A DNA stretch of 64,000 bases from Candidatus Woesearchaeota archaeon (GTDB lineage Archaea; Nanobdellota; Nanobdellia; Woesearchaeales; JAFGLG01): positions 68,134-132,133 of the forward strand of contig JAFGLG010000017.1 in NCBI GenBank assembly GCA_016928155.1, given 5' to 3'. Below, piece by piece: positions 1 to 64,000 of this stretch. The notes below the pieces were generated by a model that was not told the DNA's origin, searched no databases, and was given only the letters and a program-made list of their open reading frames with translations. Each line of letters starts with the position of its first letter. The stretch's first letter is position 1. A program made the translations under genes and the position numbers.

Positions 1-7
1 AAAAAAA

Positions 8-451
8 TTATGTCCTTGGGAACTCAAGCCCTCTCTGGACAAGGTTTTTCTCGAATCTCTTGATCTTGAATGCATTGATGATGTAGTCGAAAGCCTTGTC
101 CGCATCGAACTGCCTGCATGAGAAGATGTCGAATGCGATATACCCCTTGTCAGGGTATGTGTGGATGCTTATGTGGCTCTCGGCGATCACCACGAATCCT
201 GTGATGCCCCAGTCCTCTGGCTTGTGCTTGCCGTCGTACTTTATCACATAGGGCGGGATTATCTTTGTCATGCCGATTACAGACGGCAGGTTGTCGAGGA
301 CATCTCTTACTAGGAGATAATCGCCCAATGCCTTCTTGTCTGCATTATAACCGTCAATTGTGAGATGAGGACCATAACCCAAGCCCACCACCTTCCTCCT
401 GAGTCCGGTGAAGCTCATTTCTGTTGATTTTTTCAAAGCCTTTGTTGCCAT
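8..451 (-). CDS. speD: S-adenosylmethionine decarboxylase proenzyme
   Basis: Pyruvoyl-dependent enzyme that decarboxylates S-adenosylmethionine to supply aminopropyl groups for polyamine synthesis. The self-cleavage motif ESHISIHTYP is intact: the proenzyme cuts between Glu and Ser and the Ser becomes the pyruvoyl group. The downstream DIFSC supplies the conserved Cys. About 147 residues, slightly longer than the usual 115-130 because of an N-terminal extension. An upstream in-frame ATG exists at 463, but GGAGGGT lies just before the ATG at 451, so I prefer 451. Family call is firm; the start is less so. Confidence 0.93.
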   Translation of the reverse strand: MATKALKKSTEMSFTGLRRKVVGLGYGPHLTIDGYNADKKALGDYLLVRDVLDNLPSVIGMTKIIPPYVIKYDGKHKPEDWGITGFVVIAESHISIHTYPDKGYIAFDIFSCRQFDADKAFDYIINAFKIKRFEKNLVQRGLEFPRT

Positions 452-830
452 TCTACCCTCCAACCCTTTTTCAGGGTGTGTTTTTGATAGTATTGTTCTG
501 GGCCAAATAATTCTGCTTTTGGTTAAAAAAGGCCAATTTTATCCCTTTATTTTGATTCAAATCAGGTTTTTTCCTTTTCATTTCAATAAAATTCAATATA
601 AACCTTGTTAAATCAAAAAAGGGCTTATTGAGAATTAGATTTGAAGCAAAACAACTATATAAATATTTTGTTTTTGAAAGGGACAGGTTAAAGCAGAGAA
701 AAGAAATTTTTAAGACATAATAAGTGTTTGAAAACATTCTAGAACATTTTTTGCCATTTGATTCAAAAAATAAGCCTCTTTGAAAAAATAATGTTTTTTC
801 TGGCTTTTGTTGGCTTTAAAAAGGAAAATT
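452..830. other. AT-rich intergenic region upstream of speD
   Basis: No convincing gene. An 88-codon minus-strand ORF (471-737) is low-complexity and AT-driven. A short inverted repeat TGATT-CA-AATCA lies at 553-564. A TATA-like TTTATATTG on the minus strand (about 593-601) could drive speD, which would give a long leader; no box at a closer distance is convincing. Palindromic TTCTAGAA occurs near 739-746. Confidence 0.4.
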
Positions 831-1487
831 TTACCTTATTTCTATTACGAATACGCAATGGTCCTTCTCATAGTCCCCTATATCTCTTATGTCGATTATC
901 CTGGCCCACTCCCTGAGCTTCTTCTCAGTCTCCTGGAAGATGTCTCTTGGTTTCTTTGTCACATCGACAGATCTTGCCTTCAGTGCAAGTATCCCTCTTC
1001 CCCCGTTCTTAAGATAGAGCTGGCAGTTCTTCCTGAATATCTCTTCCTGGTTCTTCTGTGCGATATCCTGGAAGACCGCATCTGTCTGCGGCACAAGATG
1101 CAGGTATCTCTCTGGGTGGAATGCATCTGCCATTATCGGGATGATGTTTTTCCTTTCCTGGCACAGGAACACAAGATCCCTCATCATTCTCGGAGCGAAC
1201 TCGACCCCGAAAGCCACACCATCTTTGACTATGTCTGACACATGGCTTATTGTGGTTCCTGTGCTTGCTCCCAGGTAGAGCACTTTTGCCCCTCTCATTA
1301 TCCCGGTCTCCCTGATCCCGAGCATCATCGCAGCGCCGAGCTTTGATTTGAAGCAGTCCCACTCGCGGTACTCTTTGCCGCCTTCCCGCCATATCCTTTC
1401 TCCGTAGACCTGCGTGCCTGGGACCAGGTTCTCTGTATAGATCCTCCTGTTCGCTTCGAACACGCTGTCAAATCTGGTCTTTTTCAT
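831..1487 (-). CDS. flpA: Fibrillarin-like rRNA/tRNA 2'-O-methyltransferase
   Basis: SAM-dependent catalytic subunit of the box C/D sRNP, which 2'-O-methylates rRNA and tRNA at sites chosen by guide RNAs. The SAM-binding loop reads VLYLGASTGTTISHVSD, followed by GVEFAPR and ADAFHPERY, all characteristic of fibrillarin. Length of 218 residues is normal. It lies 24 nt downstream of nop5 on the same strand, the usual archaeal pairing, and is probably translated from the same mRNA. No Shine-Dalgarno is visible before its ATG. Confidence 0.96.
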   Translation of the reverse strand: MKKTRFDSVFEANRRIYTENLVPGTQVYGERIWREGGKEYREWDCFKSKLGAAMMLGIRETGIMRGAKVLYLGASTGTTISHVSDIVKDGVAFGVEFAPRMMRDLVFLCQERKNIIPIMADAFHPERYLHLVPQTDAVFQDIAQKNQEEIFRKNCQLYLKNGGRGILALKARSVDVTKKPRDIFQETEKKLREWARIIDIRDIGDYEKDHCVFVIEIR

Positions 1488-1511
1488 TTTATTTCTTGCT
1501 GCATCATTATT

Positions 1512-2456
1512 TCATTTCTTGCCGAAGTAGTCCTGTTTTGCCGCAATGGACAGCTTTGATGCGAGCTTCCTCGCTGTTTTCCCCCTTTGGTCCCGTTTTG
1601 CCTTCTGGACCTCAGGATGGCTGTAGAGCACACCGTATTTCGGCGGTTTCGCTTTTGTCTTGAGATGCCTGAACAGGGCTTTCTCTGCTCCGAGGATCTG
1701 TATTGTGCTGCTTGGCACTTCGGCAAGCTTCTTCAGGCTCTTTGCTATGCATAGCAGCTTTGCCACTATCATTGTCCCGCCTATCTTCTTCATGTGGGGG
1801 CAGTATCTCTCCTCGACATTGTCGAGGTATTCCATGTGTTTCTTCCTCAGCCTGAACAGGCCTTTTGTGTGCTCTGCCAGAGAGTATATCTCCTCAAGGT
1901 CCTCTGGCGGGAGGTCCCTGCCCATTGTGATCTCTATGGAGCGGGCCTTGAGCACGTCGTCCCTCTTCTTTCCTTTGCACCCTAATATCTCGTCGGCATA
2001 TTGCTCGTGGTCCTGTATGCTCCTGTCTATCTCCGGCACATGGAGGGAGAACCACTCTCTGAGCCTCTTTGCGTGGGTGTTTATTGACTTGTCAAGCTCC
2101 TCTATGCTGCTTGTCGTCTGGATTATGAGGTTGTCGTCATTGACAGAATTGCTCACCTGCATCTTCACTGTCCTGATGGCCTTCTCCCTGTTCCCGGGAT
2201 CGGCATGCACCAGGAGCATTGCCCTGCGTATCTTCTGCAGGTCATTTTCTGCGATCGCATTGTTTATGGCATACAGCAGCCTGGCAGAATTTTGCTTGCA
2301 GCTCTCTTGCTCTCTGTCTGTTATCTTGCCCTGTGCCTTCTCCAGCATCTCCTCATCAGAGAGCCCGTCCCCTATTCTCTTTGCATTCTTCATGCCCTCA
2401 TCTATGAGGAATTGTGCTTCTGATGTTGTGTATATGTATCCTGCCATTGTTTTCAT
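1512..2456 (-). CDS. nop5: Nop5/Nop56/Nop58-family box C/D RNP core protein
   Basis: Scaffold protein of the box C/D sRNP that bridges L7Ae-bound guide RNA and fibrillarin. The Nop domain is recognisable in the C-terminal half (GGTMIVAKLL, ILGAEKALFRHLK, KYGVLYSHPEV, ARKLASKLSIAAK). At 314 residues it is shorter than many archaeal Nop5 proteins; the N-terminal fibrillarin-binding domain looks reduced. A TATA box sits about 27 nt upstream, so translation probably starts at or near the mRNA 5' end; ATG at 2447 is an alternative start. Confidence 0.94.
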   Translation of the reverse strand: MKTMAGYIYTTSEAQFLIDEGMKNAKRIGDGLSDEEMLEKAQGKITDREQESCKQNSARLLYAINNAIAENDLQKIRRAMLLVHADPGNREKAIRTVKMQVSNSVNDDNLIIQTTSSIEELDKSINTHAKRLREWFSLHVPEIDRSIQDHEQYADEILGCKGKKRDDVLKARSIEITMGRDLPPEDLEEIYSLAEHTKGLFRLRKKHMEYLDNVEERYCPHMKKIGGTMIVAKLLCIAKSLKKLAEVPSSTIQILGAEKALFRHLKTKAKPPKYGVLYSHPEVQKAKRDQRGKTARKLASKLSIAAKQDYFGKK

Positions 2457-2470
2457 GGACTCCGGGCCTG

Positions 2471-2483
2471 TTTAAATATATTT
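2471..2483 (-). promoter_or_regulatory. TATA box of the nop5-flpA operon
   Basis: On the minus strand the sequence reads AAATATATTTAAA. Initiation 25-27 nt downstream would fall around 2450-2458, at the nop5 start codon, which suggests a leaderless or nearly leaderless mRNA. Inferred from base composition and spacing only. Confidence 0.55.
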
Positions 2484-2511
2484 GCTTTGGAGGTGGCTTT
2501 GTGAAAATGCT

Positions 2512-3444
2512 TCAAGGCAGTATCCTGAATCTCGTGTTTATCATGCCCCACTCTATGAATAGCAGCAATAAGGACAGGAATAGCAGGGGCACCTGCAGTT
2601 TTATTGGTATGTTCTGTATGTTGAATGACGCTATCTCCATGAATGCTGCTGCCAGGTCTTCTTTGCTCTCTGCCCTGAAGTATTTGCCGCCTGTCTCAGA
2701 TGAGATCTTCTTCAGCAATGGCTCATCCAGCATGCTTATTATGTCTATCCCTGCGAATTTTCCTCCCTGCTCTGTGCCTATCCCTATCGTGTGTACTGCC
2801 ACATTCTTCCTCCTGGCGAATTCTATGCCGGTGTCTGGGTGCGTTCCGACATTGCTCTGCCCGTCTGTGAGCAGCACTATCGCCTTGGCATTGTCTGCCC
2901 CTTCAAGGAGGTTTGCAGATGTTATTATCGCTTCTCCGAGGTCTGTGCCTCCGCTCGGGCTTATCTCCATGCCGCGTATCCCGCTGTTGACATTGTTTTT
3001 GAGGATTGTCATGTCTGACTCTATTGATGCTGTGCCTGCGAAGCTGACAAGCCCTATATCCGTGTATGCACCGATGCTGTCGACAAATATCTGCGCTGTC
3101 TCTTTGGCTGCCTCGAACCTGCTCGGGTGGAAATCGTCTGCTATCATGCTTCCTGACGCATCCAGCGCTATGACATAGGAGAAGTCGCTGACTTTGCCTT
3201 CATACCAGAGGACTGCTCCTGCTATGGAGAATATCAGGAAGAAGAGTATGGATAGCCTGAATGCGAGGAGAGTGTAGTTCTTTGTTATGACTTTCTTGCC
3301 TGTCACTCTCTCGAGCGCCTTGTAGTTCGCGAATTTCAGCGCCCTTAGCTGTGTGAATCTGAGGGTCAGGAAATGGGTGGCTATGAGCAGTGGGATGCTG
3401 AGTAGGAACCACAGGTATACGGGATGTGTGAATGTTATCTCCAT
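2512..3444 (-). CDS. Membrane-anchored von Willebrand factor A protein (BatA-like)
   Basis: VWA-domain protein of the kind that works with MoxR ATPases. An N-terminal membrane segment (about residues 10-28) and a second near 55-80 are followed by a VWA domain with a complete metal-binding MIDAS: DASGSM, the Thr of SGGTDLGEA and the Asp of LLTDGQS. A last hydrophobic segment (LLFLSLLLLFIEWG) closes the protein. The gene is the last of the operon and overlaps the DUF58 gene by 10 nt. Family knowledge: MoxR-DUF58-VWA sets act as chaperones or metal-insertion machines. Its target here is inferred to be the giant surface proteins of the same operon. Confidence 0.9.
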   Translation of the reverse strand: MEITFTHPVYLWFLLSIPLLIATHFLTLRFTQLRALKFANYKALERVTGKKVITKNYTLLAFRLSILFFLIFSIAGAVLWYEGKVSDFSYVIALDASGSMIADDFHPSRFEAAKETAQIFVDSIGAYTDIGLVSFAGTASIESDMTILKNNVNSGIRGMEISPSGGTDLGEAIITSANLLEGADNAKAIVLLTDGQSNVGTHPDTGIEFARRKNVAVHTIGIGTEQGGKFAGIDIISMLDEPLLKKISSETGGKYFRAESKEDLAAAFMEIASFNIQNIPIKLQVPLLFLSLLLLFIEWGMINTRFRILP

Positions 3445-4331
3445 CTTGCCTGCCTCTCAATGAAGAATCTCCTTATCTTCTGGTTGAACGGCTCGTGAGT
3501 CTCGAGCACGAGAAGGTCTCCCTTGGATTTTGATATCACACTCTTTACATGCGCGAGGTAGCTCTCGCTGTCTGTATGATATCTGCTCCTGACCTGGCTT
3601 GTGTCTATGAGCATCTGCTGTCCTGTGTTTATGTCTGAGACAATTATCTCTCCTTTCCCCGGAAGCTCGTAGTCTATCCTGTCGCGTATCATTATGCATA
3701 TCAGGTCGAATTTCTGTGATAGGAGTTGCATTGCTTCTTCCCAGCTCTTTGACAGGCTCAGGAAGTCAGAGATGAGTATCAGCATGCTTCCCTGTGGCAG
3801 TGCTCTCATTATGAATTTTATTGGATCATCGAAATTGTTCCTGCCTCCGTATAAGTAAGGGTTTGATATATCTTTTGAGAGCAGGAACAGCTGCTGGTTC
3901 CCCCTCTTTGGCATCTTGAATGCCTTGACTGTGTCGCTGAACATGATGTATCCTACATTGTTCTGGGATTCCAGGCTTGCGAATGCTATGTTCGCTGCGA
4001 CCTCTGCTGCATATTCACACTTCAGCTTCTCTGCTGTGCCTGTTATCATGCTGTCGCTCACATCTATCACGAAGAACACATTCAGGTTCCTCCCTTCCAT
4101 ATACTCTTTTATCAGTGTCTCGCCTGCTCTCAGGCTGGCCTTCCAGTCTATCTTTGAGGCGTCATCCGCCGGCGTGTATACCCTGTAGTCAGCGAACTCG
4201 AGGCCTATGCCTTTGAAGTAGCTCCTGAACTCGCCTTGTATCCCTCCTGCACCGCGGGTTGTCTGTTTTGTGACAATCTCAAGCTTTTTCAGCAGCGGCT
4301 TCAGGTTTATGTTGAGGCTTCTTTCAGTCAT
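3435..4331 (-). CDS. DUF58 domain protein (MoxR partner)
   Basis: DUF58 protein of 298 residues. The family signature YTPADDASKIDWKAS with nearby EYMEGRNLNVFFVIDVSDSM is present; the last part is a degenerate VWA metal-site motif (DVSDS). There is no evident membrane segment, so it is probably cytoplasmic or peripheral. It overlaps moxR by 4 nt (ATGA) and the VWA gene by 10 nt, indicating translational coupling. DUF58 proteins nearly always occur beside MoxR ATPases; their biochemical role is not settled. Confidence 0.92.
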   Translation of the reverse strand: MTERSLNINLKPLLKKLEIVTKQTTRGAGGIQGEFRSYFKGIGLEFADYRVYTPADDASKIDWKASLRAGETLIKEYMEGRNLNVFFVIDVSDSMITGTAEKLKCEYAAEVAANIAFASLESQNNVGYIMFSDTVKAFKMPKRGNQQLFLLSKDISNPYLYGGRNNFDDPIKFIMRALPQGSMLILISDFLSLSKSWEEAMQLLSQKFDLICIMIRDRIDYELPGKGEIIVSDINTGQQMLIDTSQVRSRYHTDSESYLAHVKSVISKSKGDLLVLETHEPFNQKIRRFFIERQARWR

Positions 4332-5359
4332 GGTATCGGCACTTTCTCCAGTATCTCATCTATCACACTGTCTGAATTTATCCCTTCGCTCTGTCCTTCA
4401 TAGTTGAGCAGTATCCTGTGTCTGAGCACATCATGCGCTATGGTCTTGACATCATTGGGGGTCACATAGTTCCTGTTGTTCATCAGCGCCTCTGCCTTGG
4501 CTGCAATGAAGAGACCGATAGATGCCCTGGGAGAGCAACCCCATTCTATGTACTTGCCCATCTTCAGATGGTAATTTTTCGGGAATCTTGTTGCATCTAC
4601 AAGGCTGACAAGATATTGCCTGACCTTGTCATCCATGAATATCTTGTGGACATCTGACTGCATCGCCAGGAGCTTCTCTTTTGTGAGGATTATTTTCATC
4701 TCGGGCTTCTCCAGTCCTTCCAGGGTCATGTTCTTCTCGAGTATCTCCTTTTCCTGGTTTATGTCGGGGTACATTATGTTCAGCTTGAACAGGAACCTGT
4801 CGACCTGTGCCTCCGGGAGGGGATATGTCCCGAGAGATTCTATGGGGTTCTGCGTCGCAAGTACGAAGAATGGCCTGTCGATGTTGTATGTCTCCTTTCC
4901 GATTGTTGCCTGTTTCTCCTGCATGCACTCAAGGAGTGCGGACTGGGCTTTGGGCGGTGCCCTGTTTATCTCGTCTGCGAGCACGAAGTTGCTGAAGATC
5001 GGACCCTTGACGACATAGAATCCTTTCTTCTCGTCATAAGCCGTGATTCCTGTGATGTCTGTAGGCAGCAGGTCCGCTGTGAACTGGATCCTCTTGAAGC
5101 TGCACCCTGTTACGCTAGCAAGGGTCTTGACAAGGAGTGTCTTGGCTATCCCGGGCACTCCCTCAAGAAGTACGTTCCCGCTGGCGATCAGCGCCCTGAA
5201 AAGGCTGTTCACGACATGATCCTGGCCCACCACTGCTTTTGATATCTCCTCTCTTGCTTTCTGCAGGTCTTCATTGTATAACTGGCATTTCCCGTTGAAC
5301 TCTGATTTCTTCTCCCCAGTATTTATTGTCTTGGCTTTTTGCATTATCTGTTTCAGCAT
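4328..5359 (-). CDS. moxR: MoxR-family AAA+ ATPase
   Basis: AAA+ ATPase of 343 residues. Walker A is GVPGIAKT, Walker B LVLADEINRAPPKAQSALLE and the sensor region VLATQNPIES, all typical MoxR sequences. MoxR proteins act as chaperones or cofactor-insertion ATPases with VWA partners. The longest ORF starts at a GTG (5368), but AGGTGATC lies immediately before the ATG at 5359, so the latter is taken. It sits between the coiled-coil protein gene (gap of about 17 nt from the chosen start) and DUF58 (4-nt overlap), in an operon that begins with two giant surface proteins. Confidence 0.95.
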   Translation of the reverse strand: MLKQIMQKAKTINTGEKKSEFNGKCQLYNEDLQKAREEISKAVVGQDHVVNSLFRALIASGNVLLEGVPGIAKTLLVKTLASVTGCSFKRIQFTADLLPTDITGITAYDEKKGFYVVKGPIFSNFVLADEINRAPPKAQSALLECMQEKQATIGKETYNIDRPFFVLATQNPIESLGTYPLPEAQVDRFLFKLNIMYPDINQEKEILEKNMTLEGLEKPEMKIILTKEKLLAMQSDVHKIFMDDKVRQYLVSLVDATRFPKNYHLKMGKYIEWGCSPRASIGLFIAAKAEALMNNRNYVTPNDVKTIAHDVLRHRILLNYEGQSEGINSDSVIDEILEKVPIP

Positions 5360-5376
5360 TTTGATCACCTGTTTGG

Positions 5377-6117
5377 TTATATCCTGATTTTTGCGGCTTT
5401 TGACGCCATCTGTCTTATCCTTCCGGACTCTTTCTTCAGCTTTATAACATCATTGTGATTCTCCTCTACGAATAAGGATTTTATTCTCTTGATCACTGGT
5501 TTTACTGGCTTCCGGGCTTCTTGCTTCTCGGACTTTGTCCTCTCAGTCTCCGGATGCTGTGGCTCTGGCTCGACTTTTTTCTCTATTGTCTTCTCTGGCC
5601 TGATTGCTTTCGGATTCTCAGGCTCGATGGGCATGCTTAGCTTCTCATGGTATCTCTTCATCTCTGTTTCCTTCTCTCTGGCCTTATCTTCCTGTCTCTC
5701 GAGTTCTTTTTTCTCTGCTGTATGGGACGAGCCTGCTGATGTGAGCTTCTCTATTATCCTCTCGAATTCTTTTACTAGGTCCTGCAGCTCTTCCTTGGTC
5801 ACGGATCCCCCGCTGTATCTTTTCTGTGTGAGCGCTCCGGAGAATTCTGTCACGCTCCTGTAGAATACCTCGCCCATCCCCTTTGATTTTTTCTGGACAA
5901 TGCCGGGTATCTCTTCTATTGTGTATTCATGCGGCAGAGCATAGTATTCAGAGAAGAATCTCTTGACTATCTGATTGAGTTCTTCGAGCATGTTCTGCGT
6001 GTGCAGGTGCTCTGCCTTGTCTATCATTATCTCGCCGAGTATTTTCCTTTTCGCCTGCTTCTGCTGCTTCTGACGATTCTGACGATTCTGACGATTTTTT
6101 GGAGGGGCTTTTTTCAT
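5377..6117 (-). CDS. Cytoplasmic coiled-coil protein with adaptor-like N-terminal domain
   Basis: 246 residues, no signal peptide or membrane segment; no named family recognised. It starts with a basic Gln/Asn/Arg stretch encoded by a 9-bp repeat (three near-copies at 6071-6097), followed by a helical domain (about residues 38-135) and a highly charged Glu/Lys/Pro tail. The helical domain resembles, by eye, the cytoplasmic tail of the 1993-residue protein: LEELNQIVKRFFSE versus LETLAYILRVFMKE, then a matching YxxxxEE and a final EL..(I)..IxxxxTS helix. The start overlaps the preceding gene by ATGA. Location between surface proteins and moxR suggests an adaptor linking them; this is inference. 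Confidence 0.75.
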   Translation of the reverse strand: MKKAPPKNRQNRQNRQKQQKQAKRKILGEIMIDKAEHLHTQNMLEELNQIVKRFFSEYYALPHEYTIEEIPGIVQKKSKGMGEVFYRSVTEFSGALTQKRYSGGSVTKEELQDLVKEFERIIEKLTSAGSSHTAEKKELERQEDKAREKETEMKRYHEKLSMPIEPENPKAIRPEKTIEKKVEPEPQHPETERTKSEKQEARKPVKPVIKRIKSLFVEENHNDVIKLKKESGRIRQMASKAAKIRI

Positions 6118-9100
6118 TTTTTCCTGCCTCCGTATCTCCTGTAGATGAAATATCCGGCAATTGATGTGAGCCCTACCAGCATGAATCCGAACATGAACAG
6201 GAGTGAGTTTCCTATAGCATTGAGTATCCTGGGGTTCTGGACCTCTTTCTCAGGTGGCTCAAGCAGGTAGTTGCACACTGTACGCACCTGTTCGAGCATC
6301 TTGTCTGCCTCTTCATAGTTCCCAAGATCTATCTGTTCCTCGGCTCGTTCAAGGACTTCGTTGAGTTCCAGGCATTTGGGATTCCTTTGGAGCAGGTCTC
6401 TTGTGAAAGCGACTTTTGTATTGACAGCTGTCCTGTTGCCTTCTGCCTTCTCGAGGGAGTTTATGTATATCTTTGCACTGTCTGAGAATGCGGGGCTGGT
6501 CACATTTGCCCTTATGATTATCTCATATGTCCCGAAGATCTTGTATGACTCTATGTACATCTCGGTATATTCCTGCTCGTTGACTCCTATCTCGTCGAAG
6601 TATGGCTCGCTGAAATATGCTTTTATATCGGGATTCTCTGCCTCAAATGTCAGGTTCACTCCCCTGAATGTCTGGTTGCCGTTGTTCTTGATGTATATTG
6701 GTGTCATGAATGTGTTGTTCTTGTACATGGTTATGTTGCCCGGATAAAGTATTTTTATTGGCGTGAATACCCGCACCTCTTCCCTCTTGAGGCTTGTCCT
6801 TGTCACTGTCCTTGTGATTGTCTCTGTCTGGGTCTGGGTCTCATCCTCTACTGGATTGTAGATTATTGTTATGTTGTTGCTCCATGCGGTCGCATTCCCG
6901 TCTGATGCTGTGAAATAAACTGTCTCGACACCGGACCAGTCTGCCTCTGGGAAGATTGAGACCTTGTTGTTTGAGGTGTTTATCAGTATCTCAAGGTGGA
7001 CTGCTCCTGACACATTGTAGTGCAGCTCTGTGTTCCCGTCTGCATCATAGAAGAAGTCATCGAGGTCTATCCATGGGTCGACTATCACATCCTCGTCTCT
7101 CGTGAGGTTGCTTATGACGTAATTGACTGTTGCATTGGCTAGTGATGGGCTCTCTCCTGATTCATTTGATCTGAACAGTAACCGGTATTGGAAGAACTGG
7201 TAGCTTGGGCTGTCTATTGCATTGCTTGTCGCATTTCCCGGGTCAGACCAGTCTGTGAAATCTGTTGTCTCGTATTGTGAGCTCCTTGTCTGGAATGTTA
7301 TGTTTGTGCCGTTCGGCTCTGAGGATCCCAGATCCATGATCGAGAACCTGAAGTTTCCGTCATCCTCTACCATGTCGATGATCTCTGATGTGTAGAGCCC
7401 GCTCAGGTATGGCGGAGGTGGGTCTGCAAGTTTCATTCTGCCTGATTGGAATGTGAGGTTGATGAATGTCCCGTTCTGGAATGATCCTTCTGATAGGTAT
7501 TCCTTTTTTCCGAATACAGGTGCCCTGTTCACATTCAATACCTCTATATGCCACCAGAAGCTTGTGTTCTCACCCCACCTGTCAGTTATTGTCACATTGA
7601 GTGTATGGTTCCCTTGGGCAAAGTACCCTGGATAGTAATCATACTCTGTGCCATTTATCTGCTTGCTCTTTCTATCCATTGTCCAGTTATAGCTCAAGGA
7701 ATCATTGTATGGCAGGTCTGGATCAGTCGCATTTATTATGAAAGTCCAGGTGTCTGTCTCCAGTATTGTGAGGTTTGTCTCATTTGTCCAGTATGTTCCG
7801 TTTGTCGCATTCCACCATAATATCTCAGGAGGATCATTGTAGAACAGGACTTCGAATCTTAATGTAGTGGTATTTGTTGAATTCCCGTCTGTTACAGATA
7901 TGTTGACTGTGTGGTTGCCCACTTGTGTTATGTTTGGCGTGAAATTTATCAGCGCCTGCCTGAGCGTGAGGTTGTATATGCTGATGTTGAACAGGTTTGT
8001 CTCATTTATGAAAACATTTGAGAAGTTCAGCGTATCATTCTCCTCGTCTGTCGCATTGAGCACCAGGAAGAAATTGAACCCTTCATACACTGAATCCCAT
8101 TCAGGATATGAATCGATTGGCGGGTCGAAATAGGGGGTATCATTGACTGCACTGATGTTCAAGGTGAAGTTTGTTGAGTTCCAGAGCTCTCCATCTGTCA
8201 CATTGAGATAGATTGAATAGAGGCCGACTAGCTCCCATCCAGGCGTGAACGATATCAGTCCTGTTGTCTCGTTTATGGTGAATATGCTTGCATTGCTGTA
8301 ATAATACAGGTCGTCATTGTCGAAATCATCCGCATCTATGTCATATTCGCACAGGCTGTCCTCTGAGCAGTTCATCATGCCCGGCACATTTGTGAAATAA
8401 GGGGCGTGGTTGTCTGTCACATTAACCAGCACAATCACCTCATCATTGAAGCGCAGGGAATCATTGACGCTTATCCTGACATATTCCCAGCCAGTATGGT
8501 CTGGTGTGAAGTTGATGAGGCCGGTCGCATATCCTGTGCCTGCCCCGGTTATGTCTGTTATGTTGAAGTATGTGCTGTTCTCGTAGAATGTTTCTATGTC
8601 TAGGTCTGTATCAGAAGCGTTTATGCGGATCGTGTATGTCTTGTTCACTCTTGTTATTATGGGATCAGGTATCGGCCCCAGCACAGGCGGATCATTCTGG
8701 TCTGTTATGTTAAGCAGATATGTGCTGCTGTTCACTGCTCCGTGCGAATCATTGACATATATTCTGATTGTATTGAGCCCCACATGGATCTGGCTGGGTG
8801 TGAAGCTGAATGTCGCATAGGCGAATGAAGAGTTGACATTGACCTGATTGACGCTGAAATAGCTGAAGTTGCTGTAGAATGTCATGCTGTCATTGTCGAG
8901 GTCTGTCGCATTGACATAGAGGGAATAAAGCGATTTTTCAGGTACTATTTCATCTGGTATCGGGTAAGGTCTCAGTATTGGTATATTGTTGGCCATTATC
9001 TCTAGGTTGAAGCTGATTGTGCTGTTCACTTTGTTGTCATCGACCCATATCCTGACAGTATAATTGCCGACTTGGCCGGCTGTGGGTGTGAAGTTTATCA

Positions 9101-10271
9101 GCCCGCTGGCCGATATGTTGAACAGCCCTGTATGGTTATTGTAGTAGTTCAGCGCAGTATCATCGACATCATAGGCATCTATCTTCAGCAGGAATGGCGC
9201 TCCCACAAATGCTGTCTGGTTCGGCACAGGATAAATGTATGGTGCATCATTGACTGGGGTCACGTTCAATGTCACATTATTGCTTTCTGTTGAATTCATG
9301 TAGTCTGATGCGTTGAAAGTCAGTATTATGACACCGAAGAAGTCCTGGTCTGGATAGAATGATACTGTATGGTTCCATGCACCTGTTTCTGTGATGTTTA
9401 CCTGCATGTCTGACCCGGCATAGTTTGCTATGTAAGTCAATGGATAATTGTCTGTGTCATTGTCCTTGAAATAGTCATCAAGGTTGAACACATCTGTCAG
9501 GTTTGTGTCTTCTGTCCAGTTGAAGTAGTCAGGGGTTATGTTCTGGTCAAGCCATGGGGGCCTGTTCATGTCTGTGACATTGACTCTCCATGTGTAATTG
9601 TCAGAAGCGCCATGGCTATCTGTCACCTTGACTGTGATGTTGTGCACCATTGATGCATTGGGTCCTGCAGAGAGGTAATCTGGTATGTAGGTTGCGTTCA
9701 GGCTTGTCGAGTTCAGCACTGTCTCGTTTATCACGCCATCAATATACCATGTGTAGTTGAGTGTGTCCCCTTCATAGGTAAGCATATCGACATCAATAAC
9801 AGTGATGTTCATGTATAATGGCTCAAGCTCGTCTATCTCTGTCGTGAAATTGTCTGGGTCTGACTCATTGTATGGGCTTACTGAGGTGATGTTTGGTGGA
9901 TCGTTGATGTTTGTTATGTTGAAACCAATTGTGGCAACTTCACGATCAAATCCTGTCTTATCGCTCACATTTATCGCAATTATTGTCACAGCTTTATACC
10001 ATATTATCACATCATCATTGTTAGGTGTGAAATTCAAGACCCCTGTATCCTCATTTATGGTTAGTGAAGAGAAAGTGTTATTTTGTATAGCATAAGACAC
10101 ATTGGACTCATCTATGGATACGTTTACGTCATAGCTCCAGGAGACACCTTGTGTGAGATAAAAGACGGTTCCATGGATAGGGGGACTGAATGTGAATGTG
10201 GCTGCGATTACGAAGGGTGCGACTATCACAAGTAGCATCGCATACAGTATCCACCTCTTTTCGGCTATCAT
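6114..10271 (-). CDS. Giant cadherin-like repeat surface protein, single C-terminal membrane anchor
   Basis: 1385 residues: a signal peptide or anchor (residues about 8-24), then about ten cadherin-like/Ig-like beta-sandwich repeats recognisable from recurring NDPP/NDTP linkers, GLINFTP strands and VTDxxG turns, with many N-glycosylation sequons. Near residues 1115-1200 comes a Thr-rich linker and a further beta domain, then a juxtamembrane helical hairpin and a final membrane helix ending in YRRYGGRKK. Repeats of this type usually mediate adhesion and bind Ca through Asp-rich linkers. It overlaps both neighbours by 4 nt (ATGA), so it is co-translated with the 1993-residue protein and the coiled-coil protein. 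Confidence 0.88.
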   Translation of the reverse strand: MIAEKRWILYAMLLVIVAPFVIAATFTFSPPIHGTVFYLTQGVSWSYDVNVSIDESNVSYAIQNNTFSSLTINEDTGVLNFTPNNDDVIIWYKAVTIIAINVSDKTGFDREVATIGFNITNINDPPNITSVSPYNESDPDNFTTEIDELEPLYMNITVIDVDMLTYEGDTLNYTWYIDGVINETVLNSTSLNATYIPDYLSAGPNASMVHNITVKVTDSHGASDNYTWRVNVTDMNRPPWLDQNITPDYFNWTEDTNLTDVFNLDDYFKDNDTDNYPLTYIANYAGSDMQVNITETGAWNHTVSFYPDQDFFGVIILTFNASDYMNSTESNNVTLNVTPVNDAPYIYPVPNQTAFVGAPFLLKIDAYDVDDTALNYYNNHTGLFNISASGLINFTPTAGQVGNYTVRIWVDDNKVNSTISFNLEIMANNIPILRPYPIPDEIVPEKSLYSLYVNATDLDNDSMTFYSNFSYFSVNQVNVNSSFAYATFSFTPSQIHVGLNTIRIYVNDSHGAVNSSTYLLNITDQNDPPVLGPIPDPIITRVNKTYTIRINASDTDLDIETFYENSTYFNITDITGAGTGYATGLINFTPDHTGWEYVRISVNDSLRFNDEVIVLVNVTDNHAPYFTNVPGMMNCSEDSLCEYDIDADDFDNDDLYYYSNASIFTINETTGLISFTPGWELVGLYSIYLNVTDGELWNSTNFTLNISAVNDTPYFDPPIDSYPEWDSVYEGFNFFLVLNATDEENDTLNFSNVFINETNLFNISIYNLTLRQALINFTPNITQVGNHTVNISVTDGNSTNTTTLRFEVLFYNDPPEILWWNATNGTYWTNETNLTILETDTWTFIINATDPDLPYNDSLSYNWTMDRKSKQINGTEYDYYPGYFAQGNHTLNVTITDRWGENTSFWWHIEVLNVNRAPVFGKKEYLSEGSFQNGTFINLTFQSGRMKLADPPPPYLSGLYTSEIIDMVEDDGNFRFSIMDLGSSEPNGTNITFQTRSSQYETTDFTDWSDPGNATSNAIDSPSYQFFQYRLLFRSNESGESPSLANATVNYVISNLTRDEDVIVDPWIDLDDFFYDADGNTELHYNVSGAVHLEILINTSNNKVSIFPEADWSGVETVYFTASDGNATAWSNNITIIYNPVEDETQTQTETITRTVTRTSLKREEVRVFTPIKILYPGNITMYKNNTFMTPIYIKNNGNQTFRGVNLTFEAENPDIKAYFSEPYFDEIGVNEQEYTEMYIESYKIFGTYEIIIRANVTSPAFSDSAKIYINSLEKAEGNRTAVNTKVAFTRDLLQRNPKCLELNEVLERAEEQIDLGNYEEADKMLEQVRTVCNYLLEPPEKEVQNPRILNAIGNSLLFMFGFMLVGLTSIAGYFIYRRYGGRKK

Positions 10272-13200
10272 TCTGGCTGGCCCTCCTCCAGTCTTGTTAT
10301 CTTCTCATGTGCTGACTTCAGGGATTCATAGGATGCTGTCCTTTCATCCTTGTTCATCTTCTTGTATATGTCGTTTGCCGCTTCGTATGATCTCCTGAGA
10401 TTCTCCAGCTCTGATACCCCTATCTTCTTTGTCTTGATTGCTGTGTTTATCTTCCTGATCCTGATGTTGAAAGCCTGTATCCCCTTTGAGACTTTCCTGC
10501 GTCTTTCAATCTCTCTCAGTTTTTTAAATATTTCTTCTTTATCCTTGAGCGGGGTCTCATATGCCTCATTCTGCTCCTTGGCAGGCACATCCACTGAACT
10601 TGTCACTATCTTCCTTATGTTCTCAAAGAATTCCTTGAGCTCCCCGCCATCTGTCTGCTTCTTTCCATAGACCTTGTCATTGAGTTTCAGGATATAATGG
10701 GTTATCAGGTCTTTTAGGAGTATGTTGTCTATGTTCCTCCTAGCATCGTCTATCATCTCTTCAAGGGTCGATGAATATTTGGTGTCGAATACCTCTTTCA
10801 TGAAAACTCTCAGGATATAGGCGAGGGTCTCCAGCTTGTCGACGGCACTCTTCTCTTCCAGCTCTGTCACCCTGACTGCCTGGAGTATGATGAATCCGAA
10901 GTCATCTTTCCTCTTTGCTGCCGCTGGGAACCATCTCAGTATATTATAGAGCAGGTCAGGCAGGTACTTGCCGTAGTATTTGTAGAAGAGGTATCCGGCA
11001 AGCAGGCACAGCGCCAGTATGATCAGGAGCCACCATAATATGACCCACATTATCATCATGGGCTGCTCATAAAGTCTCTTTGGCGGGCATGGGCCTCCCA
11101 CATCTATCCCTGTCTCGCCCTGGTTCTGTATGCCGTCATGGCAAGTCGGACATGGAGGGCATGGCCCACCGCAGTCTGTCCTTTCCTCTCCTTGGTTCTT
11201 GATTCCATCCCTGCATAATGGGCATGGAGGGCATGGCCCTCCGCAATCGATTCCCTGTTCTGCGCCATTATGGATCCCGTCATTGCAAGTCGGGCATGGA
11301 GAGCATGGCCCACCGCAGTCTATGCCTGTCTCGCCATGGTTCTGTATGCCGTCATGGCATGTCGGCTCATAGATGCATTCTCTTGTGAGGTTTGGCTGGA
11401 GTATTGGACTTTCGCAGTTGTTTATGTCAGTGCAGACCCTTATCTGTATTCCGCTTGGCAGGCATTCTGACCATGCATTGCAGGTCCAGTTGACAGTGCA
11501 CCACTTGGAAGGCCTGTCCGGGCTTCCCCCTCCGCCTCCGCCTCCCCCGCCTCCTGGACTGGGGCGTGGATCTGGCATATCCATTACTTTCAGCATCACC
11601 TGGTTCGAGTAGACGAACTCTCCGTAGGGGTCTTCTGCCCTGAATGTGACCAGCCTGATGCCGAACCAGTTCGGTTCGGGTGTGAAAGTCAGCACATGGT
11701 ATTGGTTCATTGATATTGTTATCTTGTCTATGTAGCTCCATGTGTATACCAGCGGGTCCCCGTCAGGATCTGCGAAATAGTCATCTAGGTCGAGCCCTGT
11801 CAGCGATGTGTCTTCTTTCCATATCTGGTCTGGTATCGGCTGTATAAGATAAGGTGGGTTATTGAAAATTGATCCGAGCTCGCAGCTGTCCAGGCACCTG
11901 TAGACCCCTGAATCATTGAGGTTGCTGCACATGAATATGGACTGCCTTGCTGACGTGGAATCCATATCAGCATCGTCTGTTACTGTCACATCGAATCTGA
12001 TAACCTCGCTGGTGATGTTTGTGTTGAGTATGTCGCCGATAGGCACTTCTCCGGTGCATGATACCATCTTATTGTCTCCGGTTAGGTTATTCATGGGCAC
12101 AGTCTCGCTCTTTATGTAGGTCTCATTGAGATGATAGAATTTCACGAGACATCCGGTGCTTGTTGTGAACCCGTTTGAGCTGTTGAAATTTACCCCGATG
12201 CCAAGCAGCTGTTCAGATGAGAAGTGCATCCTGTCCGGGTAGTTTGTGTATGCATAGTAAGGGCTTGACTGGTACGGCCCGCGGACGACTGTTATGTTGT
12301 ATGATCCGCTCGCAGAGTTGCCCACACCGTCATACACGACATAGCTTATGTTCCATGTCCCGTCAGGGAAAGGGTATTCCATTGAGCAGTCATCGACGAT
12401 ATAGACCTCTCCGGAGATGTTTATCTCGCAGTAGTCTATTCCTGTATTGTAGGTCCGGTTGTCCGTCACATTGATCACGATTTCCTGGCTTGCTCCGTAA
12501 AGGACTGTGCCTGGAGGAGGTTCTACTGATGTGACAAGCGGCGGCTCGTTTTCTGTGACATAGATCGTTGAGTCCCAATAGGCGACATTGCCCTCCACAG
12601 AGACTGTTATCCTTAGCTCATGCAGCCCTATCTCGGTTGCGTTCACTGCTGCAGATAGGTCAAGATCCCCTTCGAACCCGGAGGGGTTTTCTAGCTGGAT
12701 TGTGTTGTTGTTGACAAGCTTGATGAATCCTGTTGTCGTTCCATACATGTAGGTGTTGTTCTCGTTCGGCTCGCTGTTTATCTGGCTTATCGGGTAGTGG
12801 ACATGCCCTATCAGGATGAGGACAGTCCCGTTGAATTCTATGTCCATGAACTCAGCTGTGAGGTTATTCCCCAGAGTGACGACCTGGTCATGGGTCACAT
12901 TGACTCCGACTATTGTGTCAGTTACATTTGTGGGGGTTATGCCAAGGCACACGAGTGCCATGTTGCATTCTGTATCTCCGCAGTCTGATAGCCCGTCGCC
13001 GTCATTGTCAAGGCCGTCATTGCAGAACTCGGCCGGCCCGTAATAGCATTCTGCGCAGTCCATGTCATCGCAGTCTGTGAATCCGTCATGGTCATTGTCA
13101 AGGCCGTCTGAACAGTCTGTCTCTGTGACACCGCACAGCCTTCCGTCAGGACCCACCTGACCATAGCAGTCTGCATCATCGCAGTCTGCTGCGCCGTCTG

Positions 13201-16200
13201 CATCATTGTCCGATGAGTCTGCGCATGAGTCGATTGATATGTTCTCTTGATACGGGCATGGATAGCAGACACCGCCTGTGCCATAGCATGTCAGGTCATA
13301 GCAGTCAGTGTCCCCGTCACGATCATTGTCGAAATCATCGTCGCATGTCAGCTCAGTCCCATATTCGCACAATGCACCGCTGCTCAGGTCGCCGACTCTT
13401 GTGTCGCAGTCTATGTCTCCGCAGTCTATCCCTCCGAACTGGGGACTTGCCGGATGGTCATAATCCAGGTCATTGTCATTGTTGTCATAGCATATGACTT
13501 CGTAGAGAGCACAAAGGTAGTCTGATGTCCTGTGCCATCTGTCGCAGTCCCTTTCATAATATGACCCGCTCACATAGCAGTCATATGGGCCGTCTGCGTC
13601 GTTGTCGAAGCGGTCATCGCATGTCAGTTCTGTACCGAATTCGCATATCGCATCCAGTGTCAGGTTGCCGACGAGCGTATGGCAGTCGTCATCCAGGCAG
13701 TCTGTCCATGCAATCATGCTCGGTGTGCTGTCCTGATAGCTTGTGCTGCTGTCCCATACCCCGAAATATCCGTAGTCATAGTCATTGTTTAGGAGGTCAT
13801 AGCAGATCTCATCTATCAGGGGACATGACTCGTTGTCCATGAAGCAGTCATTGTCGAAGCAGTCTATGTATCCGTCGCCGTCATTGTCGAATCCGTCGTC
13901 GCATGTCAGCTCAGTCCCGTATTCGCATCTAATGCCTTCCAGTATCAGCGCTCCGTCGCAGCCGATGTCGAGGCAGTCAAGCACAGGTATCTCGGCGCAT
14001 TCGCCTGTTGTCGATAGAAGGCTGTTGAGGTCATTGTCTATGCCATCATTGCAGTATTCGGCATATCCGCTTGAATTTATGTAGTCGCTTTCATTGGCAG
14101 GTGCTGAATCTGTCACATTGATTGTCTGGTACAGCCTCACAGTACCGTACCCGTCGTCCATGCTCCTCACGAACTCTATGTCATACCCGCCTCCAGGCGC
14201 TTCTGCAGGCATGCCGAACCTTAGCATCTCCCATAAGTGTCCTGTGAATCTGTCATTGTCCGGATTGCCGTCAGGAGTGTATGATTTTGATGTTAATGAC
14301 ATTGTTGTATACAGCTTGGTTGGCAGCTGTCTTGTCTCGGTTGTGCTGTCTGATATCCCGAAATCGGGCGGTAGGTCATTTAGTGCCACCTGCACAAGCT
14401 TGCTGTCCACATCGCATTGCTTGAACTTTGCTGTATAATCTGACCCTGGCTTGACTGCTTTTATGTAATAGACTGTCGTAGCTCCCATGTCGAACCAGCA
14501 GACATTGTTCATGCATGGGTCGTCGAGCCATATTGCGCTGTCTATGCTCCTGCTGTTCCTGCATTCGTATCTCACTCCTGCGCAGTCAGGATCATCGCAG
14601 TCGATGCGCAGGTCTCCGTCATTGTCCACACCATCATCGCATTCATCCTCTACGAGTGCACTAGCCTGCTGTTTTATCGCAAAGTTGACGTCGCTGACCC
14701 ATGAGCAGTTCAGCTCGTCAAAGTACCATCCGGGATTGTTTGTGTAGCAGGATACTGCATGATCGACATCATCCCACAGCCATGTGTTGCTCCTGTGGAT
14801 GTGGAAGAACATTGTGTTGTCCATTGTCAGCTGGCTGTTGTTATATGCTGTCGTCGTCACATTGTACTGCCCGTTCTGCACCGTGTTTGGCAGTGAGAGG
14901 CCATAGGTCACATTGTAGTATCTTCCATTGCTGTAAGTCGTGACATCTGCCGGGTTGAATGATGGGTCTATATCTGAGAAACCAGAGGTCACATTCAGTG
15001 TGCTCTCCTCGAGCTTCACGCTTATTATGGCCTCAGAGTTCTCCTTGTAGAACACCTTGTCCCTGTTCGGCGGCTTGACCCTGAATGTTGTGTTTGCGTA
15101 GCCTGTCAGGTTGGCGTGGGTGCAGTATGCATCCAATGTGTGGTTCCCCTCGATGTATCTCCAATGCTGTATGTATTTGTAGAGTGATATCTGCGGTATG
15201 TACAGATGTATCAGGCTTTGCTTGGGCATCCAATCCCAGTGTAAAAATCCTCCTGTTACAGCCATCAGGGTGAAGCTTGTGGGGTTGTAGTCTGTCCTGT
15301 AAGAGCAGTTTGCTATGATGGGGAATGATATGTCGCCATAGCCTGTTGCATATGTTGTCACATTGAAATATGGTGAGTTGTCCTGCGTCGGGTCCTCTAT
15401 GGATATGTTGACCTTGAGCGATGCGTTCTCTATTGTGGTATAGTTCCCCTCGAATCCGGCTGTGTCTTCAAATAGGATTGAGCCGTTCGTGAAATCTGTT
15501 ATCAGACAATCGCTGCAGAACTCGCCGTTTTTCAGTATTATCGGCAATATGGCGCTTATGTTATGCAGTGTGATTTGGGGGTATGACAGTATGCACATGG
15601 TGTTGAAGCCATAAGCTCTGATGAAGTTTTTTTCGATGATCAGGTTTGCATCTATGTTCATCTCATCAAGATCCACTTTTGATGGGCCGGAGTAATTGAT
15701 GTCCCCGTGCTCGTTGCCGATTGTTATGTCTGACAACTGTATCCATGCTGTAAAATTAGAGAGGTTAGTCGTGTAGTTGTTCTTGTAATTCTCCCAGATA
15801 GGCTCTATATCCACATTGTTTATTGAGAACAGTCCTCCGAAAACCCCGCTGTCGGCGCATTCTCCCTTGGCTGCTGCCCTCACAAAATAACCGCACATGG
15901 AATCCGGCACTGTTGTCGTATCCCATGTCACATTGAAATAATCATCTCCATCAAAGTAATCGGTCCCGAGGGAACCTATGGATGCACCTCTGTAGTCAAA
16001 GCTGACTTCAGAGACATTTAAGTTGTAGTCAGTGTAGTTTGCATACACTGATACTGTTATCACCCCTGAATATACTCCTGCTTGAGGATGGAGGTTGGTG
16101 AGTGTGGGGACTCCACCTATACATATCCTGACTTTCCCGGCAGCTGTGACCTGCCCGGAGATCTGGTTGTGCAGTGAGTAATTAGAATATCCGATAGTGA

Positions 16201-16249
16201 TGATGTACATGATTACAAGCACAGCTATCACATTATTGGATATCTTCAT
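10268..16249 (-). CDS. Giant Ca-binding cysteine-rich repeat surface protein with cytoplasmic tail
   Basis: 1993 residues. Order: signal peptide (1-25); beta-sandwich regions; about ten CxDGxDNDxDGxxDCxDxDC repeats between residues about 533 and 1100, resembling thrombospondin type-3 calcium loops stapled by disulphides; further Ig/cadherin-like domains; a Gly10 linker near 1568; a TSP1-like segment (WTCNAWSEC); four 24-residue repeats ending GIDCGGPCPPCP; one membrane helix (about 1732-1755); and a cytoplasmic helical tail of about 230 residues. First large gene of the operon, overlapping the RHH regulator gene by 17 nt. Probably a Ca-stiffened adhesin or stalk. The tail resembles a domain of the coiled-coil protein encoded downstream. 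Confidence 0.88.
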   Translation of the reverse strand: MKISNNVIAVLVIMYIITIGYSNYSLHNQISGQVTAAGKVRICIGGVPTLTNLHPQAGVYSGVITVSVYANYTDYNLNVSEVSFDYRGASIGSLGTDYFDGDDYFNVTWDTTTVPDSMCGYFVRAAAKGECADSGVFGGLFSINNVDIEPIWENYKNNYTTNLSNFTAWIQLSDITIGNEHGDINYSGPSKVDLDEMNIDANLIIEKNFIRAYGFNTMCILSYPQITLHNISAILPIILKNGEFCSDCLITDFTNGSILFEDTAGFEGNYTTIENASLKVNISIEDPTQDNSPYFNVTTYATGYGDISFPIIANCSYRTDYNPTSFTLMAVTGGFLHWDWMPKQSLIHLYIPQISLYKYIQHWRYIEGNHTLDAYCTHANLTGYANTTFRVKPPNRDKVFYKENSEAIISVKLEESTLNVTSGFSDIDPSFNPADVTTYSNGRYYNVTYGLSLPNTVQNGQYNVTTTAYNNSQLTMDNTMFFHIHRSNTWLWDDVDHAVSCYTNNPGWYFDELNCSWVSDVNFAIKQQASALVEDECDDGVDNDGDLRIDCDDPDCAGVRYECRNSRSIDSAIWLDDPCMNNVCWFDMGATTVYYIKAVKPGSDYTAKFKQCDVDSKLVQVALNDLPPDFGISDSTTETRQLPTKLYTTMSLTSKSYTPDGNPDNDRFTGHLWEMLRFGMPAEAPGGGYDIEFVRSMDDGYGTVRLYQTINVTDSAPANESDYINSSGYAEYCNDGIDNDLNSLLSTTGECAEIPVLDCLDIGCDGALILEGIRCEYGTELTCDDGFDNDGDGYIDCFDNDCFMDNESCPLIDEICYDLLNNDYDYGYFGVWDSSTSYQDSTPSMIAWTDCLDDDCHTLVGNLTLDAICEFGTELTCDDRFDNDADGPYDCYVSGSYYERDCDRWHRTSDYLCALYEVICYDNNDNDLDYDHPASPQFGGIDCGDIDCDTRVGDLSSGALCEYGTELTCDDDFDNDRDGDTDCYDLTCYGTGGVCYPCPYQENISIDSCADSSDNDADGAADCDDADCYGQVGPDGRLCGVTETDCSDGLDNDHDGFTDCDDMDCAECYYGPAEFCNDGLDNDGDGLSDCGDTECNMALVCLGITPTNVTDTIVGVNVTHDQVVTLGNNLTAEFMDIEFNGTVLILIGHVHYPISQINSEPNENNTYMYGTTTGFIKLVNNNTIQLENPSGFEGDLDLSAAVNATEIGLHELRITVSVEGNVAYWDSTIYVTENEPPLVTSVEPPPGTVLYGASQEIVINVTDNRTYNTGIDYCEINISGEVYIVDDCSMEYPFPDGTWNISYVVYDGVGNSASGSYNITVVRGPYQSSPYYAYTNYPDRMHFSSEQLLGIGVNFNSSNGFTTSTGCLVKFYHLNETYIKSETVPMNNLTGDNKMVSCTGEVPIGDILNTNITSEVIRFDVTVTDDADMDSTSARQSIFMCSNLNDSGVYRCLDSCELGSIFNNPPYLIQPIPDQIWKEDTSLTGLDLDDYFADPDGDPLVYTWSYIDKITISMNQYHVLTFTPEPNWFGIRLVTFRAEDPYGEFVYSNQVMLKVMDMPDPRPSPGGGGGGGGGGSPDRPSKWCTVNWTCNAWSECLPSGIQIRVCTDINNCESPILQPNLTRECIYEPTCHDGIQNHGETGIDCGGPCSPCPTCNDGIHNGAEQGIDCGGPCPPCPLCRDGIKNQGEERTDCGGPCPPCPTCHDGIQNQGETGIDVGGPCPPKRLYEQPMMIMWVILWWLLIILALCLLAGYLFYKYYGKYLPDLLYNILRWFPAAAKRKDDFGFIILQAVRVTELEEKSAVDKLETLAYILRVFMKEVFDTKYSSTLEEMIDDARRNIDNILLKDLITHYILKLNDKVYGKKQTDGGELKEFFENIRKIVTSSVDVPAKEQNEAYETPLKDKEEIFKKLREIERRRKVSKGIQAFNIRIRKINTAIKTKKIGVSELENLRRSYEAANDIYKKMNKDERTASYESLKSAHEKITRLEEGQPE
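11075..11362 (-). repeat. Four tandem 72-bp coding repeats (Cys-rich CDGI/GGPCPPCP motif)
   Basis: Four consecutive 24-codon units in the giant surface protein, each of form CxDGIxNxxExxxDCGGPCxPCP with five Cys. The DNA copies are clearly similar to each other, so the array probably grew by duplication and may vary in copy number. The last unit, next to the membrane helix, has lost two Cys (DVGGPCPPKR). Confidence 0.85.
12960..14647 (-). repeat. Diverged Asp/Cys calcium-loop repeats in the giant surface protein
   Basis: About ten coding units carry variants of CxDGxDNDGDGxxDCxDxDC at irregular spacing, e.g. TCDDGFDNDGDGYIDCFDN and FCNDGLDNDGDGLSDCGDT. Some units have lost the pattern (CYDLLNNDYDYG). 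The Asp spacing matches thrombospondin type-3/EF-like Ca loops and the paired Cys suggest disulphides. Confidence 0.8.
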
Positions 16250-16400
16250 CTTTCCTCCTTATTTTCTTGTATTTGACCAGAAGATCCCTGAGCGCTTCTC
16301 TTGTTATCTCAGATTGGTTTGAGAACATGCCTTCGTCTATCAGTTCCTGTATCTTTTTCTTCAGCTCTTTCCCGATTCTTATGTGGACCAGATCAGACAT
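16233..16400 (-). CDS. Ribbon-helix-helix (CopG/MetJ-type) transcriptional regulator
   Basis: A 55-residue protein too small for most gene finders. It starts MSDLVHIRIGKELKKKIQE and continues through a G-x-(F)-SNQSEITREALRDLL helix pair: the classic RHH pattern of a short beta strand (HIRIG), helix 1, a turn with SNQSE, and helix 2. RHH dimers insert the paired strands into the major groove of palindromic operators. The gene overlaps the 1993-residue surface protein gene by 17 nt and lies downstream of two palindromes that sit on its promoter, so it probably represses its own operon of giant proteins, MoxR, DUF58 and VWA. Confidence 0.88.
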   Translation of the reverse strand: MSDLVHIRIGKELKKKIQELIDEGMFSNQSEITREALRDLLVKYKKIRRKDEDIQ

Positions 16401-16430
16401 CTATATCCTTCTTACTGTATGAATCAACAT

Positions 16431-16467
16431 ATATCATTTTGATATACAAATAATATCATTTTGATAC
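16431..16467. promoter_or_regulatory. Tandem palindromic operators for the RHH regulator
   Basis: Two copies of ATATCA-TTT-TGATAT: 16431-16445 is a perfect palindrome around a 3-nt centre, and 16453-16467 differs only in its last base. Their starts are 22 bp apart, about two helical turns, which suits side-by-side binding of RHH dimers. They lie between the TATA box and the regulator start codon, over the expected transcription start, a classic repressor position. Confidence 0.75.
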
Positions 16468-16470
16468 ATT

Positions 16471-16480
16471 TATTTATAAA
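16471..16480 (-). promoter_or_regulatory. TATA box of the giant surface-protein operon
   Basis: On the minus strand TTTATAAATA, 71-80 nt upstream of the RHH start codon. Initiation 25 nt downstream would fall at about 16447-16452, between the two operators. A second AT-rich element (TTTTATATATC, about 16491-16501) is an alternative. A weak AAGG precedes the RHH start codon. Confidence 0.55.
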
Positions 16481-16587
16481 TGTTATTATAAGATATATAA
16501 AAAAGGGTATAAAAAAGATATAGAAAAGATATGGAACTGGGTATATTGGGTCAAGGATGCTCAGAAAAAAGAACAAGAGACAAATAC

Positions 16588-17040
16588 TTACTTGCTTCGC
16601 CAGAATGTCATCTTGGCATACCCATGATAATACCCTATCTCTTTGTTGGGTATTCCAATCAGCTGTATTGTCTTCGCCTCATTGGGTTCGAGATGAGGCA
16701 TTGATGGAATGGCTTCTACCATACCGCTGATGTTCCCAACCACCTTCATCTTGACATCGAGCGGGAAATTATAGGGGTTGATTAGGACGACTTCCCTTAT
16801 CAGTGTGCTGCCTCCTTTTTGTGCTGAGCCGAAATGCAGGAAATCATCCCCGAGGTTTATGCCAACGCCTTTCTCCACCACTTTGATGTCCATCTCTATG
16901 GTCCTTGTCTCGACATGCATGTATGAGAAATAGGCTATGCTTGTCAAGGACACTGTCAATATGATTATGGCAATGAGAGCTATGATGAGTTGTTTTGTTG
17001 AGAATCCTGATGTATGTCCGAATTTATGTTTCTTACGCAT
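16588..17040 (-). CDS. Membrane-anchored protein with an external beta domain
   Basis: 150 residues from the ATG at 17040. A basic N-terminus is followed by one membrane helix (about residues 15-37, LIIALIAIIILTVSL) and an external domain with the look of a small beta-sandwich: LIREVVLINPYNFPLDVKM and EPNEAKTIQLIG resemble the edge strands of archaeal envelope Ig-like domains. A longer in-frame ORF to 17199 overlaps the upstream gene by 92 nt and is rejected as a start. Last gene of the 19339-16588 transcription unit. No family name recognised. Confidence 0.75.
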   Translation of the reverse strand: MRKKHKFGHTSGFSTKQLIIALIAIIILTVSLTSIAYFSYMHVETRTIEMDIKVVEKGVGINLGDDFLHFGSAQKGGSTLIREVVLINPYNFPLDVKMKVVGNISGMVEAIPSMPHLEPNEAKTIQLIGIPNKEIGYYHGYAKMTFWRSK

Positions 17041-17107
17041 ATTGGCTGATTTTGAGGTTATATTTATATTTTTTATTATTTTTTTATTTGGAGTGTATGA
17101 TTTTATT

Positions 17108-18382
17108 TCAGGGATGCTTTGGGGCCTCGAGCTTCTTTGCCTTTTTCTTTTTGTCTGGCTTGGGGGCATCACCTTCGAGTTCATCGAAATCAGGATCATT
17201 CCCCCCTGCCTTATGACTGTATCTTCTCATCTCTTTCCTGTCCTGTACCCTGAGTATCAGGAATATCAGCATGATTAGGGTTAGTATCAGCAGCAGGAGG
17301 TTTGTTATGTTGAAGTACTGCAGGAACATCGGCCTATGGAGGGTTTTCTCAAGAACTGCGAGAAGGCTGTCCTTCTCTGTTATCCTTTCCCCATAATATG
17401 CTCTCAGCTGTATCGGGTATGCGCTTGCATTAACCCCGTTTGCATCGAGGTATGTCGACAGGTTTCCTTTGCCGAACGGCCCGAGCGTTATCGGAGATGT
17501 CTTTGCCACCACACCATTGAAGGTCACTTCCCCCCAGACATCTTTGAGCTCTCCGTTCCAGAGGCTCTCTACCTCAAATTCGAATTTGTTTATCATGTCT
17601 GAGTATATCTCTTTGGTGTGGTTGTTTATCTTGAGCTGTCTTGTGCCGACAAGATAGGAATCATTGAGATTTTCTGTTATTTCGTTGTAATGGACATCTG
17701 CCTCGACTGAATATTTTCCTGGGGGATAACCCCCCATCGGGAACCTCACATCCCAATTATGGCTTTGGAAGGAATTGAGAGAGACTTTTGATGTGTCTGC
17801 GGTATGGACAAGCCCGCCTGATGAGTTGTAGAACCTCAGCTCTGCATGCGCATCCTCTATCATTATCTTTCCTTTGTTGGATATTGATACTGTTGTTATC
17901 TCAGTCTCATTCTCGCCGATGTCCCTGGCATTGAGTCTGGTCTCTGCCAGCAGGCCAGGATGCAATACATGGAGAGAAAAGAGGAAAGCCAGTGATCCCT
18001 TCACTGTCAGAGCTCCTTCGATAGTGTTGCCCTCTGTCACTGACATTTTTATCACATGCTGCCCGAAGTGCTCTGAGTCTTCGAAGAAATTGACTTTTAC
18101 CTTGAAGGTGAATGTCTCCATGGGTTTGAGTTCAGGTATCGAGGCCGGCTCTGCTGAGAAATATTTATTGAGGTCTGTCTTCCCGCCGCCCCTGTCCTGA
18201 AAGGTTATTGAATAGCTTTGGGGTATTTTTTGGTTATTTATGATGGTGTATTCATACTCATGGCTTTTGCCGAGCTCGACATTTAGGTTCCTGTTCAGCA
18301 GATCAGAAGTCCCTCTTATGCCGTTTGCTGCTGGGATTATGAGGACTAATATTAAGATTAGGAAAAATATGTTTTTTGCCAT
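17108..18382 (-). CDS. Exported membrane protein, paralogue of the 434-residue protein at 54554-55858
   Basis: 424 residues: signal peptide (about 1-21), three or so Ig-like beta domains, one membrane helix (about 352-372, NLLLLILTLIMLIFLIL) and a Lys-rich cytoplasmic tail. It shares architecture and local sequence with the protein at 54554-55858, e.g. SLWNGELKDVWGEVTF versus SLWNKPLDDVYGVFRA. Probably a cell-envelope or surface-layer accessory protein; no named family recognised. It sits between small secreted subunits and a membrane protein on the same strand, and its spacing suggests one operon. Confidence 0.8.
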   Translation of the reverse strand: MAKNIFFLILILVLIIPAANGIRGTSDLLNRNLNVELGKSHEYEYTIINNQKIPQSYSITFQDRGGGKTDLNKYFSAEPASIPELKPMETFTFKVKVNFFEDSEHFGQHVIKMSVTEGNTIEGALTVKGSLAFLFSLHVLHPGLLAETRLNARDIGENETEITTVSISNKGKIMIEDAHAELRFYNSSGGLVHTADTSKVSLNSFQSHNWDVRFPMGGYPPGKYSVEADVHYNEITENLNDSYLVGTRQLKINNHTKEIYSDMINKFEFEVESLWNGELKDVWGEVTFNGVVAKTSPITLGPFGKGNLSTYLDANGVNASAYPIQLRAYYGERITEKDSLLAVLEKTLHRPMFLQYFNITNLLLLILTLIMLIFLILRVQDRKEMRRYSHKAGGNDPDFDELEGDAPKPDKKKKAKKLEAPKHP

Positions 18383-18409
18383 TTTAAAAAGTAAGAAAAA
18401 AAAGATAAT

Positions 18410-19099
18410 TTATTTCTTGACTGCCTCAAAGATCACATTGACAGAAGCTTCGTTACCTAATGTGGATGCACCGAGAGGCACCAGGACTTTTGCAGATACA
18501 TTTGCCCATTTTTGAGGGGTGCTTCCAATTGGAAGGGCATTACACCAGCTTACATTCTCCACATTCTTTGGGAATTCCTGGTAAGTGGTAATACCACTGG
18601 CACAGTTATGTCCGTCAAGCTTGAACTCCAATGCAGCTTGTGCTGTACAGAATGTATAATTGCCTGATGTTGCATCTTGGCATACAAGTTCTGCAGCTGT
18701 TCCTGTCACATTGATGCTGATGTTGACTTCAACGTTACCATCATTCCAGAGTGCAAAGTGATCTCCACTCAGGCATCCCGGCCCATTGAATCCGTTTGCA
18801 TCAGTTGTGACTGCATCAACAACCTGTGTTCCGGTTGCTGAGTCGCAGGTGATATTATTAATCACCCTAGAGAAATTAGAGTTGACGCCAAAATCTATAA
18901 GCAGGTCAGTCGCATTGATTGACAGAACTTGTGTGATGGTTATGTTGACCTTGCCTGTGTAATTGGTCTCGCCTGTTGCGAATCCTGCCAGCATCCCTAA
19001 CTCTGAGATCCCTCCCATGAGCCAGGCAAAGCTTGCTAGAGAGACCACGATTGCTGCTACTAATAGATATACTAATGTTTTGTTTGAAACTTCACCCAT
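18410..19099 (-). CDS. Secreted fibre-like subunit with N-terminal hydrophobic segment
   Basis: 229 residues. The N-terminus MGEVSNKTLVYLLVAAIVV is a signal/anchor; the rest is a single Thr/Asn/Val-rich beta domain with Cys pairs. Its last 150 residues resemble by eye the C-terminal domain of the 1589-residue protein (LWNDGNVEVNISINV versus IRNEGNVHINLSIYA; VPLGASTLGNEASVNVIF versus VPGGEPPGNKSSILVF). Domains like this occur in biofilm-fibre proteins such as TasA/camelysin, but I cannot assert membership. It has a strong ribosome site (AGGAGG) and shares its leader with the 78-residue protein just upstream, only 3 nt away. Confidence 0.78.
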   Translation of the reverse strand: MGEVSNKTLVYLLVAAIVVSLASFAWLMGGISELGMLAGFATGETNYTGKVNITITQVLSINATDLLIDFGVNSNFSRVINNITCDSATGTQVVDAVTTDANGFNGPGCLSGDHFALWNDGNVEVNISINVTGTAAELVCQDATSGNYTFCTAQAALEFKLDGHNCASGITTYQEFPKNVENVSWCNALPIGSTPQKWANVSAKVLVPLGASTLGNEASVNVIFEAVKK

Positions 19100-19102
19100 T
19101 TT

Positions 19103-19339
19103 TTAACCTCCTTTTGCCATATTAGTAATTTCCAATGCCACTCTGCCGGTTGTCTGCACAGGTGGTAGATTGCTGCCGGTTATCCCTAATTTCACTTGGC
19201 CGACAGGTGTTGTTGTTCCTGCTGGGAACTCTGTCGCTGTCTCTGTAATCCTGCTCCACATTGCCCATGTGGTGAACACTGAAAGACATATTGTCAAAAT
19301 CAAGAGAACAAGCACTGTCTTCTTTGAGATGTCACCCAT
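19103..19339 (-). CDS. Small membrane-anchored protein, partner of the 229-residue subunit
   Basis: 78 residues with N-terminus MGDISKKTVLVLLILTICL, clearly related to that of the following gene, and a short Thr/Pro/Gly-rich exterior (FPAGTTTPVGQVKLGITG). It may be a minor or truncated fibre subunit. The ribosome site (AAAAGGAGGTTAAAAA before ATG GGT GA) is nearly identical to that of the next gene, suggesting duplication. First gene of the unit; upstream lies a TATA box and an inverted repeat. Confidence 0.72.
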   Translation of the reverse strand: MGDISKKTVLVLLILTICLSVFTTWAMWSRITETATEFPAGTTTPVGQVKLGITGSNLPPVQTTGRVALEITNMAKGG

Positions 19340-19641
19340 TTTTTAACCTCCTTTTTGTTAATCACACAAAAGTGAATATTTGTGGTAGTTTGCCACAATT
19401 GGTATAGCTTTTACATACACTAGTTTATATATTTTTCGATTTTGATGAAAACTATTTATAAAATTGCCCACCAGGAGTCAGATTCAGGAAGCATAGCAGC
19501 ATGCAATAGATTCATGGATGGAAAGATGCTAGTCATATACCATCTCTACTTGCGGGTTATATGATATCTTGTGATTATTTAATGTCTAATATCTCATGAT
19601 TACATAAAAACATTGAGTTTTCCGCCAAAATGTCTAGGTTC
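19340..19641. other. Intergenic promoter region of the secreted-subunit operon
   Basis: Holds the inverted repeat at 19380-19398, a minus-strand TATA-like AAATATATAAACTAG (about 19419-19433), and AT-rich sequence towards the Toprim gene. A plus-strand TATA-like CTATTTATAAAATT near 19450 could drive an unannotated transcript across 19475-19600, but no RNA family is recognisable there. Confidence 0.45.
19380..19398. promoter_or_regulatory. Inverted repeat upstream of the secreted-subunit operon
   Basis: TTGTGG-7 nt-CCACAA, perfect 6-bp arms. It lies about 40-60 nt upstream of the start codon at 19339 and close to the transcription start expected from the minus-strand TATA box, so it is a candidate operator or a leader hairpin. 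Confidence 0.5.
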
Positions 19642-20001
19642 TTATAGGTTCTGATAATATGTATCAATGCCTTCAATGTGGCTTATCTTTGTGTTCTTCT
19701 GGAGCCTCTCCCTGAATCTCCTGTCGACTTTCACTCCGAACCTTTCGAGCCCGGTCTTCAGCTTATGGTAGAGCTCTTTGCCTTCCCTGTCCAGGTCTGT
19801 GAGGATTATTATGCTGTCAGTGCTCTCGACGATCTGCTCGACAAAAGAGTACAATGGCTTGTTCAGGGAAAAAATTCTGTTCCTTATCCCGATGTTCCTG
19901 AGCGCTGCAACATCTTTTTTTCCCTCGACAATCAAAGGCGTCTGCGTCTCATTCACATCGATGATCCATTTGTCAAGAATCTCTTTTTCCAGGATGTCCA
20001 T
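19642..20001 (-). CDS. Toprim domain protein (UPF0292 / RNase M5-like)
   Basis: 119 residues forming a single Toprim domain: the catalytic Glu in LIVEGKKDVAALRNIG and the acidic pair in IIILTDLDREGKEL, both diagnostic. Toprim domains bind Mg and act in primases, topoisomerases and RNase M5; stand-alone archaeal forms of this size are conserved but uncharacterised. It is divergent from the fused primase gene, and an AATAAAAG box about 25 nt upstream suggests a leaderless transcript. The shared promoter region hints at a role in replication or RNA processing; this is inference. Confidence 0.88.
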   Translation of the reverse strand: MDILEKEILDKWIIDVNETQTPLIVEGKKDVAALRNIGIRNRIFSLNKPLYSFVEQIVESTDSIIILTDLDREGKELYHKLKTGLERFGVKVDRRFRERLQKNTKISHIEGIDTYYQNL

Positions 20002-20094
20002 GCTGTGGCAGATGAAGGAGCTCTTTTATTGTTTTCCATGTTGTTTTCCATAAACATTAAATACCTCAGATGAATGGTCTGGTCAGGGGGTTTT

Positions 20095-21468
20095 ATGGCA
20101 AAAGAGGCTAAATATCTCGATATCCCTCTCTCGACTACCCTGAAGTTCTACAAGAGGGAAGACATCAGGCAGGAGATGCTGAGGAGTTCAAGAAGCAGGG
20201 AAGTGGCCATCAAGTATGGCTCAAAAGGCTTCGGCAAGAGGCCTGACATACTTCAGTATCCGAATGATATCCTCGAGGCAGCCAGGCAGGGAGCCACTAG
20301 CTTCCATGTCTCTGAGGAGATCTGGAGCAGCCCGCTCCAGCTCCAGCCGAGCATGAAGAAAGCGGATATTGATAAGCTCAGGTCTGGCTGGGATCTTGTG
20401 CTGGATATCGACTGCAAGTTCCTTGATTACAGCAGGATTGCAGCAGACCTCCTGGTGAAGGCCTTGTCCCATCATGGCATCTCCAGCATCAGCTGCAAGT
20501 TCTCCGGCAATCATGGCTTCCATATCGGTGTCCCTTTCGGATCATTCCCGGATAATGTGCACGGCAGGGAGACTAAGCTGCTTTTCCCGGATGGCGCCCA
20601 GCAGATCGCGCTCTATCTCAAGGAGATGATAAGGAAGCCTCTTGCAGAGAGGATTCTTGCTGCGGACAGCATTGACAGTATATCCGAGACAACAGGCATC
20701 AGCTTCAGTGATCTCGTCGGGAGATCCTCGGGGAAGCCGGAATTCGACCCTTTCAGGATACTCGACATCGACACAGTTCTCATATCGTCAAGACACCTTT
20801 ACAGGATGCCCTACTCCATCAATGAGAAGAGCGGCCTCGTCAGCATCCCGATCGATCCGAAGAGGATCCTTGACTTTGATAAGGATTCTGCAAGGCCCGA
20901 TGTCGTCGAAGTTTCCGGATTCAGGTTCCTCGACAGCGTACATTCGGAGCAGAATGAGACCAAGTCCCTTTTTGTCCAGGCTTTTGACTTCCACGTCAAG
21001 GAGACCTTGAAGAGGCAGAAGGAGGTCAGGAAGATGCAACACTTTGCTGATGATCTGAAGATCGCTCTTGACGAGAGCTTCTTCCCGCCGTGCATCCAGA
21101 GGATCCATAAGGGTCTTGACGACGGCAAGAAGCGGGCTGTCTTCATCCTGATGAATTATCTCACCAGCATCGGCTGGGATTATGCTAAGATTGAAGCGTA
21201 CATGCGGGAGTGGAACATGAGGAATCCTGAGCCCTTGAGGGAGAACATCTGGCTTGGCCAGCTGAGATATCATATGTCCAGGAAGAAGAGCATCCTGCCG
21301 CCTAACTGCGACAACATGATGTACATGAAAGGCATCGGCGTATGCTTCCCTGATAATCTCTGCCAGAAGATAAAGAATCCTGCACAGTATTCTTTAAGGA
21401 AGGCAAGACATCTCAAGCCGAGCAAGCCCAAGAAAGATAAGAAGAAGCCGGCTGAATCAGCTGAATGA
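20095..21468 (+). CDS. priS: Fused DNA primase: PriS-type catalytic core with PriL-type Fe-S domain
   Basis: 457 residues. The catalytic core shows DLVLDIDCK (Asp pair at about 104 and 106), the SGNHGFHI loop and the third-Asp region LDIDTVLISSRHLYRMPYS followed by NEKSG, all PriS motifs. The C-terminal part matches the PriL Fe-S domain, with four spaced Cys in FPPC, LPPNC, GVC and NLC, and a basic tail. Normally these are two proteins; single-chain versions are known from DPANN such as Nanoarchaeum. It makes the RNA/DNA primers for replication. An in-frame ATG exists at 20074, but the AGGGGGT ribosome site points to 20095. Confidence 0.92.
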   Translation: MAKEAKYLDIPLSTTLKFYKREDIRQEMLRSSRSREVAIKYGSKGFGKRPDILQYPNDILEAARQGATSFHVSEEIWSSPLQLQPSMKKADIDKLRSGWDLVLDIDCKFLDYSRIAADLLVKALSHHGISSISCKFSGNHGFHIGVPFGSFPDNVHGRETKLLFPDGAQQIALYLKEMIRKPLAERILAADSIDSISETTGISFSDLVGRSSGKPEFDPFRILDIDTVLISSRHLYRMPYSINEKSGLVSIPIDPKRILDFDKDSARPDVVEVSGFRFLDSVHSEQNETKSLFVQAFDFHVKETLKRQKEVRKMQHFADDLKIALDESFFPPCIQRIHKGLDDGKKRAVFILMNYLTSIGWDYAKIEAYMREWNMRNPEPLRENIWLGQLRYHMSRKKSILPPNCDNMMYMKGIGVCFPDNLCQKIKNPAQYSLRKARHLKPSKPKKDKKKPAESAE

Positions 21469-21801
21469 TTTTTGCTTAGGAAACACAGTCGGGGATAGGA
21501 TTAAAGGGGTTATTTTCAATATTATAACTAAATAAAATTAAATAAAATGTTTCGATAGATTTATAAAACACATGCTGATTCATCACAAAATCATCAAGCA
21601 GTGTTTAAATCCAAAAAAAATTGTTTAAACACATGATTACACCAATCAAAGCCTGAAAAGCAGTTTTTCAGTACAATATTGGTTGAAAAACCTTGTTCTG
21701 AAGAAAACCTGCAATAATAGGCCTTTTTATGGCAGATTATGTTCAGCTACATCTCAGGCTCTGATTCAGACTATTCAAGATCAAAGGGTAAAAACTGAAA
21801 A
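21469..21801. other. Leader and promoter region of the ribosomal protein cluster
   Basis: No gene seen. AT-rich first half with a TATA-like GATTTATAAAAC (about 21559-21570), an inverted repeat (21601-21632), and a later box CTTTTTATGG (about 21723) that would give a leader of 50-60 nt to the uL3 start. Confidence 0.45.
21601..21632. repeat. Inverted repeat upstream of rpl3
   Basis: GTGTTTAAA-14 nt-TTTAAACAC, perfect 9-bp arms separated by an A-rich loop. It could be an operator for the ribosomal cluster or a hairpin in a long leader; it is 170-200 nt upstream of the uL3 start. Confidence 0.5.
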
Positions 21802-22785
21802 ATGGCATCGAGCGTAAGACCGAGGAGAGGGAGCATGGGTGTTTGGCCTAGGAAGAGGGCTAAACGTGAATACCAGAGGACAAGGAGCTGGCCGGTTGCA
21901 AAGGATGCGAAGCTTCTGGGTTTCGCAGGCTACAAGGTCGGCATGACACATGTTTCTTTTGTGGATCCGAGGAAGAACTCATTGTCAAAAGGCAAGACAG
22001 TGAGATGGCCTGTGACTATACTCGAATGCCCGCCATTGAAAGTCCATTCGATAAGATTCTATAAGAAGAAGACATACGGGCTTGCGTGCATCAGGGAGAT
22101 TGTCGCCAAGACAGACAGGGACTTGGAGAGGAAGCTCCCGAAATCAAAGGATGGCTCCGCTGAGCTGCCGCAGGATGCCTCTGATTATGATGATATAAGG
22201 ATACTTGCTTACACACAGCCGAGGCTTACTGGGATTGGGAAGAAGAAGCCTGAGGTCTTTGAGATTGCTATCGGCGGATCCGGGGATGACAAGCTGAAAT
22301 TCGCAAGGGATAAGCTGGGTAAGGAGATCCCCATCGAAGATGTTTTTGCTGACGGCTCTCAGGTCGATATGAAAGCGATCACAAAAGGGAAGGGATTCCA
22401 GGGTCCTGTCAAGAGGTTCGGTGTCACAATAAGGAGCCACAAGGCAGAGAAGACAAAGAGAGGCCCTGCCAACGTGGGTGCCTGGGGCATGAAAGGGAAG
22501 AGGTCATGGACTGTCCCTCATGCAGGCCAGATGGGCTATCATTCTAGGACAGACTACAACAAGATCCTCCTCAAGATATCAGGCAAGGCTGAGGAGGTCA
22601 ACAAGCAGGGTGGATTCATAAGATATGGCGTCGTCAGGAACACATATGTGCTTGTGAAGGGCTCTGTGCCTGGTCCGACTAAGAGGCTCATAAGGTTCAA
22701 CAGGCCGGTCAGGCCGAACAAGAAGCTCGAATATGGGGCCATGGACATATCATCAATATCATTGAAATCAAATCAGGGTAACTGA
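21802..22785 (+). CDS. rpl3: Large ribosomal subunit protein uL3
   Basis: 327 residues, archaeal/eukaryotic-type uL3. The N-terminus carries RRGSMGVWPRKRA and KLLGFAGYKVGMTHV; the C-terminal half holds KGFQGPVKRFG and GAWGMKGKRSWTVP HAGQMGYH-type sequence, the loop that reaches the peptidyl transferase centre. First gene of the S10/spc-type cluster; uL4 starts 2 nt after its stop. Confidence 0.97.
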   Translation: MASSVRPRRGSMGVWPRKRAKREYQRTRSWPVAKDAKLLGFAGYKVGMTHVSFVDPRKNSLSKGKTVRWPVTILECPPLKVHSIRFYKKKTYGLACIREIVAKTDRDLERKLPKSKDGSAELPQDASDYDDIRILAYTQPRLTGIGKKKPEVFEIAIGGSGDDKLKFARDKLGKEIPIEDVFADGSQVDMKAITKGKGFQGPVKRFGVTIRSHKAEKTKRGPANVGAWGMKGKRSWTVPHAGQMGYHSRTDYNKILLKISGKAEEVNKQGGFIRYGVVRNTYVLVKGSVPGPTKRLIRFNRPVRPNKKLEYGAMDISSISLKSNQGN

Positions 22786-22787
22786 AC

Positions 22788-23594
22788 ATGGAACTGAAGA
22801 TATTTTCATTGTCGAATGCTGAAGCAGGTAAGATGAAGATGCCCGCGCAGTTTTCAGAGGAAGTGATGCCCAATCTTATCAAGAGGGCTGTGCTCTCTCT
22901 GCAGTCAAACGCTAGGCAGCCTTATGGATCTGATCCTATGGCAGGCAAGAGGGCGTCCGCAGAGGTCTCCAGGAGAAGGAGAAAATACAGGGGATCATAC
23001 GGCCTTGGCATCAGCAGGGTGCCGAGGAAGATCTTTGCCAGGAGAGGCACGAGGATGATCTGGGCTGGAGCGTTTGCGCCGGGGACTGTCTCTGGAAGGC
23101 GGGCTCATCCGCCGAAGGCTGAGAAGATCTGGTCCCAGAAGATCAATAAGAAAGAGAACAGGAAAGCCATCCGGTCTGCTATCTCAGCGACTATCGATAG
23201 GGTCCTCGTGACACAGAGGGGCCATTTCGCTCCGGATAATTACCCGTTCACAGTCGAATCCAAATTTGAGGATCTGTCAAAGACAAAGGATGTCGTCGAA
23301 GCCCTGCAGAAGCTGGGTTTCAGCAGGGAGCTTGAGAGATGCTCTGTCAAGAAGGTCAGGGCTGGCAAGGGCAAGACAAGAGGTAGGAGGTACAGGAAGA
23401 AGAAAGGTCCTCTGCTTGTTGTCTCAAAGGACTGCGGGCTCCTGAAATCCGCGAGGAACATCACAGGCGTCGACGTCGTCACTGTCAACAGCCTCAATGC
23501 AGAGCTCCTGGCTCCGGGCACGATACCAGGAAGGGTGACCATCTGGACAGATGCTGCTCTGAATAGGATGGAGAAAGAAAGTTTGTTCATGTAA
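22788..23594 (+). CDS. rpl4: Large ribosomal subunit protein uL4
   Basis: 268 residues, archaeal uL4, early-assembling 23S rRNA protein whose loop lines the exit tunnel. The tunnel-loop region is clear (RQPYGSDPMAGKRASAEVSR, then RGSYGLGISRVPR) and GRRAHPPKAEKIW follows. Spaced 2 nt from uL3 and 1 nt from uL23. Confidence 0.97.
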   Translation: MELKIFSLSNAEAGKMKMPAQFSEEVMPNLIKRAVLSLQSNARQPYGSDPMAGKRASAEVSRRRRKYRGSYGLGISRVPRKIFARRGTRMIWAGAFAPGTVSGRRAHPPKAEKIWSQKINKKENRKAIRSAISATIDRVLVTQRGHFAPDNYPFTVESKFEDLSKTKDVVEALQKLGFSRELERCSVKKVRAGKGKTRGRRYRKKKGPLLVVSKDCGLLKSARNITGVDVVTVNSLNAELLAPGTIPGRVTIWTDAALNRMEKESLFM

Positions 23595-23595
23595 A

Positions 23596-23880
23596 ATGGC
23601 TGCCGGCAAATCAGTGAGGAAGGAGAAGATCAGGATCATAAATTATCCGCTCTCGACAGAGAAATCCATAAGGCTTATGGAGTCAGAGAACAAGCTGGTG
23701 TTCTCTGTGGCAAAGAAGGCTAAGAAGCCTGAGATAAAGAAGGCTGTCGAGGAGATGTTCAAGGTCAAGGTTGTCAAGATAAACACATTCGTTTCGCCGC
23801 AGGGGGAGAAGAAGGCTTATGTCAAGCTTTCGGACGAGACACCTGCCATGGATATTGCGACTCAATTGGGTCTGATGTGA
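23596..23880 (+). CDS. rpl23: Large ribosomal subunit protein uL23
   Basis: 94 residues. YPLSTEKSIRLMESENKLVF and the C-terminal VKINTFVSPQGEKKAYV are standard uL23 sequence. It sits at the tunnel exit and is a docking site for SRP and the translocon. Normal archaeal length; one base separates it from uL2. Confidence 0.96.
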   Translation: MAAGKSVRKEKIRIINYPLSTEKSIRLMESENKLVFSVAKKAKKPEIKKAVEEMFKVKVVKINTFVSPQGEKKAYVKLSDETPAMDIATQLGLM

Positions 23881-23881
23881 A

Positions 23882-24598
23882 ATGGGAAAGAATCTTATAC
23901 AGCAGGCAAGGGGGAAAGGGAGCACCACTTACAGGGCTCCGAGCCATAGGTTCAAGGCCAAGCCGGGCTATAAGCAGGTTGCTGAGGATAAGAAGGTGGT
24001 CGGGAGGATCATCGATATCCTGCACTGTCCCGCCCACACTGCACCCATGATCCAGATAAGGTATGATGATGCCACAATTACTTATAATATGGCTCCCGAG
24101 GGGATCAAGGTCGGTGACACAGTCGAGATTGGCACTGAGACTGTGCTTGCTGCAGGGAACACGATGTCACTGAAATCGATCCCGGAAGGGACGATGATTT
24201 TCAATATTGAGTCTCAGCCGGGTGACGGAGGCAAGTTTGTCAGGTCATCAGGCACAGCCGCCAGGATCCTGACCAAGATGGAGAACAAGATAATTGTCGT
24301 GCTGCCTTCGAAGAAGAAGAAGGAGTTCCATCCTTTGTGCAAGGCGACTATAGGTGTGGTTGCCGGCGGCGGTAGGCCTGAGAAGCCCTTCATAAAGGCA
24401 GGGAATCATTATCATAAGATGAGGGCCAAGAACAAGCTGTATCCGAGGGTCTGCGGGATTTCCCAGAATGCAGTCGACCACCCGTTTGGTGGCAAGCATT
24501 CGTCTAAGAAGGGAAGGCCCACTATCGCTCCGAGGTTCGCGCCTCCGGGCAGGAAAGTTGGTAAGCTTAAACCGAGAAGGACTGGTATGAAGAGGTAA
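23882..24598 (+). CDS. rpl2: Large ribosomal subunit protein uL2
   Basis: 238 residues, standard archaeal length. Recognised by RAPSHRFKAKPGYK at the N-terminus, and by KAGNHYHKMRAKNK, VDHPFGGKHSSKKGRP and TIAPRFAPPGRKVG near the C-terminus; the His-containing loop is the conserved segment near the peptidyl transferase centre. Confidence 0.97.
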   Translation: MGKNLIQQARGKGSTTYRAPSHRFKAKPGYKQVAEDKKVVGRIIDILHCPAHTAPMIQIRYDDATITYNMAPEGIKVGDTVEIGTETVLAAGNTMSLKSIPEGTMIFNIESQPGDGGKFVRSSGTAARILTKMENKIIVVLPSKKKKEFHPLCKATIGVVAGGGRPEKPFIKAGNHYHKMRAKNKLYPRVCGISQNAVDHPFGGKHSSKKGRPTIAPRFAPPGRKVGKLKPRRTGMKR

Positions 24599-24600
24599 AA

Positions 24601-24984
24601 ATGGCAAAGAAAGAATTCATGTATCGCGGAAAGACTCTTGACGAGATGAAGAACCTCAGCAGGGAAGAGCTCCTTGAGATTCTGCCGGCTTCAGCCAGAA
24701 GGAAGATGAAGAGGGGCTTCACAGACCAGGAGAAGATACTGCTCAGCAATATCAAGGAGAAGAAATCCAACATCAAGACCCACTGCAGGGACATGGTTAT
24801 CCTTCCTGAGATGGTCGGGATCATGGTGAAGGTCCACAAGGGCAATGATTATGTGCTTGTCAGCATAAATGAGGAGATGATAGGCCATTGCTTGGGTGAG
24901 TTTGCCATGACAAGGAAGAGGGTCACTCACAGTTCGCCTGGTGTAGGTGCCACAAAATCAAGCTCAAATATATCAGTGAAATAA
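24601..24984 (+). CDS. rps19: Small ribosomal subunit protein uS19
   Basis: 127 residues. The archaeal N-terminal extension (FMYRGKTLDEMKNLSREEL) is followed by the uS19 core: IKTHCRDMVILPEMVG and GHCLGEFAMTRKRVTH. Sits at the head of the 30S subunit near the A-site tRNA. Follows uL2 by 2 nt. Confidence 0.96.
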   Translation: MAKKEFMYRGKTLDEMKNLSREELLEILPASARRKMKRGFTDQEKILLSNIKEKKSNIKTHCRDMVILPEMVGIMVKVHKGNDYVLVSINEEMIGHCLGEFAMTRKRVTHSSPGVGATKSSSNISVK

Positions 24985-24985
24985 T

Positions 24986-25597
24986 ATGTCGAACTTCAGA
25001 TATTCGTTCAGGGATTATGACAAGAACAACATGGCCAGGGTGGCCGGGTTAGACTTGGCTATATCCACAAAGCATTCGATTGAGATATCCAGCTTCATAA
25101 GGGGCATGGATCTCCAGAAGGCGAAGAGATGCCTGGAAGATGTCATTTCAAAGAAGAAGGCTGTCCCGTTCAGGAGATTCAATATGGACATGGGCCATAA
25201 GAAGGGCATCGGCCCGGGAAGGTATCCTGTGAAGGCAGGCGGTGAATTCCTGAAGCTGCTCCTGTCTGTCGAGGCGAATGCTCAGTCAAAGGGCCTCAAC
25301 ACAGGTAATCTGACACTTGTCCACGTCTCGTCTCATCAGGCCTCAAGGCCCATGAAGCCGGGAAGGCACAGGGGCAGGGTCATGAAGAGGAGCCATGTCG
25401 AGATTGTTGTCAAGGAAGCTGAAGTCAGCAAGGAGAGAAGGCCCAGGAAGCAGAAGGCAGTGAAGAATCCGGAAGCGCCCGGGCAGGAAGAGAATGTCCG
25501 GGTATCTGATGCTCAGCAGGCAGGCAGGAAATCAGAGAAGGATGTGTCTATATCACAGAAGAAGGAAAAAAAGCAAGAGAGTGACGTGAATGATTGA
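24986..25597 (+). CDS. rpl22: Large ribosomal subunit protein uL22, extended C-terminus
   Basis: 203 residues; the family core occupies about residues 1-150 (DLQKAKRCLEDVISKKKAVP, DMGHKKGIGPGRYPVKAG, the beta-hairpin loop SSHQASRPMKPGRHRGRVMK and SHVEIVVKE). The last 50 residues are a charged Lys/Glu/Gln tail not usual in the family. uL22 lines the exit tunnel. Its 3' end overlaps the uS3 start by 8 nt, suggesting translational coupling. Confidence 0.95.
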   Translation: MSNFRYSFRDYDKNNMARVAGLDLAISTKHSIEISSFIRGMDLQKAKRCLEDVISKKKAVPFRRFNMDMGHKKGIGPGRYPVKAGGEFLKLLLSVEANAQSKGLNTGNLTLVHVSSHQASRPMKPGRHRGRVMKRSHVEIVVKEAEVSKERRPRKQKAVKNPEAPGQEENVRVSDAQQAGRKSEKDVSISQKKEKKQESDVND

Positions 25598-26411
25598 AAG
25601 GGATTTTGTCAAGCAGAACATTAAGGAGATGGAGATACAGGAATTTATCTCAAAGAACCTCAAGAGGGCGGGCCACAGCCACACGAAGGTGCAGAGGACC
25701 CCTCTCGGCGAGAAGATAATCATATTCACTTCGCATCCGGGCCTTGTTGTCGGAAGGAAGGGCCAGAACATCAAGAAGCTTACGGCTGATCTCAAGAGGC
25801 ATTTCAACCTGGAGAATCCACAGATCGAGACCTCAGAGGTATCTAACATGTACCTCGACGCTGACATCATCGCTGAGAGCATCGCCACATCATTGGAGAA
25901 GTTCGGCTCGAACAGGTTCAAGGGCATAGGTCACAAGATGATGACCAGTGTGCTTGAGGCTGGTGCCAGAGGGATCGAGATCGTGATCTCAGGCAAGATA
26001 CCCAGCAGCAGGGCAAAGTCTTGGAGGTTCTATGCAGGCTATCTGAAGAAATGCGGGGACATATCGATAAGCGGTGTCAATCATGCTTACTCGAGGGCTG
26101 AGCTCAAGACCGGGACCATAGGCATTAAGGTGTCTATCATGCCCCCTGATCTGAAGCTGCCTGATCATTTCAGATTCCTCGACGAGGCGGAGTTCGTGGA
26201 AGAAGAGATGACTGATGAGAAGAAGCCTGAGTCAGAGAAGAAGGATGATGCCAAGAAGAAGTCTCAGAAGAGATCGAGGAAATCCTCCAGGCCGAAGGAT
26301 GACAGGGCTGGGAAGTCCAGGAAGAGGGAGGCCAAGCCGGTCAGGGAGGAAAAGGCGGATGACGCCGGGATGAGCGATCTCAGCGCGCCTGAGGTGCACG
26401 ATGAAGGCTAA
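25590..26411 (+). CDS. rps3: Small ribosomal subunit protein uS3
   Basis: 273 residues. The KH domain is evident (SHPGLVVGRKGQNIKKLTAD) and the C-terminal uS3 domain reads GARGIEIVISGKIPSSRAKS, SRAELKTGTIGIKVSIMPP. Beyond residue 200 there is a long Lys/Glu/Asp tail, as in several archaea. It is part of the mRNA entry channel. Overlaps uL29 by 11 nt. Confidence 0.97.
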   Translation: MIERDFVKQNIKEMEIQEFISKNLKRAGHSHTKVQRTPLGEKIIIFTSHPGLVVGRKGQNIKKLTADLKRHFNLENPQIETSEVSNMYLDADIIAESIATSLEKFGSNRFKGIGHKMMTSVLEAGARGIEIVISGKIPSSRAKSWRFYAGYLKKCGDISISGVNHAYSRAELKTGTIGIKVSIMPPDLKLPDHFRFLDEAEFVEEEMTDEKKPESEKKDDAKKKSQKRSRKSSRPKDDRAGKSRKREAKPVREEKADDAGMSDLSAPEVHDEG

Positions 26412-26598
26412 GGACCTGAGGGATATGAAACCCGAGCAGCTTGACGCGAAGCTTGCTGAGATGAAGAAGGAGCTTGTCAAGCTGGGTGCCCAGGTCGCGA
26501 CAGGTACCAATCCGAAGAACCCCAGCCAGATAAGGAACATAAAGAAGACCATGGCGAGGGTGCTCACGATAAAGAAACAAAAGGAGGATGTTAAATAG
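26401..26598 (+). CDS. rpl29: Large ribosomal subunit protein uL29
   Basis: 65 residues, two-helix uL29: LRDMKPEQLDAKLAEMKKEL and NPSQIRNIKKTMARVLTI. Normal length and position between uS3 and aIF1. It lies beside uL23 at the tunnel exit. Confidence 0.94.
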   Translation: MKAKDLRDMKPEQLDAKLAEMKKELVKLGAQVATGTNPKNPSQIRNIKKTMARVLTIKKQKEDVK

Positions 26599-26599
26599 G

Positions 26600-26908
26600 A
26601 TGAGTGAAATTTGCTCGGTTTGCGGGCTGCCTTCAGAGCTGTGCGTTTGTGAGACAATAGCCAAGGAGAGCCAGAAGATCACTGTCAAGATCGTCAAGAA
26701 GAAATACAACAAGAGCTACACCATCATAGAGGGCATCGATTCAAAGGAGATAAATATGAGCGACCTGACCAAGAGACTCAAGAATTTTTTTGCCTGCGGA
26801 GGGACGTTCAAGGAGAGATATATCGAGCTCCAGGGCAATCACAAGTCAAGGGTCAAAGAACAGCTCATAAAGTATGGATTCGCTCCGGAGACCATCGAGA
26901 TCAGATGA
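26600..26908 (+). CDS. Translation initiation factor aIF1 (SUI1)
   Basis: 102 residues from the ATG at 26600. An N-terminal Cys motif (CSVCGLPSELCVC) precedes the SUI1 fold, with LKNFFACGGTFKERYIELQG as the diagnostic segment. It monitors start-codon recognition on the 30S subunit. The ORF extends 4 codons upstream to 26588, but GGAGG would then be only 1 nt from the ATG, so the later start is preferred. Its 3' end overlaps the next gene by 4 nt. Its place inside the ribosomal cluster is typical of archaea. Confidence 0.94.
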   Translation: MSEICSVCGLPSELCVCETIAKESQKITVKIVKKKYNKSYTIIEGIDSKEINMSDLTKRLKNFFACGGTFKERYIELQGNHKSRVKEQLIKYGFAPETIEIR

Positions 26909-27156
26909 ACATAGGCCTTGTTCGCGGGGAGTTCATAGGATTGCAGGTCAGGATAAGGCAGAAAAAGGATGGCAGAGAGGTTCAAGGGAAGGTCATAGAT
27001 GAGACAAAGGGTATGATAACCTTGCTCACAGGTGATATGAGGAGGATCAGGTTCATCAAGACCGGGATCATGCTGATGATCGGTCATCATGAGATTGACG
27101 GAAGCATAATAAATGAGAGGCCAGAAGATAGGATAAGGATAAGGTTGCTGGATTGA
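26905..27156 (+). CDS. rnp1: RNase P protein component 1 (Rpp29/Pop4)
   Basis: 83 residues, an Sm-like beta barrel: LVRGEFIGLQVRI, GKVIDETKGMITLLTG and FIKTGIMLMIGHHEIDG. It pairs with Rpp21 and binds the specificity domain of RNase P RNA, which trims tRNA 5' ends. The gene between aIF1/uL29 and uS17 is the normal archaeal location. Start overlaps the aIF1 stop (ATGA). Confidence 0.94.
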   Translation: MNIGLVRGEFIGLQVRIRQKKDGREVQGKVIDETKGMITLLTGDMRRIRFIKTGIMLMIGHHEIDGSIINERPEDRIRIRLLD

Positions 27157-27166
27157 AGGTGAAAAA

Positions 27167-27502
27167 ATGAAGAAAAGCATCGGCATTGACGTTCCTGCCC
27201 CGAAAGAGCGGTGTGATGACGTGAACTGCCCATTCCACGGCACCCTCAAGCTGAGAGGCAGGGTTTTTGTGGGTGAGGTCGTATCAGACAAGATGAGGAG
27301 GTCTGCTGTCATCCAGTGGGAGCGCAGGGCTTATATCCCTAAATATGAGAGGTATGAGAAGAAGAGGACCAAGATCCATGCACATAGCCCGGATTGCCTG
27401 AATGCGAAGAAGGGCGACCAGGTGAGGGTCATGGAGAGCAGGCCTCTGAGCAAGACAAAGAACTTTGTCATCGTGGAGATAATTAAGAAAAAGACTGGAT
27501 GA
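27167..27502 (+). CDS. rps17: Small ribosomal subunit protein uS17
   Basis: 111 residues, archaeal form with an N-terminal extension (CDDVNCPFHGTLKLRGRVF) followed by the OB fold (VVSDKMRRSAVIQWERRAYI, KYERYEKKRTKIHAHSPDCL). GGTGA sits 5 nt before the ATG. Primary 16S rRNA binder. Confidence 0.96.
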   Translation: MKKSIGIDVPAPKERCDDVNCPFHGTLKLRGRVFVGEVVSDKMRRSAVIQWERRAYIPKYERYEKKRTKIHAHSPDCLNAKKGDQVRVMESRPLSKTKNFVIVEIIKKKTG

Positions 27503-27514
27503 AAGTGAATCATA

Positions 27515-27916
27515 ATGAAAGCTGTTAATGCGAAAATGACCAAGCCGTTGAACCTCGGCACGAGGGTGCCTACCTGCGATAATTCCGGGGCCAAGATCCT
27601 GAAGATAATCGCTGTGAAGGGCGGGAAGACTGTCAAGAACAGGATTCCTGCTGCAGGCATCGGCGACCTGGTCTGGGCTGCTGTCGTCAAGGGCAAGCCT
27701 GACATGAGGAAGCAGGTTGTTTTTGCTGTGATTGTGAGGCAGAAGAAGGAGTATCAGAGGCCTGATGGTATCAGGATACAGTTCGAGGACAATGCAGCTG
27801 TCGTGCTGAAGGACGACAAGGGCAATCCGAAAGGCACCATATACAAGGGTCCGATTGCGAAAGAGGCTGCAGAGAGATGGCCTGCTGTCGCTAAGATAGC
27901 CAGCATAATATTGTGA
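27515..27916 (+). CDS. rpl14: Large ribosomal subunit protein uL14
   Basis: 133 residues. Conserved elements: VPTCDNSGAKILKIIAVKGG, GIGDLVWAAVVKGKPDMRKQ and GIRIQFEDNAAVVLKDD. Contacts 16S helix 14 in a subunit bridge. Overlaps the longest possible reading of uL24 by 4 nt. Confidence 0.97.
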   Translation: MKAVNAKMTKPLNLGTRVPTCDNSGAKILKIIAVKGGKTVKNRIPAAGIGDLVWAAVVKGKPDMRKQVVFAVIVRQKKEYQRPDGIRIQFEDNAAVVLKDDKGNPKGTIYKGPIAKEAAERWPAVAKIASIIL

Positions 27917-27921
27917 TTGAT

Positions 27922-28317
27922 ATGAAGAACGAATATTCGAAATCATGGAACAGGAGCAAGCAGCCGAGGAAGCAGAGGAAATTCCTTTACAATGCACCGC
28001 AGCATGTGAAGAGCGGGATGCTCGGATGCCATTTGTCCAAGGAACTGAGGGGCAAGCACAGCAGGAGAGCAGTGAGGCTCATCAGGGGTGACAGGGTCAG
28101 GATCATGAAAGGCACCCACAGGAAGAGAGAAGGCAAGGTCGAGAGGGTGGATGTCAAGAACAGCAGGGTCTACATCACAGGCATAGAGACCATAAGGAAG
28201 GACGGCAACAAGGTGCTTTATCCGTTCAGGATCCCTAATCTGCTTATTGTCGAATTGAACTTGAGTGACAAGAAAAGGGCTGAGAAGCTCAGGCCAAAGG
28301 TGCAGCAAAATGGTTAA
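27922..28317 (+). CDS. rpl24: Large ribosomal subunit protein uL24
   Basis: 131 residues starting MKNEYSKSWNRSKQPRKQRK, which matches the archaeal uL24 N-terminus; an upstream GTG at 27913 is possible but less likely. The KOW motif reads IRGDRVRIMKGTHRKREGKV. Assembly initiator of the large subunit. Its stop overlaps the eS4 start by 8 nt. Confidence 0.95.
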   Translation: MKNEYSKSWNRSKQPRKQRKFLYNAPQHVKSGMLGCHLSKELRGKHSRRAVRLIRGDRVRIMKGTHRKREGKVERVDVKNSRVYITGIETIRKDGNKVLYPFRIPNLLIVELNLSDKKRAEKLRPKVQQNG

Positions 28318-29008
28318 GAATCATCTGAAGACACTGGCAGCCCCGAAGACATGGGCTATCAAGAGGAAATCGCAGGTTTTCCTTGTTAGGCCTGCACCCG
28401 GTGCTCATCCCAAGGATGAATGCCTCCCTTTGAGGATAATTATGGCTGATATCCTGAAGTATGGCAGGACATCAAAGGAGATAAAGTACATCATAAATAA
28501 CAGAAATGTGCTTATCGACGGCATGAGGAGGAAGAGCCTCAAATTCAATGTCGGCGTCATGGATACAGTCCAGGTTCCTGATCTCAATGAATATTACAGG
28601 GTCATTTTCAATAAGAAAGGCAAGATTGATCTTGTCGCGATCGGAAAAGATGAGGCAGACATGAAGATATGCAAGATCATTAACAAGAGCATGGTCAGTG
28701 GCAGGACCCAGCTGAACCTTGATGACGGTAAGAATATCCTTGCTGACAAGGGAGCGAAGGGATCATATGGTGTCGGCGATTCGCTGCTTCTGCATCTTCC
28801 TGACCAGAAGATCCTGGAGCTGCTGAAGCTTGAGAAAGGTGCTGCAGTCTACCTGAAGAAAGGGAAGTATGCAGGCCAGACAGGGGTCGTTGAGGGGATA
28901 AAGGAGGACACAATCAATATAAGGTCTGAGGCCGGATCTATCCAGACTCTGAAGGCATATGCCTTGGTGATCGGGAAGGATAAGCCTCTTTTGACAGTGA
29001 CTAAATGA
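28310..29008 (+). CDS. rps4e: Small ribosomal subunit protein eS4
   Basis: 232 residues from the ATG at 28310 (MVKNHLKTLAAPKTWAIKRK), the typical eS4 N-terminus; the ORF is open upstream but AGGTG precedes this ATG. Contains an S4-type RNA-binding region (ILKYGRTSKEIKYIINNRNV) and a C-terminal KOW motif (LKKGKYAGQTGVVEGI). Archaeal/eukaryotic-specific protein. Confidence 0.96.
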   Translation: MVKNHLKTLAAPKTWAIKRKSQVFLVRPAPGAHPKDECLPLRIIMADILKYGRTSKEIKYIINNRNVLIDGMRRKSLKFNVGVMDTVQVPDLNEYYRVIFNKKGKIDLVAIGKDEADMKICKIINKSMVSGRTQLNLDDGKNILADKGAKGSYGVGDSLLLHLPDQKILELLKLEKGAAVYLKKGKYAGQTGVVEGIKEDTINIRSEAGSIQTLKAYALVIGKDKPLLTVTK

Positions 29009-29547
29009 TGGCAAAGGCAAATGATACGAATCCGATGAAGAGTGTCAAGATAGAGAAGCTCACGCTTAACATCGGGGCTGGTAAGGATCAGAAGAAGCTT
29101 GAGAAAGCTGTCAGGCTGATCAAGAATATTGTGGGTGTTGATCCTGTCAAGACTGTCACCCAGAAGAGGATCCCTACATGGGGCCTTAGGCCGGGTCTCC
29201 CGATCGGCTGCAAGATCACACTGAGAGGGGATAAGGCAGAGGAGGTTTTCCTGAAGCTTGTCAAGGCTAAGGACAGCATTCTCTCATTGAAGCAGATTGA
29301 TGATTTCGGGAATGTCGCTTTCGGTATCCATGAGTATATTGATATCCCCGGGGTCAATTATGATCCTGAGATTGGCATCATGGGGCTCCAGGTCTGCTTG
29401 ACACTGGAGAGGAATGGCCACAGGATCAAGAGGAGGAGGCACCTCAAGAGGAGGCTGCCTATGAGGCAGAACATCAGCAAGGAGGAATCTGCTGCCTTCT
29501 TGAAGCAGAGTTTCAGCATACGGATCAAGGAGGAGCAGGCGGAGTGA
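29005..29547 (+). CDS. rpl5: Large ribosomal subunit protein uL5
   Basis: 180 residues. KIEKLTLNIGAGKDQKKLEK, KTVTQKRIPTWGLRPGLPIG and GIHEYIDIPGVNYDPEIGIM are conserved uL5 elements. Binds 5S rRNA and touches the P-site tRNA. Two adjacent ATGs at 29005 and 29008 overlap the eS4 stop. Confidence 0.97.
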   Translation: MMAKANDTNPMKSVKIEKLTLNIGAGKDQKKLEKAVRLIKNIVGVDPVKTVTQKRIPTWGLRPGLPIGCKITLRGDKAEEVFLKLVKAKDSILSLKQIDDFGNVAFGIHEYIDIPGVNYDPEIGIMGLQVCLTLERNGHRIKRRRHLKRRLPMRQNISKEESAAFLKQSFSIRIKEEQAE

Positions 29548-29551
29548 TAAT

Positions 29552-29782
29552 ATGACAACATCGGATCATAAGAAGATGCTCGAGCAGTTGAGGGTTAAGC
29601 CTGTAAAGTACAGGAAGTTTTTGAAGCATAACTCACCTAAAGAGAGGTCGGGCGGGATCTCCATGAAGAAGTGCAGGAGATGCGGAAGCGCAAGAGGGCA
29701 TATCGACAAGTATGGCCTCAATCTCTGCAGGAGATGCTTCAGGGAAGTCGCTTTTGATATCGGATTCAAAAAATTCAGCTGA
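29552..29782 (+). CDS. rps14: Small ribosomal subunit protein uS14 (zinc-binding)
   Basis: 76 residues. The zinc finger CRRCGSARGHIDKYGLNLC-RRC is the archaeal uS14 signature with CxxC...CxxC. About 37 residues precede it, more than the usual archaeal 15-20; that N-terminal part is basic and in frame with a good start, so it is kept. Confidence 0.94.
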   Translation: MTTSDHKKMLEQLRVKPVKYRKFLKHNSPKERSGGISMKKCRRCGSARGHIDKYGLNLCRRCFREVAFDIGFKKFS

Positions 29783-29791
29783 GGTAAGAAA

Positions 29792-30181
29792 ATGTTGAAT
29801 GACCCATTGGCAAATGCATTGTCACGAATCATGAATTGTGAGAGGATAGGCAGTAAAGAGGTGGAGGTCAAGCCTCATTCGAAGGTCATCAAGAAAGTGC
29901 TTGAGATCATGAATGAGAATGGCTACATCGGCACGTATAAGGAGGTCGAGGACGGCAAGGGGAATTTCCTTGTTGTGAATCTCCTGGGGAAGATAAACAA
30001 GTGCAATGTCATCAAGCCCAGGTACGCTGTCAAGCTTGGTGATTATGAGAAGTTCGAGACGAGGTTCCTGCCTGCTCAGGACTTCGGCATACTTATTGTA
30101 TCGACGCCGAAAGGTATAATGACACATATCCAGGCCAAGGAGAAGATGCTCGGCGGAAGGATGCTGGCATACTGTTATTAA
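29792..30181 (+). CDS. rps8: Small ribosomal subunit protein uS8
   Basis: 129 residues. [20 protein letters not shown] at the N-terminus and [19 protein letters not shown] at the C-terminus are conserved uS8 sequences. Binds the central domain of 16S rRNA. One base separates it from uL6. Confidence 0.97.
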
Positions 30182-30182
30182 G

Positions 30183-30737
30183 ATGGCAGAGAAGAAGAGA
30201 CACGAGCTGAGAGAGGAGATTGATTTGCCTGAAGGAGTCACAGCCACATTCGCTCAGAGGGGGATCAGGTTCAGGGGCCCTAAGGGGGAGAATGAGAGGC
30301 TCATCAACAATCCTATCTTGAATGTCGAGGTGAAAGGGGATATGGTTTCGGTTTTCACTGATAAGGATTCCAAGAAGGAGAAGAAGATCCTCAACTCGAT
30401 GGTGGCCCATTTCAGGAACATGATTGTAGGGGTTACAAGAGGCCACATGTACAGGCTGAAGATCTGTTCAGGCCACTTCCCCATGAATGTCGCGCTGAAG
30501 GGTGATGAGTTCAGTGTCAAGAATTTCCTTGGTGAGAAGATTCCAAGGATCTTGAAGATAAAGAAGGGTGCAGATGTCAAGATCGATGGTGATATGGTTG
30601 AGGTCACTTCAGTCAACAAGGAGATCGCCGGTCAGGTTGCGGCTGATATAGAGCAGCTTTGCAGGATAACGAACCGTGACAGGAGGATATTCCAGGATGG
30701 TATATATTTCATAGAGAAGGATGGTAAGAAGATTTAG
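30183..30737 (+). CDS. rpl6: Large ribosomal subunit protein uL6
   Basis: 184 residues, two uL6 repeats: GVTATFAQRGIRFRGPKGE and VALKGDEFSVKNFLGEKIPR, with a conserved NRDRRIFQDGIYFIEKDG end. Located near the factor-binding site. Normal length. Confidence 0.97.
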   Translation: MAEKKRHELREEIDLPEGVTATFAQRGIRFRGPKGENERLINNPILNVEVKGDMVSVFTDKDSKKEKKILNSMVAHFRNMIVGVTRGHMYRLKICSGHFPMNVALKGDEFSVKNFLGEKIPRILKIKKGADVKIDGDMVEVTSVNKEIAGQVAADIEQLCRITNRDRRIFQDGIYFIEKDGKKI

Positions 30738-30742
30738 GTGCT

Positions 30743-31339
30743 ATGATGGATTTGCTCAAGATCAGGAAAGAGATGAAGGCGAAGAAGCCTGAATTCACTG
30801 CCCAGGATTCTCATAAGGCGGGCAGGGTGCAGAAGAAGTACAGGAGACCGAAAGGCATCCATTCCAAGATAAGGATGGGGTGGAAGAGCTACAAGAAGAA
30901 GATAAAGGTGGGCTATAAGTCACCTTGTGCTGTCAGGGGTCTCTCGGTGCAGGGCCTTATTCCTGTTGTCGTGGCGAATGCAGCTGCTGTCAGGGCTATT
31001 GATCCCGGGATTCAGGGCGCGGTCATCTCTTCATCAGTTGGCATGAAGAGGAGAGAGGAACTGATAAGGCTGCTCGTGGAGAAGAAGGTTATCATACTCA
31101 ATATCCGTGATCCTGAGAAGAAACTGAAGGAAATCGGGGCTGGATTGAAGGAGAAGAGAGAGAAGAGGACAATGAGGGAAGCTTCGAAGAAGGAGAAGGA
31201 GAAGGATCTCAAGAAGAAGGCAGAGGAGAAGAGCAAGGAAGAGAAGAAAGAGGGTGTCGAGGAGATTGTCGATGAGGACAAGAAGATGCAGGAGAAGAGG
31301 GATATGGATAAGCTCCTGACAAAGAAAGACTCTGTTTAA
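30743..31339 (+). CDS. rpl32e: Large ribosomal subunit protein eL32, charged C-terminal tail
   Basis: 198 residues. The eL32 core covers roughly residues 15-130 (QDSHKAGRVQKKYRRPKGIH, SPCAVRGLSVQGLIPVVVAN). The last 60 residues are almost entirely Lys/Glu, a probable coiled or disordered tail. Two ATGs at 30743 and 30746 are possible starts. Confidence 0.95.
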   Translation: MMDLLKIRKEMKAKKPEFTAQDSHKAGRVQKKYRRPKGIHSKIRMGWKSYKKKIKVGYKSPCAVRGLSVQGLIPVVVANAAAVRAIDPGIQGAVISSSVGMKRREELIRLLVEKKVIILNIRDPEKKLKEIGAGLKEKREKRTMREASKKEKEKDLKKKAEEKSKEEKKEGVEEIVDEDKKMQEKRDMDKLLTKKDSV

Positions 31340-31347
31340 GGTGCGAT

Positions 31348-31797
31348 ATGAAACTCAAACTTCAGAAAAAGCTGGCTGCTGATGTCATGGACTGCTCTCC
31401 GAAGAGGGTATGGTTTGATGAGGGGAGGCTTGAAGAGATTAAGGAAGCCATCACAAAGGCTGACATAAGGCGGCTGGTCAAGGACAGGGCTATCGGAGAG
31501 AAGCCGATAAGGGGCATCTCAAGGGCCCGCGCGAACAAGATCAAGATCCAGAAATCCAAGGGCAGGCAGAAAGGCCATGGTTCCAGGAAAGGTAAGAAAG
31601 GGGCTAGGCTGCCGAGGAAGGAGGCATGGATGTTTAAAATAAGGAAGCAGAGGGATTTCCTGATGAGGGTCAAATTGTCAGGTAAGGTGTCTGTCAAGGA
31701 CTACAGGTTGCTTTACCTTAAGGCAAAGGGCGGATTTTTCAGGAGCCTCAGGCACATGAAACTTTATATTGATGAACATGGGATGTTCAAGAAGTGA
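31348..31797 (+). CDS. rpl19e: Large ribosomal subunit protein eL19
   Basis: 149 residues, all-helical basic protein: KLQKKLAADVMDCSPKRVWF, RGISRARANKIKIQKSKGRQ and GHGSRKGKKGARLPRKEAW. Archaeal/eukaryotic-specific; normal length and place between eL32 and uL18. Confidence 0.97.
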   Translation: MKLKLQKKLAADVMDCSPKRVWFDEGRLEEIKEAITKADIRRLVKDRAIGEKPIRGISRARANKIKIQKSKGRQKGHGSRKGKKGARLPRKEAWMFKIRKQRDFLMRVKLSGKVSVKDYRLLYLKAKGGFFRSLRHMKLYIDEHGMFKK

Positions 31798-31802
31798 ATG
31801 AA

Positions 31803-32339
31803 ATGAAGAGCAGATATAATATACCTTTCAGGAGGAAGCTTGAAGGAAAGACTGATTATCGTAAGAGGCTCAAGCTGCTCTCTTCTGGAAGCAGGAGACT
31901 GGTGATCAGGAAATCGCTGAAGAATATGACTGCACAGGTCATCGAGTTTGCACCTGAGGGTGACAAGGTGCTGCTCTCAGCATCTTCGAGGGAGCTCATC
32001 AAGATGGGTTGGACAGCCCCGAGGTCAAATGTTCCTGCAGCATATCTTGTGGGTCTGCTGCTTGCGAGCAAGGCGAAGGCTGGGAAAGTCAGCGGCAGGA
32101 TAATCGTCGATATCGGTTTGGCGACATCTGTCAGGGGTTCCAGGCTGTATGCTCTTGTCAGGGGTGCTATTGATGGCGGCCTTGGGATAGAATGCTCAAA
32201 GGATATCCTGCCTGATGATGATAGGGTCTCAGGCAAGCATATTTCAGAATACTCGGATAAAAGACAGTTCAAGTATGATGCTGCAAAGCTTCCTGAATTG
32301 TTTGATAAGGTCAAAAAACAGATTATGGGTGCTAGATGA
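31803..32339 (+). CDS. rpl18: Large ribosomal subunit protein uL18
   Basis: 178 residues starting MKSRYNIPFRRKLEGKTDYR, the archaeal uL18 N-terminus; a GTG at 31794 would add three residues. LIKMGWTAPRSNVPAAYLVG and RGSRLYALVRGAIDGGL follow. 5S rRNA-binding. Stop overlaps the uS5 start. Confidence 0.96.
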   Translation: MKSRYNIPFRRKLEGKTDYRKRLKLLSSGSRRLVIRKSLKNMTAQVIEFAPEGDKVLLSASSRELIKMGWTAPRSNVPAAYLVGLLLASKAKAGKVSGRIIVDIGLATSVRGSRLYALVRGAIDGGLGIECSKDILPDDDRVSGKHISEYSDKRQFKYDAAKLPELFDKVKKQIMGAR

Positions 32340-33157
32340 TGCCGGATGAAAAGAAGCCTGAGGATGTAGCAGAGGAGAATGTGAAAGTTGATCAGAAATC
32401 TGATCCCAGGAGAGATATGAGGGGAAGGCCGGAGAAGGATCAGGCAGTCTGGAATCCGAAGACCTCTTTGGGGAAGCAGGTCAAAGAGGGGATTATCACA
32501 GATATTGATCAGATACTTGATGAAGGCAGGAAGATTCTGGAGTCAGAGATAATTGATGTCCTGATCCCTGACCTTAAGTCAGACCTTCTGCTTATCGGCC
32601 AGGCAAAGGGCAAGTTTGGAGGAGGCCAGAGAAGGGTCTTCAGGCAGACGCAGAAGAAGACAATGGAGGGCAACAAGCCGAAGTTCACGACTTATGCTGT
32701 CGTCGGCAATGAGAACGGGTATATCGGCCTGAGCGAGGGGAGCGCAAAAGAGACTGTCCCTGCGAGGGAGAAGGCGTTCAGGAATGCCAAGCTTGACATT
32801 TTCAAGATCAGGAGAGGATGCGGCTCATGGCAGTGCGGCTGTAAGACTCCTCATACCATACCTTTCAAGGTTACCGGCAAGTGCGGCTCTGTCATTATTG
32901 TCCTGAAGCCCGCCCCGAAGGGTGCTGGACTGAAGGTCGAGAAGGAATGCGGCAAGATACTGAAGATGGCTGGCATCAAGGATATATGGTCAAAGGCCTA
33001 TGGCCAGAGCAAGACGAAGGTGAATCTGCTGCTGGCATTGAAGGATGCCCTGAAGAAGCTCATGTCGACGAAAGTTGATGCGAAGTTTGAGGAGAGGCTT
33101 GGCATCGTAGAGGGGAAGATTGTCAGCCAGAAGCCTGAGATTGAGGAAAGTGAGTGA
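32336..33157 (+). CDS. rps5: Small ribosomal subunit protein uS5
   Basis: 273 residues, longer than the usual archaeal 210-220 because of an acidic/charged N-terminal extension of about 40 residues. The core reads RRVFRQTQKKTMEGNKPKF, GRGCGSWQCGC-type sequence (IRRGCGSWQCGCKTPHTIPF) and PAPKGAGLKVEKECGKIL. Works in decoding fidelity and mRNA entry. Stop region overlaps the uL30 ORF. Confidence 0.96.
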   Translation: MMPDEKKPEDVAEENVKVDQKSDPRRDMRGRPEKDQAVWNPKTSLGKQVKEGIITDIDQILDEGRKILESEIIDVLIPDLKSDLLLIGQAKGKFGGGQRRVFRQTQKKTMEGNKPKFTTYAVVGNENGYIGLSEGSAKETVPAREKAFRNAKLDIFKIRRGCGSWQCGCKTPHTIPFKVTGKCGSVIIVLKPAPKGAGLKVEKECGKILKMAGIKDIWSKAYGQSKTKVNLLLALKDALKKLMSTKVDAKFEERLGIVEGKIVSQKPEIEESE

Positions 33158-33159
33158 AT

Positions 33160-33561
33160 ATGGAAAAGGAATCTGGGAAAAAAGTGCAGAACGGAAAGAT
33201 CGCCATTATCAGGCTTAGGGGCCTCACAGGCATAAGGAAGCCTATTAAGGATACATTGCTGATGCTGAACCTCATCAGGAAGCATCATTGTGTTGTGCTT
33301 GATCCCAACCCTTCGGTCATGGGTATGATAAGGAAGGCCAAGGATTATATCACATGGGGTTTCATTGATGATGAAACTCAAAAGCTCCTTGTCGATAAGA
33401 GGAGCGAGAAGGATTCGGATGGTAATATGAGGCCTTATTTCAGGCTGCACCCGCCGAGGAAAGGTTTTGAGAGGAAAGGTGTCAAGAGGACTTTCAGGAT
33501 CGGAGGTGCTCTTGGTGATAGGGGCGAGAAGATCAATGATCTCATCAAGAGGATGATTTGA
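33160..33561 (+). CDS. rpl30: Large ribosomal subunit protein uL30
   Basis: 133 residues from the ATG at 33160; GTG at 33154 is an alternative. KIAIIRLRGLTGIRKPIKDT and LIRKHHCVVLDPNPSVMGM are the uL30 core; the archaeal C-terminal extension (FRLHPPRKGFERKGVKRTF) is present. Confidence 0.95.
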   Translation: MEKESGKKVQNGKIAIIRLRGLTGIRKPIKDTLLMLNLIRKHHCVVLDPNPSVMGMIRKAKDYITWGFIDDETQKLLVDKRSEKDSDGNMRPYFRLHPPRKGFERKGVKRTFRIGGALGDRGEKINDLIKRMI

Positions 33562-33598
33562 GGGATTATTAGGATATGTCAGATCAGAGGTTATGATT

Positions 33599-34078
33599 AT
33601 GGTTGTCAACAAGAGATCGAAGAAAAGCAGGCAGAGAGGCTCTCACACCCATGGTTGGGGTGCTATGAAGAAGCATCGTGGCGCAGGTAATCGCGGCGGA
33701 CGCGGCATGGCAGGCACTGGCAAGAGAGGGGACGCGAAGAAGCCATCTATCTGGAAGGATAAAGATTATTTTGGCAGGCACGGCTTCAAGCAGAAGAATC
33801 AGGAGAAGATCTCTGCCATCAACATAGCTTTCATTGAAGAGAAGTTCCAGAAGCTCCTTGCAGGAGGTATCGTCAAGGAAGTTGATGGTTCTTTCATGAT
33901 AAATCTCGCTGATATGAAGTGCAACAAGCTCTTGGGTGTCGGCATGCCGACGAGGAGATACAGGATCTCGGCCAAGTATGCTTCCAGGAGCGCTGTTGAG
34001 AAGATCGGCTCTGCAGGAGGGGAGGTTCAGCTTCCTGTAAGGAAAGAAGCGCCGGCAGAGCCTGTGCAAGCTGAATGA
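33599..34078 (+). CDS. rpl15: Large ribosomal subunit protein uL15
   Basis: 159 residues. The Gly-rich N-terminal segment RGSHTHGWGAMKKHRGAGNR is diagnostic. A GAGGT site is 7 nt before the ATG at 33599, which I prefer over the in-frame ATG at 33593. Ends with an Ala/Glu/Pro tail. Overlaps secY by 4 nt. Confidence 0.95.
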   Translation: MVVNKRSKKSRQRGSHTHGWGAMKKHRGAGNRGGRGMAGTGKRGDAKKPSIWKDKDYFGRHGFKQKNQEKISAINIAFIEEKFQKLLAGGIVKEVDGSFMINLADMKCNKLLGVGMPTRRYRISAKYASRSAVEKIGSAGGEVQLPVRKEAPAEPVQAE

Positions 34079-35475
34079 AAATGGCATCATTCCTAGATAA
34101 TATCCTGGCAAATCTTCCGGAGGTTGCTCCGGCTACCCAGAAGAATGTCCCTTTCAAGACAAAGCTCAAGTGGACTCTGACGATTCTTGTACTGTTCTTT
34201 GCTATGGGCCTTATCCCTTTGTTCGGTCTTGGCCAGAATGCATTGCAGCAGTTCGAATACCTTTCATTGATCCTTGGGGCTGAATTCGGCTCTCTTATGT
34301 CTCTGGGTATCGGCCCGATTGTTACAGCTTCCATTGTGCTGCAGCTGTTGAACGGGTCAGGCATTGTCAAGTTTGACTTGACATCGAGAGAAGGTAAGAT
34401 GAGGTTCCAGGGCATCCAGAAGCTCTTGTCTATATTCTTCATTTTGTTCGAGGCATTCATCTATGTTTTCATGGGTGGCTTGGCTCCTGCAGCTGAGATA
34501 ACTGGCGCTTTGAAGCTCCAGCTTGATCTGCTTTTGATATTCCAGCTTTTCCTGGGAGGCTTGATGGTCATGTTCATGGATGAAGTCGTCTCAAAGCACG
34601 GCTTCGGTTCTGGCATCTCATTGTTCATCGCAGCTGGAGTGTCTAAATCTGTTTTTGTCAGGCTTCTTTCATGGCTTCCGAGCCCTGCTAATCCCGAGGT
34701 CCCGACTGGTGCTCTTTGGCAGCTTTTCCTCGGCTTGAGGACAGGTGATCCTCAGCTTGTTGCTCTGATGCTTGCTGCCATCCTCGCTACTATCTTTGTT
34801 TTCATGATTTCCATTTATGGTCAGGCCATGAAGGTCGAGATCCCTCTTTCTTTCGGCAGGATAAGGGGTCATGGCGTCAGGTGGCCGCTCTCATTCATTT
34901 ATACTTCAAACATCCCGGTCATTTTGGTGGCAGCTTTGCTTGCTAATATACAGCTTTGGGGCAGATTGCTGCAGAATTGGGGGCATCCTTTGCTTGGCAC
35001 ATTCAATTCTCAGGGCACTCCTGTTTCAGGTTTTGTCTCCTGGATCCAGTATCCTAATGTTGTCGAGAAGCTGATTATAGGGAATATCGCATGGCCGGAC
35101 ATCTGGCATGGATTGGTCTATCTTTTGTTCATGATAGGAGGAGCTGTGGTTTTCTCGTATTTCTGGGTCCAGACATCTGGCATGGATGCGAGAAGCCAGG
35201 CTAAGCAGATCATGTCTTCTGGTCTCCAGATTCCTGGCTTCAGGCAGGATCCGAGAGTCATGGAGAGGTTGCTTGAGAGATATATCGGTCCTTTGACTGT
35301 CATGGGAGCGATTTTTGTCGGGTTCATCGCTGCAAGTGCTGATCTTATCGGCGCTCTTAGCTCTGGCACTGGTATCCTGCTCACTGTTATGATTATCTAC
35401 AAGCTGTACGAGGATATTGCTCGTAAGCATATGTTTGATATGCATCCTGCGATGCGTAAGTTCATGAAGTTTTAG
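34075..35475 (+). CDS. secY: Protein translocase subunit SecY
   Basis: 466 residues with about ten hydrophobic segments. The family pattern is clear: the plug region after TM1, LGIGPIVTASIVLQLL, the loop SFGRIRGHGVRWPLSFIYTS, and QAKQIMSSGLQIPGFRQDPR near the C-terminal half. Forms the protein-conducting channel with SecE and Secbeta. Its linkage after uL15 is standard. Given the many exported giants in the window it is the presumed route out of the cell. ATG at 34081 is an alternative start. Confidence 0.97.
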   Translation: MKMASFLDNILANLPEVAPATQKNVPFKTKLKWTLTILVLFFAMGLIPLFGLGQNALQQFEYLSLILGAEFGSLMSLGIGPIVTASIVLQLLNGSGIVKFDLTSREGKMRFQGIQKLLSIFFILFEAFIYVFMGGLAPAAEITGALKLQLDLLLIFQLFLGGLMVMFMDEVVSKHGFGSGISLFIAAGVSKSVFVRLLSWLPSPANPEVPTGALWQLFLGLRTGDPQLVALMLAAILATIFVFMISIYGQAMKVEIPLSFGRIRGHGVRWPLSFIYTSNIPVILVAALLANIQLWGRLLQNWGHPLLGTFNSQGTPVSGFVSWIQYPNVVEKLIIGNIAWPDIWHGLVYLLFMIGGAVVFSYFWVQTSGMDARSQAKQIMSSGLQIPGFRQDPRVMERLLERYIGPLTVMGAIFVGFIAASADLIGALSSGTGILLTVMIIYKLYEDIARKHMFDMHPAMRKFMKF

Positions 35476-35487
35476 GGGGTGGCCTTG

Positions 35488-36237
35488 ATGTTTGAGAATC
35501 TTTTGAATCCTGTATTTGATCCTCTTCTCAGGCTCCAGCCTTTCTATGTCATCCTGATGCTTTCTTTGGGCATCACTGTTGTCATGACTATGGCTTACAA
35601 GTACTTGACTGACCAGAAGCTGATGAAGCAGCTCAAGGATGAGCTCAAGATGCATCAGGACGAGATGAAGAAGCACAAGGAGGATCCTAAGAAGATGATG
35701 GAGCTCCAGAAGAAGGCCATGCAGACAAATATGCAGTACATGACCCATTCCTTCAAGCCGACTTTATTCACTCTTATCCCTTTGATCATAATATTTGGCT
35801 GGATGAATGCCAATCTGGCTTTTGCCCCGATTTATCCTGCTTCTGATTTCTCAGTCACTGCTTTTTTTCCAGAAGGTTCAGCTGGTTCTGCGAGCCTGTC
35901 ATCTGTTCCTGAGCTTGTCATCGGGGATCCTGATGTTGAGATTGCTGATTCTCAGGCAACTTGGGATCTGAAGGGGAATGCAGGTGAATATGTGCTGACT
36001 GTCAGTTATGATGGCAAGGAGTATCACAAGGAGCTTTTGATTGATAATTACAAGTATGCGAAATTCCAGGAGATTTTCAAGAATGAGAAAGTGAAGATTA
36101 TCCAGATCAACAATCCTCCTAATAAGCCACTTGGTTCCATCTCGATATTCGGCTGGCATCCGGGATGGCTTGGGACTTATATCATCCTCTCGCTTGTATT
36201 CAGCATAGTGCTGAGAAAGCTTTTGAAGGTTGTCTGA
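35488..36237 (+). CDS. YidC/EMC3-like membrane insertase (DUF106)
   Basis: 249 residues. Architecture: TM1 (about 14-32), a charged cytosolic coiled coil (QKLMKQLKDELKMHQDEMKK), TM2 (LFTLIPLIIIFGWMN), an external beta domain of about 100 residues (GEYVLTVSYDGKEYHKELL), and TM3 at the C-terminus. This is the archaeal Oxa1-superfamily insertase found beside secY. GGGGGT precedes the ATG at 35488 by 7 nt; a GTG at 35479 is rejected. Convergent and abutting with a 53-residue gene on the other strand. Confidence 0.88.
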   Translation: MFENLLNPVFDPLLRLQPFYVILMLSLGITVVMTMAYKYLTDQKLMKQLKDELKMHQDEMKKHKEDPKKMMELQKKAMQTNMQYMTHSFKPTLFTLIPLIIIFGWMNANLAFAPIYPASDFSVTAFFPEGSAGSASLSSVPELVIGDPDVEIADSQATWDLKGNAGEYVLTVSYDGKEYHKELLIDNYKYAKFQEIFKNEKVKIIQINNPPNKPLGSISIFGWHPGWLGTYIILSLVFSIVLRKLLKVV

Positions 36238-36399
36238 TCAGATCTGTCCTGTTTCCACGTATTTTTTCATGAGCCTTTCTACTACTATCTGCGGGGCGAA
36301 TCCTTTTGAGCTGCATGCCCTCACAAATGAATCATACACTCCTCTGTCTATCACATAGTCTATTTTGGCCTTTTGGGGCCCTTTTGGTGTTGCTGCCAT
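36238..36399 (-). CDS. 53-residue ribbon-helix-helix-like protein
   Basis: Small gene not obvious from long-ORF searches. AGGTGAT lies 4 nt before the ATG, a near-ideal archaeal ribosome site. The protein has a basic start, then a short strand (KIDYVID), helix 1 (RGVYDSFVRACSSKG), a FAPQ turn and helix 2 (IVVERLMKKYVETG), which matches an RHH fold by eye. It follows hjc by 9 nt on the same strand, so the two are probably co-transcribed. The stop codon abuts that of the insertase gene on the opposite strand. Function unknown; DNA binding is inference. Confidence 0.72.
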   Translation of the reverse strand: MAATPKGPQKAKIDYVIDRGVYDSFVRACSSKGFAPQIVVERLMKKYVETGQI

Positions 36400-36408
36400 T
36401 TTATCACC

Positions 36409-36801
36409 TTATTTGTTGATCGCTTCCTCGAATAGGAGCCCTTTTCTTTTTGCTATCGGTATTGAGACAACATAATTCTGGCCTTCTGTCTCGTCGAGAT
36501 CCTCTGGATTGATGAAATACCAGTCTACATTGTTGAACTTGACCCCTATCCATGGTTCTGCCCCGAAGATTCTCGAGAATTCTTTGAGTTCTTCGACCTC
36601 TTTGCGTGTCAGGTATTGCTTTATGGCTTTTGTTACCTTGACTTCTATGGCCAGTCTCCTTGTGACATTGCCTGCAAGTATGTCAGGCGCAGGCATGCTT
36701 GTTGATCCGCTTCCTGCTGCACGCATGCATGCCCATCCACTGCTCCAGAACTTGTGGAACAGTTCCCTTTCTGCATTGCTGCCCTTTGCTTTTGTCTTCA
36801 T
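36409..36801 (-). CDS. hjc: Holliday junction resolvase Hjc
   Basis: 130 residues. Nuclease motifs are intact: KGSNAERELFHKFW with the catalytic Glu, RAAGSGSTSMPAPDILAG with the Asp, and AIEVKVTK with the ExK pair. Cleaves four-way junctions symmetrically during recombination. An AATATTTAAAAAG box about 30 nt upstream suggests a near-leaderless mRNA. Followed by the 53-residue RHH-like gene. Confidence 0.95.
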   Translation of the reverse strand: MKTKAKGSNAERELFHKFWSSGWACMRAAGSGSTSMPAPDILAGNVTRRLAIEVKVTKAIKQYLTRKEVEELKEFSRIFGAEPWIGVKFNNVDWYFINPEDLDETEGQNYVVSIPIAKRKGLLFEEAINK

Positions 36802-36862
36802 CTTATCTTGAAAGCCATCTCTTTTTAAATATTTTTTCCAGAGAATATCAGGCTGTTTTGGT

Positions 36863-38281
36863 TTATTTTCCTGTCCAGCAGTACTGGCAGAGCCTATCTG
36901 CAGGCAGGCTGATCGATTCTACAAGGTCATTGAGCTTCTGGTATTTGAGTGTTGTAAGCCCCAGTCTTTCCCTGATCCGGTCGATCATTGCAAGCTGTTT
37001 TTCTGAATCAGATGTAGTGTATTCTGCGAGCATCTCTGGTGTCGCTTCAGCCACGCCTTCAAGCTCGCGGATGGCTCTGCGTGCTGCAAGGTCCATCTCT
37101 GATCTTGATCTCGAGAAGTTGAGATATGGGCATCCGAATACAAGTGGCGGGCTCGCTGGACGCATATGGACTTCTTTTGCTCCGCAGTCATAGATTGCCT
37201 GTACTTGCTGTTGAAGCTGTGTCCCTCTCACTATTGAATCTTCGCAGAAAAGTATCCTTTGCCTGTCTATCAATGTTTTTATCGGTATGAGCTTCATCTT
37301 TGCCACCATGTCCCTGATTCTCTGTTCCTGGGGCATGAAGCTTCTCGGCCAGGTGGGTGTGTACTTGACTATGGGTCTTTTGTAATGCAGGCCTCTGGCA
37401 TTTGCATAGCCTATCGCGTGTGCTGTTCCAGAATCAGGTATTCCTGCAACAATATCTATGTCAATATCATCTTCCCTTGCCAGGTTGGCTCCGCACCTGT
37501 ATCTTGTGTCTTCGACATTTATCCCTTCATAATCTGATGCTGGGAATCCGAAATACACCCATAGGAAGCTGCATATTTGGAGTTTCTCACCGGGCTTTTG
37601 AAGCTGTTCGATGCCATCAGGCGTCATGAGCACTATCTCTGCCGGACCCATGAATCTGGATATCTCGAATCCGAGATTCGGGAAAGAGTTGGTCTCTGAG
37701 GCTGCTGCATATGCATCATCTCTTGCACCAAGTATTATGGGTGTCCTGCCGAATTTGTCTCTTGCTGCATATACTCCCTTGTCTGTGAGCACCATCATTG
37801 AGATTGATCCTCTTATGGAGTCTTGCACCAGCCTGATACCTTCTTGGAACGTGTCTCCCCGGTCCATTATTGTTGCGATGACTTCTGTCTGGTTTATGTC
37901 GCCTCCGCTCATTTCTGAGAAATGCGCTTTTTTCCTGATGAATGATTCATTCACTATCTCATTGAGATTTGACACTTTTCCCACTGTTACAAGGGCGTAT
38001 TCTCCAAGATGCGATCTGAACACTAGAGGTTGGGGATCTGTATCGCTTATGGCCCCGATCCCTTTCTTGCCGTGCCATCTTTGCACGTCTTCTTTGAACT
38101 TCGGCCTGAATTGATCCTCTTCTATGCTGTGTATCGCCTTCTCTATGCCCTCGTCATTCTTGACTGCTAATCCTCCTCTTTTTGTGCCGAGATGGAAATG
38201 ATAATCTGTCCCGAAGAAGAGGTCATACACGCAGTCCTGGACGCAGTCCTGCTTTGAGATGATCCCGAATATTCCCCCCAT
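36863..38281 (-). CDS. PurF-like amidophosphoribosyltransferase homologue lacking the glutaminase Cys
   Basis: 472 residues covering both PurF domains. The PRPP-binding loop ILFCEDSIVRGTQ is intact, as are LFFGTDYHFHLGTKRGG and GIGAISDTDPQP of the Ntn-type domain. However, the protein begins Met-Gly-Gly-Ile-Phe-Gly where PurF has Met-Cys-Gly, so the Cys1 nucleophile that hydrolyses glutamine is absent. The start is well supported by AGGTGA directly upstream. From memory, a clade of PurF-like proteins with Gly at this place exists in bacteria and archaea; its function is not settled. It may use free ammonia or act on other substrates. No other purine genes are nearby. Confidence 0.85.
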   Translation of the reverse strand: MGGIFGIISKQDCVQDCVYDLFFGTDYHFHLGTKRGGLAVKNDEGIEKAIHSIEEDQFRPKFKEDVQRWHGKKGIGAISDTDPQPLVFRSHLGEYALVTVGKVSNLNEIVNESFIRKKAHFSEMSGGDINQTEVIATIMDRGDTFQEGIRLVQDSIRGSISMMVLTDKGVYAARDKFGRTPIILGARDDAYAAASETNSFPNLGFEISRFMGPAEIVLMTPDGIEQLQKPGEKLQICSFLWVYFGFPASDYEGINVEDTRYRCGANLAREDDIDIDIVAGIPDSGTAHAIGYANARGLHYKRPIVKYTPTWPRSFMPQEQRIRDMVAKMKLIPIKTLIDRQRILFCEDSIVRGTQLQQQVQAIYDCGAKEVHMRPASPPLVFGCPYLNFSRSRSEMDLAARRAIRELEGVAEATPEMLAEYTTSDSEKQLAMIDRIRERLGLTTLKYQKLNDLVESISLPADRLCQYCWTGK

Positions 38282-38311
38282 TTTTTCACCTGCTTGTTGA
38301 TATGGATAATG

Positions 38312-38375
38312 GTGTTATGTTTTAATGGTGTTATATTGTAATGATGTTATATTGTAATAGTATTATATTGATATT
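38312..38375. repeat. Four tandem 16-bp repeats upstream of the PurF-like gene
   Basis: Units at 38312-38327, 38328-38343, 38344-38359 and 38360-38375; consensus GTGTTATATTGTAATG with 1-5 differences per unit. They start about 30 nt upstream of the minus-strand start codon, so they cover the promoter region and might modulate transcription or be regulator sites. Confidence 0.7.
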
Positions 38376-38612
38376 GGTATTGTATGTCTCTTGCATACAC
38401 CTCACACATCATCCATTTGCCGACCACGCAATGCTCATATGTTGATGATGTAATATCGATATACTAATAATTTAATATCTATGAACTAATGATGCATCAT
38501 TCATATATCATCCGCATATCATTCATATTTTGATGAATAGGTTATATCAGAATATTGTTTGATATTAATAATTTCTTTATCTGATATGAGGGATGAAATC
38601 CTGGCTTTATAG

Positions 38613-38675
38613 TTTTTTGGATAAATGATTTTTGGATATGTTGTCTTTGGGTATATTGTTTTTGGGATATTATGA
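38613..38675. repeat. Degenerate 15-17-bp repeats downstream of RNase Z
   Basis: Four T/G-rich units of form TTTTTGGATATNTTG (starting near 38613, 38629, 38644 and 38659). They lie between the RNase Z stop and the middle of the intergenic region. Low complexity makes this less certain than the repeat at the other end. Confidence 0.45.
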
Positions 38676-38694
38676 TTTTTTATATGATTTGGAT

Positions 38695-39585
38695 TTATAG
38701 GTTCACCTTCATGAAGTCATATGCGCATTGGATATTTTCAAAATAGTTCCTTGCATCTTCCTCTATCTCTGATATGTCCTTGTATCTCTGGCTGAAATGT
38801 GTCAGTATGAGTTTCTTGACACCTGCATTGCTGGCTATGAGAGCAGCATCCCTTGCTGTCAGGTGCTTGTACTCTTCTGCCTTCTCTTCATGCCCGCTTG
38901 CATATACTGCTTCGCATATCAGCAGGTCTGCGCTCTCTGCCATTTCATAGCACCCATTGAAGAGCGATGTGTCGAATATGAAGCTTATCTTCTTTCCCTC
39001 AACGACATATGTTGCATCCTCCACTTTTATCTTCTTGCCTTTCCATTCTGCGTCTTTTCCGCTCTGCAGTCTCCCGAGCACCGGACCGTCAGGTATACCG
39101 AGCTTGCGGACATAATCCAGATTTATGCGTAGCCTGTCCTTCTCGAGGAAGTTGTATCCGTAGCAGGGTATCCTGTGGTTGAGCTTGTATGCCTCGATTG
39201 AGAATCTGCTGTTCTCATAGGCCACTTTGTCTGATATCTCTTTTATCTCGATCTCTATCTGCATGTCGAACTCGAATGCCTTGAGCATGTATTCTATTCT
39301 CTGTTTGGTCCCTTTTGGCCCGTATATCTCTAATTTCCCTTCATACTCGCTCGCGCTTATTGTCTGGAGCAGTCCTGGAAGCCCAAGCACATGGTCTCCA
39401 TGCCAATGGGATAGGAATATCTTGCTTATCTGCGATGGTTTGATCCCTGCTATGCGGAGCTGCCTCTGTGTTCCCTCGCCGCAGTCGAAAAGCAGCCCCC
39501 ATTTGTCGTATTTGAGGAAGATTGCCTGATGGTTCCTTTCCTTTGTCGGCACCATGCATCCTGTTCCTAAAAATGTGATTTCCAT
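38695..39585 (-). CDS. rnz: Ribonuclease Z (tRNA 3' endonuclease)
   Basis: 296 residues, metallo-beta-lactamase fold. The zinc motif FLSHWHGDHVLGLPGLLQT and the N-terminal MEITFLGTGCMVPTKERNH are typical; later metal ligands occur in FIFDTSLFNG and KLILTHFSQRY. Cleaves the 3' trailer of tRNA precursors. Divergent from the tRNA splicing endonuclease gene, so two tRNA-processing genes share a 110-bp promoter region. Confidence 0.95.
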   Translation of the reverse strand: MEITFLGTGCMVPTKERNHQAIFLKYDKWGLLFDCGEGTQRQLRIAGIKPSQISKIFLSHWHGDHVLGLPGLLQTISASEYEGKLEIYGPKGTKQRIEYMLKAFEFDMQIEIEIKEISDKVAYENSRFSIEAYKLNHRIPCYGYNFLEKDRLRINLDYVRKLGIPDGPVLGRLQSGKDAEWKGKKIKVEDATYVVEGKKISFIFDTSLFNGCYEMAESADLLICEAVYASGHEEKAEEYKHLTARDAALIASNAGVKKLILTHFSQRYKDISEIEEDARNYFENIQCAYDFMKVNL

Positions 39586-39694
39586 GTCCTGTTGAATTTG
39601 GCTTTCCTATAAAAAGGGTTTCAAATTTATTTATTTTCAATATAGAAATAATCATCCAACAAAATTTATAAAGCCACCTTTTCTGGAGTTTATT

Positions 39695-40219
39695 ATGACA
39701 ATCCAGGCAGTTCTCTCCACTGAAAGGGTTCTTTTGGATAAGACCGATGAAGCCCTTGAATTGTTTGACAAGAGCAGGTACGGCACCAAGCTTGCGAATG
39801 GCAAGATCCAGCTCAGCTTACTAGAAGCCCTTTATCTTCTTGAGAAAGGCAAGATTGAGATCCTGGATGGCCGCAAAAAATTATATGATTTTGAACGCTT
39901 CCTTGCAAAGGCCACTAAGTTCGAACCGAATTTCTGGACAAGGTTCTGCGTGTTCAAGGACATGAGGAATCGCGGTTATATAATCAAGACTGCTCTGAAG
40001 TTCGGAGCTGATTTCCGCGTCTATGACCGCGGCGTCAAGCCTGGTGAGGACCACGCCCGATGGATAATCTATCCTGTCCATGAAGGAGAAGAGCTCACAT
40101 GGTATGAGTTCGCTGCTAAGAACAGGGTAGCGCATTCGACAAAGAAGAGGCTCATGATAGGCATTGTTGACGACGAAGGTGACGTCACTTATTATGAGAT
40201 AAGATGGATGAGGCCATAG
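39695..40219 (+). CDS. endA: tRNA-splicing endonuclease
   Basis: 174 residues, the short homotetrameric type. The catalytic triad is present: Tyr in FRVYDRG, His in GEDHARWIIYPV and Lys in AHSTKKRLMIG. Cuts bulge-helix-bulge introns from tRNA precursors. A TATA-like AAATTTATAAAG lies about 25-30 nt upstream of the start. Confidence 0.94.
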   Translation: MTIQAVLSTERVLLDKTDEALELFDKSRYGTKLANGKIQLSLLEALYLLEKGKIEILDGRKKLYDFERFLAKATKFEPNFWTRFCVFKDMRNRGYIIKTALKFGADFRVYDRGVKPGEDHARWIIYPVHEGEELTWYEFAAKNRVAHSTKKRLMIGIVDDEGDVTYYEIRWMRP

Positions 40220-40228
40220 GTGGATGAC

Positions 40229-40948
40229 ATGAATGACCTCAGGGAGAAGATTGTCCAGATTGTTGCGAGGAAAGGCCCGGTCCTTCCTGTAGAGATAATG
40301 AAGGAGGTGGGCGGCAACACTATAATAATCGGTGCCATGCTTTCTGAGCTTGCTTCTAAGGACAGGGTGAAGATTACGAACTCCAAGGTCGGCGGAAGCC
40401 CATTGTATTATGTCATTGGCCAGGAGCCCAAGCTTGTCTCGCTCTATGGCAGCATGAATGACAAGGACAAGAAATCATTTGATGCTCTGAAGAAAGAGGG
40501 TGTCTTGAGAGATGTTGATCTCACCCCGATAATGAGGGTCAGCTTGAGGAGCATCAGGGACTTTGCCAAGCCTCTTGAGGTCACAGTCGCTGGCCATACT
40601 GAGATTTTCTGGAGATGGTTCCTTCTTCCTATGAAGGATGCCGAGTCAAGGATCCGTGAGATTCTCAACGCCTCCAAGGATCTTGGCGTTAAAAAAAAAA
40701 CGAGATCTGGGAAAACCAGGAAAGCCAGCAGACGCTCGGTGCAGGGACAGAAGAAGAGACCAGGGAAGACCCAAGCAGGAGAGCAGAAGAAAGCCAGGAA
40801 AGCCGGGATCCTCAAGAAAGTGCAGGGGAAGAGCAGGAGACTCAAGAACCAGAAGGCCGGCCAGAGCAGGAGGATCAGGAAGAGCCTCAAGAGCTCGAAG
40901 AGATCCAAGACACAGGATCTCAGGGACAGCAAGAAGAGAAAGAAGTGA
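40229..40948 (+). CDS. Winged-helix-like protein, N-terminal part of a probable frameshifted gene
   Basis: 239 residues as read. The first 155 look like a winged-helix domain (IVQIVARKGPVLPVEIMKEV, GAMLSELASKDRVKITNSKV, GSPLYYVIG) plus a helical segment. At 40691-40700 there is a run of ten A. Beyond it this frame gives only a Lys/Arg/Ser-rich tail without features, whereas the -1 frame gives an acidic Gln/Glu-rich linker that runs straight into the next ORF. The conceptual fusion would be about 378 residues. Either programmed slippage, a real mutation or a sequencing error. Follows endA directly; a GTG at 40220 is an alternative start. Confidence 0.75.
   Translation: MNDLREKIVQIVARKGPVLPVEIMKEVGGNTIIIGAMLSELASKDRVKITNSKVGGSPLYYVIGQEPKLVSLYGSMNDKDKKSFDALKKEGVLRDVDLTPIMRVSLRSIRDFAKPLEVTVAGHTEIFWRWFLLPMKDAESRIREILNASKDLGVKKKTRSGKTRKASRRSVQGQKKRPGKTQAGEQKKARKAGILKKVQGKSRRLKNQKAGQSRRIRKSLKSSKRSKTQDLRDSKKRKK
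40691..40700 (+). other. A10 homopolymer, probable frameshift site
   Basis: GTT followed by exactly ten A and then CGAG. In the -1 frame a TAA occupies 40690-40692, so the -1 frame is open only from inside the A run onward to the stop at 41364. This places any frame change within the run itself. Confidence 0.75.
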
Positions 40949-41364
40949 GTAAGAAGAAGAGTCAGAAGAGGCTCATTGATATTTTCTCAAAATTCAGCCC
41001 ATTCAGGGAAGCGCCGAAGGAAGAGCCTGCACCTGTCGACATGGAAGGGATCGATGATGAATTCTTCCAGAGGATAAATGCTTTCTTCAAGTCAAATAAT
41101 ATACACATCCTCTCTCATGAGATACTGAGGAGAGGGTCTGATATCGAGTTCATCATCAGGGTCCCGAGCGTGATCGGCCAGATAGAGTATTTCTGCAAGG
41201 CAAAGAACAAGAAGAAGAGCAATGATGGTGACCTCAGCTCAGCGTATATCCAGGGCCAGTCAAAGAAGCTGCCCACACTTTATATCACTACAGGGGAGGT
41301 CACAAAGAAGGCTGAATCGATGCTTGAGAAGGATTTTAGAGGGATGATAATGAAGGTATTATGA
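40945..41364 (+). CDS. Nuclease-like domain ORF, probable C-terminal part of the frameshifted gene
   Basis: 139 residues from a GTG at 40945; in the same frame the sequence is open back to 40693. The core (about residues 35-135) has the look of a PD-(D/E)xK-type alpha/beta domain: GSDIEFIIRV, YFCKAKNKKK, then LSSAYIQGQSKKLPTLYITT with TGEVTKKA. The expected Glu of an ExK motif appears to be Cys (CKAK), so activity is doubtful. No good ribosome site precedes the GTG, which supports expression as a fusion with the upstream winged-helix part. Family not recognised by name. Confidence 0.65.
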   Translation: MSKKKSQKRLIDIFSKFSPFREAPKEEPAPVDMEGIDDEFFQRINAFFKSNNIHILSHEILRRGSDIEFIIRVPSVIGQIEYFCKAKNKKKSNDGDLSSAYIQGQSKKLPTLYITTGEVTKKAESMLEKDFRGMIMKVL

Positions 41365-41432
41365 TGAGGGCATATGATGGGTGTTCATTGGATAATTTTA
41401 AATGGAAAATATGATGATAGGGGAAATCTAGG

Positions 41433-42467
41433 ATGGGAGTGAAGATAACTGATCTCTTGATCAGGCATGAGCTGGATTTTGCTGCATTGGGGCATAAGAA
41501 GCTTACAGTGGATTCCTTTAATGTGCTCTATCAGTTCTTGTCGACGATAAGGCAGCGTGACGGCACTCTGCTGACAGACTCCCAGGGCAATGTGACAAGC
41601 CACCTCATAGGGCTTTTCTCGAGGACAGCAAATCTCATGCAGAAGGACATCAAGCTTGCTTTTGTCTTTGATGGGACCCCACCTGAGCTTAAGTTCCGGG
41701 AGCGCCAGAGGCGAGCTGACCTCAAGAAGGATGCCCAGGAGAGATTTGAGAAAGCTAAGGATGAGGAAGATGTTGACGGCATGAAGAAATATGCTGCCCG
41801 CACTTCGAAGCTCACAAAGGAGATGGTTGATGAGGCAAAGGATCTTATCTCTGCTCTGGGCCTTCCAGTCATACAGGCCCCTTCAGAAGGGGAAGCCCAG
41901 GCTTCTTACATGATAAGGAGAGGAGACATCTACGGCATCGCCTCCCAGGATGCTGACTCGCTCCTGTTCGGAGCTCCGCGTCTCATCAGGAACCTTACTA
42001 TCTCACAGCGCAAGAAGCTGCCTGGGAAGTTCCAGTATCAGGATGTCCGCCCTGAGCTTGTGGATCTCTCAGAGACCCTCAACAGCCTCGGCATTGATCA
42101 TGATTCTCTCATCTGCCTTGCTATTCTTATCGGCACAGATTTCAATATTGGTGGCATTCCCGGGATAGGCCCGAAAAAGGCCCTGAACCTTGTCAAGGAG
42201 CATGGCAGCGACCATGATTCTCTGTTCAGGAAAGCTGGCTGGGATGACAATTTTGATTATCCTTGGCAGGATGTCTTCAATCTCTTCAAGGATATGCCCG
42301 CGACTGATGATTACAGGCTCGAATGGGTTCCTCCTGACTTTGATAAGGTTGTTGAGATCCTTGTTGAGCGTCATGATTTTGCCAGGGAGAGGGTTGACTC
42401 GGCCCTTGAGAAGCTGAGATCATTCAAGGTGAGGGAGCAGAAAGGCCTTGGGGAGTGGTTTGGATGA
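41433..42467 (+). CDS. fen: Flap endonuclease FEN1
   Basis: 344 residues. Acidic nuclease motifs: VDSFNVLYQFL, FVFDGTPPELKFRERQRR, APSEGEAQASYM, ASQDADSLLFGAPRLIRN and GTDFNIGGIPGIGPKKAL (helix-hairpin-helix). The C-terminus QKGLGEWFG is a PCNA-interacting box. Processes Okazaki fragment flaps. Stop overlaps the transporter start by ATGA. Confidence 0.96.
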   Translation: MGVKITDLLIRHELDFAALGHKKLTVDSFNVLYQFLSTIRQRDGTLLTDSQGNVTSHLIGLFSRTANLMQKDIKLAFVFDGTPPELKFRERQRRADLKKDAQERFEKAKDEEDVDGMKKYAARTSKLTKEMVDEAKDLISALGLPVIQAPSEGEAQASYMIRRGDIYGIASQDADSLLFGAPRLIRNLTISQRKKLPGKFQYQDVRPELVDLSETLNSLGIDHDSLICLAILIGTDFNIGGIPGIGPKKALNLVKEHGSDHDSLFRKAGWDDNFDYPWQDVFNLFKDMPATDDYRLEWVPPDFDKVVEILVERHDFARERVDSALEKLRSFKVREQKGLGEWFG

Positions 42468-43327
42468 ATTGTATTGTGATGATTATGCTGTCTGCCTTGT
42501 TTTTCTCATTGGCAGAGCTCAGTGCAAAGAAGTCCCTGAAGGACCTCCATGCCCTCCAGTTTTCCATGATCCTCAAGTTATTTGAGCTGGTCATGATCCT
42601 GTTTTTCATTTCGATGATGGACTTTAGTGTCCCGCTCTGGGTGTATTTTGCTGTATATGGCCTTTCTATGATTGCCACTGCCGCTAATCTCTTGACTACA
42701 AAGGGCATGAGGCATCTTGAGATATCATCTATGGCTCCGCTCACTAATTTGAGCCCGTTTTTCCTTATCGTCATTGCATATTTTTTCTTGGGAGAGACCT
42801 TGACCCTTGTCCAGTTCATTGGCATCATCCTGCTTGTCCTGGGTGTTTATTATCTTGAGGCCAGGGATCAGGAGGGTGTCTGGCAGAACATCAGGCATCT
42901 TCTCACTTCGCGATATGTCGTGTTAGTCATTTTCGCTTATTTCCTTTATTCTTTCACAGCAACAGGGGAGAAATTCCTGCTGGATTTCATCGGGCCTGTG
43001 ACATTATTGTTCCTGTTCATCATCTTCATGGGCATAAACTTCTTCATCGTATCCTCGCTGATGTATGGTGGTTACAGGGATCTTGCAGAAGGTCTTGGTT
43101 CCTCTGGCAGGTTTATCGCCGTCATCGCTGTCTTCAGCCTGTTGAGCAAGTTCTTCTATGTCTTTGCCTTGAAGGCTGCTTTTGTCAGCCTGGTCATACC
43201 GATAAAGAGGCTCAGCACTCTATTCACCACCATTCTCGGTGGAAAGCTTTTTCATGAATCAGATGTTTGGAGGAAGGTGGCTGCCTGCATTGTCATGATT
43301 GCAGGCATTTTTTTCATCGCCATATGA
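42464..43327 (+). CDS. DMT/EamA-family membrane transporter
   Basis: 287 residues with nine or ten hydrophobic segments in two EamA-like halves; SSMAPLTNLSPFFLIVIAYF followed by GETLTLVQFIGIILLVLGVY is the typical end of the first half, and FVSLVIPIKRLSTLFTTILG the second. Substrate unknown. ATG at 42464 overlaps the FEN1 stop; an earlier in-frame ATG at 42455 is less likely. Confidence 0.85.
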   Translation: MNCIVMIMLSALFFSLAELSAKKSLKDLHALQFSMILKLFELVMILFFISMMDFSVPLWVYFAVYGLSMIATAANLLTTKGMRHLEISSMAPLTNLSPFFLIVIAYFFLGETLTLVQFIGIILLVLGVYYLEARDQEGVWQNIRHLLTSRYVVLVIFAYFLYSFTATGEKFLLDFIGPVTLLFLFIIFMGINFFIVSSLMYGGYRDLAEGLGSSGRFIAVIAVFSLLSKFFYVFALKAAFVSLVIPIKRLSTLFTTILGGKLFHESDVWRKVAACIVMIAGIFFIAI

Positions 43328-43331
43328 GATT

Positions 43332-44366
43332 ATGCTAGCCATAGGATGCAATATAAAGGACGCTGAGAAGGTCAAGAAGTATCTTATCAAGAATCATCTC
43401 TTCAATTATGATTATGGTGTCAAGAAGGCAGGCAGGAAGATTTACTTCCCTGTGATAAGGAGATTCAGGTCAAAGGAGTTGGACATAAGGTTTGTTGATA
43501 TTGATCTTGACATTAGGCAGAAGAAGCTGGTCTTCAAGGATTTCCTGTTCGAGAATCTGAATTCGCAGGAGCTCGGGTCTCTTGTGACCTCATTTGATGT
43601 CATCGGAGACATCGCCATTCTTGAGATACCAGGAGAGCTTGTCCCTAAAGAGAAGATGATCGCTGAAGCCCTCTTGCTGTCTCATAAGAATATCAGGACT
43701 GTGCTCAAGAAGGCAGGTTCGCATGAGGGGACTTTCAGGACCCAGAAGATGAAGTACCTTGCAGGCGAGAGGAAGAAGGAGACTGTCCATAAGGAATATG
43801 GCTGCTGTTTCATGCTTGATGTCGAGAAGGTGTATTTCTCACCCAGGCTCGGCAATGAGAGGAAGATCATCGCAAAGATGGTCAAGAAAGGCGAATCAGT
43901 CTTGGTCATGTTCTCAGGGTGCGCCCCTTATCCGATTGTTCTGTCCAGGAATACAAAAGCTGGTGACATCGTAGGCATTGAGATCAATCCTGCAGGCCAT
44001 GATTATGCTCTTAAGAACATTGCGCTCAACAAGGCGAAGAATGTAAAGGTCATCAATGGGGATGTGAAACATATTGTACCTAAGCTTGATCAGAGATTTG
44101 ACCGCATCATAATGCCTCTACCTAAATCAGCCGGCGATTTCCTTGATGTCGCTCTCTCTGCATCAAAGGAGGGCACAATCATTCATTTCTATGATTTCCT
44201 TGAAGATAAGGACATACCGCAGAGGAGCCATGACAAGATACTTAAGGCATGCACAAAGGCGGGCTTGGAGTGCAGGTTCCTTGGGTTCAGGAAATGCGGC
44301 CAGCATAGTCCCAGGACTTACAGGGTTTGTGTGGATTTCCAGGTAACAAAACATAAGACAAGATGA
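43332..44366 (+). CDS. trm5: tRNA (guanine37-N1)-methyltransferase Trm5-like
   Basis: 344 residues from the ATG at 43332. Contains the Met-10+/Trm5 Rossmann domain: VLVMFSGCAPYPIVLSRN, GIEINPAGHDYALKNIALNK, VINGDVKHIVP and DRIIMPLPKSAGDFLDVALS. The N-terminal part corresponds to the D1/D2 tRNA-recognition domains, including ARTVLKKAG-like NIRTVLKKAGSHEGTFRTQK. Makes m1G37 next to the anticodon to prevent frameshifting. The longest ORF starts inside the transporter gene at 43299 and is not preferred. Confidence 0.92.
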   Translation: MLAIGCNIKDAEKVKKYLIKNHLFNYDYGVKKAGRKIYFPVIRRFRSKELDIRFVDIDLDIRQKKLVFKDFLFENLNSQELGSLVTSFDVIGDIAILEIPGELVPKEKMIAEALLLSHKNIRTVLKKAGSHEGTFRTQKMKYLAGERKKETVHKEYGCCFMLDVEKVYFSPRLGNERKIIAKMVKKGESVLVMFSGCAPYPIVLSRNTKAGDIVGIEINPAGHDYALKNIALNKAKNVKVINGDVKHIVPKLDQRFDRIIMPLPKSAGDFLDVALSASKEGTIIHFYDFLEDKDIPQRSHDKILKACTKAGLECRFLGFRKCGQHSPRTYRVCVDFQVTKHKTR

Positions 44367-44447
44367 GATTTGTTATTATAATAACACAATGTTTAAATAA
44401 TCAGTCAACCACTATACTTCTGCTTTTGACCATCCGGTGATTTTGCT

Positions 44448-44582
44448 ATGCTTCAGTATGACAGGAGAGTTATTGAAGATCATAAGGCGTCTATTGAGCC
44501 GCCCAAATCCATGATTTCTTATAATTACAGGTATCTTCTGATGATTCTGGCAGCATTTGTCCTGATTTTTGTGGTTCTCTGA
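44448..44582 (+). CDS. 44-residue single-pass membrane protein
   Basis: Small gene supported by a near-perfect ribosome site: GGTGATT ends 5 nt before the ATG. The protein has a polar N-terminal half (MLQYDRRVIEDHKASIEP) and a C-terminal hydrophobic helix of about 16-18 residues ending at the C-terminus, like a tail-anchored protein. A TATA-like TTTAAATAATC lies about 55 nt upstream. No family recognised; it could be a small regulatory or complex-accessory membrane protein. Confidence 0.6.
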   Translation: MLQYDRRVIEDHKASIEPPKSMISYNYRYLLMILAAFVLIFVVL

Positions 44583-44663
44583 AATTATGCTTGAAAGCCA
44601 TATCCAAAAAGATTGTTGGTCCTAATCAAAACATATTTAAAAACTTCAGGCTTATTACTGAGG

Positions 44664-45206
44664 ATGATAAGAGAGGTAAAATCAGACATCATTTCTGTCA
44701 TGAAAGATGTTCTTGCAGCCATAAAAGAGGATGATCCTGCAAAGGTCAAGGAGCTCTCGAACCACACCATCCATAACGCAAGCATCTATGGCGACAAGGA
44801 TTCTCTCTCGATTGCGATACTCATTTATGCTGTCTCCAAGATAATGGAGAGGGGCGCAGGCAATATCTCTGGGATAACTGTCAAGATCTCAAAGCTCATT
44901 CTTGATCTGCAGAAGGATAACTTGAAGGGTTTCAGCTATAACCTGAAGCACATCCTGAGATCCATCGCAAAGCATGATGTCAGGTTGGGCCTCTACATTG
45001 AAGAGGTCATCAACCAGGCCAATATCAAGAAAGGCAGCAAGCTTTTCGAGCACGGCTTCTCCATTGGGAAGGCTTCTGAGATGCTTGGCATAACCCAGTG
45101 GGAGCTGTTGAATTATATCGGTAAGACAAAGCTTCCTGAGGAGATGATAGGGCCGATGAATGCCCGTCAGAGATTGAAGCTTGCAAGAAGCATTTTCGGT
45201 GTCTAG
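44664..45206 (+). CDS. HTH protein paired with PIN nuclease, antitoxin-like
   Basis: 180 residues. N-terminal helical domain of about 130 residues (DVLAAIKEDDPAKVKELSNH, GITVKISKLILDLQKDNLKG) followed by a C-terminal helix-turn-helix: FSIGKASEMLGITQWELLNY, similar to UPF0175-type antitoxins. A TATTTAAAAA box about 28 nt upstream of the ATG at 44664 suggests a leaderless transcript; the longer ORF start at 44613 would be upstream of the box. Its stop codon directly precedes the PIN gene start. Likely partner or antitoxin of the PIN protein, though the large N-terminal domain is unusual for an antitoxin. Confidence 0.75.
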   Translation: MIREVKSDIISVMKDVLAAIKEDDPAKVKELSNHTIHNASIYGDKDSLSIAILIYAVSKIMERGAGNISGITVKISKLILDLQKDNLKGFSYNLKHILRSIAKHDVRLGLYIEEVINQANIKKGSKLFEHGFSIGKASEMLGITQWELLNYIGKTKLPEEMIGPMNARQRLKLARSIFGV

Positions 45207-45896
45207 ATGAGAGCCTTGGTTTTCGATGCAGGACCTGTAATCAGCCTGACCATAAATAATCTGCTGTGGCTGCTTGAGCCTATGAGGGATAGGTTCGGCG
45301 GGGATTTCTATCTTCCGCAGGCAGTGAAATCTGAGCTTGTCGACAGGCCGATAAGGTCAAAGAAGTTCAAGTTCGAGGCCTTGATGGTGCTGGAGAAGAT
45401 AGATTCCGGCGTATTGAAGCTCACGGCTGACAGGAAGATAAAGGAGATGGCTAATAGGATCTTTGAGATAGCTAATCACACTCTTTCTGCAAAGGGCAGG
45501 TATCTTAATCTTGTGCATCAGGGCGAGCTTGAAGCTCTTGCTGCCGCCATTGTCCTTGATGCTGATGCCCTGGTCATCGATGAGCGCACCACGCGGGCCA
45601 TGATTGAGGATCCTGATTCTTTCGTGTCGCTGATGGAGCATCGGCTCCATACGAGGATAAGCGTCAATAAGGATAATCTGAAGAAGTTCAGGAATATGAC
45701 TAAGGGTATCAGGATGATACGGTCGGCTGAATTCGCTCTTGTCGCATACCATGCCGGCTTCCTTGACAGGTATGTATTGAAGATCCCTGAAGCCAGGAAG
45801 AATCTGCTGCAGGCTGTCCTGTGGGGCCTGAAGCTCAATGGCTGCGCAATATCGAAGAATGAGATCGATCAGCTTGTCGATTCCGGGCTCAGGTGA
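45207..45896 (+). CDS. PIN-domain ribonuclease-like protein
   Basis: 229 residues. PIN motifs: VFDAGPVISL with the first catalytic Asp, HQGELEALAAAIVLDADALV with the Glu, and VIDERTTRAMIEDP with the following Asp. The last 80 residues are a helical extension not found in minimal VapC toxins, so it may be a housekeeping RNA nuclease rather than a toxin. Immediately follows the HTH gene. Its 3' end overlaps the convergent thpR gene by 28 nt. Confidence 0.82.
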   Translation: MRALVFDAGPVISLTINNLLWLLEPMRDRFGGDFYLPQAVKSELVDRPIRSKKFKFEALMVLEKIDSGVLKLTADRKIKEMANRIFEIANHTLSAKGRYLNLVHQGELEALAAAIVLDADALVIDERTTRAMIEDPDSFVSLMEHRLHTRISVNKDNLKKFRNMTKGIRMIRSAEFALVAYHAGFLDRYVLKIPEARKNLLQAVLWGLKLNGCAISKNEIDQLVDSGLR

Positions 45897-46402
45897 TATT
45901 CCTCTATCTTCTCGTGGATCGGCCCGTCTCTTGTGAGCGTGCTCTTGTATAGCGCGAAGCTTTTCACGTCGAATCTTATTTTCTTGACTTCTGTGCTGAG
46001 AAGTTCAAGGAATCTTTCCTTGTCATCTGGATAGCTTATCCTTGCTAGTGTTATGTGCGGATGGAACCTGTTGTCCTTGTCAGAAATGCCTGATAGTTTC
46101 TCATCAATCTCTTTCTGGAGCCTTGCTGCATCCCCATCCAGCCCTATCCATAATACCCTCGCTCTTTTCTCGTCCGGGAAGACACCTATCTTGCTTAGCT
46201 CGAGGGAGAATCTTGGCAGCTTTATATCCCGGAGCTTCTCCTTTGAAGCCTCAAGCCTTTGCCTGTCTGTCTCGCCGAGGAATTTGAGAGTGAGATGGAA
46301 GCTCTTTGTCTTCCTCAGGCCTTTCATGCCGAACATGGCCTGGATTCTTCTCGCCTCTGCTTCAGCATCCGCAGGCATGTCTATTGCTATGAAACATCTC
46401 AT
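45869..46402 (-). CDS. thpR: RNA 2',3'-cyclic phosphodiesterase (2H/LigT family)
   Basis: 177 residues with the two HxTx motifs of the 2H family: SFHLTLKFLGE and RFHPHITLARIS. N-terminus MRCFIAIDMP is typical. Opens 2',3'-cyclic phosphates on RNA ends, possibly linked to tRNA splicing. Follows the TRAM gene by 31 nt on the same strand. Confidence 0.93.
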   Translation of the reverse strand: MRCFIAIDMPADAEAEARRIQAMFGMKGLRKTKSFHLTLKFLGETDRQRLEASKEKLRDIKLPRFSLELSKIGVFPDEKRARVLWIGLDGDAARLQKEIDEKLSGISDKDNRFHPHITLARISYPDDKERFLELLSTEVKKIRFDVKSFALYKSTLTRDGPIHEKIEEYHLSPESTS

Positions 46403-46433
46403 CCTGGATGAGAAGAGAATTTGCTATTTTAAT

Positions 46434-46724
46434 CTATTGGTCTAGTTCATTGCCGAAATCTTCTGTATCCTCGATCGGTTCTGGCTCAAGTGCCTGTTCT
46501 GTCTGTACTTTCGCCTCGCCGATCAATTCTCCGAAGCCGACCTTCTGCAGTACTTTGGTTATCCTTATCCTGACCTCGTCCCCTGCATTGACGCCTGGCA
46601 CAAAGATGACAAATCCTTTCACTCTTGCAATGCCGTCTCCCTTTGCACCGACTGCTTCTATCTTTGCATCTACTTCTTCTCCTATTTGGACTGGAGCGCC
46701 TCCACTGAAACTCCCATTTTGCAT
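46434..46724 (-). CDS. TRAM-domain RNA-binding protein
   Basis: 96 residues. A single TRAM domain (GEEVDAKIEAVGAKGDGIAR, VKGFVIFVPGVNAGDEVRI) followed by a short acidic tail. Stand-alone archaeal TRAM proteins bind RNA and in some methanogens act as cold-shock RNA chaperones. GAGAGGT precedes the ATG. Confidence 0.93.
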   Translation of the reverse strand: MQNGSFSGGAPVQIGEEVDAKIEAVGAKGDGIARVKGFVIFVPGVNAGDEVRIRITKVLQKVGFGELIGEAKVQTEQALEPEPIEDTEDFGNELDQ

Positions 46725-46836
46725 CTTGTTTTACCTCTCCGTCTTTTTTTAGGCTTTATTTTTGCAATAAGGCCTTTTTTGCCCTTTTTAGGGTTTGTAT
46801 TATTTCAGTATATGAGACCGGACTATTTAAATTTAG

Positions 46837-47091
46837 TCAATTTTTGATTGTTTCAAGTTCAATCCTTTCAGTTGTTATATCCCCCACCCTGAAATGATTA
46901 TCACCTATCTGTATTGTGTTCGCTTTCTTCGGATAATATAGGTTTATCGCATATCCTTGGTGTCCTGATGCATGGAAATGGCCTATCGAGAAAGTGTGCT
47001 CATTGACATATCCGCAGTACATCACAGGGAGGTATTTTAGGAATCCTATTCTTATCTTCAGCTTCTTCCCTATCTCAAGATTGTATTTCAT
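46837..47091 (-). CDS. Small beta-rich hypothetical protein
   Basis: 84 residues, no signal or membrane segment. Alternating hydrophobic pattern (LKIRIGFLKYLPVMYCGYV, TIQIGDNHFRVGDITTERIE) suggests a small beta barrel. His/Gly-rich middle (GHFHASGHQG). Not recognised. Lies 33 nt downstream of radA on the same strand. Confidence 0.6.
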   Translation of the reverse strand: MKYNLEIGKKLKIRIGFLKYLPVMYCGYVNEHTFSIGHFHASGHQGYAINLYYPKKANTIQIGDNHFRVGDITTERIELETIKN

Positions 47092-47124
47092 TTTGATTTA
47101 GAATAAAAAGATAATAATATAAAA

Positions 47125-48102
47125 TTATTGCTGTTTCACATCCCTGATCCCGCTGGTCTCCACAAAGAAGTTGCATTCTCCTTCAGGGAGGTTGGGGCTG
47201 TCTATGAGCTTTGCGACCCTGCTGCCTTTTTTCCCTTTCCTCAGGTAGATCCTGAATGTGCTTGCGTGCGCGACAACATGGCCCCCGATTGCCTGCGTCG
47301 GGTCGCCGAAGAACACATCCGGCTTTGACATGACCTGGTTTGTCACAAAGACTGATATGTTGTAGAGATCAGCCAGCTTGAGCAGTGTGTGCATGTGCTT
47401 GTTCAGCTTCTGCTGCCTCTCTGCCAGGGTCCCTCTTCCTATGAACTCTGCCCTGAAATGGGCTGTGAGCGAATCCACGATGACAAGCTTGATGTTCTCT
47501 CCTTTCTTTATGAGCTCTTCGACCTTCTCTGTGAGCAGCATCTGGTGGTCTGAGTTGTAGGCCCTTGCGACTTTTATGTTCTTGAGGACTTTTGTCGGGT
47601 CCATGCCTGCTCCTTTTGCGAGCTGCTGGATCCTCTCAGGCCTGAATGTGTTCTCTGTGTCTATATAGACTGCTGTAGGATCCTTCTCCCCTTTCATGTT
47701 CTGGGCCCTGACTGCGAGCAGGTGCGCTATCTGTGTCTTTCCTGAGCCGAATTCTCCGAATGCCTCTGTGATCGCCCCTGTCTCAAATCCTCCGTCGAGA
47801 AGCCTGTCGAATTCGCTGCTTCCTGTAGTTATCTTATGGACCTTCTCCCTCCTCTTGAGGAGGTCTTCCCCTGACTCGAACCCCATATCGAGATTATCTC
47901 TTGCAGAATTGATCATCTTCCTTGCAGCTGCCTCATTCACTCCTGATGCGTCGACCAGCTCCCCTGGCGAAGCTACTGCTATGCTCATGACTGTGTCGAA
48001 GCCTGCATCTTTCAGCTTTTCTGCTGTGGCTGCCCCCACACCTGGAAGCTCGAGTACGCTCATTTCTTTCATTTTGCTCTTCTGGATAAGTATCTGTTCC
48101 AT
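47125..48102 (-). CDS. radA: DNA repair and recombination protein RadA
   Basis: 325 residues. N-terminal helix-hairpin-helix ([20 protein letters not shown]), the polymerisation region, Walker [10 protein letters not shown], Walker [16 protein letters not shown], and loop L2 region ([20 protein letters not shown]). Archaeal RecA/Rad51 recombinase. GAGGTGA lies 5 nt before the ATG. Preceded by a small possible DNA-binding protein gene. Confidence 0.97.
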
Positions 48103-48126
48103 TTTTTCACCTCTATTTTAATCTTT

Positions 48127-48444
48127 CTAAACCACAGCCTCTTCGCTGATGTCAGTATACTGCATGCTTTCCTGCTCTCTTAGCATGAGATATTCGTATG
48201 CCTTAGTGAGAACTAGCGCTGCTTTAGGCAGGTCATTTATCCTCATGGAATTCGTGGTCTGCCATTTCCCGTTCCTGTCTTTGTAGTTTCGGTCTATCCC
48301 GACAGAGAAGTAGGACACTGCTTTCCCGTCTCTCTCTGCTCCGTTCTTCCAGACAGTCGCTGTTATCGCTCCTGCCCTGAATTTCTTTTCTGGTGTATTT
48401 CGGTTTCCGGAATGCTCGGAAAACCTGTTTTCCGTTGCGTTCAT
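48127..48444 (-). CDS. Conserved small protein upstream of radA
   Basis: 105 residues from the ATG at 48444, which has AAGGAGG 8 nt upstream; in-frame ATG at 48489 is an alternative. The domain (KKFRAGAITATVWKNG, VSYFSVGIDRNYKDRNGKWQ, NDLPKAALVLTKAYEYLML) looks like a beta-sheet plus terminal helix, reminiscent of PC4/YdbC-type single-strand DNA-binding folds, but I do not recognise a named family. Location just upstream of radA suggests a role in recombination or repair; inference. Confidence 0.75.
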   Translation of the reverse strand: MNATENRFSEHSGNRNTPEKKFRAGAITATVWKNGAERDGKAVSYFSVGIDRNYKDRNGKWQTTNSMRINDLPKAALVLTKAYEYLMLREQESMQYTDISEEAVV

Positions 48445-48563
48445 TTTTTTCGCCTCCTTGCTCGCAGATTCCTCTGCGCCCTGAGACATTTGCCGCAGGG
48501 TTCGCCTTTTTTTTCATCTCCCTTACACTGAGAGTGGAGTGATGCTATTGCTTAGCCTGAGGC

Positions 48564-48574
48564 ATTATAAATCC
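48564..48574 (-). promoter_or_regulatory. TATA-like box of the radA operon
   Basis: On the minus strand ATTTATAATG, about 120 nt upstream of the preferred start at 48444. Implies a leader of roughly 95 nt that contains an overlapping short ORF from an ATG at 48517 with AAGGGAG before it. Confidence 0.4.
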
Positions 48575-48671
48575 CTTACGCCGGCCTGTCCAGTGGCCAG
48601 TGGAGTTTGTTATACAGAAATCACATTGAGGATAGGACTATAAGCTTATTAATTAAGAATAGATATGATAA

Positions 48672-50441
48672 TTAGGTTCTACCGGATCCGATAGCCCCTT
48701 GATTGCCTATACTTGGGCGCCCGAAGATCCATCTCAGTCCTGTTTTGATCTCTGTGTCTTCACCATATGTTGTTCTTATGTTCAGGTTAAGATTATTATT
48801 AAGACGCCATATGTAGTCAGCCATTAGGTTCTTGTATTCTGACTGCTTGAGCTCTTCTACTCCCACCCTCAGTGAGTATTGCTTGTCTGGAGAGGTCCAT
48901 GAGGCTGATGATGAGATTTTCCTGTCATCTGGTTCCTGGTAATCTGATATTTTAACTTCAAATTTCCATTGGTTCTTGGTATCATCTCTGAAACCGATGT
49001 CCAATCCCATGTCACCTTCTGTCTTTCCCATTAATCCGAATTCAAGGCCGTTCTTGGATCTTGTGGACAGCTGTGCTTCATATTCTCCTTCATCTTGCCC
49101 TATGTTTCCTCCGAATGTGTAATCACCCATTTTAAGGCCTTTGTATTCCAGCTTGTGATTTATCCCATATTCTGCCATGGCGCCGGCCGCATACCACAAG
49201 CCCTTGACAAACGGTTCTTCGCCTGCTAATCTTTGCTGGAATTCTGGTGCAAAGCTTTCCCCTGCAGCTTTCATTAGGTCTGATTGGAATTTTTCGCGGG
49301 ATACTCCTTGCTGATCTTCCTTGTCAGGCATCTTGCCCTTATCTGCATTCTCGCTTTCATCATCTGTAAAGAGTGGTGCCGAGTCTTCCTCACCCATTAC
49401 TTCAATTGAGAGAACATTGGCAGATATGCTTGGGTAATTATCTAGCACATTTTCGACGCTGGCAATTGCTTTTGTCATTGTTGTTGCGCTGCCGCTTGGT
49501 GAGTCTGTCAGGCTTCTTATTCTTTCGCTTATTTCTGGATTCGACCCGAATGTGAATGTTATGCCCTCGCTGTTCAGTGTGCTCTCAGTGGTTTGCTTCC
49601 TGCCGACAGTGATCTGTTTCTGGTTGCCGAAGAACCTGTAGTCAGCATCATCTCCTGTGATGACCTCATCGTCTTGTTCTGTCTTTAGAGATAAGATACT
49701 TTGGTATACATTAATCTCATTACCAAAGTCTCTAACTTGAATTGGATTGTCCTCGAATGATGCGCTTCCGAGTATTCCGAATGAATTTTTTGTATCGATC
49801 ATGAATTGTGCTCCTTCTGGTCCGGGCGTGACTATCTTGTCAGGATCGATATAGGAATCTATATGCACTGATTCATCTTCATCCAGATCAACGATCAGTA
49901 TTGATTCTGGTCCTTCTGGGTTTGTCAATGAGAATCTGCTGCCTTTAGGCAGGGATACTGATTTTGTTCCGATTTCTACCCTTGCATAGTCCCCTGCTGT
50001 TCCGGTCATCACATCATTTTCTATTGAAACCTGTTCGAGATTTTCGAGGTTTGTGCGGCCAGCAAAGCCATTTTCTATGTTCATCCTTCCCTCTTTGTCT
50101 TCTGTGCCGTGCAGGTTCGTCAGGTCGCCTGTGTTCATTCCAGATAAAGTGCATTCTCCGGCATCGCATGTCATGTGTCCGGGCGGCACTTGATATTCCT
50201 TTCCGTTCAGCTCTATCTTGCCGTTGGTTATCTCAAGCCTTGTCCCTCCGTTATAGGAGCATCCTGAGCATGACTGTATATTTATGTTCATGTTGCTCTT
50301 TTGCGAATAATATTGAGAGAATTCTGTCGGGTTGTTCATGATGTTCTGGGGGTCAGTATAGTCGGGTGTCTCATTTTGGCCTAGTGCGATGCTGATGGTC
50401 AGTAGCAGGATGATCGGCAGTATTATTGTGTTTTTTCTCAT
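48672..50441 (-). CDS. Secreted beta-rich protein with beta-barrel-like C-terminal region
   Basis: 589 residues with a clear signal peptide (1-21). The first 250 residues are beta-rich (repeated short strands such as GTRLEITNGKIELNGKEYQV); then a linker rich in Asp/Glu/Ser; from about residue 415 there are ten or so alternating-polarity strands (e.g. GLEFGLMGKTEGDMGLDIGF, QYSLRVGVEELKQ, LNLNIRTTYGEDTEIKTGLR) ending near the C-terminus in RWIFG. This pattern resembles outer-membrane barrels, which is unexpected in an archaeon. No membrane helix is present. Overlaps the pilin-like gene by ATGA. Function unknown. Confidence 0.72.
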   Translation of the reverse strand: MRKNTIILPIILLLTISIALGQNETPDYTDPQNIMNNPTEFSQYYSQKSNMNINIQSCSGCSYNGGTRLEITNGKIELNGKEYQVPPGHMTCDAGECTLSGMNTGDLTNLHGTEDKEGRMNIENGFAGRTNLENLEQVSIENDVMTGTAGDYARVEIGTKSVSLPKGSRFSLTNPEGPESILIVDLDEDESVHIDSYIDPDKIVTPGPEGAQFMIDTKNSFGILGSASFEDNPIQVRDFGNEINVYQSILSLKTEQDDEVITGDDADYRFFGNQKQITVGRKQTTESTLNSEGITFTFGSNPEISERIRSLTDSPSGSATTMTKAIASVENVLDNYPSISANVLSIEVMGEEDSAPLFTDDESENADKGKMPDKEDQQGVSREKFQSDLMKAAGESFAPEFQQRLAGEEPFVKGLWYAAGAMAEYGINHKLEYKGLKMGDYTFGGNIGQDEGEYEAQLSTRSKNGLEFGLMGKTEGDMGLDIGFRDDTKNQWKFEVKISDYQEPDDRKISSSASWTSPDKQYSLRVGVEELKQSEYKNLMADYIWRLNNNLNLNIRTTYGEDTEIKTGLRWIFGRPSIGNQGAIGSGRT

Positions 50442-51166
50442 CTGAACTTCACCGCGAACACAGAAGCGAAACCATATTCATCTTTTAGTTCTTCAGGATC
50501 CTGCACAAAATAGAGCACAGTGTCATTGTTGAATACTGTGTATGATATGTTTGACACCCTTGACAGGAGGAACATATGGTCTATGACTGCAGGATTTATT
50601 GCAGTCTGCTCTATTATTTCAGCTGTGACATTGTGTAGCCTGAGTACGTTTATAGGAGCTTCTGTCTCGAATTCTGATATCTCTGTGGCTGTGTTTCCAT
50701 ATCTGATTGTGAGTGGCCAGGTGACATGGAATAATACGGAATCTTCTTTTATTGTCACAGCTGAGGATGGTTCTGATGTATCTATGTTGAACTGCCTGAA
50801 AACTGATAGGTTACAGAAAGGCAGCATCTGGTTCATGTAATATGAGAGGTTCTTCTCAACAGCAGGGATTGTTGGCATGTATTCCATGCCATCATAATAT
50901 AGGTAGCTTGTTGTCAACTGCGATGTGGTGAAAACATGCGGGGGTTCTGTCAGGTGCCAGCCGTGCAAGCCCAGCATGAAGACAGACTCCATGGCAGTGT
51001 CTGAGACGCATTTCTGGACATAGTACTTGACGCTTGATGCCTCTGTCATTGTCTGTATCTCTGGCTCTGATGTTGAGATCATGGTCATCAGATAAAAGAT
51101 AAGGCCTATTGTGAGAAGTATCATTATCCCCATTATTATGAAGGGGGTTATCTGGGCCTTTTTCAT
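50438..51166 (-). CDS. Membrane-anchored pilin-like protein
   Basis: 242 residues. N-terminus MKKAQITPFIIMGIMILLT: short basic segment, Gln, then one long hydrophobic helix, as in archaeal type IV pilin-like or secretion-associated proteins. The exterior has Cys and N-glycosylation sites and no recognisable domain. It is divergent from the caspase-like gene and co-transcribed with the beta-barrel-like protein. Proteins with this KKAQ start recur in DPANN genomes from memory; function not known. Confidence 0.7.
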   Translation of the reverse strand: MKKAQITPFIIMGIMILLTIGLIFYLMTMISTSEPEIQTMTEASSVKYYVQKCVSDTAMESVFMLGLHGWHLTEPPHVFTTSQLTTSYLYYDGMEYMPTIPAVEKNLSYYMNQMLPFCNLSVFRQFNIDTSEPSSAVTIKEDSVLFHVTWPLTIRYGNTATEISEFETEAPINVLRLHNVTAEIIEQTAINPAVIDHMFLLSRVSNISYTVFNNDTVLYFVQDPEELKDEYGFASVFAVKFR

Positions 51167-51294
51167 TTGATAGGCTATATTGAGTAAGTTTTATAAATAT
51201 TGCTAATGATTTGGCTTAGATACTGCCCTTAAAGCTGATTAAAGCCTTTTTAAGCCCTTTTTAGTCAATTTTTAATATAATCAATATTTTAACT

Positions 51295-51307
51295 ACTATT
51301 TAATAGT
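51295..51307. promoter_or_regulatory. Palindrome next to the TATA box of the caspase-like gene
   Basis: ACTATT-T-AATAGT, perfect 6-bp arms, ending 3 nt before the plus-strand box ATTTATATAT (51311-51320). The position overlaps the BRE, where a bound protein would block TFB. The box is about 29 nt from the ATG at 51345, implying a leaderless mRNA. Confidence 0.5.
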
Positions 51308-51344
51308 AATATTTATATATCTAAATGACCAGTAATATGGTTCT

Positions 51345-52292
51345 ATGGCCAAAAAGACTCTTTCAGCAGTGATTGCCGCAGCCTTAGCAACTGCTATTCT
51401 TCCAGCTGGCATTTCTTCTGCAGAGCCAAATGGGAAGGATGCTCTCATGGATCATGAAGAATCAAGAGCGGCAAAGAGATACGCTGTTATCTACTGCCCA
51501 GGCTCCCTCAAGGACAAGGGGGTGTATCCTGATCAGTTTGATGAGGGCCTCAAGAATGCGTATTTGATAGCCATAGCCAATATATACTCTGACCTGAGGA
51601 ACATCGGATTTGCCAGTGAGGATATCGAGGTTCTTTACCATGACGGTACTTATGATGCTTCTGAGACTAGGGATAAGGATTTGATAGATCTTCTTGCTAG
51701 GGAGAAATTCGGCTCTGCACCTGTGCCTGCGAGTAGGAGGAATCTTGAAAGGTGTATATTCAGATTTGAAGGAAGAATCTCAGCGAATGACGAGTTTGTC
51801 TTTGTCATCATGAATCATGGCGACCGTGAGGGCAAGACTTTGGTCAGGTATTACATTAATGGTTATGGAGGCGATCTTGCTGATAGGATTTTTCCTTCAT
51901 ACATAAGAGGCCTCCTTTCCGGGATCAAGGCAGAGCATCAGTTCTATGTCGTTGACTCTTGTTATTCCGGTGGTTTTGCAGAGGAATTGGCAGGCAAGGA
52001 TAGGATAGTCTTTTCAAGCAGCAGCAAGGATAGCATGTCAGTTGGTTCGAGGATTGATTTCTTTGCGCGTTCTCTCTTTGACGCGATGAGCAGTGATGAT
52101 ACTGATTTGGATAGCAATGGAAATATTTCTCTTGCTGAGGCATTCAGCGTTGCATTAGACAGGAGGAAGCATGAGGTTGCTGAGCAGGAGAGACATGGGC
52201 ATCTTGGTGGATACAGGGCAGAAGGCTTTTATCCTAAAAGCTTCAATCTTGAGAAGAAGGGTTATAATGTGCGAAATGTTTGCAGAAGATAA
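51345..52292 (+). CDS. Secreted caspase-like (clan CD) cysteine peptidase
   Basis: 315 residues with a signal peptide (1-26, ending ISSA). The catalytic dyad fits clan CD: His158 in FVIMNHGDREG and Cys206 in QFYVVDSCYSGGF. An EF-hand-type loop (Asp254 to Glu265, DLDSNGNISLAE) follows, suggesting Ca dependence as in metacaspases. Probably acts outside the cell or at the envelope, in maturation of surface proteins or in attack on neighbours; inference. Clan CD is clear; the exact family (C13, C14 or other) is not. Confidence 0.87.
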   Translation: MAKKTLSAVIAAALATAILPAGISSAEPNGKDALMDHEESRAAKRYAVIYCPGSLKDKGVYPDQFDEGLKNAYLIAIANIYSDLRNIGFASEDIEVLYHDGTYDASETRDKDLIDLLAREKFGSAPVPASRRNLERCIFRFEGRISANDEFVFVIMNHGDREGKTLVRYYINGYGGDLADRIFPSYIRGLLSGIKAEHQFYVVDSCYSGGFAEELAGKDRIVFSSSSKDSMSVGSRIDFFARSLFDAMSSDDTDLDSNGNISLAEAFSVALDRRKHEVAEQERHGHLGGYRAEGFYPKSFNLEKKGYNVRNVCRR

Positions 52293-52381
52293 GTTTGTTT
52301 ATCTCAATAAAACCAAGTGAATTCTATAACCTATATTACCTAGAATAACATTTATAAGTGAGCGGCCTGAGATTCCTTATC

Positions 52382-52759
52382 ATGGCTTCACCCAGTGATA
52401 AGGAGATTGATGATAAGATTGACGCTTTCTTTGATGAGATAGGGCCAAGCATCAAATCAGATTCCACTATGATAGACTTCTTCCAGGAAGGCAATGCTAT
52501 CGAGGTCTATGTCTATGGCAGGGAGCACAAAAAGATGATCAGGAGCATGTACTCTGCTCATACCTCCAAGATGTTCAGCTATATGGTCAGCCAGGATCTG
52601 GCTCATGTCATTTCTATAATAGAGAAAAATAACACTGGGATAATCAGGAAATCCAGATTGCCTGTGGTAGAATATCACAAGAAAGCCCCTTTTTATCATC
52701 TCGCGGTCCATCCTGACTCGTGGAGCTCTTTCCGTCGATATCTTCTCAGGATAAATTGA
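52382..52759 (+). CDS. Hypothetical small cytoplasmic protein
   Basis: 125 residues from the ATG at 52382; ATTTATAAG about 28 nt upstream supports a leaderless start here rather than at 52358. Mixed alpha/beta with no signal or membrane segment: EIDDKIDAFFDEIGPSIKSD, FQEGNAIEVYVYGREHKKMI, HVISIIEKNNTGIIRKSRLP. Not recognised. Its 3' end overlaps the convergent deacetylase gene by 14 nt. Confidence 0.65.
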   Translation: MASPSDKEIDDKIDAFFDEIGPSIKSDSTMIDFFQEGNAIEVYVYGREHKKMIRSMYSAHTSKMFSYMVSQDLAHVISIIEKNNTGIIRKSRLPVVEYHKKAPFYHLAVHPDSWSSFRRYLLRIN

Positions 52760-53477
52760 GGTATTCTGAATGTGTCTTGAACTCTGTACCTATATCCTGA
52801 TAATATGTGATTGTCTCTTCTATCTCTTCAAGCAGCTTCACGGCATGGTGCGGGTGGAAGCTCAGTGATATTGTCTCTTGCTGGATAGATGTCATGAGGT
52901 GCAGATAGATGCTCTTAGGCATCTTCAGATAATATCTGAGTATCACATCAGACATCGGGAATAGCCCATAGCTGGATATCTTGACTTCAGTCATCTTTAC
53001 CTCAGGGAAGGATATGCCCCAGTTCTCTATTGTGCTTGCATCATATTCAAAACCATTTTCTTTCAGGACTTCAACGGTCTCCTTGTCTATGTCATGGTAT
53101 GGTGCCCTGAAGCCTATTGGCCTTTTTCCTGTCGCTTTCTCTATCGCTTTGATGCATTTCTCTATCTGTTCTTCCTTCTCTTCTCTTGTTATCTTTGACA
53201 TCCTTGGATGGTCATAGCTGTGGCAGGCCACTTCATTGTTCTCTGCTATCTGATCAGCAATCTCAGGGTATTGGTCTGCATATTCCCCTGTCATGAAGAA
53301 AGTGGCCTTGACATCCATCTTTTCGAGGAGCCCCAATATCATCAGGACATCCTGCCCATCGACACTTTCTGTATCGAAGCTCAGGAGTATCTCTTTGGGT
53401 TCAGCGCGCGGGTACAGATACGCTGCAAGCAGCACTATCAGAAAGGCTCCTATGATGTAGTGTGCCGATATTTTCAT
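52746..53477 (-). CDS. Membrane-anchored polysaccharide deacetylase (NodB domain)
   Basis: 243 residues: N-terminal membrane anchor (about 6-22) and a NodB homology domain. Motif 1 is LSFDTES (Asp base), motif 2 HSYDHPR (metal-binding His pair), motif 3 GFRAPYHDID, and a later SLSFHPHH. Removes acetyl groups from amino sugars in surface polysaccharide or glycans. Consistent with the glycosylation-rich surface proteins in this window. Convergent with the preceding small gene; RPA is upstream on the same strand. Confidence 0.9.
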   Translation of the reverse strand: MKISAHYIIGAFLIVLLAAYLYPRAEPKEILLSFDTESVDGQDVLMILGLLEKMDVKATFFMTGEYADQYPEIADQIAENNEVACHSYDHPRMSKITREEKEEQIEKCIKAIEKATGKRPIGFRAPYHDIDKETVEVLKENGFEYDASTIENWGISFPEVKMTEVKISSYGLFPMSDVILRYYLKMPKSIYLHLMTSIQQETISLSFHPHHAVKLLEEIEETITYYQDIGTEFKTHSEYLNLS

Positions 53478-53490
53478 TGAGGTACCCGCC

Positions 53491-54480
53491 TCATTGCATG
53501 GCTTCTAATTTCTCTATCTCTTCCTTTGCGTCTATCTCTGTGATTACTCTGTTTGCCACGAATTCTGTCCTGTCGAACATCTCGTTCCTGTTGACCCTGC
53601 CAACCAGCTTGATTGTCTCGCCGATGAGGCCGGTCTTGACCTCCTCGAACTTCTCAGGGAAATCCCTGTATGTGAGGACCTCTTCTGTGCTCTTCTTCAG
53701 CAGATTGTCCACCTGGTTCCTGAACAGCACAGCCCTCATGTTACCTGTGCCGTCGTCAAGCGAGAGGTTGAGCAGGTATGCATAGTAGGGCTTGACCTCA
53801 TTGTGCTGGTCGCAGTAGAACTTGTCTTCGCGGAGCCTTGCCCTCCTGCTGCATTCCGGGCATATCTCGAAGAATCTCAGGTCAAATGCCTGCACTATTG
53901 TCGCCAGCAATTCTACATTGCTGTCATTCGGCTCGAGCTGGTTTATGAATTTCCTTGCTGTTGCATTCTGCTTGACTTCAGCAATCTCCTCTCCTGGCGG
54001 ATTGATAAGCAGCTCTCCCCTGTCTCCCATGTGTATCTCTTTCCTTCCCTGATTCTCCTTTACATATGCGTTCTTGACCTTGACGATGTCATTCTCTTTT
54101 ATGCCGGCGAGCATCTCTGCCTTGGAGCCCCAGACCACAAGCCTTATGACTCCTGTCTCGTCGCCTATCAGCATATTCCCCACTTTTCCTTTCCTCTCTC
54201 CTGTGTCGAATTCATTAGCTCCGTAGTTTGCCTGCACCCTGCCTGCTGTCTCGCAGCTCCTCATGCCTACCAGCATGTCTTTTATCTTGACTTTGCCTGT
54301 GATCTCCTCGAAAAGCTTTATCCCCAGCTCATTTGCGACAATGTGCGCCGCACCTTCTTTTGAGATGAGTCCTGAGAGCTTGTCCATCTTCTCCTTTATC
54401 CTTCTCTCTATCTCCTGCTCTGATATCTGGCTCTTCTCCTGTATCTTCTTCAGCATATCATGATATGGCATTTTTAGCAT
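53491..54480 (-). CDS. rpa: Replication protein A-like single-strand DNA-binding protein
   Basis: 329 residues. Two or three OB folds: KIKDMLVGMRSCETAGRV with DETGVIRLVVWG, a middle one, and a C-terminal one with the zinc motif CPECSRRARLREDKFYCDQH. Coats single-stranded DNA in replication and repair. The longest ORF starts at 54513, but GGGGTG precedes the ATG at 54480 and a TATA box (ATATAAAAATATATAAA) near 54525-54540 places the transcription start around 54500. Confidence 0.9.
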   Translation of the reverse strand: MLKMPYHDMLKKIQEKSQISEQEIERRIKEKMDKLSGLISKEGAAHIVANELGIKLFEEITGKVKIKDMLVGMRSCETAGRVQANYGANEFDTGERKGKVGNMLIGDETGVIRLVVWGSKAEMLAGIKENDIVKVKNAYVKENQGRKEIHMGDRGELLINPPGEEIAEVKQNATARKFINQLEPNDSNVELLATIVQAFDLRFFEICPECSRRARLREDKFYCDQHNEVKPYYAYLLNLSLDDGTGNMRAVLFRNQVDNLLKKSTEEVLTYRDFPEKFEEVKTGLIGETIKLVGRVNRNEMFDRTEFVANRVITEIDAKEEIEKLEAMQ

Positions 54481-54553
54481 GTTCACACCCCTGGTTACAG
54501 CTTTTCGGCCCATTCAAGGATTTATATATTTTTATATGTTCCAGCCGGCCTTT

Positions 54554-55858
54554 TTATAAATAATCAGGCTTTGGAGGTTCGATCTTCTGTCTTTTCGGAA
54601 ATCTTCTTTTCGATTCCTTTGAATCCTTTCTCTTCCTGAAATGATAGAACCAGATCAGGTTGATGATTATGAGTATTATGACAAGTGTTGCCAGTATGGA
54701 ATCCATGCCTATCCTTGATTCTTCTCCCACGACATGCCCTGTCACGCCGAATCTGCTTATCTCTATGATATCATAATCCATCTTTGCCTCGAATTCGCTT
54801 TCTGTCTTCTGGTTGGCATAGTAGAGCCCGAGCTTTATTGTGTATGTGCCTGGAAGCATGTCCTCCGTATCCCAGAATGCATTTATTGTGCCGTATCCTC
54901 CCGGCTCGAGGTTCACAGATGCTGTCTTGTATTTCATCAGTTCTTTCTCTCCTTCATATGCCCTGAACACACCATACACATCATCCAGAGGCTTGTTCCA
55001 GAGGCTTTGCAGATAGATGTCGAACTTGACTATCTCCCCGAGCTTGTAGTGCTCGACAGCGATGTTTGTTATGTTTATCATGAGATTCCCGACTGTGAAT
55101 CTTTTCCTGACCACAAGCTCTTTCCCGTCGAAGTCTATCTTCGCCACTGCTGTATAATCCCCTGATCTTGCTGCTGCCCAGCTCCCTTTGATCCTGCCTT
55201 CCATCCTGCTGTTAAGGGATATGGTGTCAGTCTCGACCTTGTCTACTGTTATATTGCTTGGATCCACTATCTCTACAACACCTTTTATTGAGCTTATGTC
55301 CTCTGTGCCCAGGCTGTAGAGCGCTATTGAGAATGTCGTCGGCTGCTCTGCATTCGCCTGGCTGACATACATCATCCCATCCAGGTATTTACCTTCATAC
55401 GGGACTTTGATGTTGAATTTTGCGACTACCTGTGGTGTCGCCGCTATCTCTGCGCTTGATATCCTGATTTCGCCGTCAGAGATTATCTCATCATCTGTGA
55501 CTGTCTGAGGAAGTTTCAATATCAGTATCTCTGTCGTGTGCTTCCCAGGATTGAATACCATGTCTGGCATCCTGAATGTGAATGGCACAGTCACTTCTCT
55601 CTGCGATGCATCGACATCATATATCTGCTGTTCCAGCTGTATCTTGTCAGCGAACATGCCCCTGACATACACGAGTGCCCTGAAATCCTCATTTTCGTCG
55701 TTTATTATCCTTATCTTAGAGGTGATGGATTTCCCTGCCTCGAAGTCATGGTCTTGCCATGCTGGGGAGACTCCGAAACCTGATGCAGATCCTGTCTGGA
55801 TTAGCGCCATCGCTAGGAAGATGAATGATACAGATATCCATCTAGTCTCTCTTCTCAT
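54554..55858 (-). CDS. Exported membrane protein, paralogue of the 424-residue protein at 17108-18382
   Basis: 434 residues: signal peptide (about 1-26), several Ig-like domains, a membrane helix (about 392-412) and a short basic tail. Shared features with the protein at 17108-18382 include length, the SLWNKPLDDVYGVFRA segment and the terminal anchor. The gene is the last of the operon that starts upstream of the window end, overlapping the 1589-residue gene by ATGA. Probably an envelope component that supports the large secreted protein. Confidence 0.8.
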   Translation of the reverse strand: MRRETRWISVSFIFLAMALIQTGSASGFGVSPAWQDHDFEAGKSITSKIRIINDENEDFRALVYVRGMFADKIQLEQQIYDVDASQREVTVPFTFRMPDMVFNPGKHTTEILILKLPQTVTDDEIISDGEIRISSAEIAATPQVVAKFNIKVPYEGKYLDGMMYVSQANAEQPTTFSIALYSLGTEDISSIKGVVEIVDPSNITVDKVETDTISLNSRMEGRIKGSWAAARSGDYTAVAKIDFDGKELVVRKRFTVGNLMINITNIAVEHYKLGEIVKFDIYLQSLWNKPLDDVYGVFRAYEGEKELMKYKTASVNLEPGGYGTINAFWDTEDMLPGTYTIKLGLYYANQKTESEFEAKMDYDIIEISRFGVTGHVVGEESRIGMDSILATLVIILIIINLIWFYHFRKRKDSKESKRRFPKRQKIEPPKPDYL

Positions 55859-58800
55859 GTTTCACCTGTGAAGACCAATATACTTGATTTGTTCCCTGGA
55901 GGCTCTCCTCCTGGCACCCATACTCTTATCTCTGTCTCGACTTCATCCTCTTCTGGCCTGTAGCCAAGCTGTCCTGCTATATAGGTCCATGTTGTGCTGT
56001 TGTATCCGGGTATGTTCGTCCATTCCGTTGCAGTCCTGGTATGGCTCCAGTTGAATGATCCTGTTTCTGATGTGTTTCCTGCCTTGTACTGGAAGTGGCT
56101 TGTGTTTATCTCGACTGCATCCCATAGGCTGTCGAGTGCGTAGATGGAGAGGTTAATGTGGACATTGCCCTCATTCCGGATCTGGAATGGTGTTGGGCTG
56201 TTGTCTTCTGTGTCATTGGTCTCTCCTGTCTCTGCCTCTCCGAAGCTCACATTGGTGTCTACCTGCTCGATGATGATTGTGGGCTCTATCGTGAAGTTCC
56301 ATGTCTCACTCCAGTTCCCGTAATCATCTCCGTCAAATGCCCTTACCTGCCAGAAGAATATGCAGTTCACTTCAAGGTCATCTGGTGTTGTATAGTTGGT
56401 GCCGTTTATGCTGTAGTAATGCCTTTCTGTTCCGCAGCTGTATGGTGTTATGTTGATATCATATGTGAGGTTATCTACTCCCTCCTCGACATCTATGTCA
56501 TAGCTCTCGTTCCATTCGAAGGTCACGTTCCTCCAGAACAGTGTGTCATTCCCGTTTGTCGGGCTTATCAGTGTAGGTGCTCCAGGAGGTGTATTGGCTA
56601 TTGTCAGGTTGTTGCTGCAGTTCTCTGCCCCGTCTTCATAGCCGTCATTGGGTGTTATGCAGGCTTTCCAGACCTCATCCTTGATGATCTCCCCATCAGA
56701 CATCATGTCTGTCCTGTTCGCCGCGATCAGTGCGATCTGCTCATCAGACAGCGCTGTGTCAAACACTATGACATCATCGATATATCCGTCCCACCATGCA
56801 TCATCACCCCACGGATGCCCTCCGACAACAAAATCAGAAGACACCGGAGACCAAGAAGAAGGAGTCGTATCTTTCAATTCGCCATCGACAAATATTGCGA
56901 CATCAGTGCCATTGTTCCTGCACATCACATGATGCCACTCATCAGCCGCAATCTCAGCTGTGGAAGCCTCGGCTGAACCATCCAAGCAAGCCACTCCTGT
57001 GTCCCAGGTGTATAATTCATAACCATCATAAGCGCCATTATCCTGCCCCATCACCATACACCAGCCATAATCACCGCACCCGAGATCATTCGAATATATC
57101 CATCCTCCGAAAGTCGCAGTGTCATCAGTGAGCAGCTCAGTGAAATTCACATAATCACCATCGCCGTCGAATCTGTATGCGCCTCTTCCGTCGAATCCTC
57201 CTGTCCTGGAGTGCGCCGCCCCGACTACTGTGCCGTTATTCCCATTCCCTGAGTAATCCTTTGCTGTCGTGGCTTCATCGCCGAACAGCTTCTCGAATGG
57301 CGCAATCAGTTCTGCTGTATTGCTCCCGTCTTTTATCCATCTGTGTATGTTCTTGACAGGGTGGTTTTCCGGGTCGCTTGTGCTCTGGTTATAGACTGTG
57401 AGATTCTCTGTTGTCCTGTTGAGGCCGAATGTCGAGTTCAATATCGGCTGGCTCTGCGTCGGCGGGTCATTGTCTATCCTGAGGTCATTGCTCTGCAGTG
57501 TCGGCCCGTCGTCTATGCCGTCATTCGGTGTTATCTCGCACTGCCAGAGATCAGCATAGTCTGTCTCATCTGAGAACATCATGTCTGTCTCGCCGTTAGA
57601 TATCTGTGCTATCTGCATGTCAGATAGCGTCCTGTTCCATATCATGAACTCGTCTATTGTTCCGTTGAATGGGTTGATGACTGTTGTCGCATTCAATGAG
57701 ACATAATCCACATACATTGTATTATGCACATCGGCCTGGCTGGATCCTTCAATCCTCTGTCGGATCTCCTGTTCAAAGATGCTCTCAGGCCCATCATAGT
57801 CTATTGATGTGTGCATTGCTTCCGGCTTGTATCCGTATCTTTTTTTGTCCCAGTTGCCGAGTCCTTCTTCAAGCGAATCCTGGAATGTGAACCTTATCAT
57901 GGAATCCTTCCCTTCTATCACTTCTTTCTTATATCCGAGAAGCGCTATCACAGCCAGACCTGTTGGATGGGAGGATATCTCATGAAAATTTTCTGTAACT
58001 GGCCAGCCTCCGCTCTCATCCTGGTTTGCGAGTATTATCGGCACCCAGTTCCTGTTGAACCTGTCTGATTTTCCAATCATCGCAAGAACAGAGGGACCCT
58101 CGACATACCAGTCAGCGAAGCCCCTTGACATCAGCTTGTTCCTGTATATCACTGCATCAATCGCCCCTTCCACCATCGGATATGGGACACACCCCTGAAG
58201 GTACATCATATAAAGATAATACAATGCATGCGTAGTCCTGTAGTAATGGGAATGATTGCCGAATGGAGAATCATCAAGGGCAGTCCTGGTAAGATATCTC
58301 ACAACCCTCTCCTTGTCAAAATCGCTGTAGTTCTGGAAGAACCTCTGGCAATAAGGGGCGATTATCCCAAGCTGGATATTATTATAGGCAAGATTTGTCT
58401 CTTCCGGTATACCTTCTTCAAGAAGTTTGTATGTTGGATCGGATCTCTCGTCGAATCTTGGATCGATGACACTCAGGCTTGCAAGGATTCCAGGGACATT
58501 GATCATATCATTCTCAAAAGCGTATATATCCAGCATCTCCTCTATCTTCATGCTGATATCCTCACGCTCCAGTACAGTGTTTATGTCTTTCAGCAGCAGG
58601 ATATGGTTGTACTGGTCATCCCACCTCTCCTGCCTGAAAGTCTCCATATCAAGAAGATACTCCACCCCTTTCTCGACAGATAGGTCTATGAGATGGCTCA
58701 GCTCCTCATCGCTCATGCTGCAGTATTCTCCTTGACATATGTCTTCTTCCTGGAAGTTGAGCTCATGCCCATACCCATTCATCTCCAGGGATTCCTGCTC

Positions 58801-60624
58801 ACTCTCAAACCATCTTGATGTTGATACCACTGTTGATAGTCCGCCGCATGAGAGATCAAACTGGCAGTAATAATTATTACCCTCCCAGCATCCGGTTGGA
58901 TCATCATAGCTTAAGGTGTATTTTCTTTGGGTAGAAGAACAGGGAAGTACCCCACAACTTCCAGCAAGCCAACTTGTATAGCAATTGACTCCTCTGCTCT
59001 GTACTGTTATCCACACTTCATCTGTGCCGTATTGCACATACCCATCTGCCGGGAATGTTGCCTGCAATGTCGTCTCTGTCTGGCTTGTTGTTGAGGCCAG
59101 GAGAGTCCATTGTGATAAATCGAAGTTGTATGCATATATGTTCACTCCTGTGTCGCTTGTTGTCAGTGTGTTGTATCCTTCCCATGTCAGGGTGAATCCA
59201 GCTGTCCCAGACCCGCTTGGTACGAATTTGTATTGTGTAGTCTCATAATTACCCCCGTCTAAGTATGTAGGGCTGTAGCTTGCTCTTGAATCATCTGATA
59301 AGTTTGCCTGTATATATTGCCCTGATGTGTACTCAGTGCCGTATCCGGGCTCCTGGTCTGTAGGCAGGTCTGCATCGTAAAAGAACCAGCCCTTGTGTGT
59401 CCCATTCACCTTGTATTGAATCTGCCCTGAACAGCTTTGTTCTGCTCCAATACCGACCCAGTCATTGCTTGATGTATCCCCGGTTAGTGTCCCGGACTGA
59501 TTAGCTATTAATGCTCCATTGCTGTACAGGCTGATTGTCTCAGAGGATGCATTCCAGCTCATCGCCACCCACCCGCTTGAACCTGGACTGAAGGACACAC
59601 CATATTGTGCTTTTATCGCATCCCCGCTTGTGCCGTTGATTATTCCTGTCAGCTTTACATTTTCGAATCCGAACCAGATATATGAATTCCCTGAGCAGTC
59701 TGAGTCTTTCTGGGAATAGATTGCGCCTGATTGATTGAAGTCGATCCAGGCCATTATGGTGAAATCATCATTTGTATCCAGTCCGAAACCTGTTGTTATC
59801 TGTATGAAATCATCGGTTCCGTCGAATGAGTATGCCCCGAACCCGTCATATCCGATGTCATCGCCCCATGTTGCCCCGCTGACTGTGCCATTATTACCAT
59901 TCCCCGAATAATCCTGGACCAGTTTGCTCTCCTGCCCTTCATTCCCTTCGAATGGCAGGTTGACGAGCATCAGGGAATTTCCCTCGAGATACCAGTTGAA
60001 TATGTTCTTTATGTCGTCATCTTCATAGTCTGATGTGCTCTGGTTATGGCAGGTGAGGTTCTCCCATGTCTCATTTGTGCCGAATGTAGAATTCAGTATT
60101 GGTGTTGTCTGTGTCGGTGCTATGTTGCCATAGCAGCATACCTGCAAAGGATATGTCCCGCAGCTGCTCACATGGGCATTTGTGTAATTGCTCTCTCCTC
60201 CGGATGCTATTGAGAAGAGGCATTCATAGTTTGCCGGACAGCTGTCTGGCACAACATCACATATTACAGTCCCATTGCCTGATATGCATGCATCATAATC
60301 ATAATCAGGATAGAAATCCTGTGTCGGATCCTGCACATGGGCATTATCAGGATCACTCAGTTCCAGGAATGTTGTTCCGCAGTCTGCACTTATGTCATTG
60401 TCTGTGGAGTTGCAGCATACATGGTAATAATCTTCAAAAGGGTCCAATCTGTCATATGCATGCGCATTATGGTATCCTGCTCCTGAATCATTTCTGAGGG
60501 ATAGCATTGATGTTCCGCTTGGACATGTGTTCAGGTATAGATAGCAGTTCAGGTCAGCCCCCATCACAGCTGCCGCTATGGATAAGAACAAGAATACAGC
60601 TGTGAAAAATCTGTTTCCTTTCAT
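55855..60624 (-). CDS. Giant secreted LamG / alpha-toroid protein
   Basis: 1589 residues with a signal peptide (1-22) and no C-terminal anchor. An N-terminal Cys-rich region is followed by a LamG-type jelly roll (about 210-400, DYSGNGNNGTVSG, YSFDGTDDFIQI). Its last strand (FNGTIDEFMIWNRTLSD) appears only near residue 990. The intervening 580 residues hold a beta domain and an all-helical segment resembling terpene-cyclase-type alpha/alpha toroids (NQDESGGWPVTENF, HPTGLAVIALLGY). A second LamG (about 1110-1310), a fibronectin-like domain and a C-terminal domain like the 229-residue secreted subunit follow. Likely a carbohydrate-binding surface protein. Confidence 0.83.
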   Translation of the reverse strand: MKGNRFFTAVFLFLSIAAAVMGADLNCYLYLNTCPSGTSMLSLRNDSGAGYHNAHAYDRLDPFEDYYHVCCNSTDNDISADCGTTFLELSDPDNAHVQDPTQDFYPDYDYDACISGNGTVICDVVPDSCPANYECLFSIASGGESNYTNAHVSSCGTYPLQVCCYGNIAPTQTTPILNSTFGTNETWENLTCHNQSTSDYEDDDIKNIFNWYLEGNSLMLVNLPFEGNEGQESKLVQDYSGNGNNGTVSGATWGDDIGYDGFGAYSFDGTDDFIQITTGFGLDTNDDFTIMAWIDFNQSGAIYSQKDSDCSGNSYIWFGFENVKLTGIINGTSGDAIKAQYGVSFSPGSSGWVAMSWNASSETISLYSNGALIANQSGTLTGDTSSNDWVGIGAEQSCSGQIQYKVNGTHKGWFFYDADLPTDQEPGYGTEYTSGQYIQANLSDDSRASYSPTYLDGGNYETTQYKFVPSGSGTAGFTLTWEGYNTLTTSDTGVNIYAYNFDLSQWTLLASTTSQTETTLQATFPADGYVQYGTDEVWITVQSRGVNCYTSWLAGSCGVLPCSSTQRKYTLSYDDPTGCWEGNNYYCQFDLSCGGLSTVVSTSRWFESEQESLEMNGYGHELNFQEEDICQGEYCSMSDEELSHLIDLSVEKGVEYLLDMETFRQERWDDQYNHILLLKDINTVLEREDISMKIEEMLDIYAFENDMINVPGILASLSVIDPRFDERSDPTYKLLEEGIPEETNLAYNNIQLGIIAPYCQRFFQNYSDFDKERVVRYLTRTALDDSPFGNHSHYYRTTHALYYLYMMYLQGCVPYPMVEGAIDAVIYRNKLMSRGFADWYVEGPSVLAMIGKSDRFNRNWVPIILANQDESGGWPVTENFHEISSHPTGLAVIALLGYKKEVIEGKDSMIRFTFQDSLEEGLGNWDKKRYGYKPEAMHTSIDYDGPESIFEQEIRQRIEGSSQADVHNTMYVDYVSLNATTVINPFNGTIDEFMIWNRTLSDMQIAQISNGETDMMFSDETDYADLWQCEITPNDGIDDGPTLQSNDLRIDNDPPTQSQPILNSTFGLNRTTENLTVYNQSTSDPENHPVKNIHRWIKDGSNTAELIAPFEKLFGDEATTAKDYSGNGNNGTVVGAAHSRTGGFDGRGAYRFDGDGDYVNFTELLTDDTATFGGWIYSNDLGCGDYGWCMVMGQDNGAYDGYELYTWDTGVACLDGSAEASTAEIAADEWHHVMCRNNGTDVAIFVDGELKDTTPSSWSPVSSDFVVGGHPWGDDAWWDGYIDDVIVFDTALSDEQIALIAANRTDMMSDGEIIKDEVWKACITPNDGYEDGAENCSNNLTIANTPPGAPTLISPTNGNDTLFWRNVTFEWNESYDIDVEEGVDNLTYDINITPYSCGTERHYYSINGTNYTTPDDLEVNCIFFWQVRAFDGDDYGNWSETWNFTIEPTIIIEQVDTNVSFGEAETGETNDTEDNSPTPFQIRNEGNVHINLSIYALDSLWDAVEINTSHFQYKAGNTSETGSFNWSHTRTATEWTNIPGYNSTTWTYIAGQLGYRPEEDEVETEIRVWVPGGEPPGNKSSILVFTGET

Positions 60625-60981
60625 TTACTGTGTCAGATTCCTCAGGTCAATTGTGTAGTTGACTGTCCGGACATTGATGTCCTGCAGGCATCTTGCAACA
60701 AAGCATTGCCCTAGCTTTGCCGTGTCTATCTGTTCCAACGGCACCAGTGTATTCTGCCCGTTCATCATGACACCGCACACTACTTGTTGTTCCTGCTGGA
60801 AGCAGTTCTCATTGATCCACTGCTCTGCTGTTATCCCATCCTCGCACACGAGGTTTCCGCACTTCCATTCTCCCTGGTCTGGCAATGCGGGCCTGGTGAA
60901 TGTAAGGACCGCAAGCCATATCAGTATTCCGACTATGGCAATGGTGTTCAGCCAGTCTATCCATTCATTTCTTTTTTCCAT
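60625..60981 (-). CDS. Small membrane-anchored Cys-containing protein
   Basis: 118 residues: one membrane helix (about 12-30, AIVGILIWLAVLTF) and an external part with six Cys (KCGNLVCEDGITAEQW, CFQQEQQVVCGVMM, GQCFVARCLQD). No family recognised. It sits between the adhesin and the LamG protein genes with gaps of 0 and 4 nt, so it is part of the operon and may assist their export, folding or attachment. Confidence 0.7.
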   Translation of the reverse strand: MEKRNEWIDWLNTIAIVGILIWLAVLTFTRPALPDQGEWKCGNLVCEDGITAEQWINENCFQQEQQVVCGVMMNGQNTLVPLEQIDTAKLGQCFVARCLQDINVRTVNYTIDLRNLTQ

Positions 60982-60985
60982 ATTA

Positions 60986-63900
60986 TCACCCTAGTGTTAT
61001 TATCACATTCCCGTCCTCAAACTTTATCCTTGAGGTGCCGCTGGTGTCCTTTATCGTTCCTGCGACAGTCAGGTTCCCTGATGTGATATTGACATCCCCT
61101 GTGGTATCATCAATATACATCCTCGTCGTCCCTCCTGTCTGCAGCCTCAAAGGACTGTTGGAGCTAACATTGCTTGCATACAATGTCCCTGTCACATTGG
61201 CATTGCCCTCGACATGCAGCTTCTGCGAGGGAGTTGTTGTTCCGATCCCCGTCTTCTCTGAGCTTGCATTTACGAATAATGTGTCAGTATCTACTATGAA
61301 ATCACCACCTGCATTGAATCTTCCAAGCTCTTCACTGTATCCATCTCCCCAGAATATGATGGATTTCCCTGTATCCGCAAAAATATCTGCACTACCATTA
61401 TCTATATCAAAACCTGCTGTGGATGCAGGATTGGAAAATGACACATAGCTGTCTGTAGAATAGATATATCCGCCTCGATCCAGATAGATGTTCAGGTCTG
61501 AAACACCGGAAATATTGACAACACCATCAGTGCTGGTGCCATCTCCCGGCATGATTATCACATCGCCTCCAGCAGTTGCACCACCTCCGGTTAGGAAAAG
61601 ATTGCCCCCAGATGCTCCTTTATTATGGACTAATATGTCCTCTGCATAGAAAGTATTTGGATATTCGACATGCAGGTTCCACACCTCGATCTCATCTTCA
61701 ACATGCTCATTTGCATCTAATGTTATGTTTCCATCAATTGTGTACAGTATATCCCCAATTTCCAGATCAGAAGCGATGATCCACCCTCTTGTTGTATAGA
61801 AAGGATGCATGGCAGTCACTTTTAGATTATTATTGAGGAGATAGTATGCACTCTCATTTCTGGCATAGATATCTATGATATGCACTGTTGATTGCTCTCC
61901 TGTTTTTTCGTCAAATGCCAATACCCTGTCTCCCTTCTTCAGATCTGATATTTTTGCATATCCAGCAGGGATATTGATCAAGGTATCACCTGCAAAACAA
62001 TTTCCTCCCTCAATATGGAGGTCTGAATCAATTAATAATCCTCCTCCATATCCGCTTATATAATTGCCGCCGCTTCTTGTGAAAGTGATATTTCCCCCTA
62101 ATGCCAGCTTGGTCCCGTCCCAGGTGAAGTTCTCATGACTGTCGATTGAATCTGCTCCAGACCAGAAAGTCACCCTGTTCACTGCACCTGAACCAGATAT
62201 GCCGCTTCCGCACAATCCATTGTCTTCAGTGCAGACCTCGCTGCCATTAATCCACAATCTTGCATCAACGCCGGAGAAATTTCCGCTCCCATTCACATCA
62301 AGCTTCTGTGATGGTAAATAGGTACCTATACCTACCTTATTTCCAGACTGATCAACGAAGAATGTCTCATTATCTACTGAAAGATTTAATCCGCGCAATG
62401 CAAAAACATTATTATCATAGAGATATTCATTAGGATCTACTTCAGCAGCCCCATACATACGACCTATAAGATAACTATAGTTCCCAAAGTTTTGCAGACC
62501 ATAGCCGATAGTCCCTGAACGTACGCCATGAGCTGAAGACCAAACACCATGCACAAAAGAGAAATCTCCTTCTGCTGTGACACAATCCCCTGTTGCTGAG
62601 GAATAATGACCTTCAGCACTGGCCCCACAACCCATAGCTCCAGAACCTCCGATTGCAGTTGATGAGACGCCTTCAGCAATGGCAAGATTTCCTCTTGCAT
62701 AAGAAAAATTGCCTGAAGCACCCCCCAAAAAACCCACGGAAGTCGCATAGCTGCCATTTGCCGCGGCATATCCTCTTGCAAATGAATACTCACCCATCAT
62801 TGAATCATTCAGATTATCATAATCAAAAGGAGATAAGTTTCCAGAGATAGCCAAAGCTGATTTATTGGAATTCCAGTAGAAAAGCCTGTCAATAGGGGTT
62901 CCGGTTATATCGCCTGGGAGGGCAAAGAATTTGACATTATCAACATTTGATCCATTCCCCACCTGCAGCTTCGCAGAAGGACTTGTCGTCCCGATACCAA
63001 CTTTTGTCCCGTCATCATACAGCACCCCGATACCTAATGTATCTGAATCTGTCCACCTCGCAGTGTAATTCTCAGTACCTGCCCCGGTCAGCCCGCTACC
63101 GCAGAAATTATTGTCTTCTGTACAGACCCTGCTACCATTCACCCACGTGTAATTGCCTGTGATATTCACATTTCCAGCGACATCAAGCTTTTGGGAAGGT
63201 GTTGCAGTGCCAAGACCTAATTTGCCATCACTTTTCAATGTAAGGATATCGGCATCATCACGGTTTATGTCTAACATAGAATATGTACCTGTATAAGTAC
63301 CCCCTCTAATAGACAAGGAAGCTCTTCCTATATTACTAGATAACACCATTTCAGTCCTATCATTATTAGTTGTATTATATGAGTCAGATAGGATATAGAA
63401 ATAATTCTCATTCTCACCTACACCAGTATCGCCACCCATATATGCATATCTATTAGATGGACCTTTCTGGGTCCATAACTCAACAAGATTATACTGGTCC
63501 CAGTCATCATTCTCAATAGTTCCTGCAACAAATCCGATTGATTCGTTATCCGGATCCTCACTGTCATACTTAATTTCAGAGAAACTCATTGAGCCAGACC
63601 ATAGATTATCATAAGTGCTCTTCTTGCCGATGTACACCCTGCCTTTCTCATCAATGTAGGATGTCTGATTACCATTTGATTCCCTGAATTCAATGAGGTT
63701 TGCTGTTTGTGACGGTGCTTTCTGGATTACCTGGCTTATTGCAGATGCGTTTCCATCAACAATATGGAGGGTTGCATTTGGCGAAGAAGTCCCAACCCCC
63801 ACATTTCCTGTGCTGTCATTGATAAACACCCTAGTCGTTCCACCGGTCTGCAGCTGCAAAGGAGAATTAGAGCTCACATTGCTCGCATACAAAGTGCCAG

Positions 63901-64000
63901 TCACATTGACTCCTGTAGCCACATTCACAAGATTGCCTGTGGTCAGATTATCGCTCCCATCCCACATTGCATAGTAATTCTCAGTACCTGCCCCGGTCAG
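60986..64000 (-). CDS. YadA-head / tail-fibre-like adhesin with Hint domain (5' end outside window)
   Basis: At least 1004 residues; the frame is open to the window edge, so the true start is beyond 64000. It contains tail-fibre-type repeats (VGIGTTSPSAKLQV, LGLGTATPSQKLDVAGN), a YadA-like head region (about 62455-62800) with SxATxxG-style 14-residue repeats (SYATSVGF, SSTAIGGSG, SSATGDC), and a 126-residue Hint domain (61622-61999). LTGAGTENY and NVSSNSPLQLQTGG segments recur, showing internal duplication. The C-terminus IKFEDGNVIITLG is beta-like without an anchor. Probably a trimeric surface fibre; first gene seen of an operon with the LamG protein. Confidence 0.85.
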   Translation of the reverse strand: MTGAGTENYYAMWDGSDNLTTGNLVNVATGVNVTGTLYASNVSSNSPLQLQTGGTTRVFINDSTGNVGVGTSSPNATLHIVDGNASAISQVIQKAPSQTANLIEFRESNGNQTSYIDEKGRVYIGKKSTYDNLWSGSMSFSEIKYDSEDPDNESIGFVAGTIENDDWDQYNLVELWTQKGPSNRYAYMGGDTGVGENENYFYILSDSYNTTNNDRTEMVLSSNIGRASLSIRGGTYTGTYSMLDINRDDADILTLKSDGKLGLGTATPSQKLDVAGNVNITGNYTWVNGSRVCTEDNNFCGSGLTGAGTENYTARWTDSDTLGIGVLYDDGTKVGIGTTSPSAKLQVGNGSNVDNVKFFALPGDITGTPIDRLFYWNSNKSALAISGNLSPFDYDNLNDSMMGEYSFARGYAAANGSYATSVGFLGGASGNFSYARGNLAIAEGVSSTAIGGSGAMGCGASAEGHYSSATGDCVTAEGDFSFVHGVWSSAHGVRSGTIGYGLQNFGNYSYLIGRMYGAAEVDPNEYLYDNNVFALRGLNLSVDNETFFVDQSGNKVGIGTYLPSQKLDVNGSGNFSGVDARLWINGSEVCTEDNGLCGSGISGSGAVNRVTFWSGADSIDSHENFTWDGTKLALGGNITFTRSGGNYISGYGGGLLIDSDLHIEGGNCFAGDTLINIPAGYAKISDLKKGDRVLAFDEKTGEQSTVHIIDIYARNESAYYLLNNNLKVTAMHPFYTTRGWIIASDLEIGDILYTIDGNITLDANEHVEDEIEVWNLHVEYPNTFYAEDILVHNKGASGGNLFLTGGGATAGGDVIIMPGDGTSTDGVVNISGVSDLNIYLDRGGYIYSTDSYVSFSNPASTAGFDIDNGSADIFADTGKSIIFWGDGYSEELGRFNAGGDFIVDTDTLFVNASSEKTGIGTTTPSQKLHVEGNANVTGTLYASNVSSNSPLRLQTGGTTRMYIDDTTGDVNITSGNLTVAGTIKDTSGTSRIKFEDGNVIITLG
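61622..61999 (-). other. Hint (intein-like) domain within the adhesin
   Basis: 126 codons with all Hint blocks: Cys1 in NCFAGDTLINIPAGY, block B VTAMHPFYTTRGW with the TxxH motif, and the C-terminal blocks NLHVEYPNTFYAEDILVHN. No homing endonuclease insert. The residue after the final Asn is Lys, not Cys/Ser/Thr, so classic splicing is not expected; cleavage or non-canonical ligation is more likely, as in bacterial intein-like domains. Confidence 0.85.

Follow-up and report, generated by a model that had tools for sequence, protein, structure and literature searches.

The window analysed here, a 64,000-nucleotide stretch of archaeal DNA, ends within a minus-strand gene for a repetitive fibre protein that is interrupted by a Hint domain (hereafter the window Hint). 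The features referred to below are, in window coordinates:

60986..64000, minus strand: fibre gene, of which the C-terminal ~1,000 codons lie in the window and which runs past the window end (open reading frame; PHROG tail-fibre profiles and a sub-threshold YadA_head match)
62000..62023, minus strand: N-terminal flank DLHIEGGN, aligned with NLIIEPGS of the empty site in a paralog
61622..61999, minus strand: endonuclease-free Hint domain, Cys1 to Asn126 (Pfam, sequence match to PDB, AlphaFold, Foldseek, translation)
61997..61999, minus strand: Cys1 codon, predicted thioester former (translation; kept in the fibre clade)
61805..61816, minus strand: block B TxxH motif, T62-A-M-H65 (alignment)
61622..61627, minus strand: His125-Asn126, predicted Asn-cyclisation site (alignment, translation)
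61619..61621, minus strand: Lys+1 (K127), conserved in this Hint class (translation, counts of +1 residues, alignment)
61556..61621, minus strand: C-terminal flank KGASGGNLFLTGGGATAGGDVI, aligned without gaps with ASGVGGDVYITGG of the paralog

The known part of the fibre gene spans C17:129122 to about 135832 in the genome and comprises 2,237 codons, or about 2,233 residues from the probable initiating Met. Its product has a hydrophobic, signal-like N-terminus, GIGTTSP-type repeats and matches to PHROG tail-fibre profiles. YadA-head repeats are sub-threshold in this protein and over the cut-off in a paralog from the same genome and in a fibre from a second genome of the same order (G004). The adjoining genes (RadA, RPA-like, TYW2/Trm5) are of archaeal type. 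Judged by its sequence, the host is a secreted-type phage-tail-like fibre of a Woesearchaeales-type (DPANN) archaeon. Near the fibre gene, on the same strand, window 55855-60624 encodes a 1,589-residue protein with Laminin_G_3 matches in three stretches, and window 54554-55858 encodes a 434-residue protein that has a weak, below-cut-off match to WxL-interacting protein and, towards the C-terminus, a hydrophobic segment.

Identity and fold of the Hint domain

Translation from 61999 to 61622 gives 126 residues (CFAGDTLINIP...AEDILVHN), with Asn immediately on the N-terminal side and Lys immediately on the C-terminal side. The domain matches the Pfam profile PT-HINT (PF07591) with an E-value of 2.3e-14 and 54.2 bits, above the cut-off of 27.7. 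Its AlphaFold2 model, built from 11 sequences, has a mean pLDDT of 97.3, and a Foldseek search of the PDB returned 61 matches at E<=0.001, the best 50 of which are all Hint folds. The match to Hint is thus far beyond chance. The first-pass annotation had described Cys1, TxxH and the terminal His-Asn, followed by Lys, with no endonuclease insert, all of which the translation and alignment bear out, as they do its Gly-rich flanks with HIEGG before the domain. It had also called all Hint blocks intact, which is wrong for block F, where the usual His and Asp are both Asn: compared with true inteins of the same order, the window Hint has NTFYAEDILVHN in place of HNFVANDIIVHN and VWNL in place of VYDI. 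Among non-intein Hints, Asn at the block F Asp position is 95% conserved, and the His column is only 69% His. C-terminal to the Hint, 211 fibre residues contain repeats without any other Pfam domain.

The genome holds one further Hint-type domain, a true intein ending in HN-Ser (L002, C12:31817-32101), in a different gene that is ATPase-like by its flanks. We considered recent acquisition of the window Hint on the basis of base composition and rejected it: a GC content of 0.386 is not anomalous against 0.44 (sd 0.04) for the open reading frame that carries it.

Exact insertion and the empty site

The paralogous fibre from the same genome (C8:28105-33375, 1,757 residues) aligns across the insertion point without a Hint. 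In the window fibre the junction reads DLHIEGGN/KGASGGNLFLTGG, and its equivalent in the paralog is NLIIEPGS/ASGVGGDVYITGG. When the right flank is kept in place, excision of exactly C1-N126 gives the only positive register (BLOSUM sum 16), and shifting the excision by 1-4 residues gives sums of -3 to -20. This is good but not overwhelming evidence, given a short left anchor of about 8 residues, that removal of C1-N126 would restore the register of the paralog. On this fit, the domain could as plausibly be an intein-like insert, perhaps with ligation, as a device for simple release. A clean Hint-free Gly-rich site was also sought in viral fibres and was not found, the alignments being weak; an apparent empty site further along an Omnitrophota fibre was rejected as not clean.

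A fibre-borne lineage of Hints

Related Hints were sought in the same order, in two phyla and in public contigs, and many were obtained. Any match to the window Hint occurred in 13 of 60 relatives, several of them true inteins, while a scan of viral_contigs with the window Hint as the sole query gave no relative. Fibres with GIGT repeats and an internal Hint are present in Komeilibacteria (L114), Elusimicrobia (L115), Omnitrophota (L146) and the second genome of the same order (G004, L005).

In a maximum-likelihood tree of 76 Hints, which is limited by few columns and has many open forks, the window Hint forms a clade with L114 and L146 (support 100/92), to which it is 40% and 44% identical, respectively. 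L115 lies nearby with moderate support, and the G004 fibre Hint is placed elsewhere. All three members of the clade carry the Hint after an 'LxI' strand and before a 'GG[NDS][VL][YF]L[YT]GG' turn, and C1, T62, H65, H125, N126 and K127 are invariant among them. That the catalytic residues and K127 persist at 40-44% identity argues for retained chemistry. By alignment, the G004 fibre Hint has Ser1 and Ala+1, so the chemistry appears to vary among fibres. The clade defines a fibre-borne Hint lineage common to the archaeon, Patescibacteria (CPR) and Omnitrophota.

In Omnitrophota STB_25 (JAQTSV010000001.1), the Hint DNA of the fibre (L146:4439-7999) is identical at 373 of 378 bp to that of a pilin-like gene (L118:3-1079), whose N_methyl and ComP_DUS matches fall just under the cut-offs. 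The identity begins at the Cys1 codon and stops within the Asn codon, the flanks are unrelated, and four of the five mismatches cluster near the 3' end. The pair can be explained by recent copying of an exact unit or by gene conversion between two older Hints; we do not claim transposition, because gene conversion would also end at the domain boundary. A blastn comparison of the Hint loci obtained from 15 other genomes gave no near-identical copies as recent and exact. A neighbouring pilin paralog (L118:1550-2626) is 98% identical over 163 N-terminal residues and has a different C-terminal part past the same Gly/Ser linker, a pattern suggestive of exchangeable cargo.

Conservation of Lys+1

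We scanned genome_contigs with the pattern Y[YF]AxG[VI]LVHN, leaving the next residue free. Among the matches listed, 86 have TxxH; the +1 residue is Lys in 45 of these and Cys in 17, many of the latter probably inteins. After pooling the listed matches with other loci, we kept sequences sharing less than 50% identity. In this non-redundant set, again among the matches listed, Lys is found at +1 in 42 of the 59 Hints without C/S/T at that position, compared with 5% Lys downstream, and the entropy at +1 is 2.25 bits, compared with 3.3-3.9 at adjoining positions. The binomial p value of 2e-41 ignores relatedness. Mapped onto the tree, the Lys label needs 18 changes against a shuffled mean of 25; it is thus weakly clustered and reflects more than one frozen inheritance, and part of the conservation could come from shared descent. 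The wider Hint set was gathered by motifs requiring Cys1, TxxH and HN, which makes the invariance of these residues a matter of construction; none of the motifs called for Lys+1. Besides Lys, the +1 position can hold Tyr, Ala, Gly or Leu. With Lys+1 the usual residue in bacterial and archaeal relatives, the window domain is probably a working self-processing device, not a broken one.

Several proteins stop one residue past the Hint Asn, ending in HNK (L106, L138, L144, L184) or HNY (L113, L125, L126, L128). In 18 A2M-like proteins of Patescibacteria, Lys lies at +1 to +3, mostly as HN-[DE]-K-G. The Hint directly precedes the A2M domain in L342, L402, L403, L405-L411, L413-L417, L420, L421 and L425, and in L402 it follows a bait-region domain (PF07703). 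Tandem Hints with very short linkers (for example K-G or K-D-G-S-C) are found in L031, L111, L123, L140, L161 and L166. Our search of the open-access literature found no paper on Lys+1 or on archaeal BILs.

Class assignment

A-type BILs are defined by an HN end without a +1 nucleophile (PMC4031507), and BILs occur in proteins that are not conserved, within hypervariable regions (PMC7765530). The window Hint combines the Hint fold, Cys1, TxxH and a C-terminal His-Asn with Lys instead of Cys/Ser/Thr at +1, and its host is a variable, non-conserved surface protein, the secreted-type repetitive fibre. Its sequence places it among the A-type BILs. Lack of a nucleophile at +1 is no peculiarity of this protein: it defines the class, and Lys is the commonest +1 residue in the sample examined. 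B-type BILs have no similarity to intein block G (PMC4031507) and no HN end, whereas HN is present here.

Among the matches listed, BIL structures rank ahead of mini-inteins and Hedgehog. The best sequence match is Clostridium thermocellum BIL4 (2lwy; E 1.7e-10, TM 0.92), which shares with the window Hint the fold, Cys1, TxxH, the His-Asn end, the lack of Cys/Ser/Thr at +1 and of an endonuclease, and a variable surface-type host; the window Hint differs in its DPANN archaeal host, the phage-tail-like fibre, Lys+1 and the block F change from His to Asn. The best structural match among those listed, at TM 0.93 and 17% identity, is BIL2 of Tetrahymena BUBL1 (6y75/6tmm), which unlike the window Hint resides in a ciliate polyubiquitin and is zinc-regulated. 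The best Pfam profile, PT-HINT, is that of the pretoxin Hints of polymorphic toxins; its cut-off is exceeded, but no toxin domain directly follows the window Hint. The Hedgehog C-terminal Hint (1at0, TM 0.78) shares the fold and thioester chemistry at Cys1; it has a sterol-recognition region and no His-Asn end, whereas the window Hint is internal, ending in HN with fibre sequence following. Class 1 mini-inteins (gp41-1, Ssp DnaB) have in common with it the fold, the main catalytic residues and exact insertion, here into a host known without the domain from the own-genome paralog. They differ by a Cys/Ser/Thr nucleophile at +1, where the window Hint has Lys, and its host protein is non-conserved.

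Discussion

We somewhat favour the view that the window Hint is an A-type BIL autoprocessing domain inserted, intein-like, into a Gly-rich turn of the fibre, and we infer its reactions and product balance as follows. The route proposed for A-type BILs comprises an N-terminal thioester, Asn cyclisation and ligation by an alpha-amine (PMC4031507). In the window fibre, Cys1, aided by Thr62 and His65, would turn the peptide bond between Asn(-1) and Cys1 into a thioester; Asn126, aided by His125, would cyclise and cut the chain before Lys+1; and the freed alpha-amine of Lys+1, or water, would attack the Cys1 thioester. The expected products are cleaved fibre and Hint released by cuts at both of its ends, along with some fibre religated to normal length. 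The replacement of the block F His and Asp by Asn could slow these steps or uncouple them. Cleavage predominates in A-type BILs, and ligation uses the freed alpha-amine (PMC4031507, PMC7664689, PMC7765530). The first-pass annotation, which proposed autocleavage or linkage to a neighbour, named the right kind of function, as A-type BILs do this and an isopeptide bond to Lys has been reported for one BIL; the maturation or release of the fibre that it also suggested is a putative role.

The Lys+1 side chain could itself take part. Its amine, from the same chain or a neighbouring one in the fibre, may act as the acyl acceptor at the Cys1 thioester, with Asn cyclisation freeing the Hint and leaving an isopeptide-linked, possibly cross-linked fibre. 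This alternative deserves to be taken seriously, though it is rather unlikely. Tetrahymena BIL2, the closest structure among those listed, has been reported to splice via an isopeptide bond to Lys (PMC8616854); among the matches listed, the 42 of 59 Hints with Lys+1 stand out against the 5% background and the +1 entropy is low; four proteins (those ending in HNK) terminate exactly at Lys+1; and YadA-head repeats suggest a putative trimer, with three Hints side by side. Such a role sits less well with the Tyr, Ala, Gly and Leu found at +1 elsewhere and with the A2M-like Hints of Patescibacteria, in which Lys is usually at +2, after Asp or Glu. The conserved Lys might instead be a trypsin-like protease site, serving external proteolysis beside the Hint. 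In A2M-like proteins, with bait regions that proteases target, Lys is indeed close to the junction, but it is also kept in fibres, in the pilin-like protein and in proteins ending at Lys+1, where cleavage would have little effect, and we regard this explanation as highly improbable.

Loss of the block F His and Asp, in a fibre of a kind that tolerates insertions, would also fit a degenerate, inactive Hint kept as a passive insert. We think this unlikely, since the catalytic residues and Lys+1 are kept across the archaeon/Komeilibacteria/Omnitrophota fibre clade at 40-44% identity, and changes in block F are widespread among Hints of this class. Still efficient, traceless splicing by a relic mini-intein, with Lys+1 merely tolerated, would be in keeping with the exact insertion, the register restored on excision and the near-identical Omnitrophota copies that start exactly at Cys1. 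Inteins normally need Cys/Ser/Thr at +1 and BILs mostly cleave (PMC4031507, PMC7664689), and the host is not a conserved housekeeping gene; such a relic therefore seems quite unlikely. The autoprocessing A-type BIL remains our preferred reading.

Earlier descriptions treat BILs as bacterial domains whose purpose is unclear. The window Hint is a new archaeal member of this known domain class, and it occupies an exact site for which the same genome holds an uninterrupted paralog. For the class itself, the possible novelties are the conserved Lys+1 and a fibre-borne lineage that extends across domains of life. A more speculative proposal, which we consider doubtful, is that Hints ending in His-Asn-Lys form a distinct, widespread prokaryotic class with Lys+1 as acyl acceptor, which would produce isopeptide-linked fibres, pilin-like proteins and others without ATP or sortase; the archaeal fibre Hint would then staple neighbouring chains or splice out via an isopeptide. 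Because Lys+1 is strongly conserved, the absent nucleophile becomes a testable signature and no longer looks like a defect.
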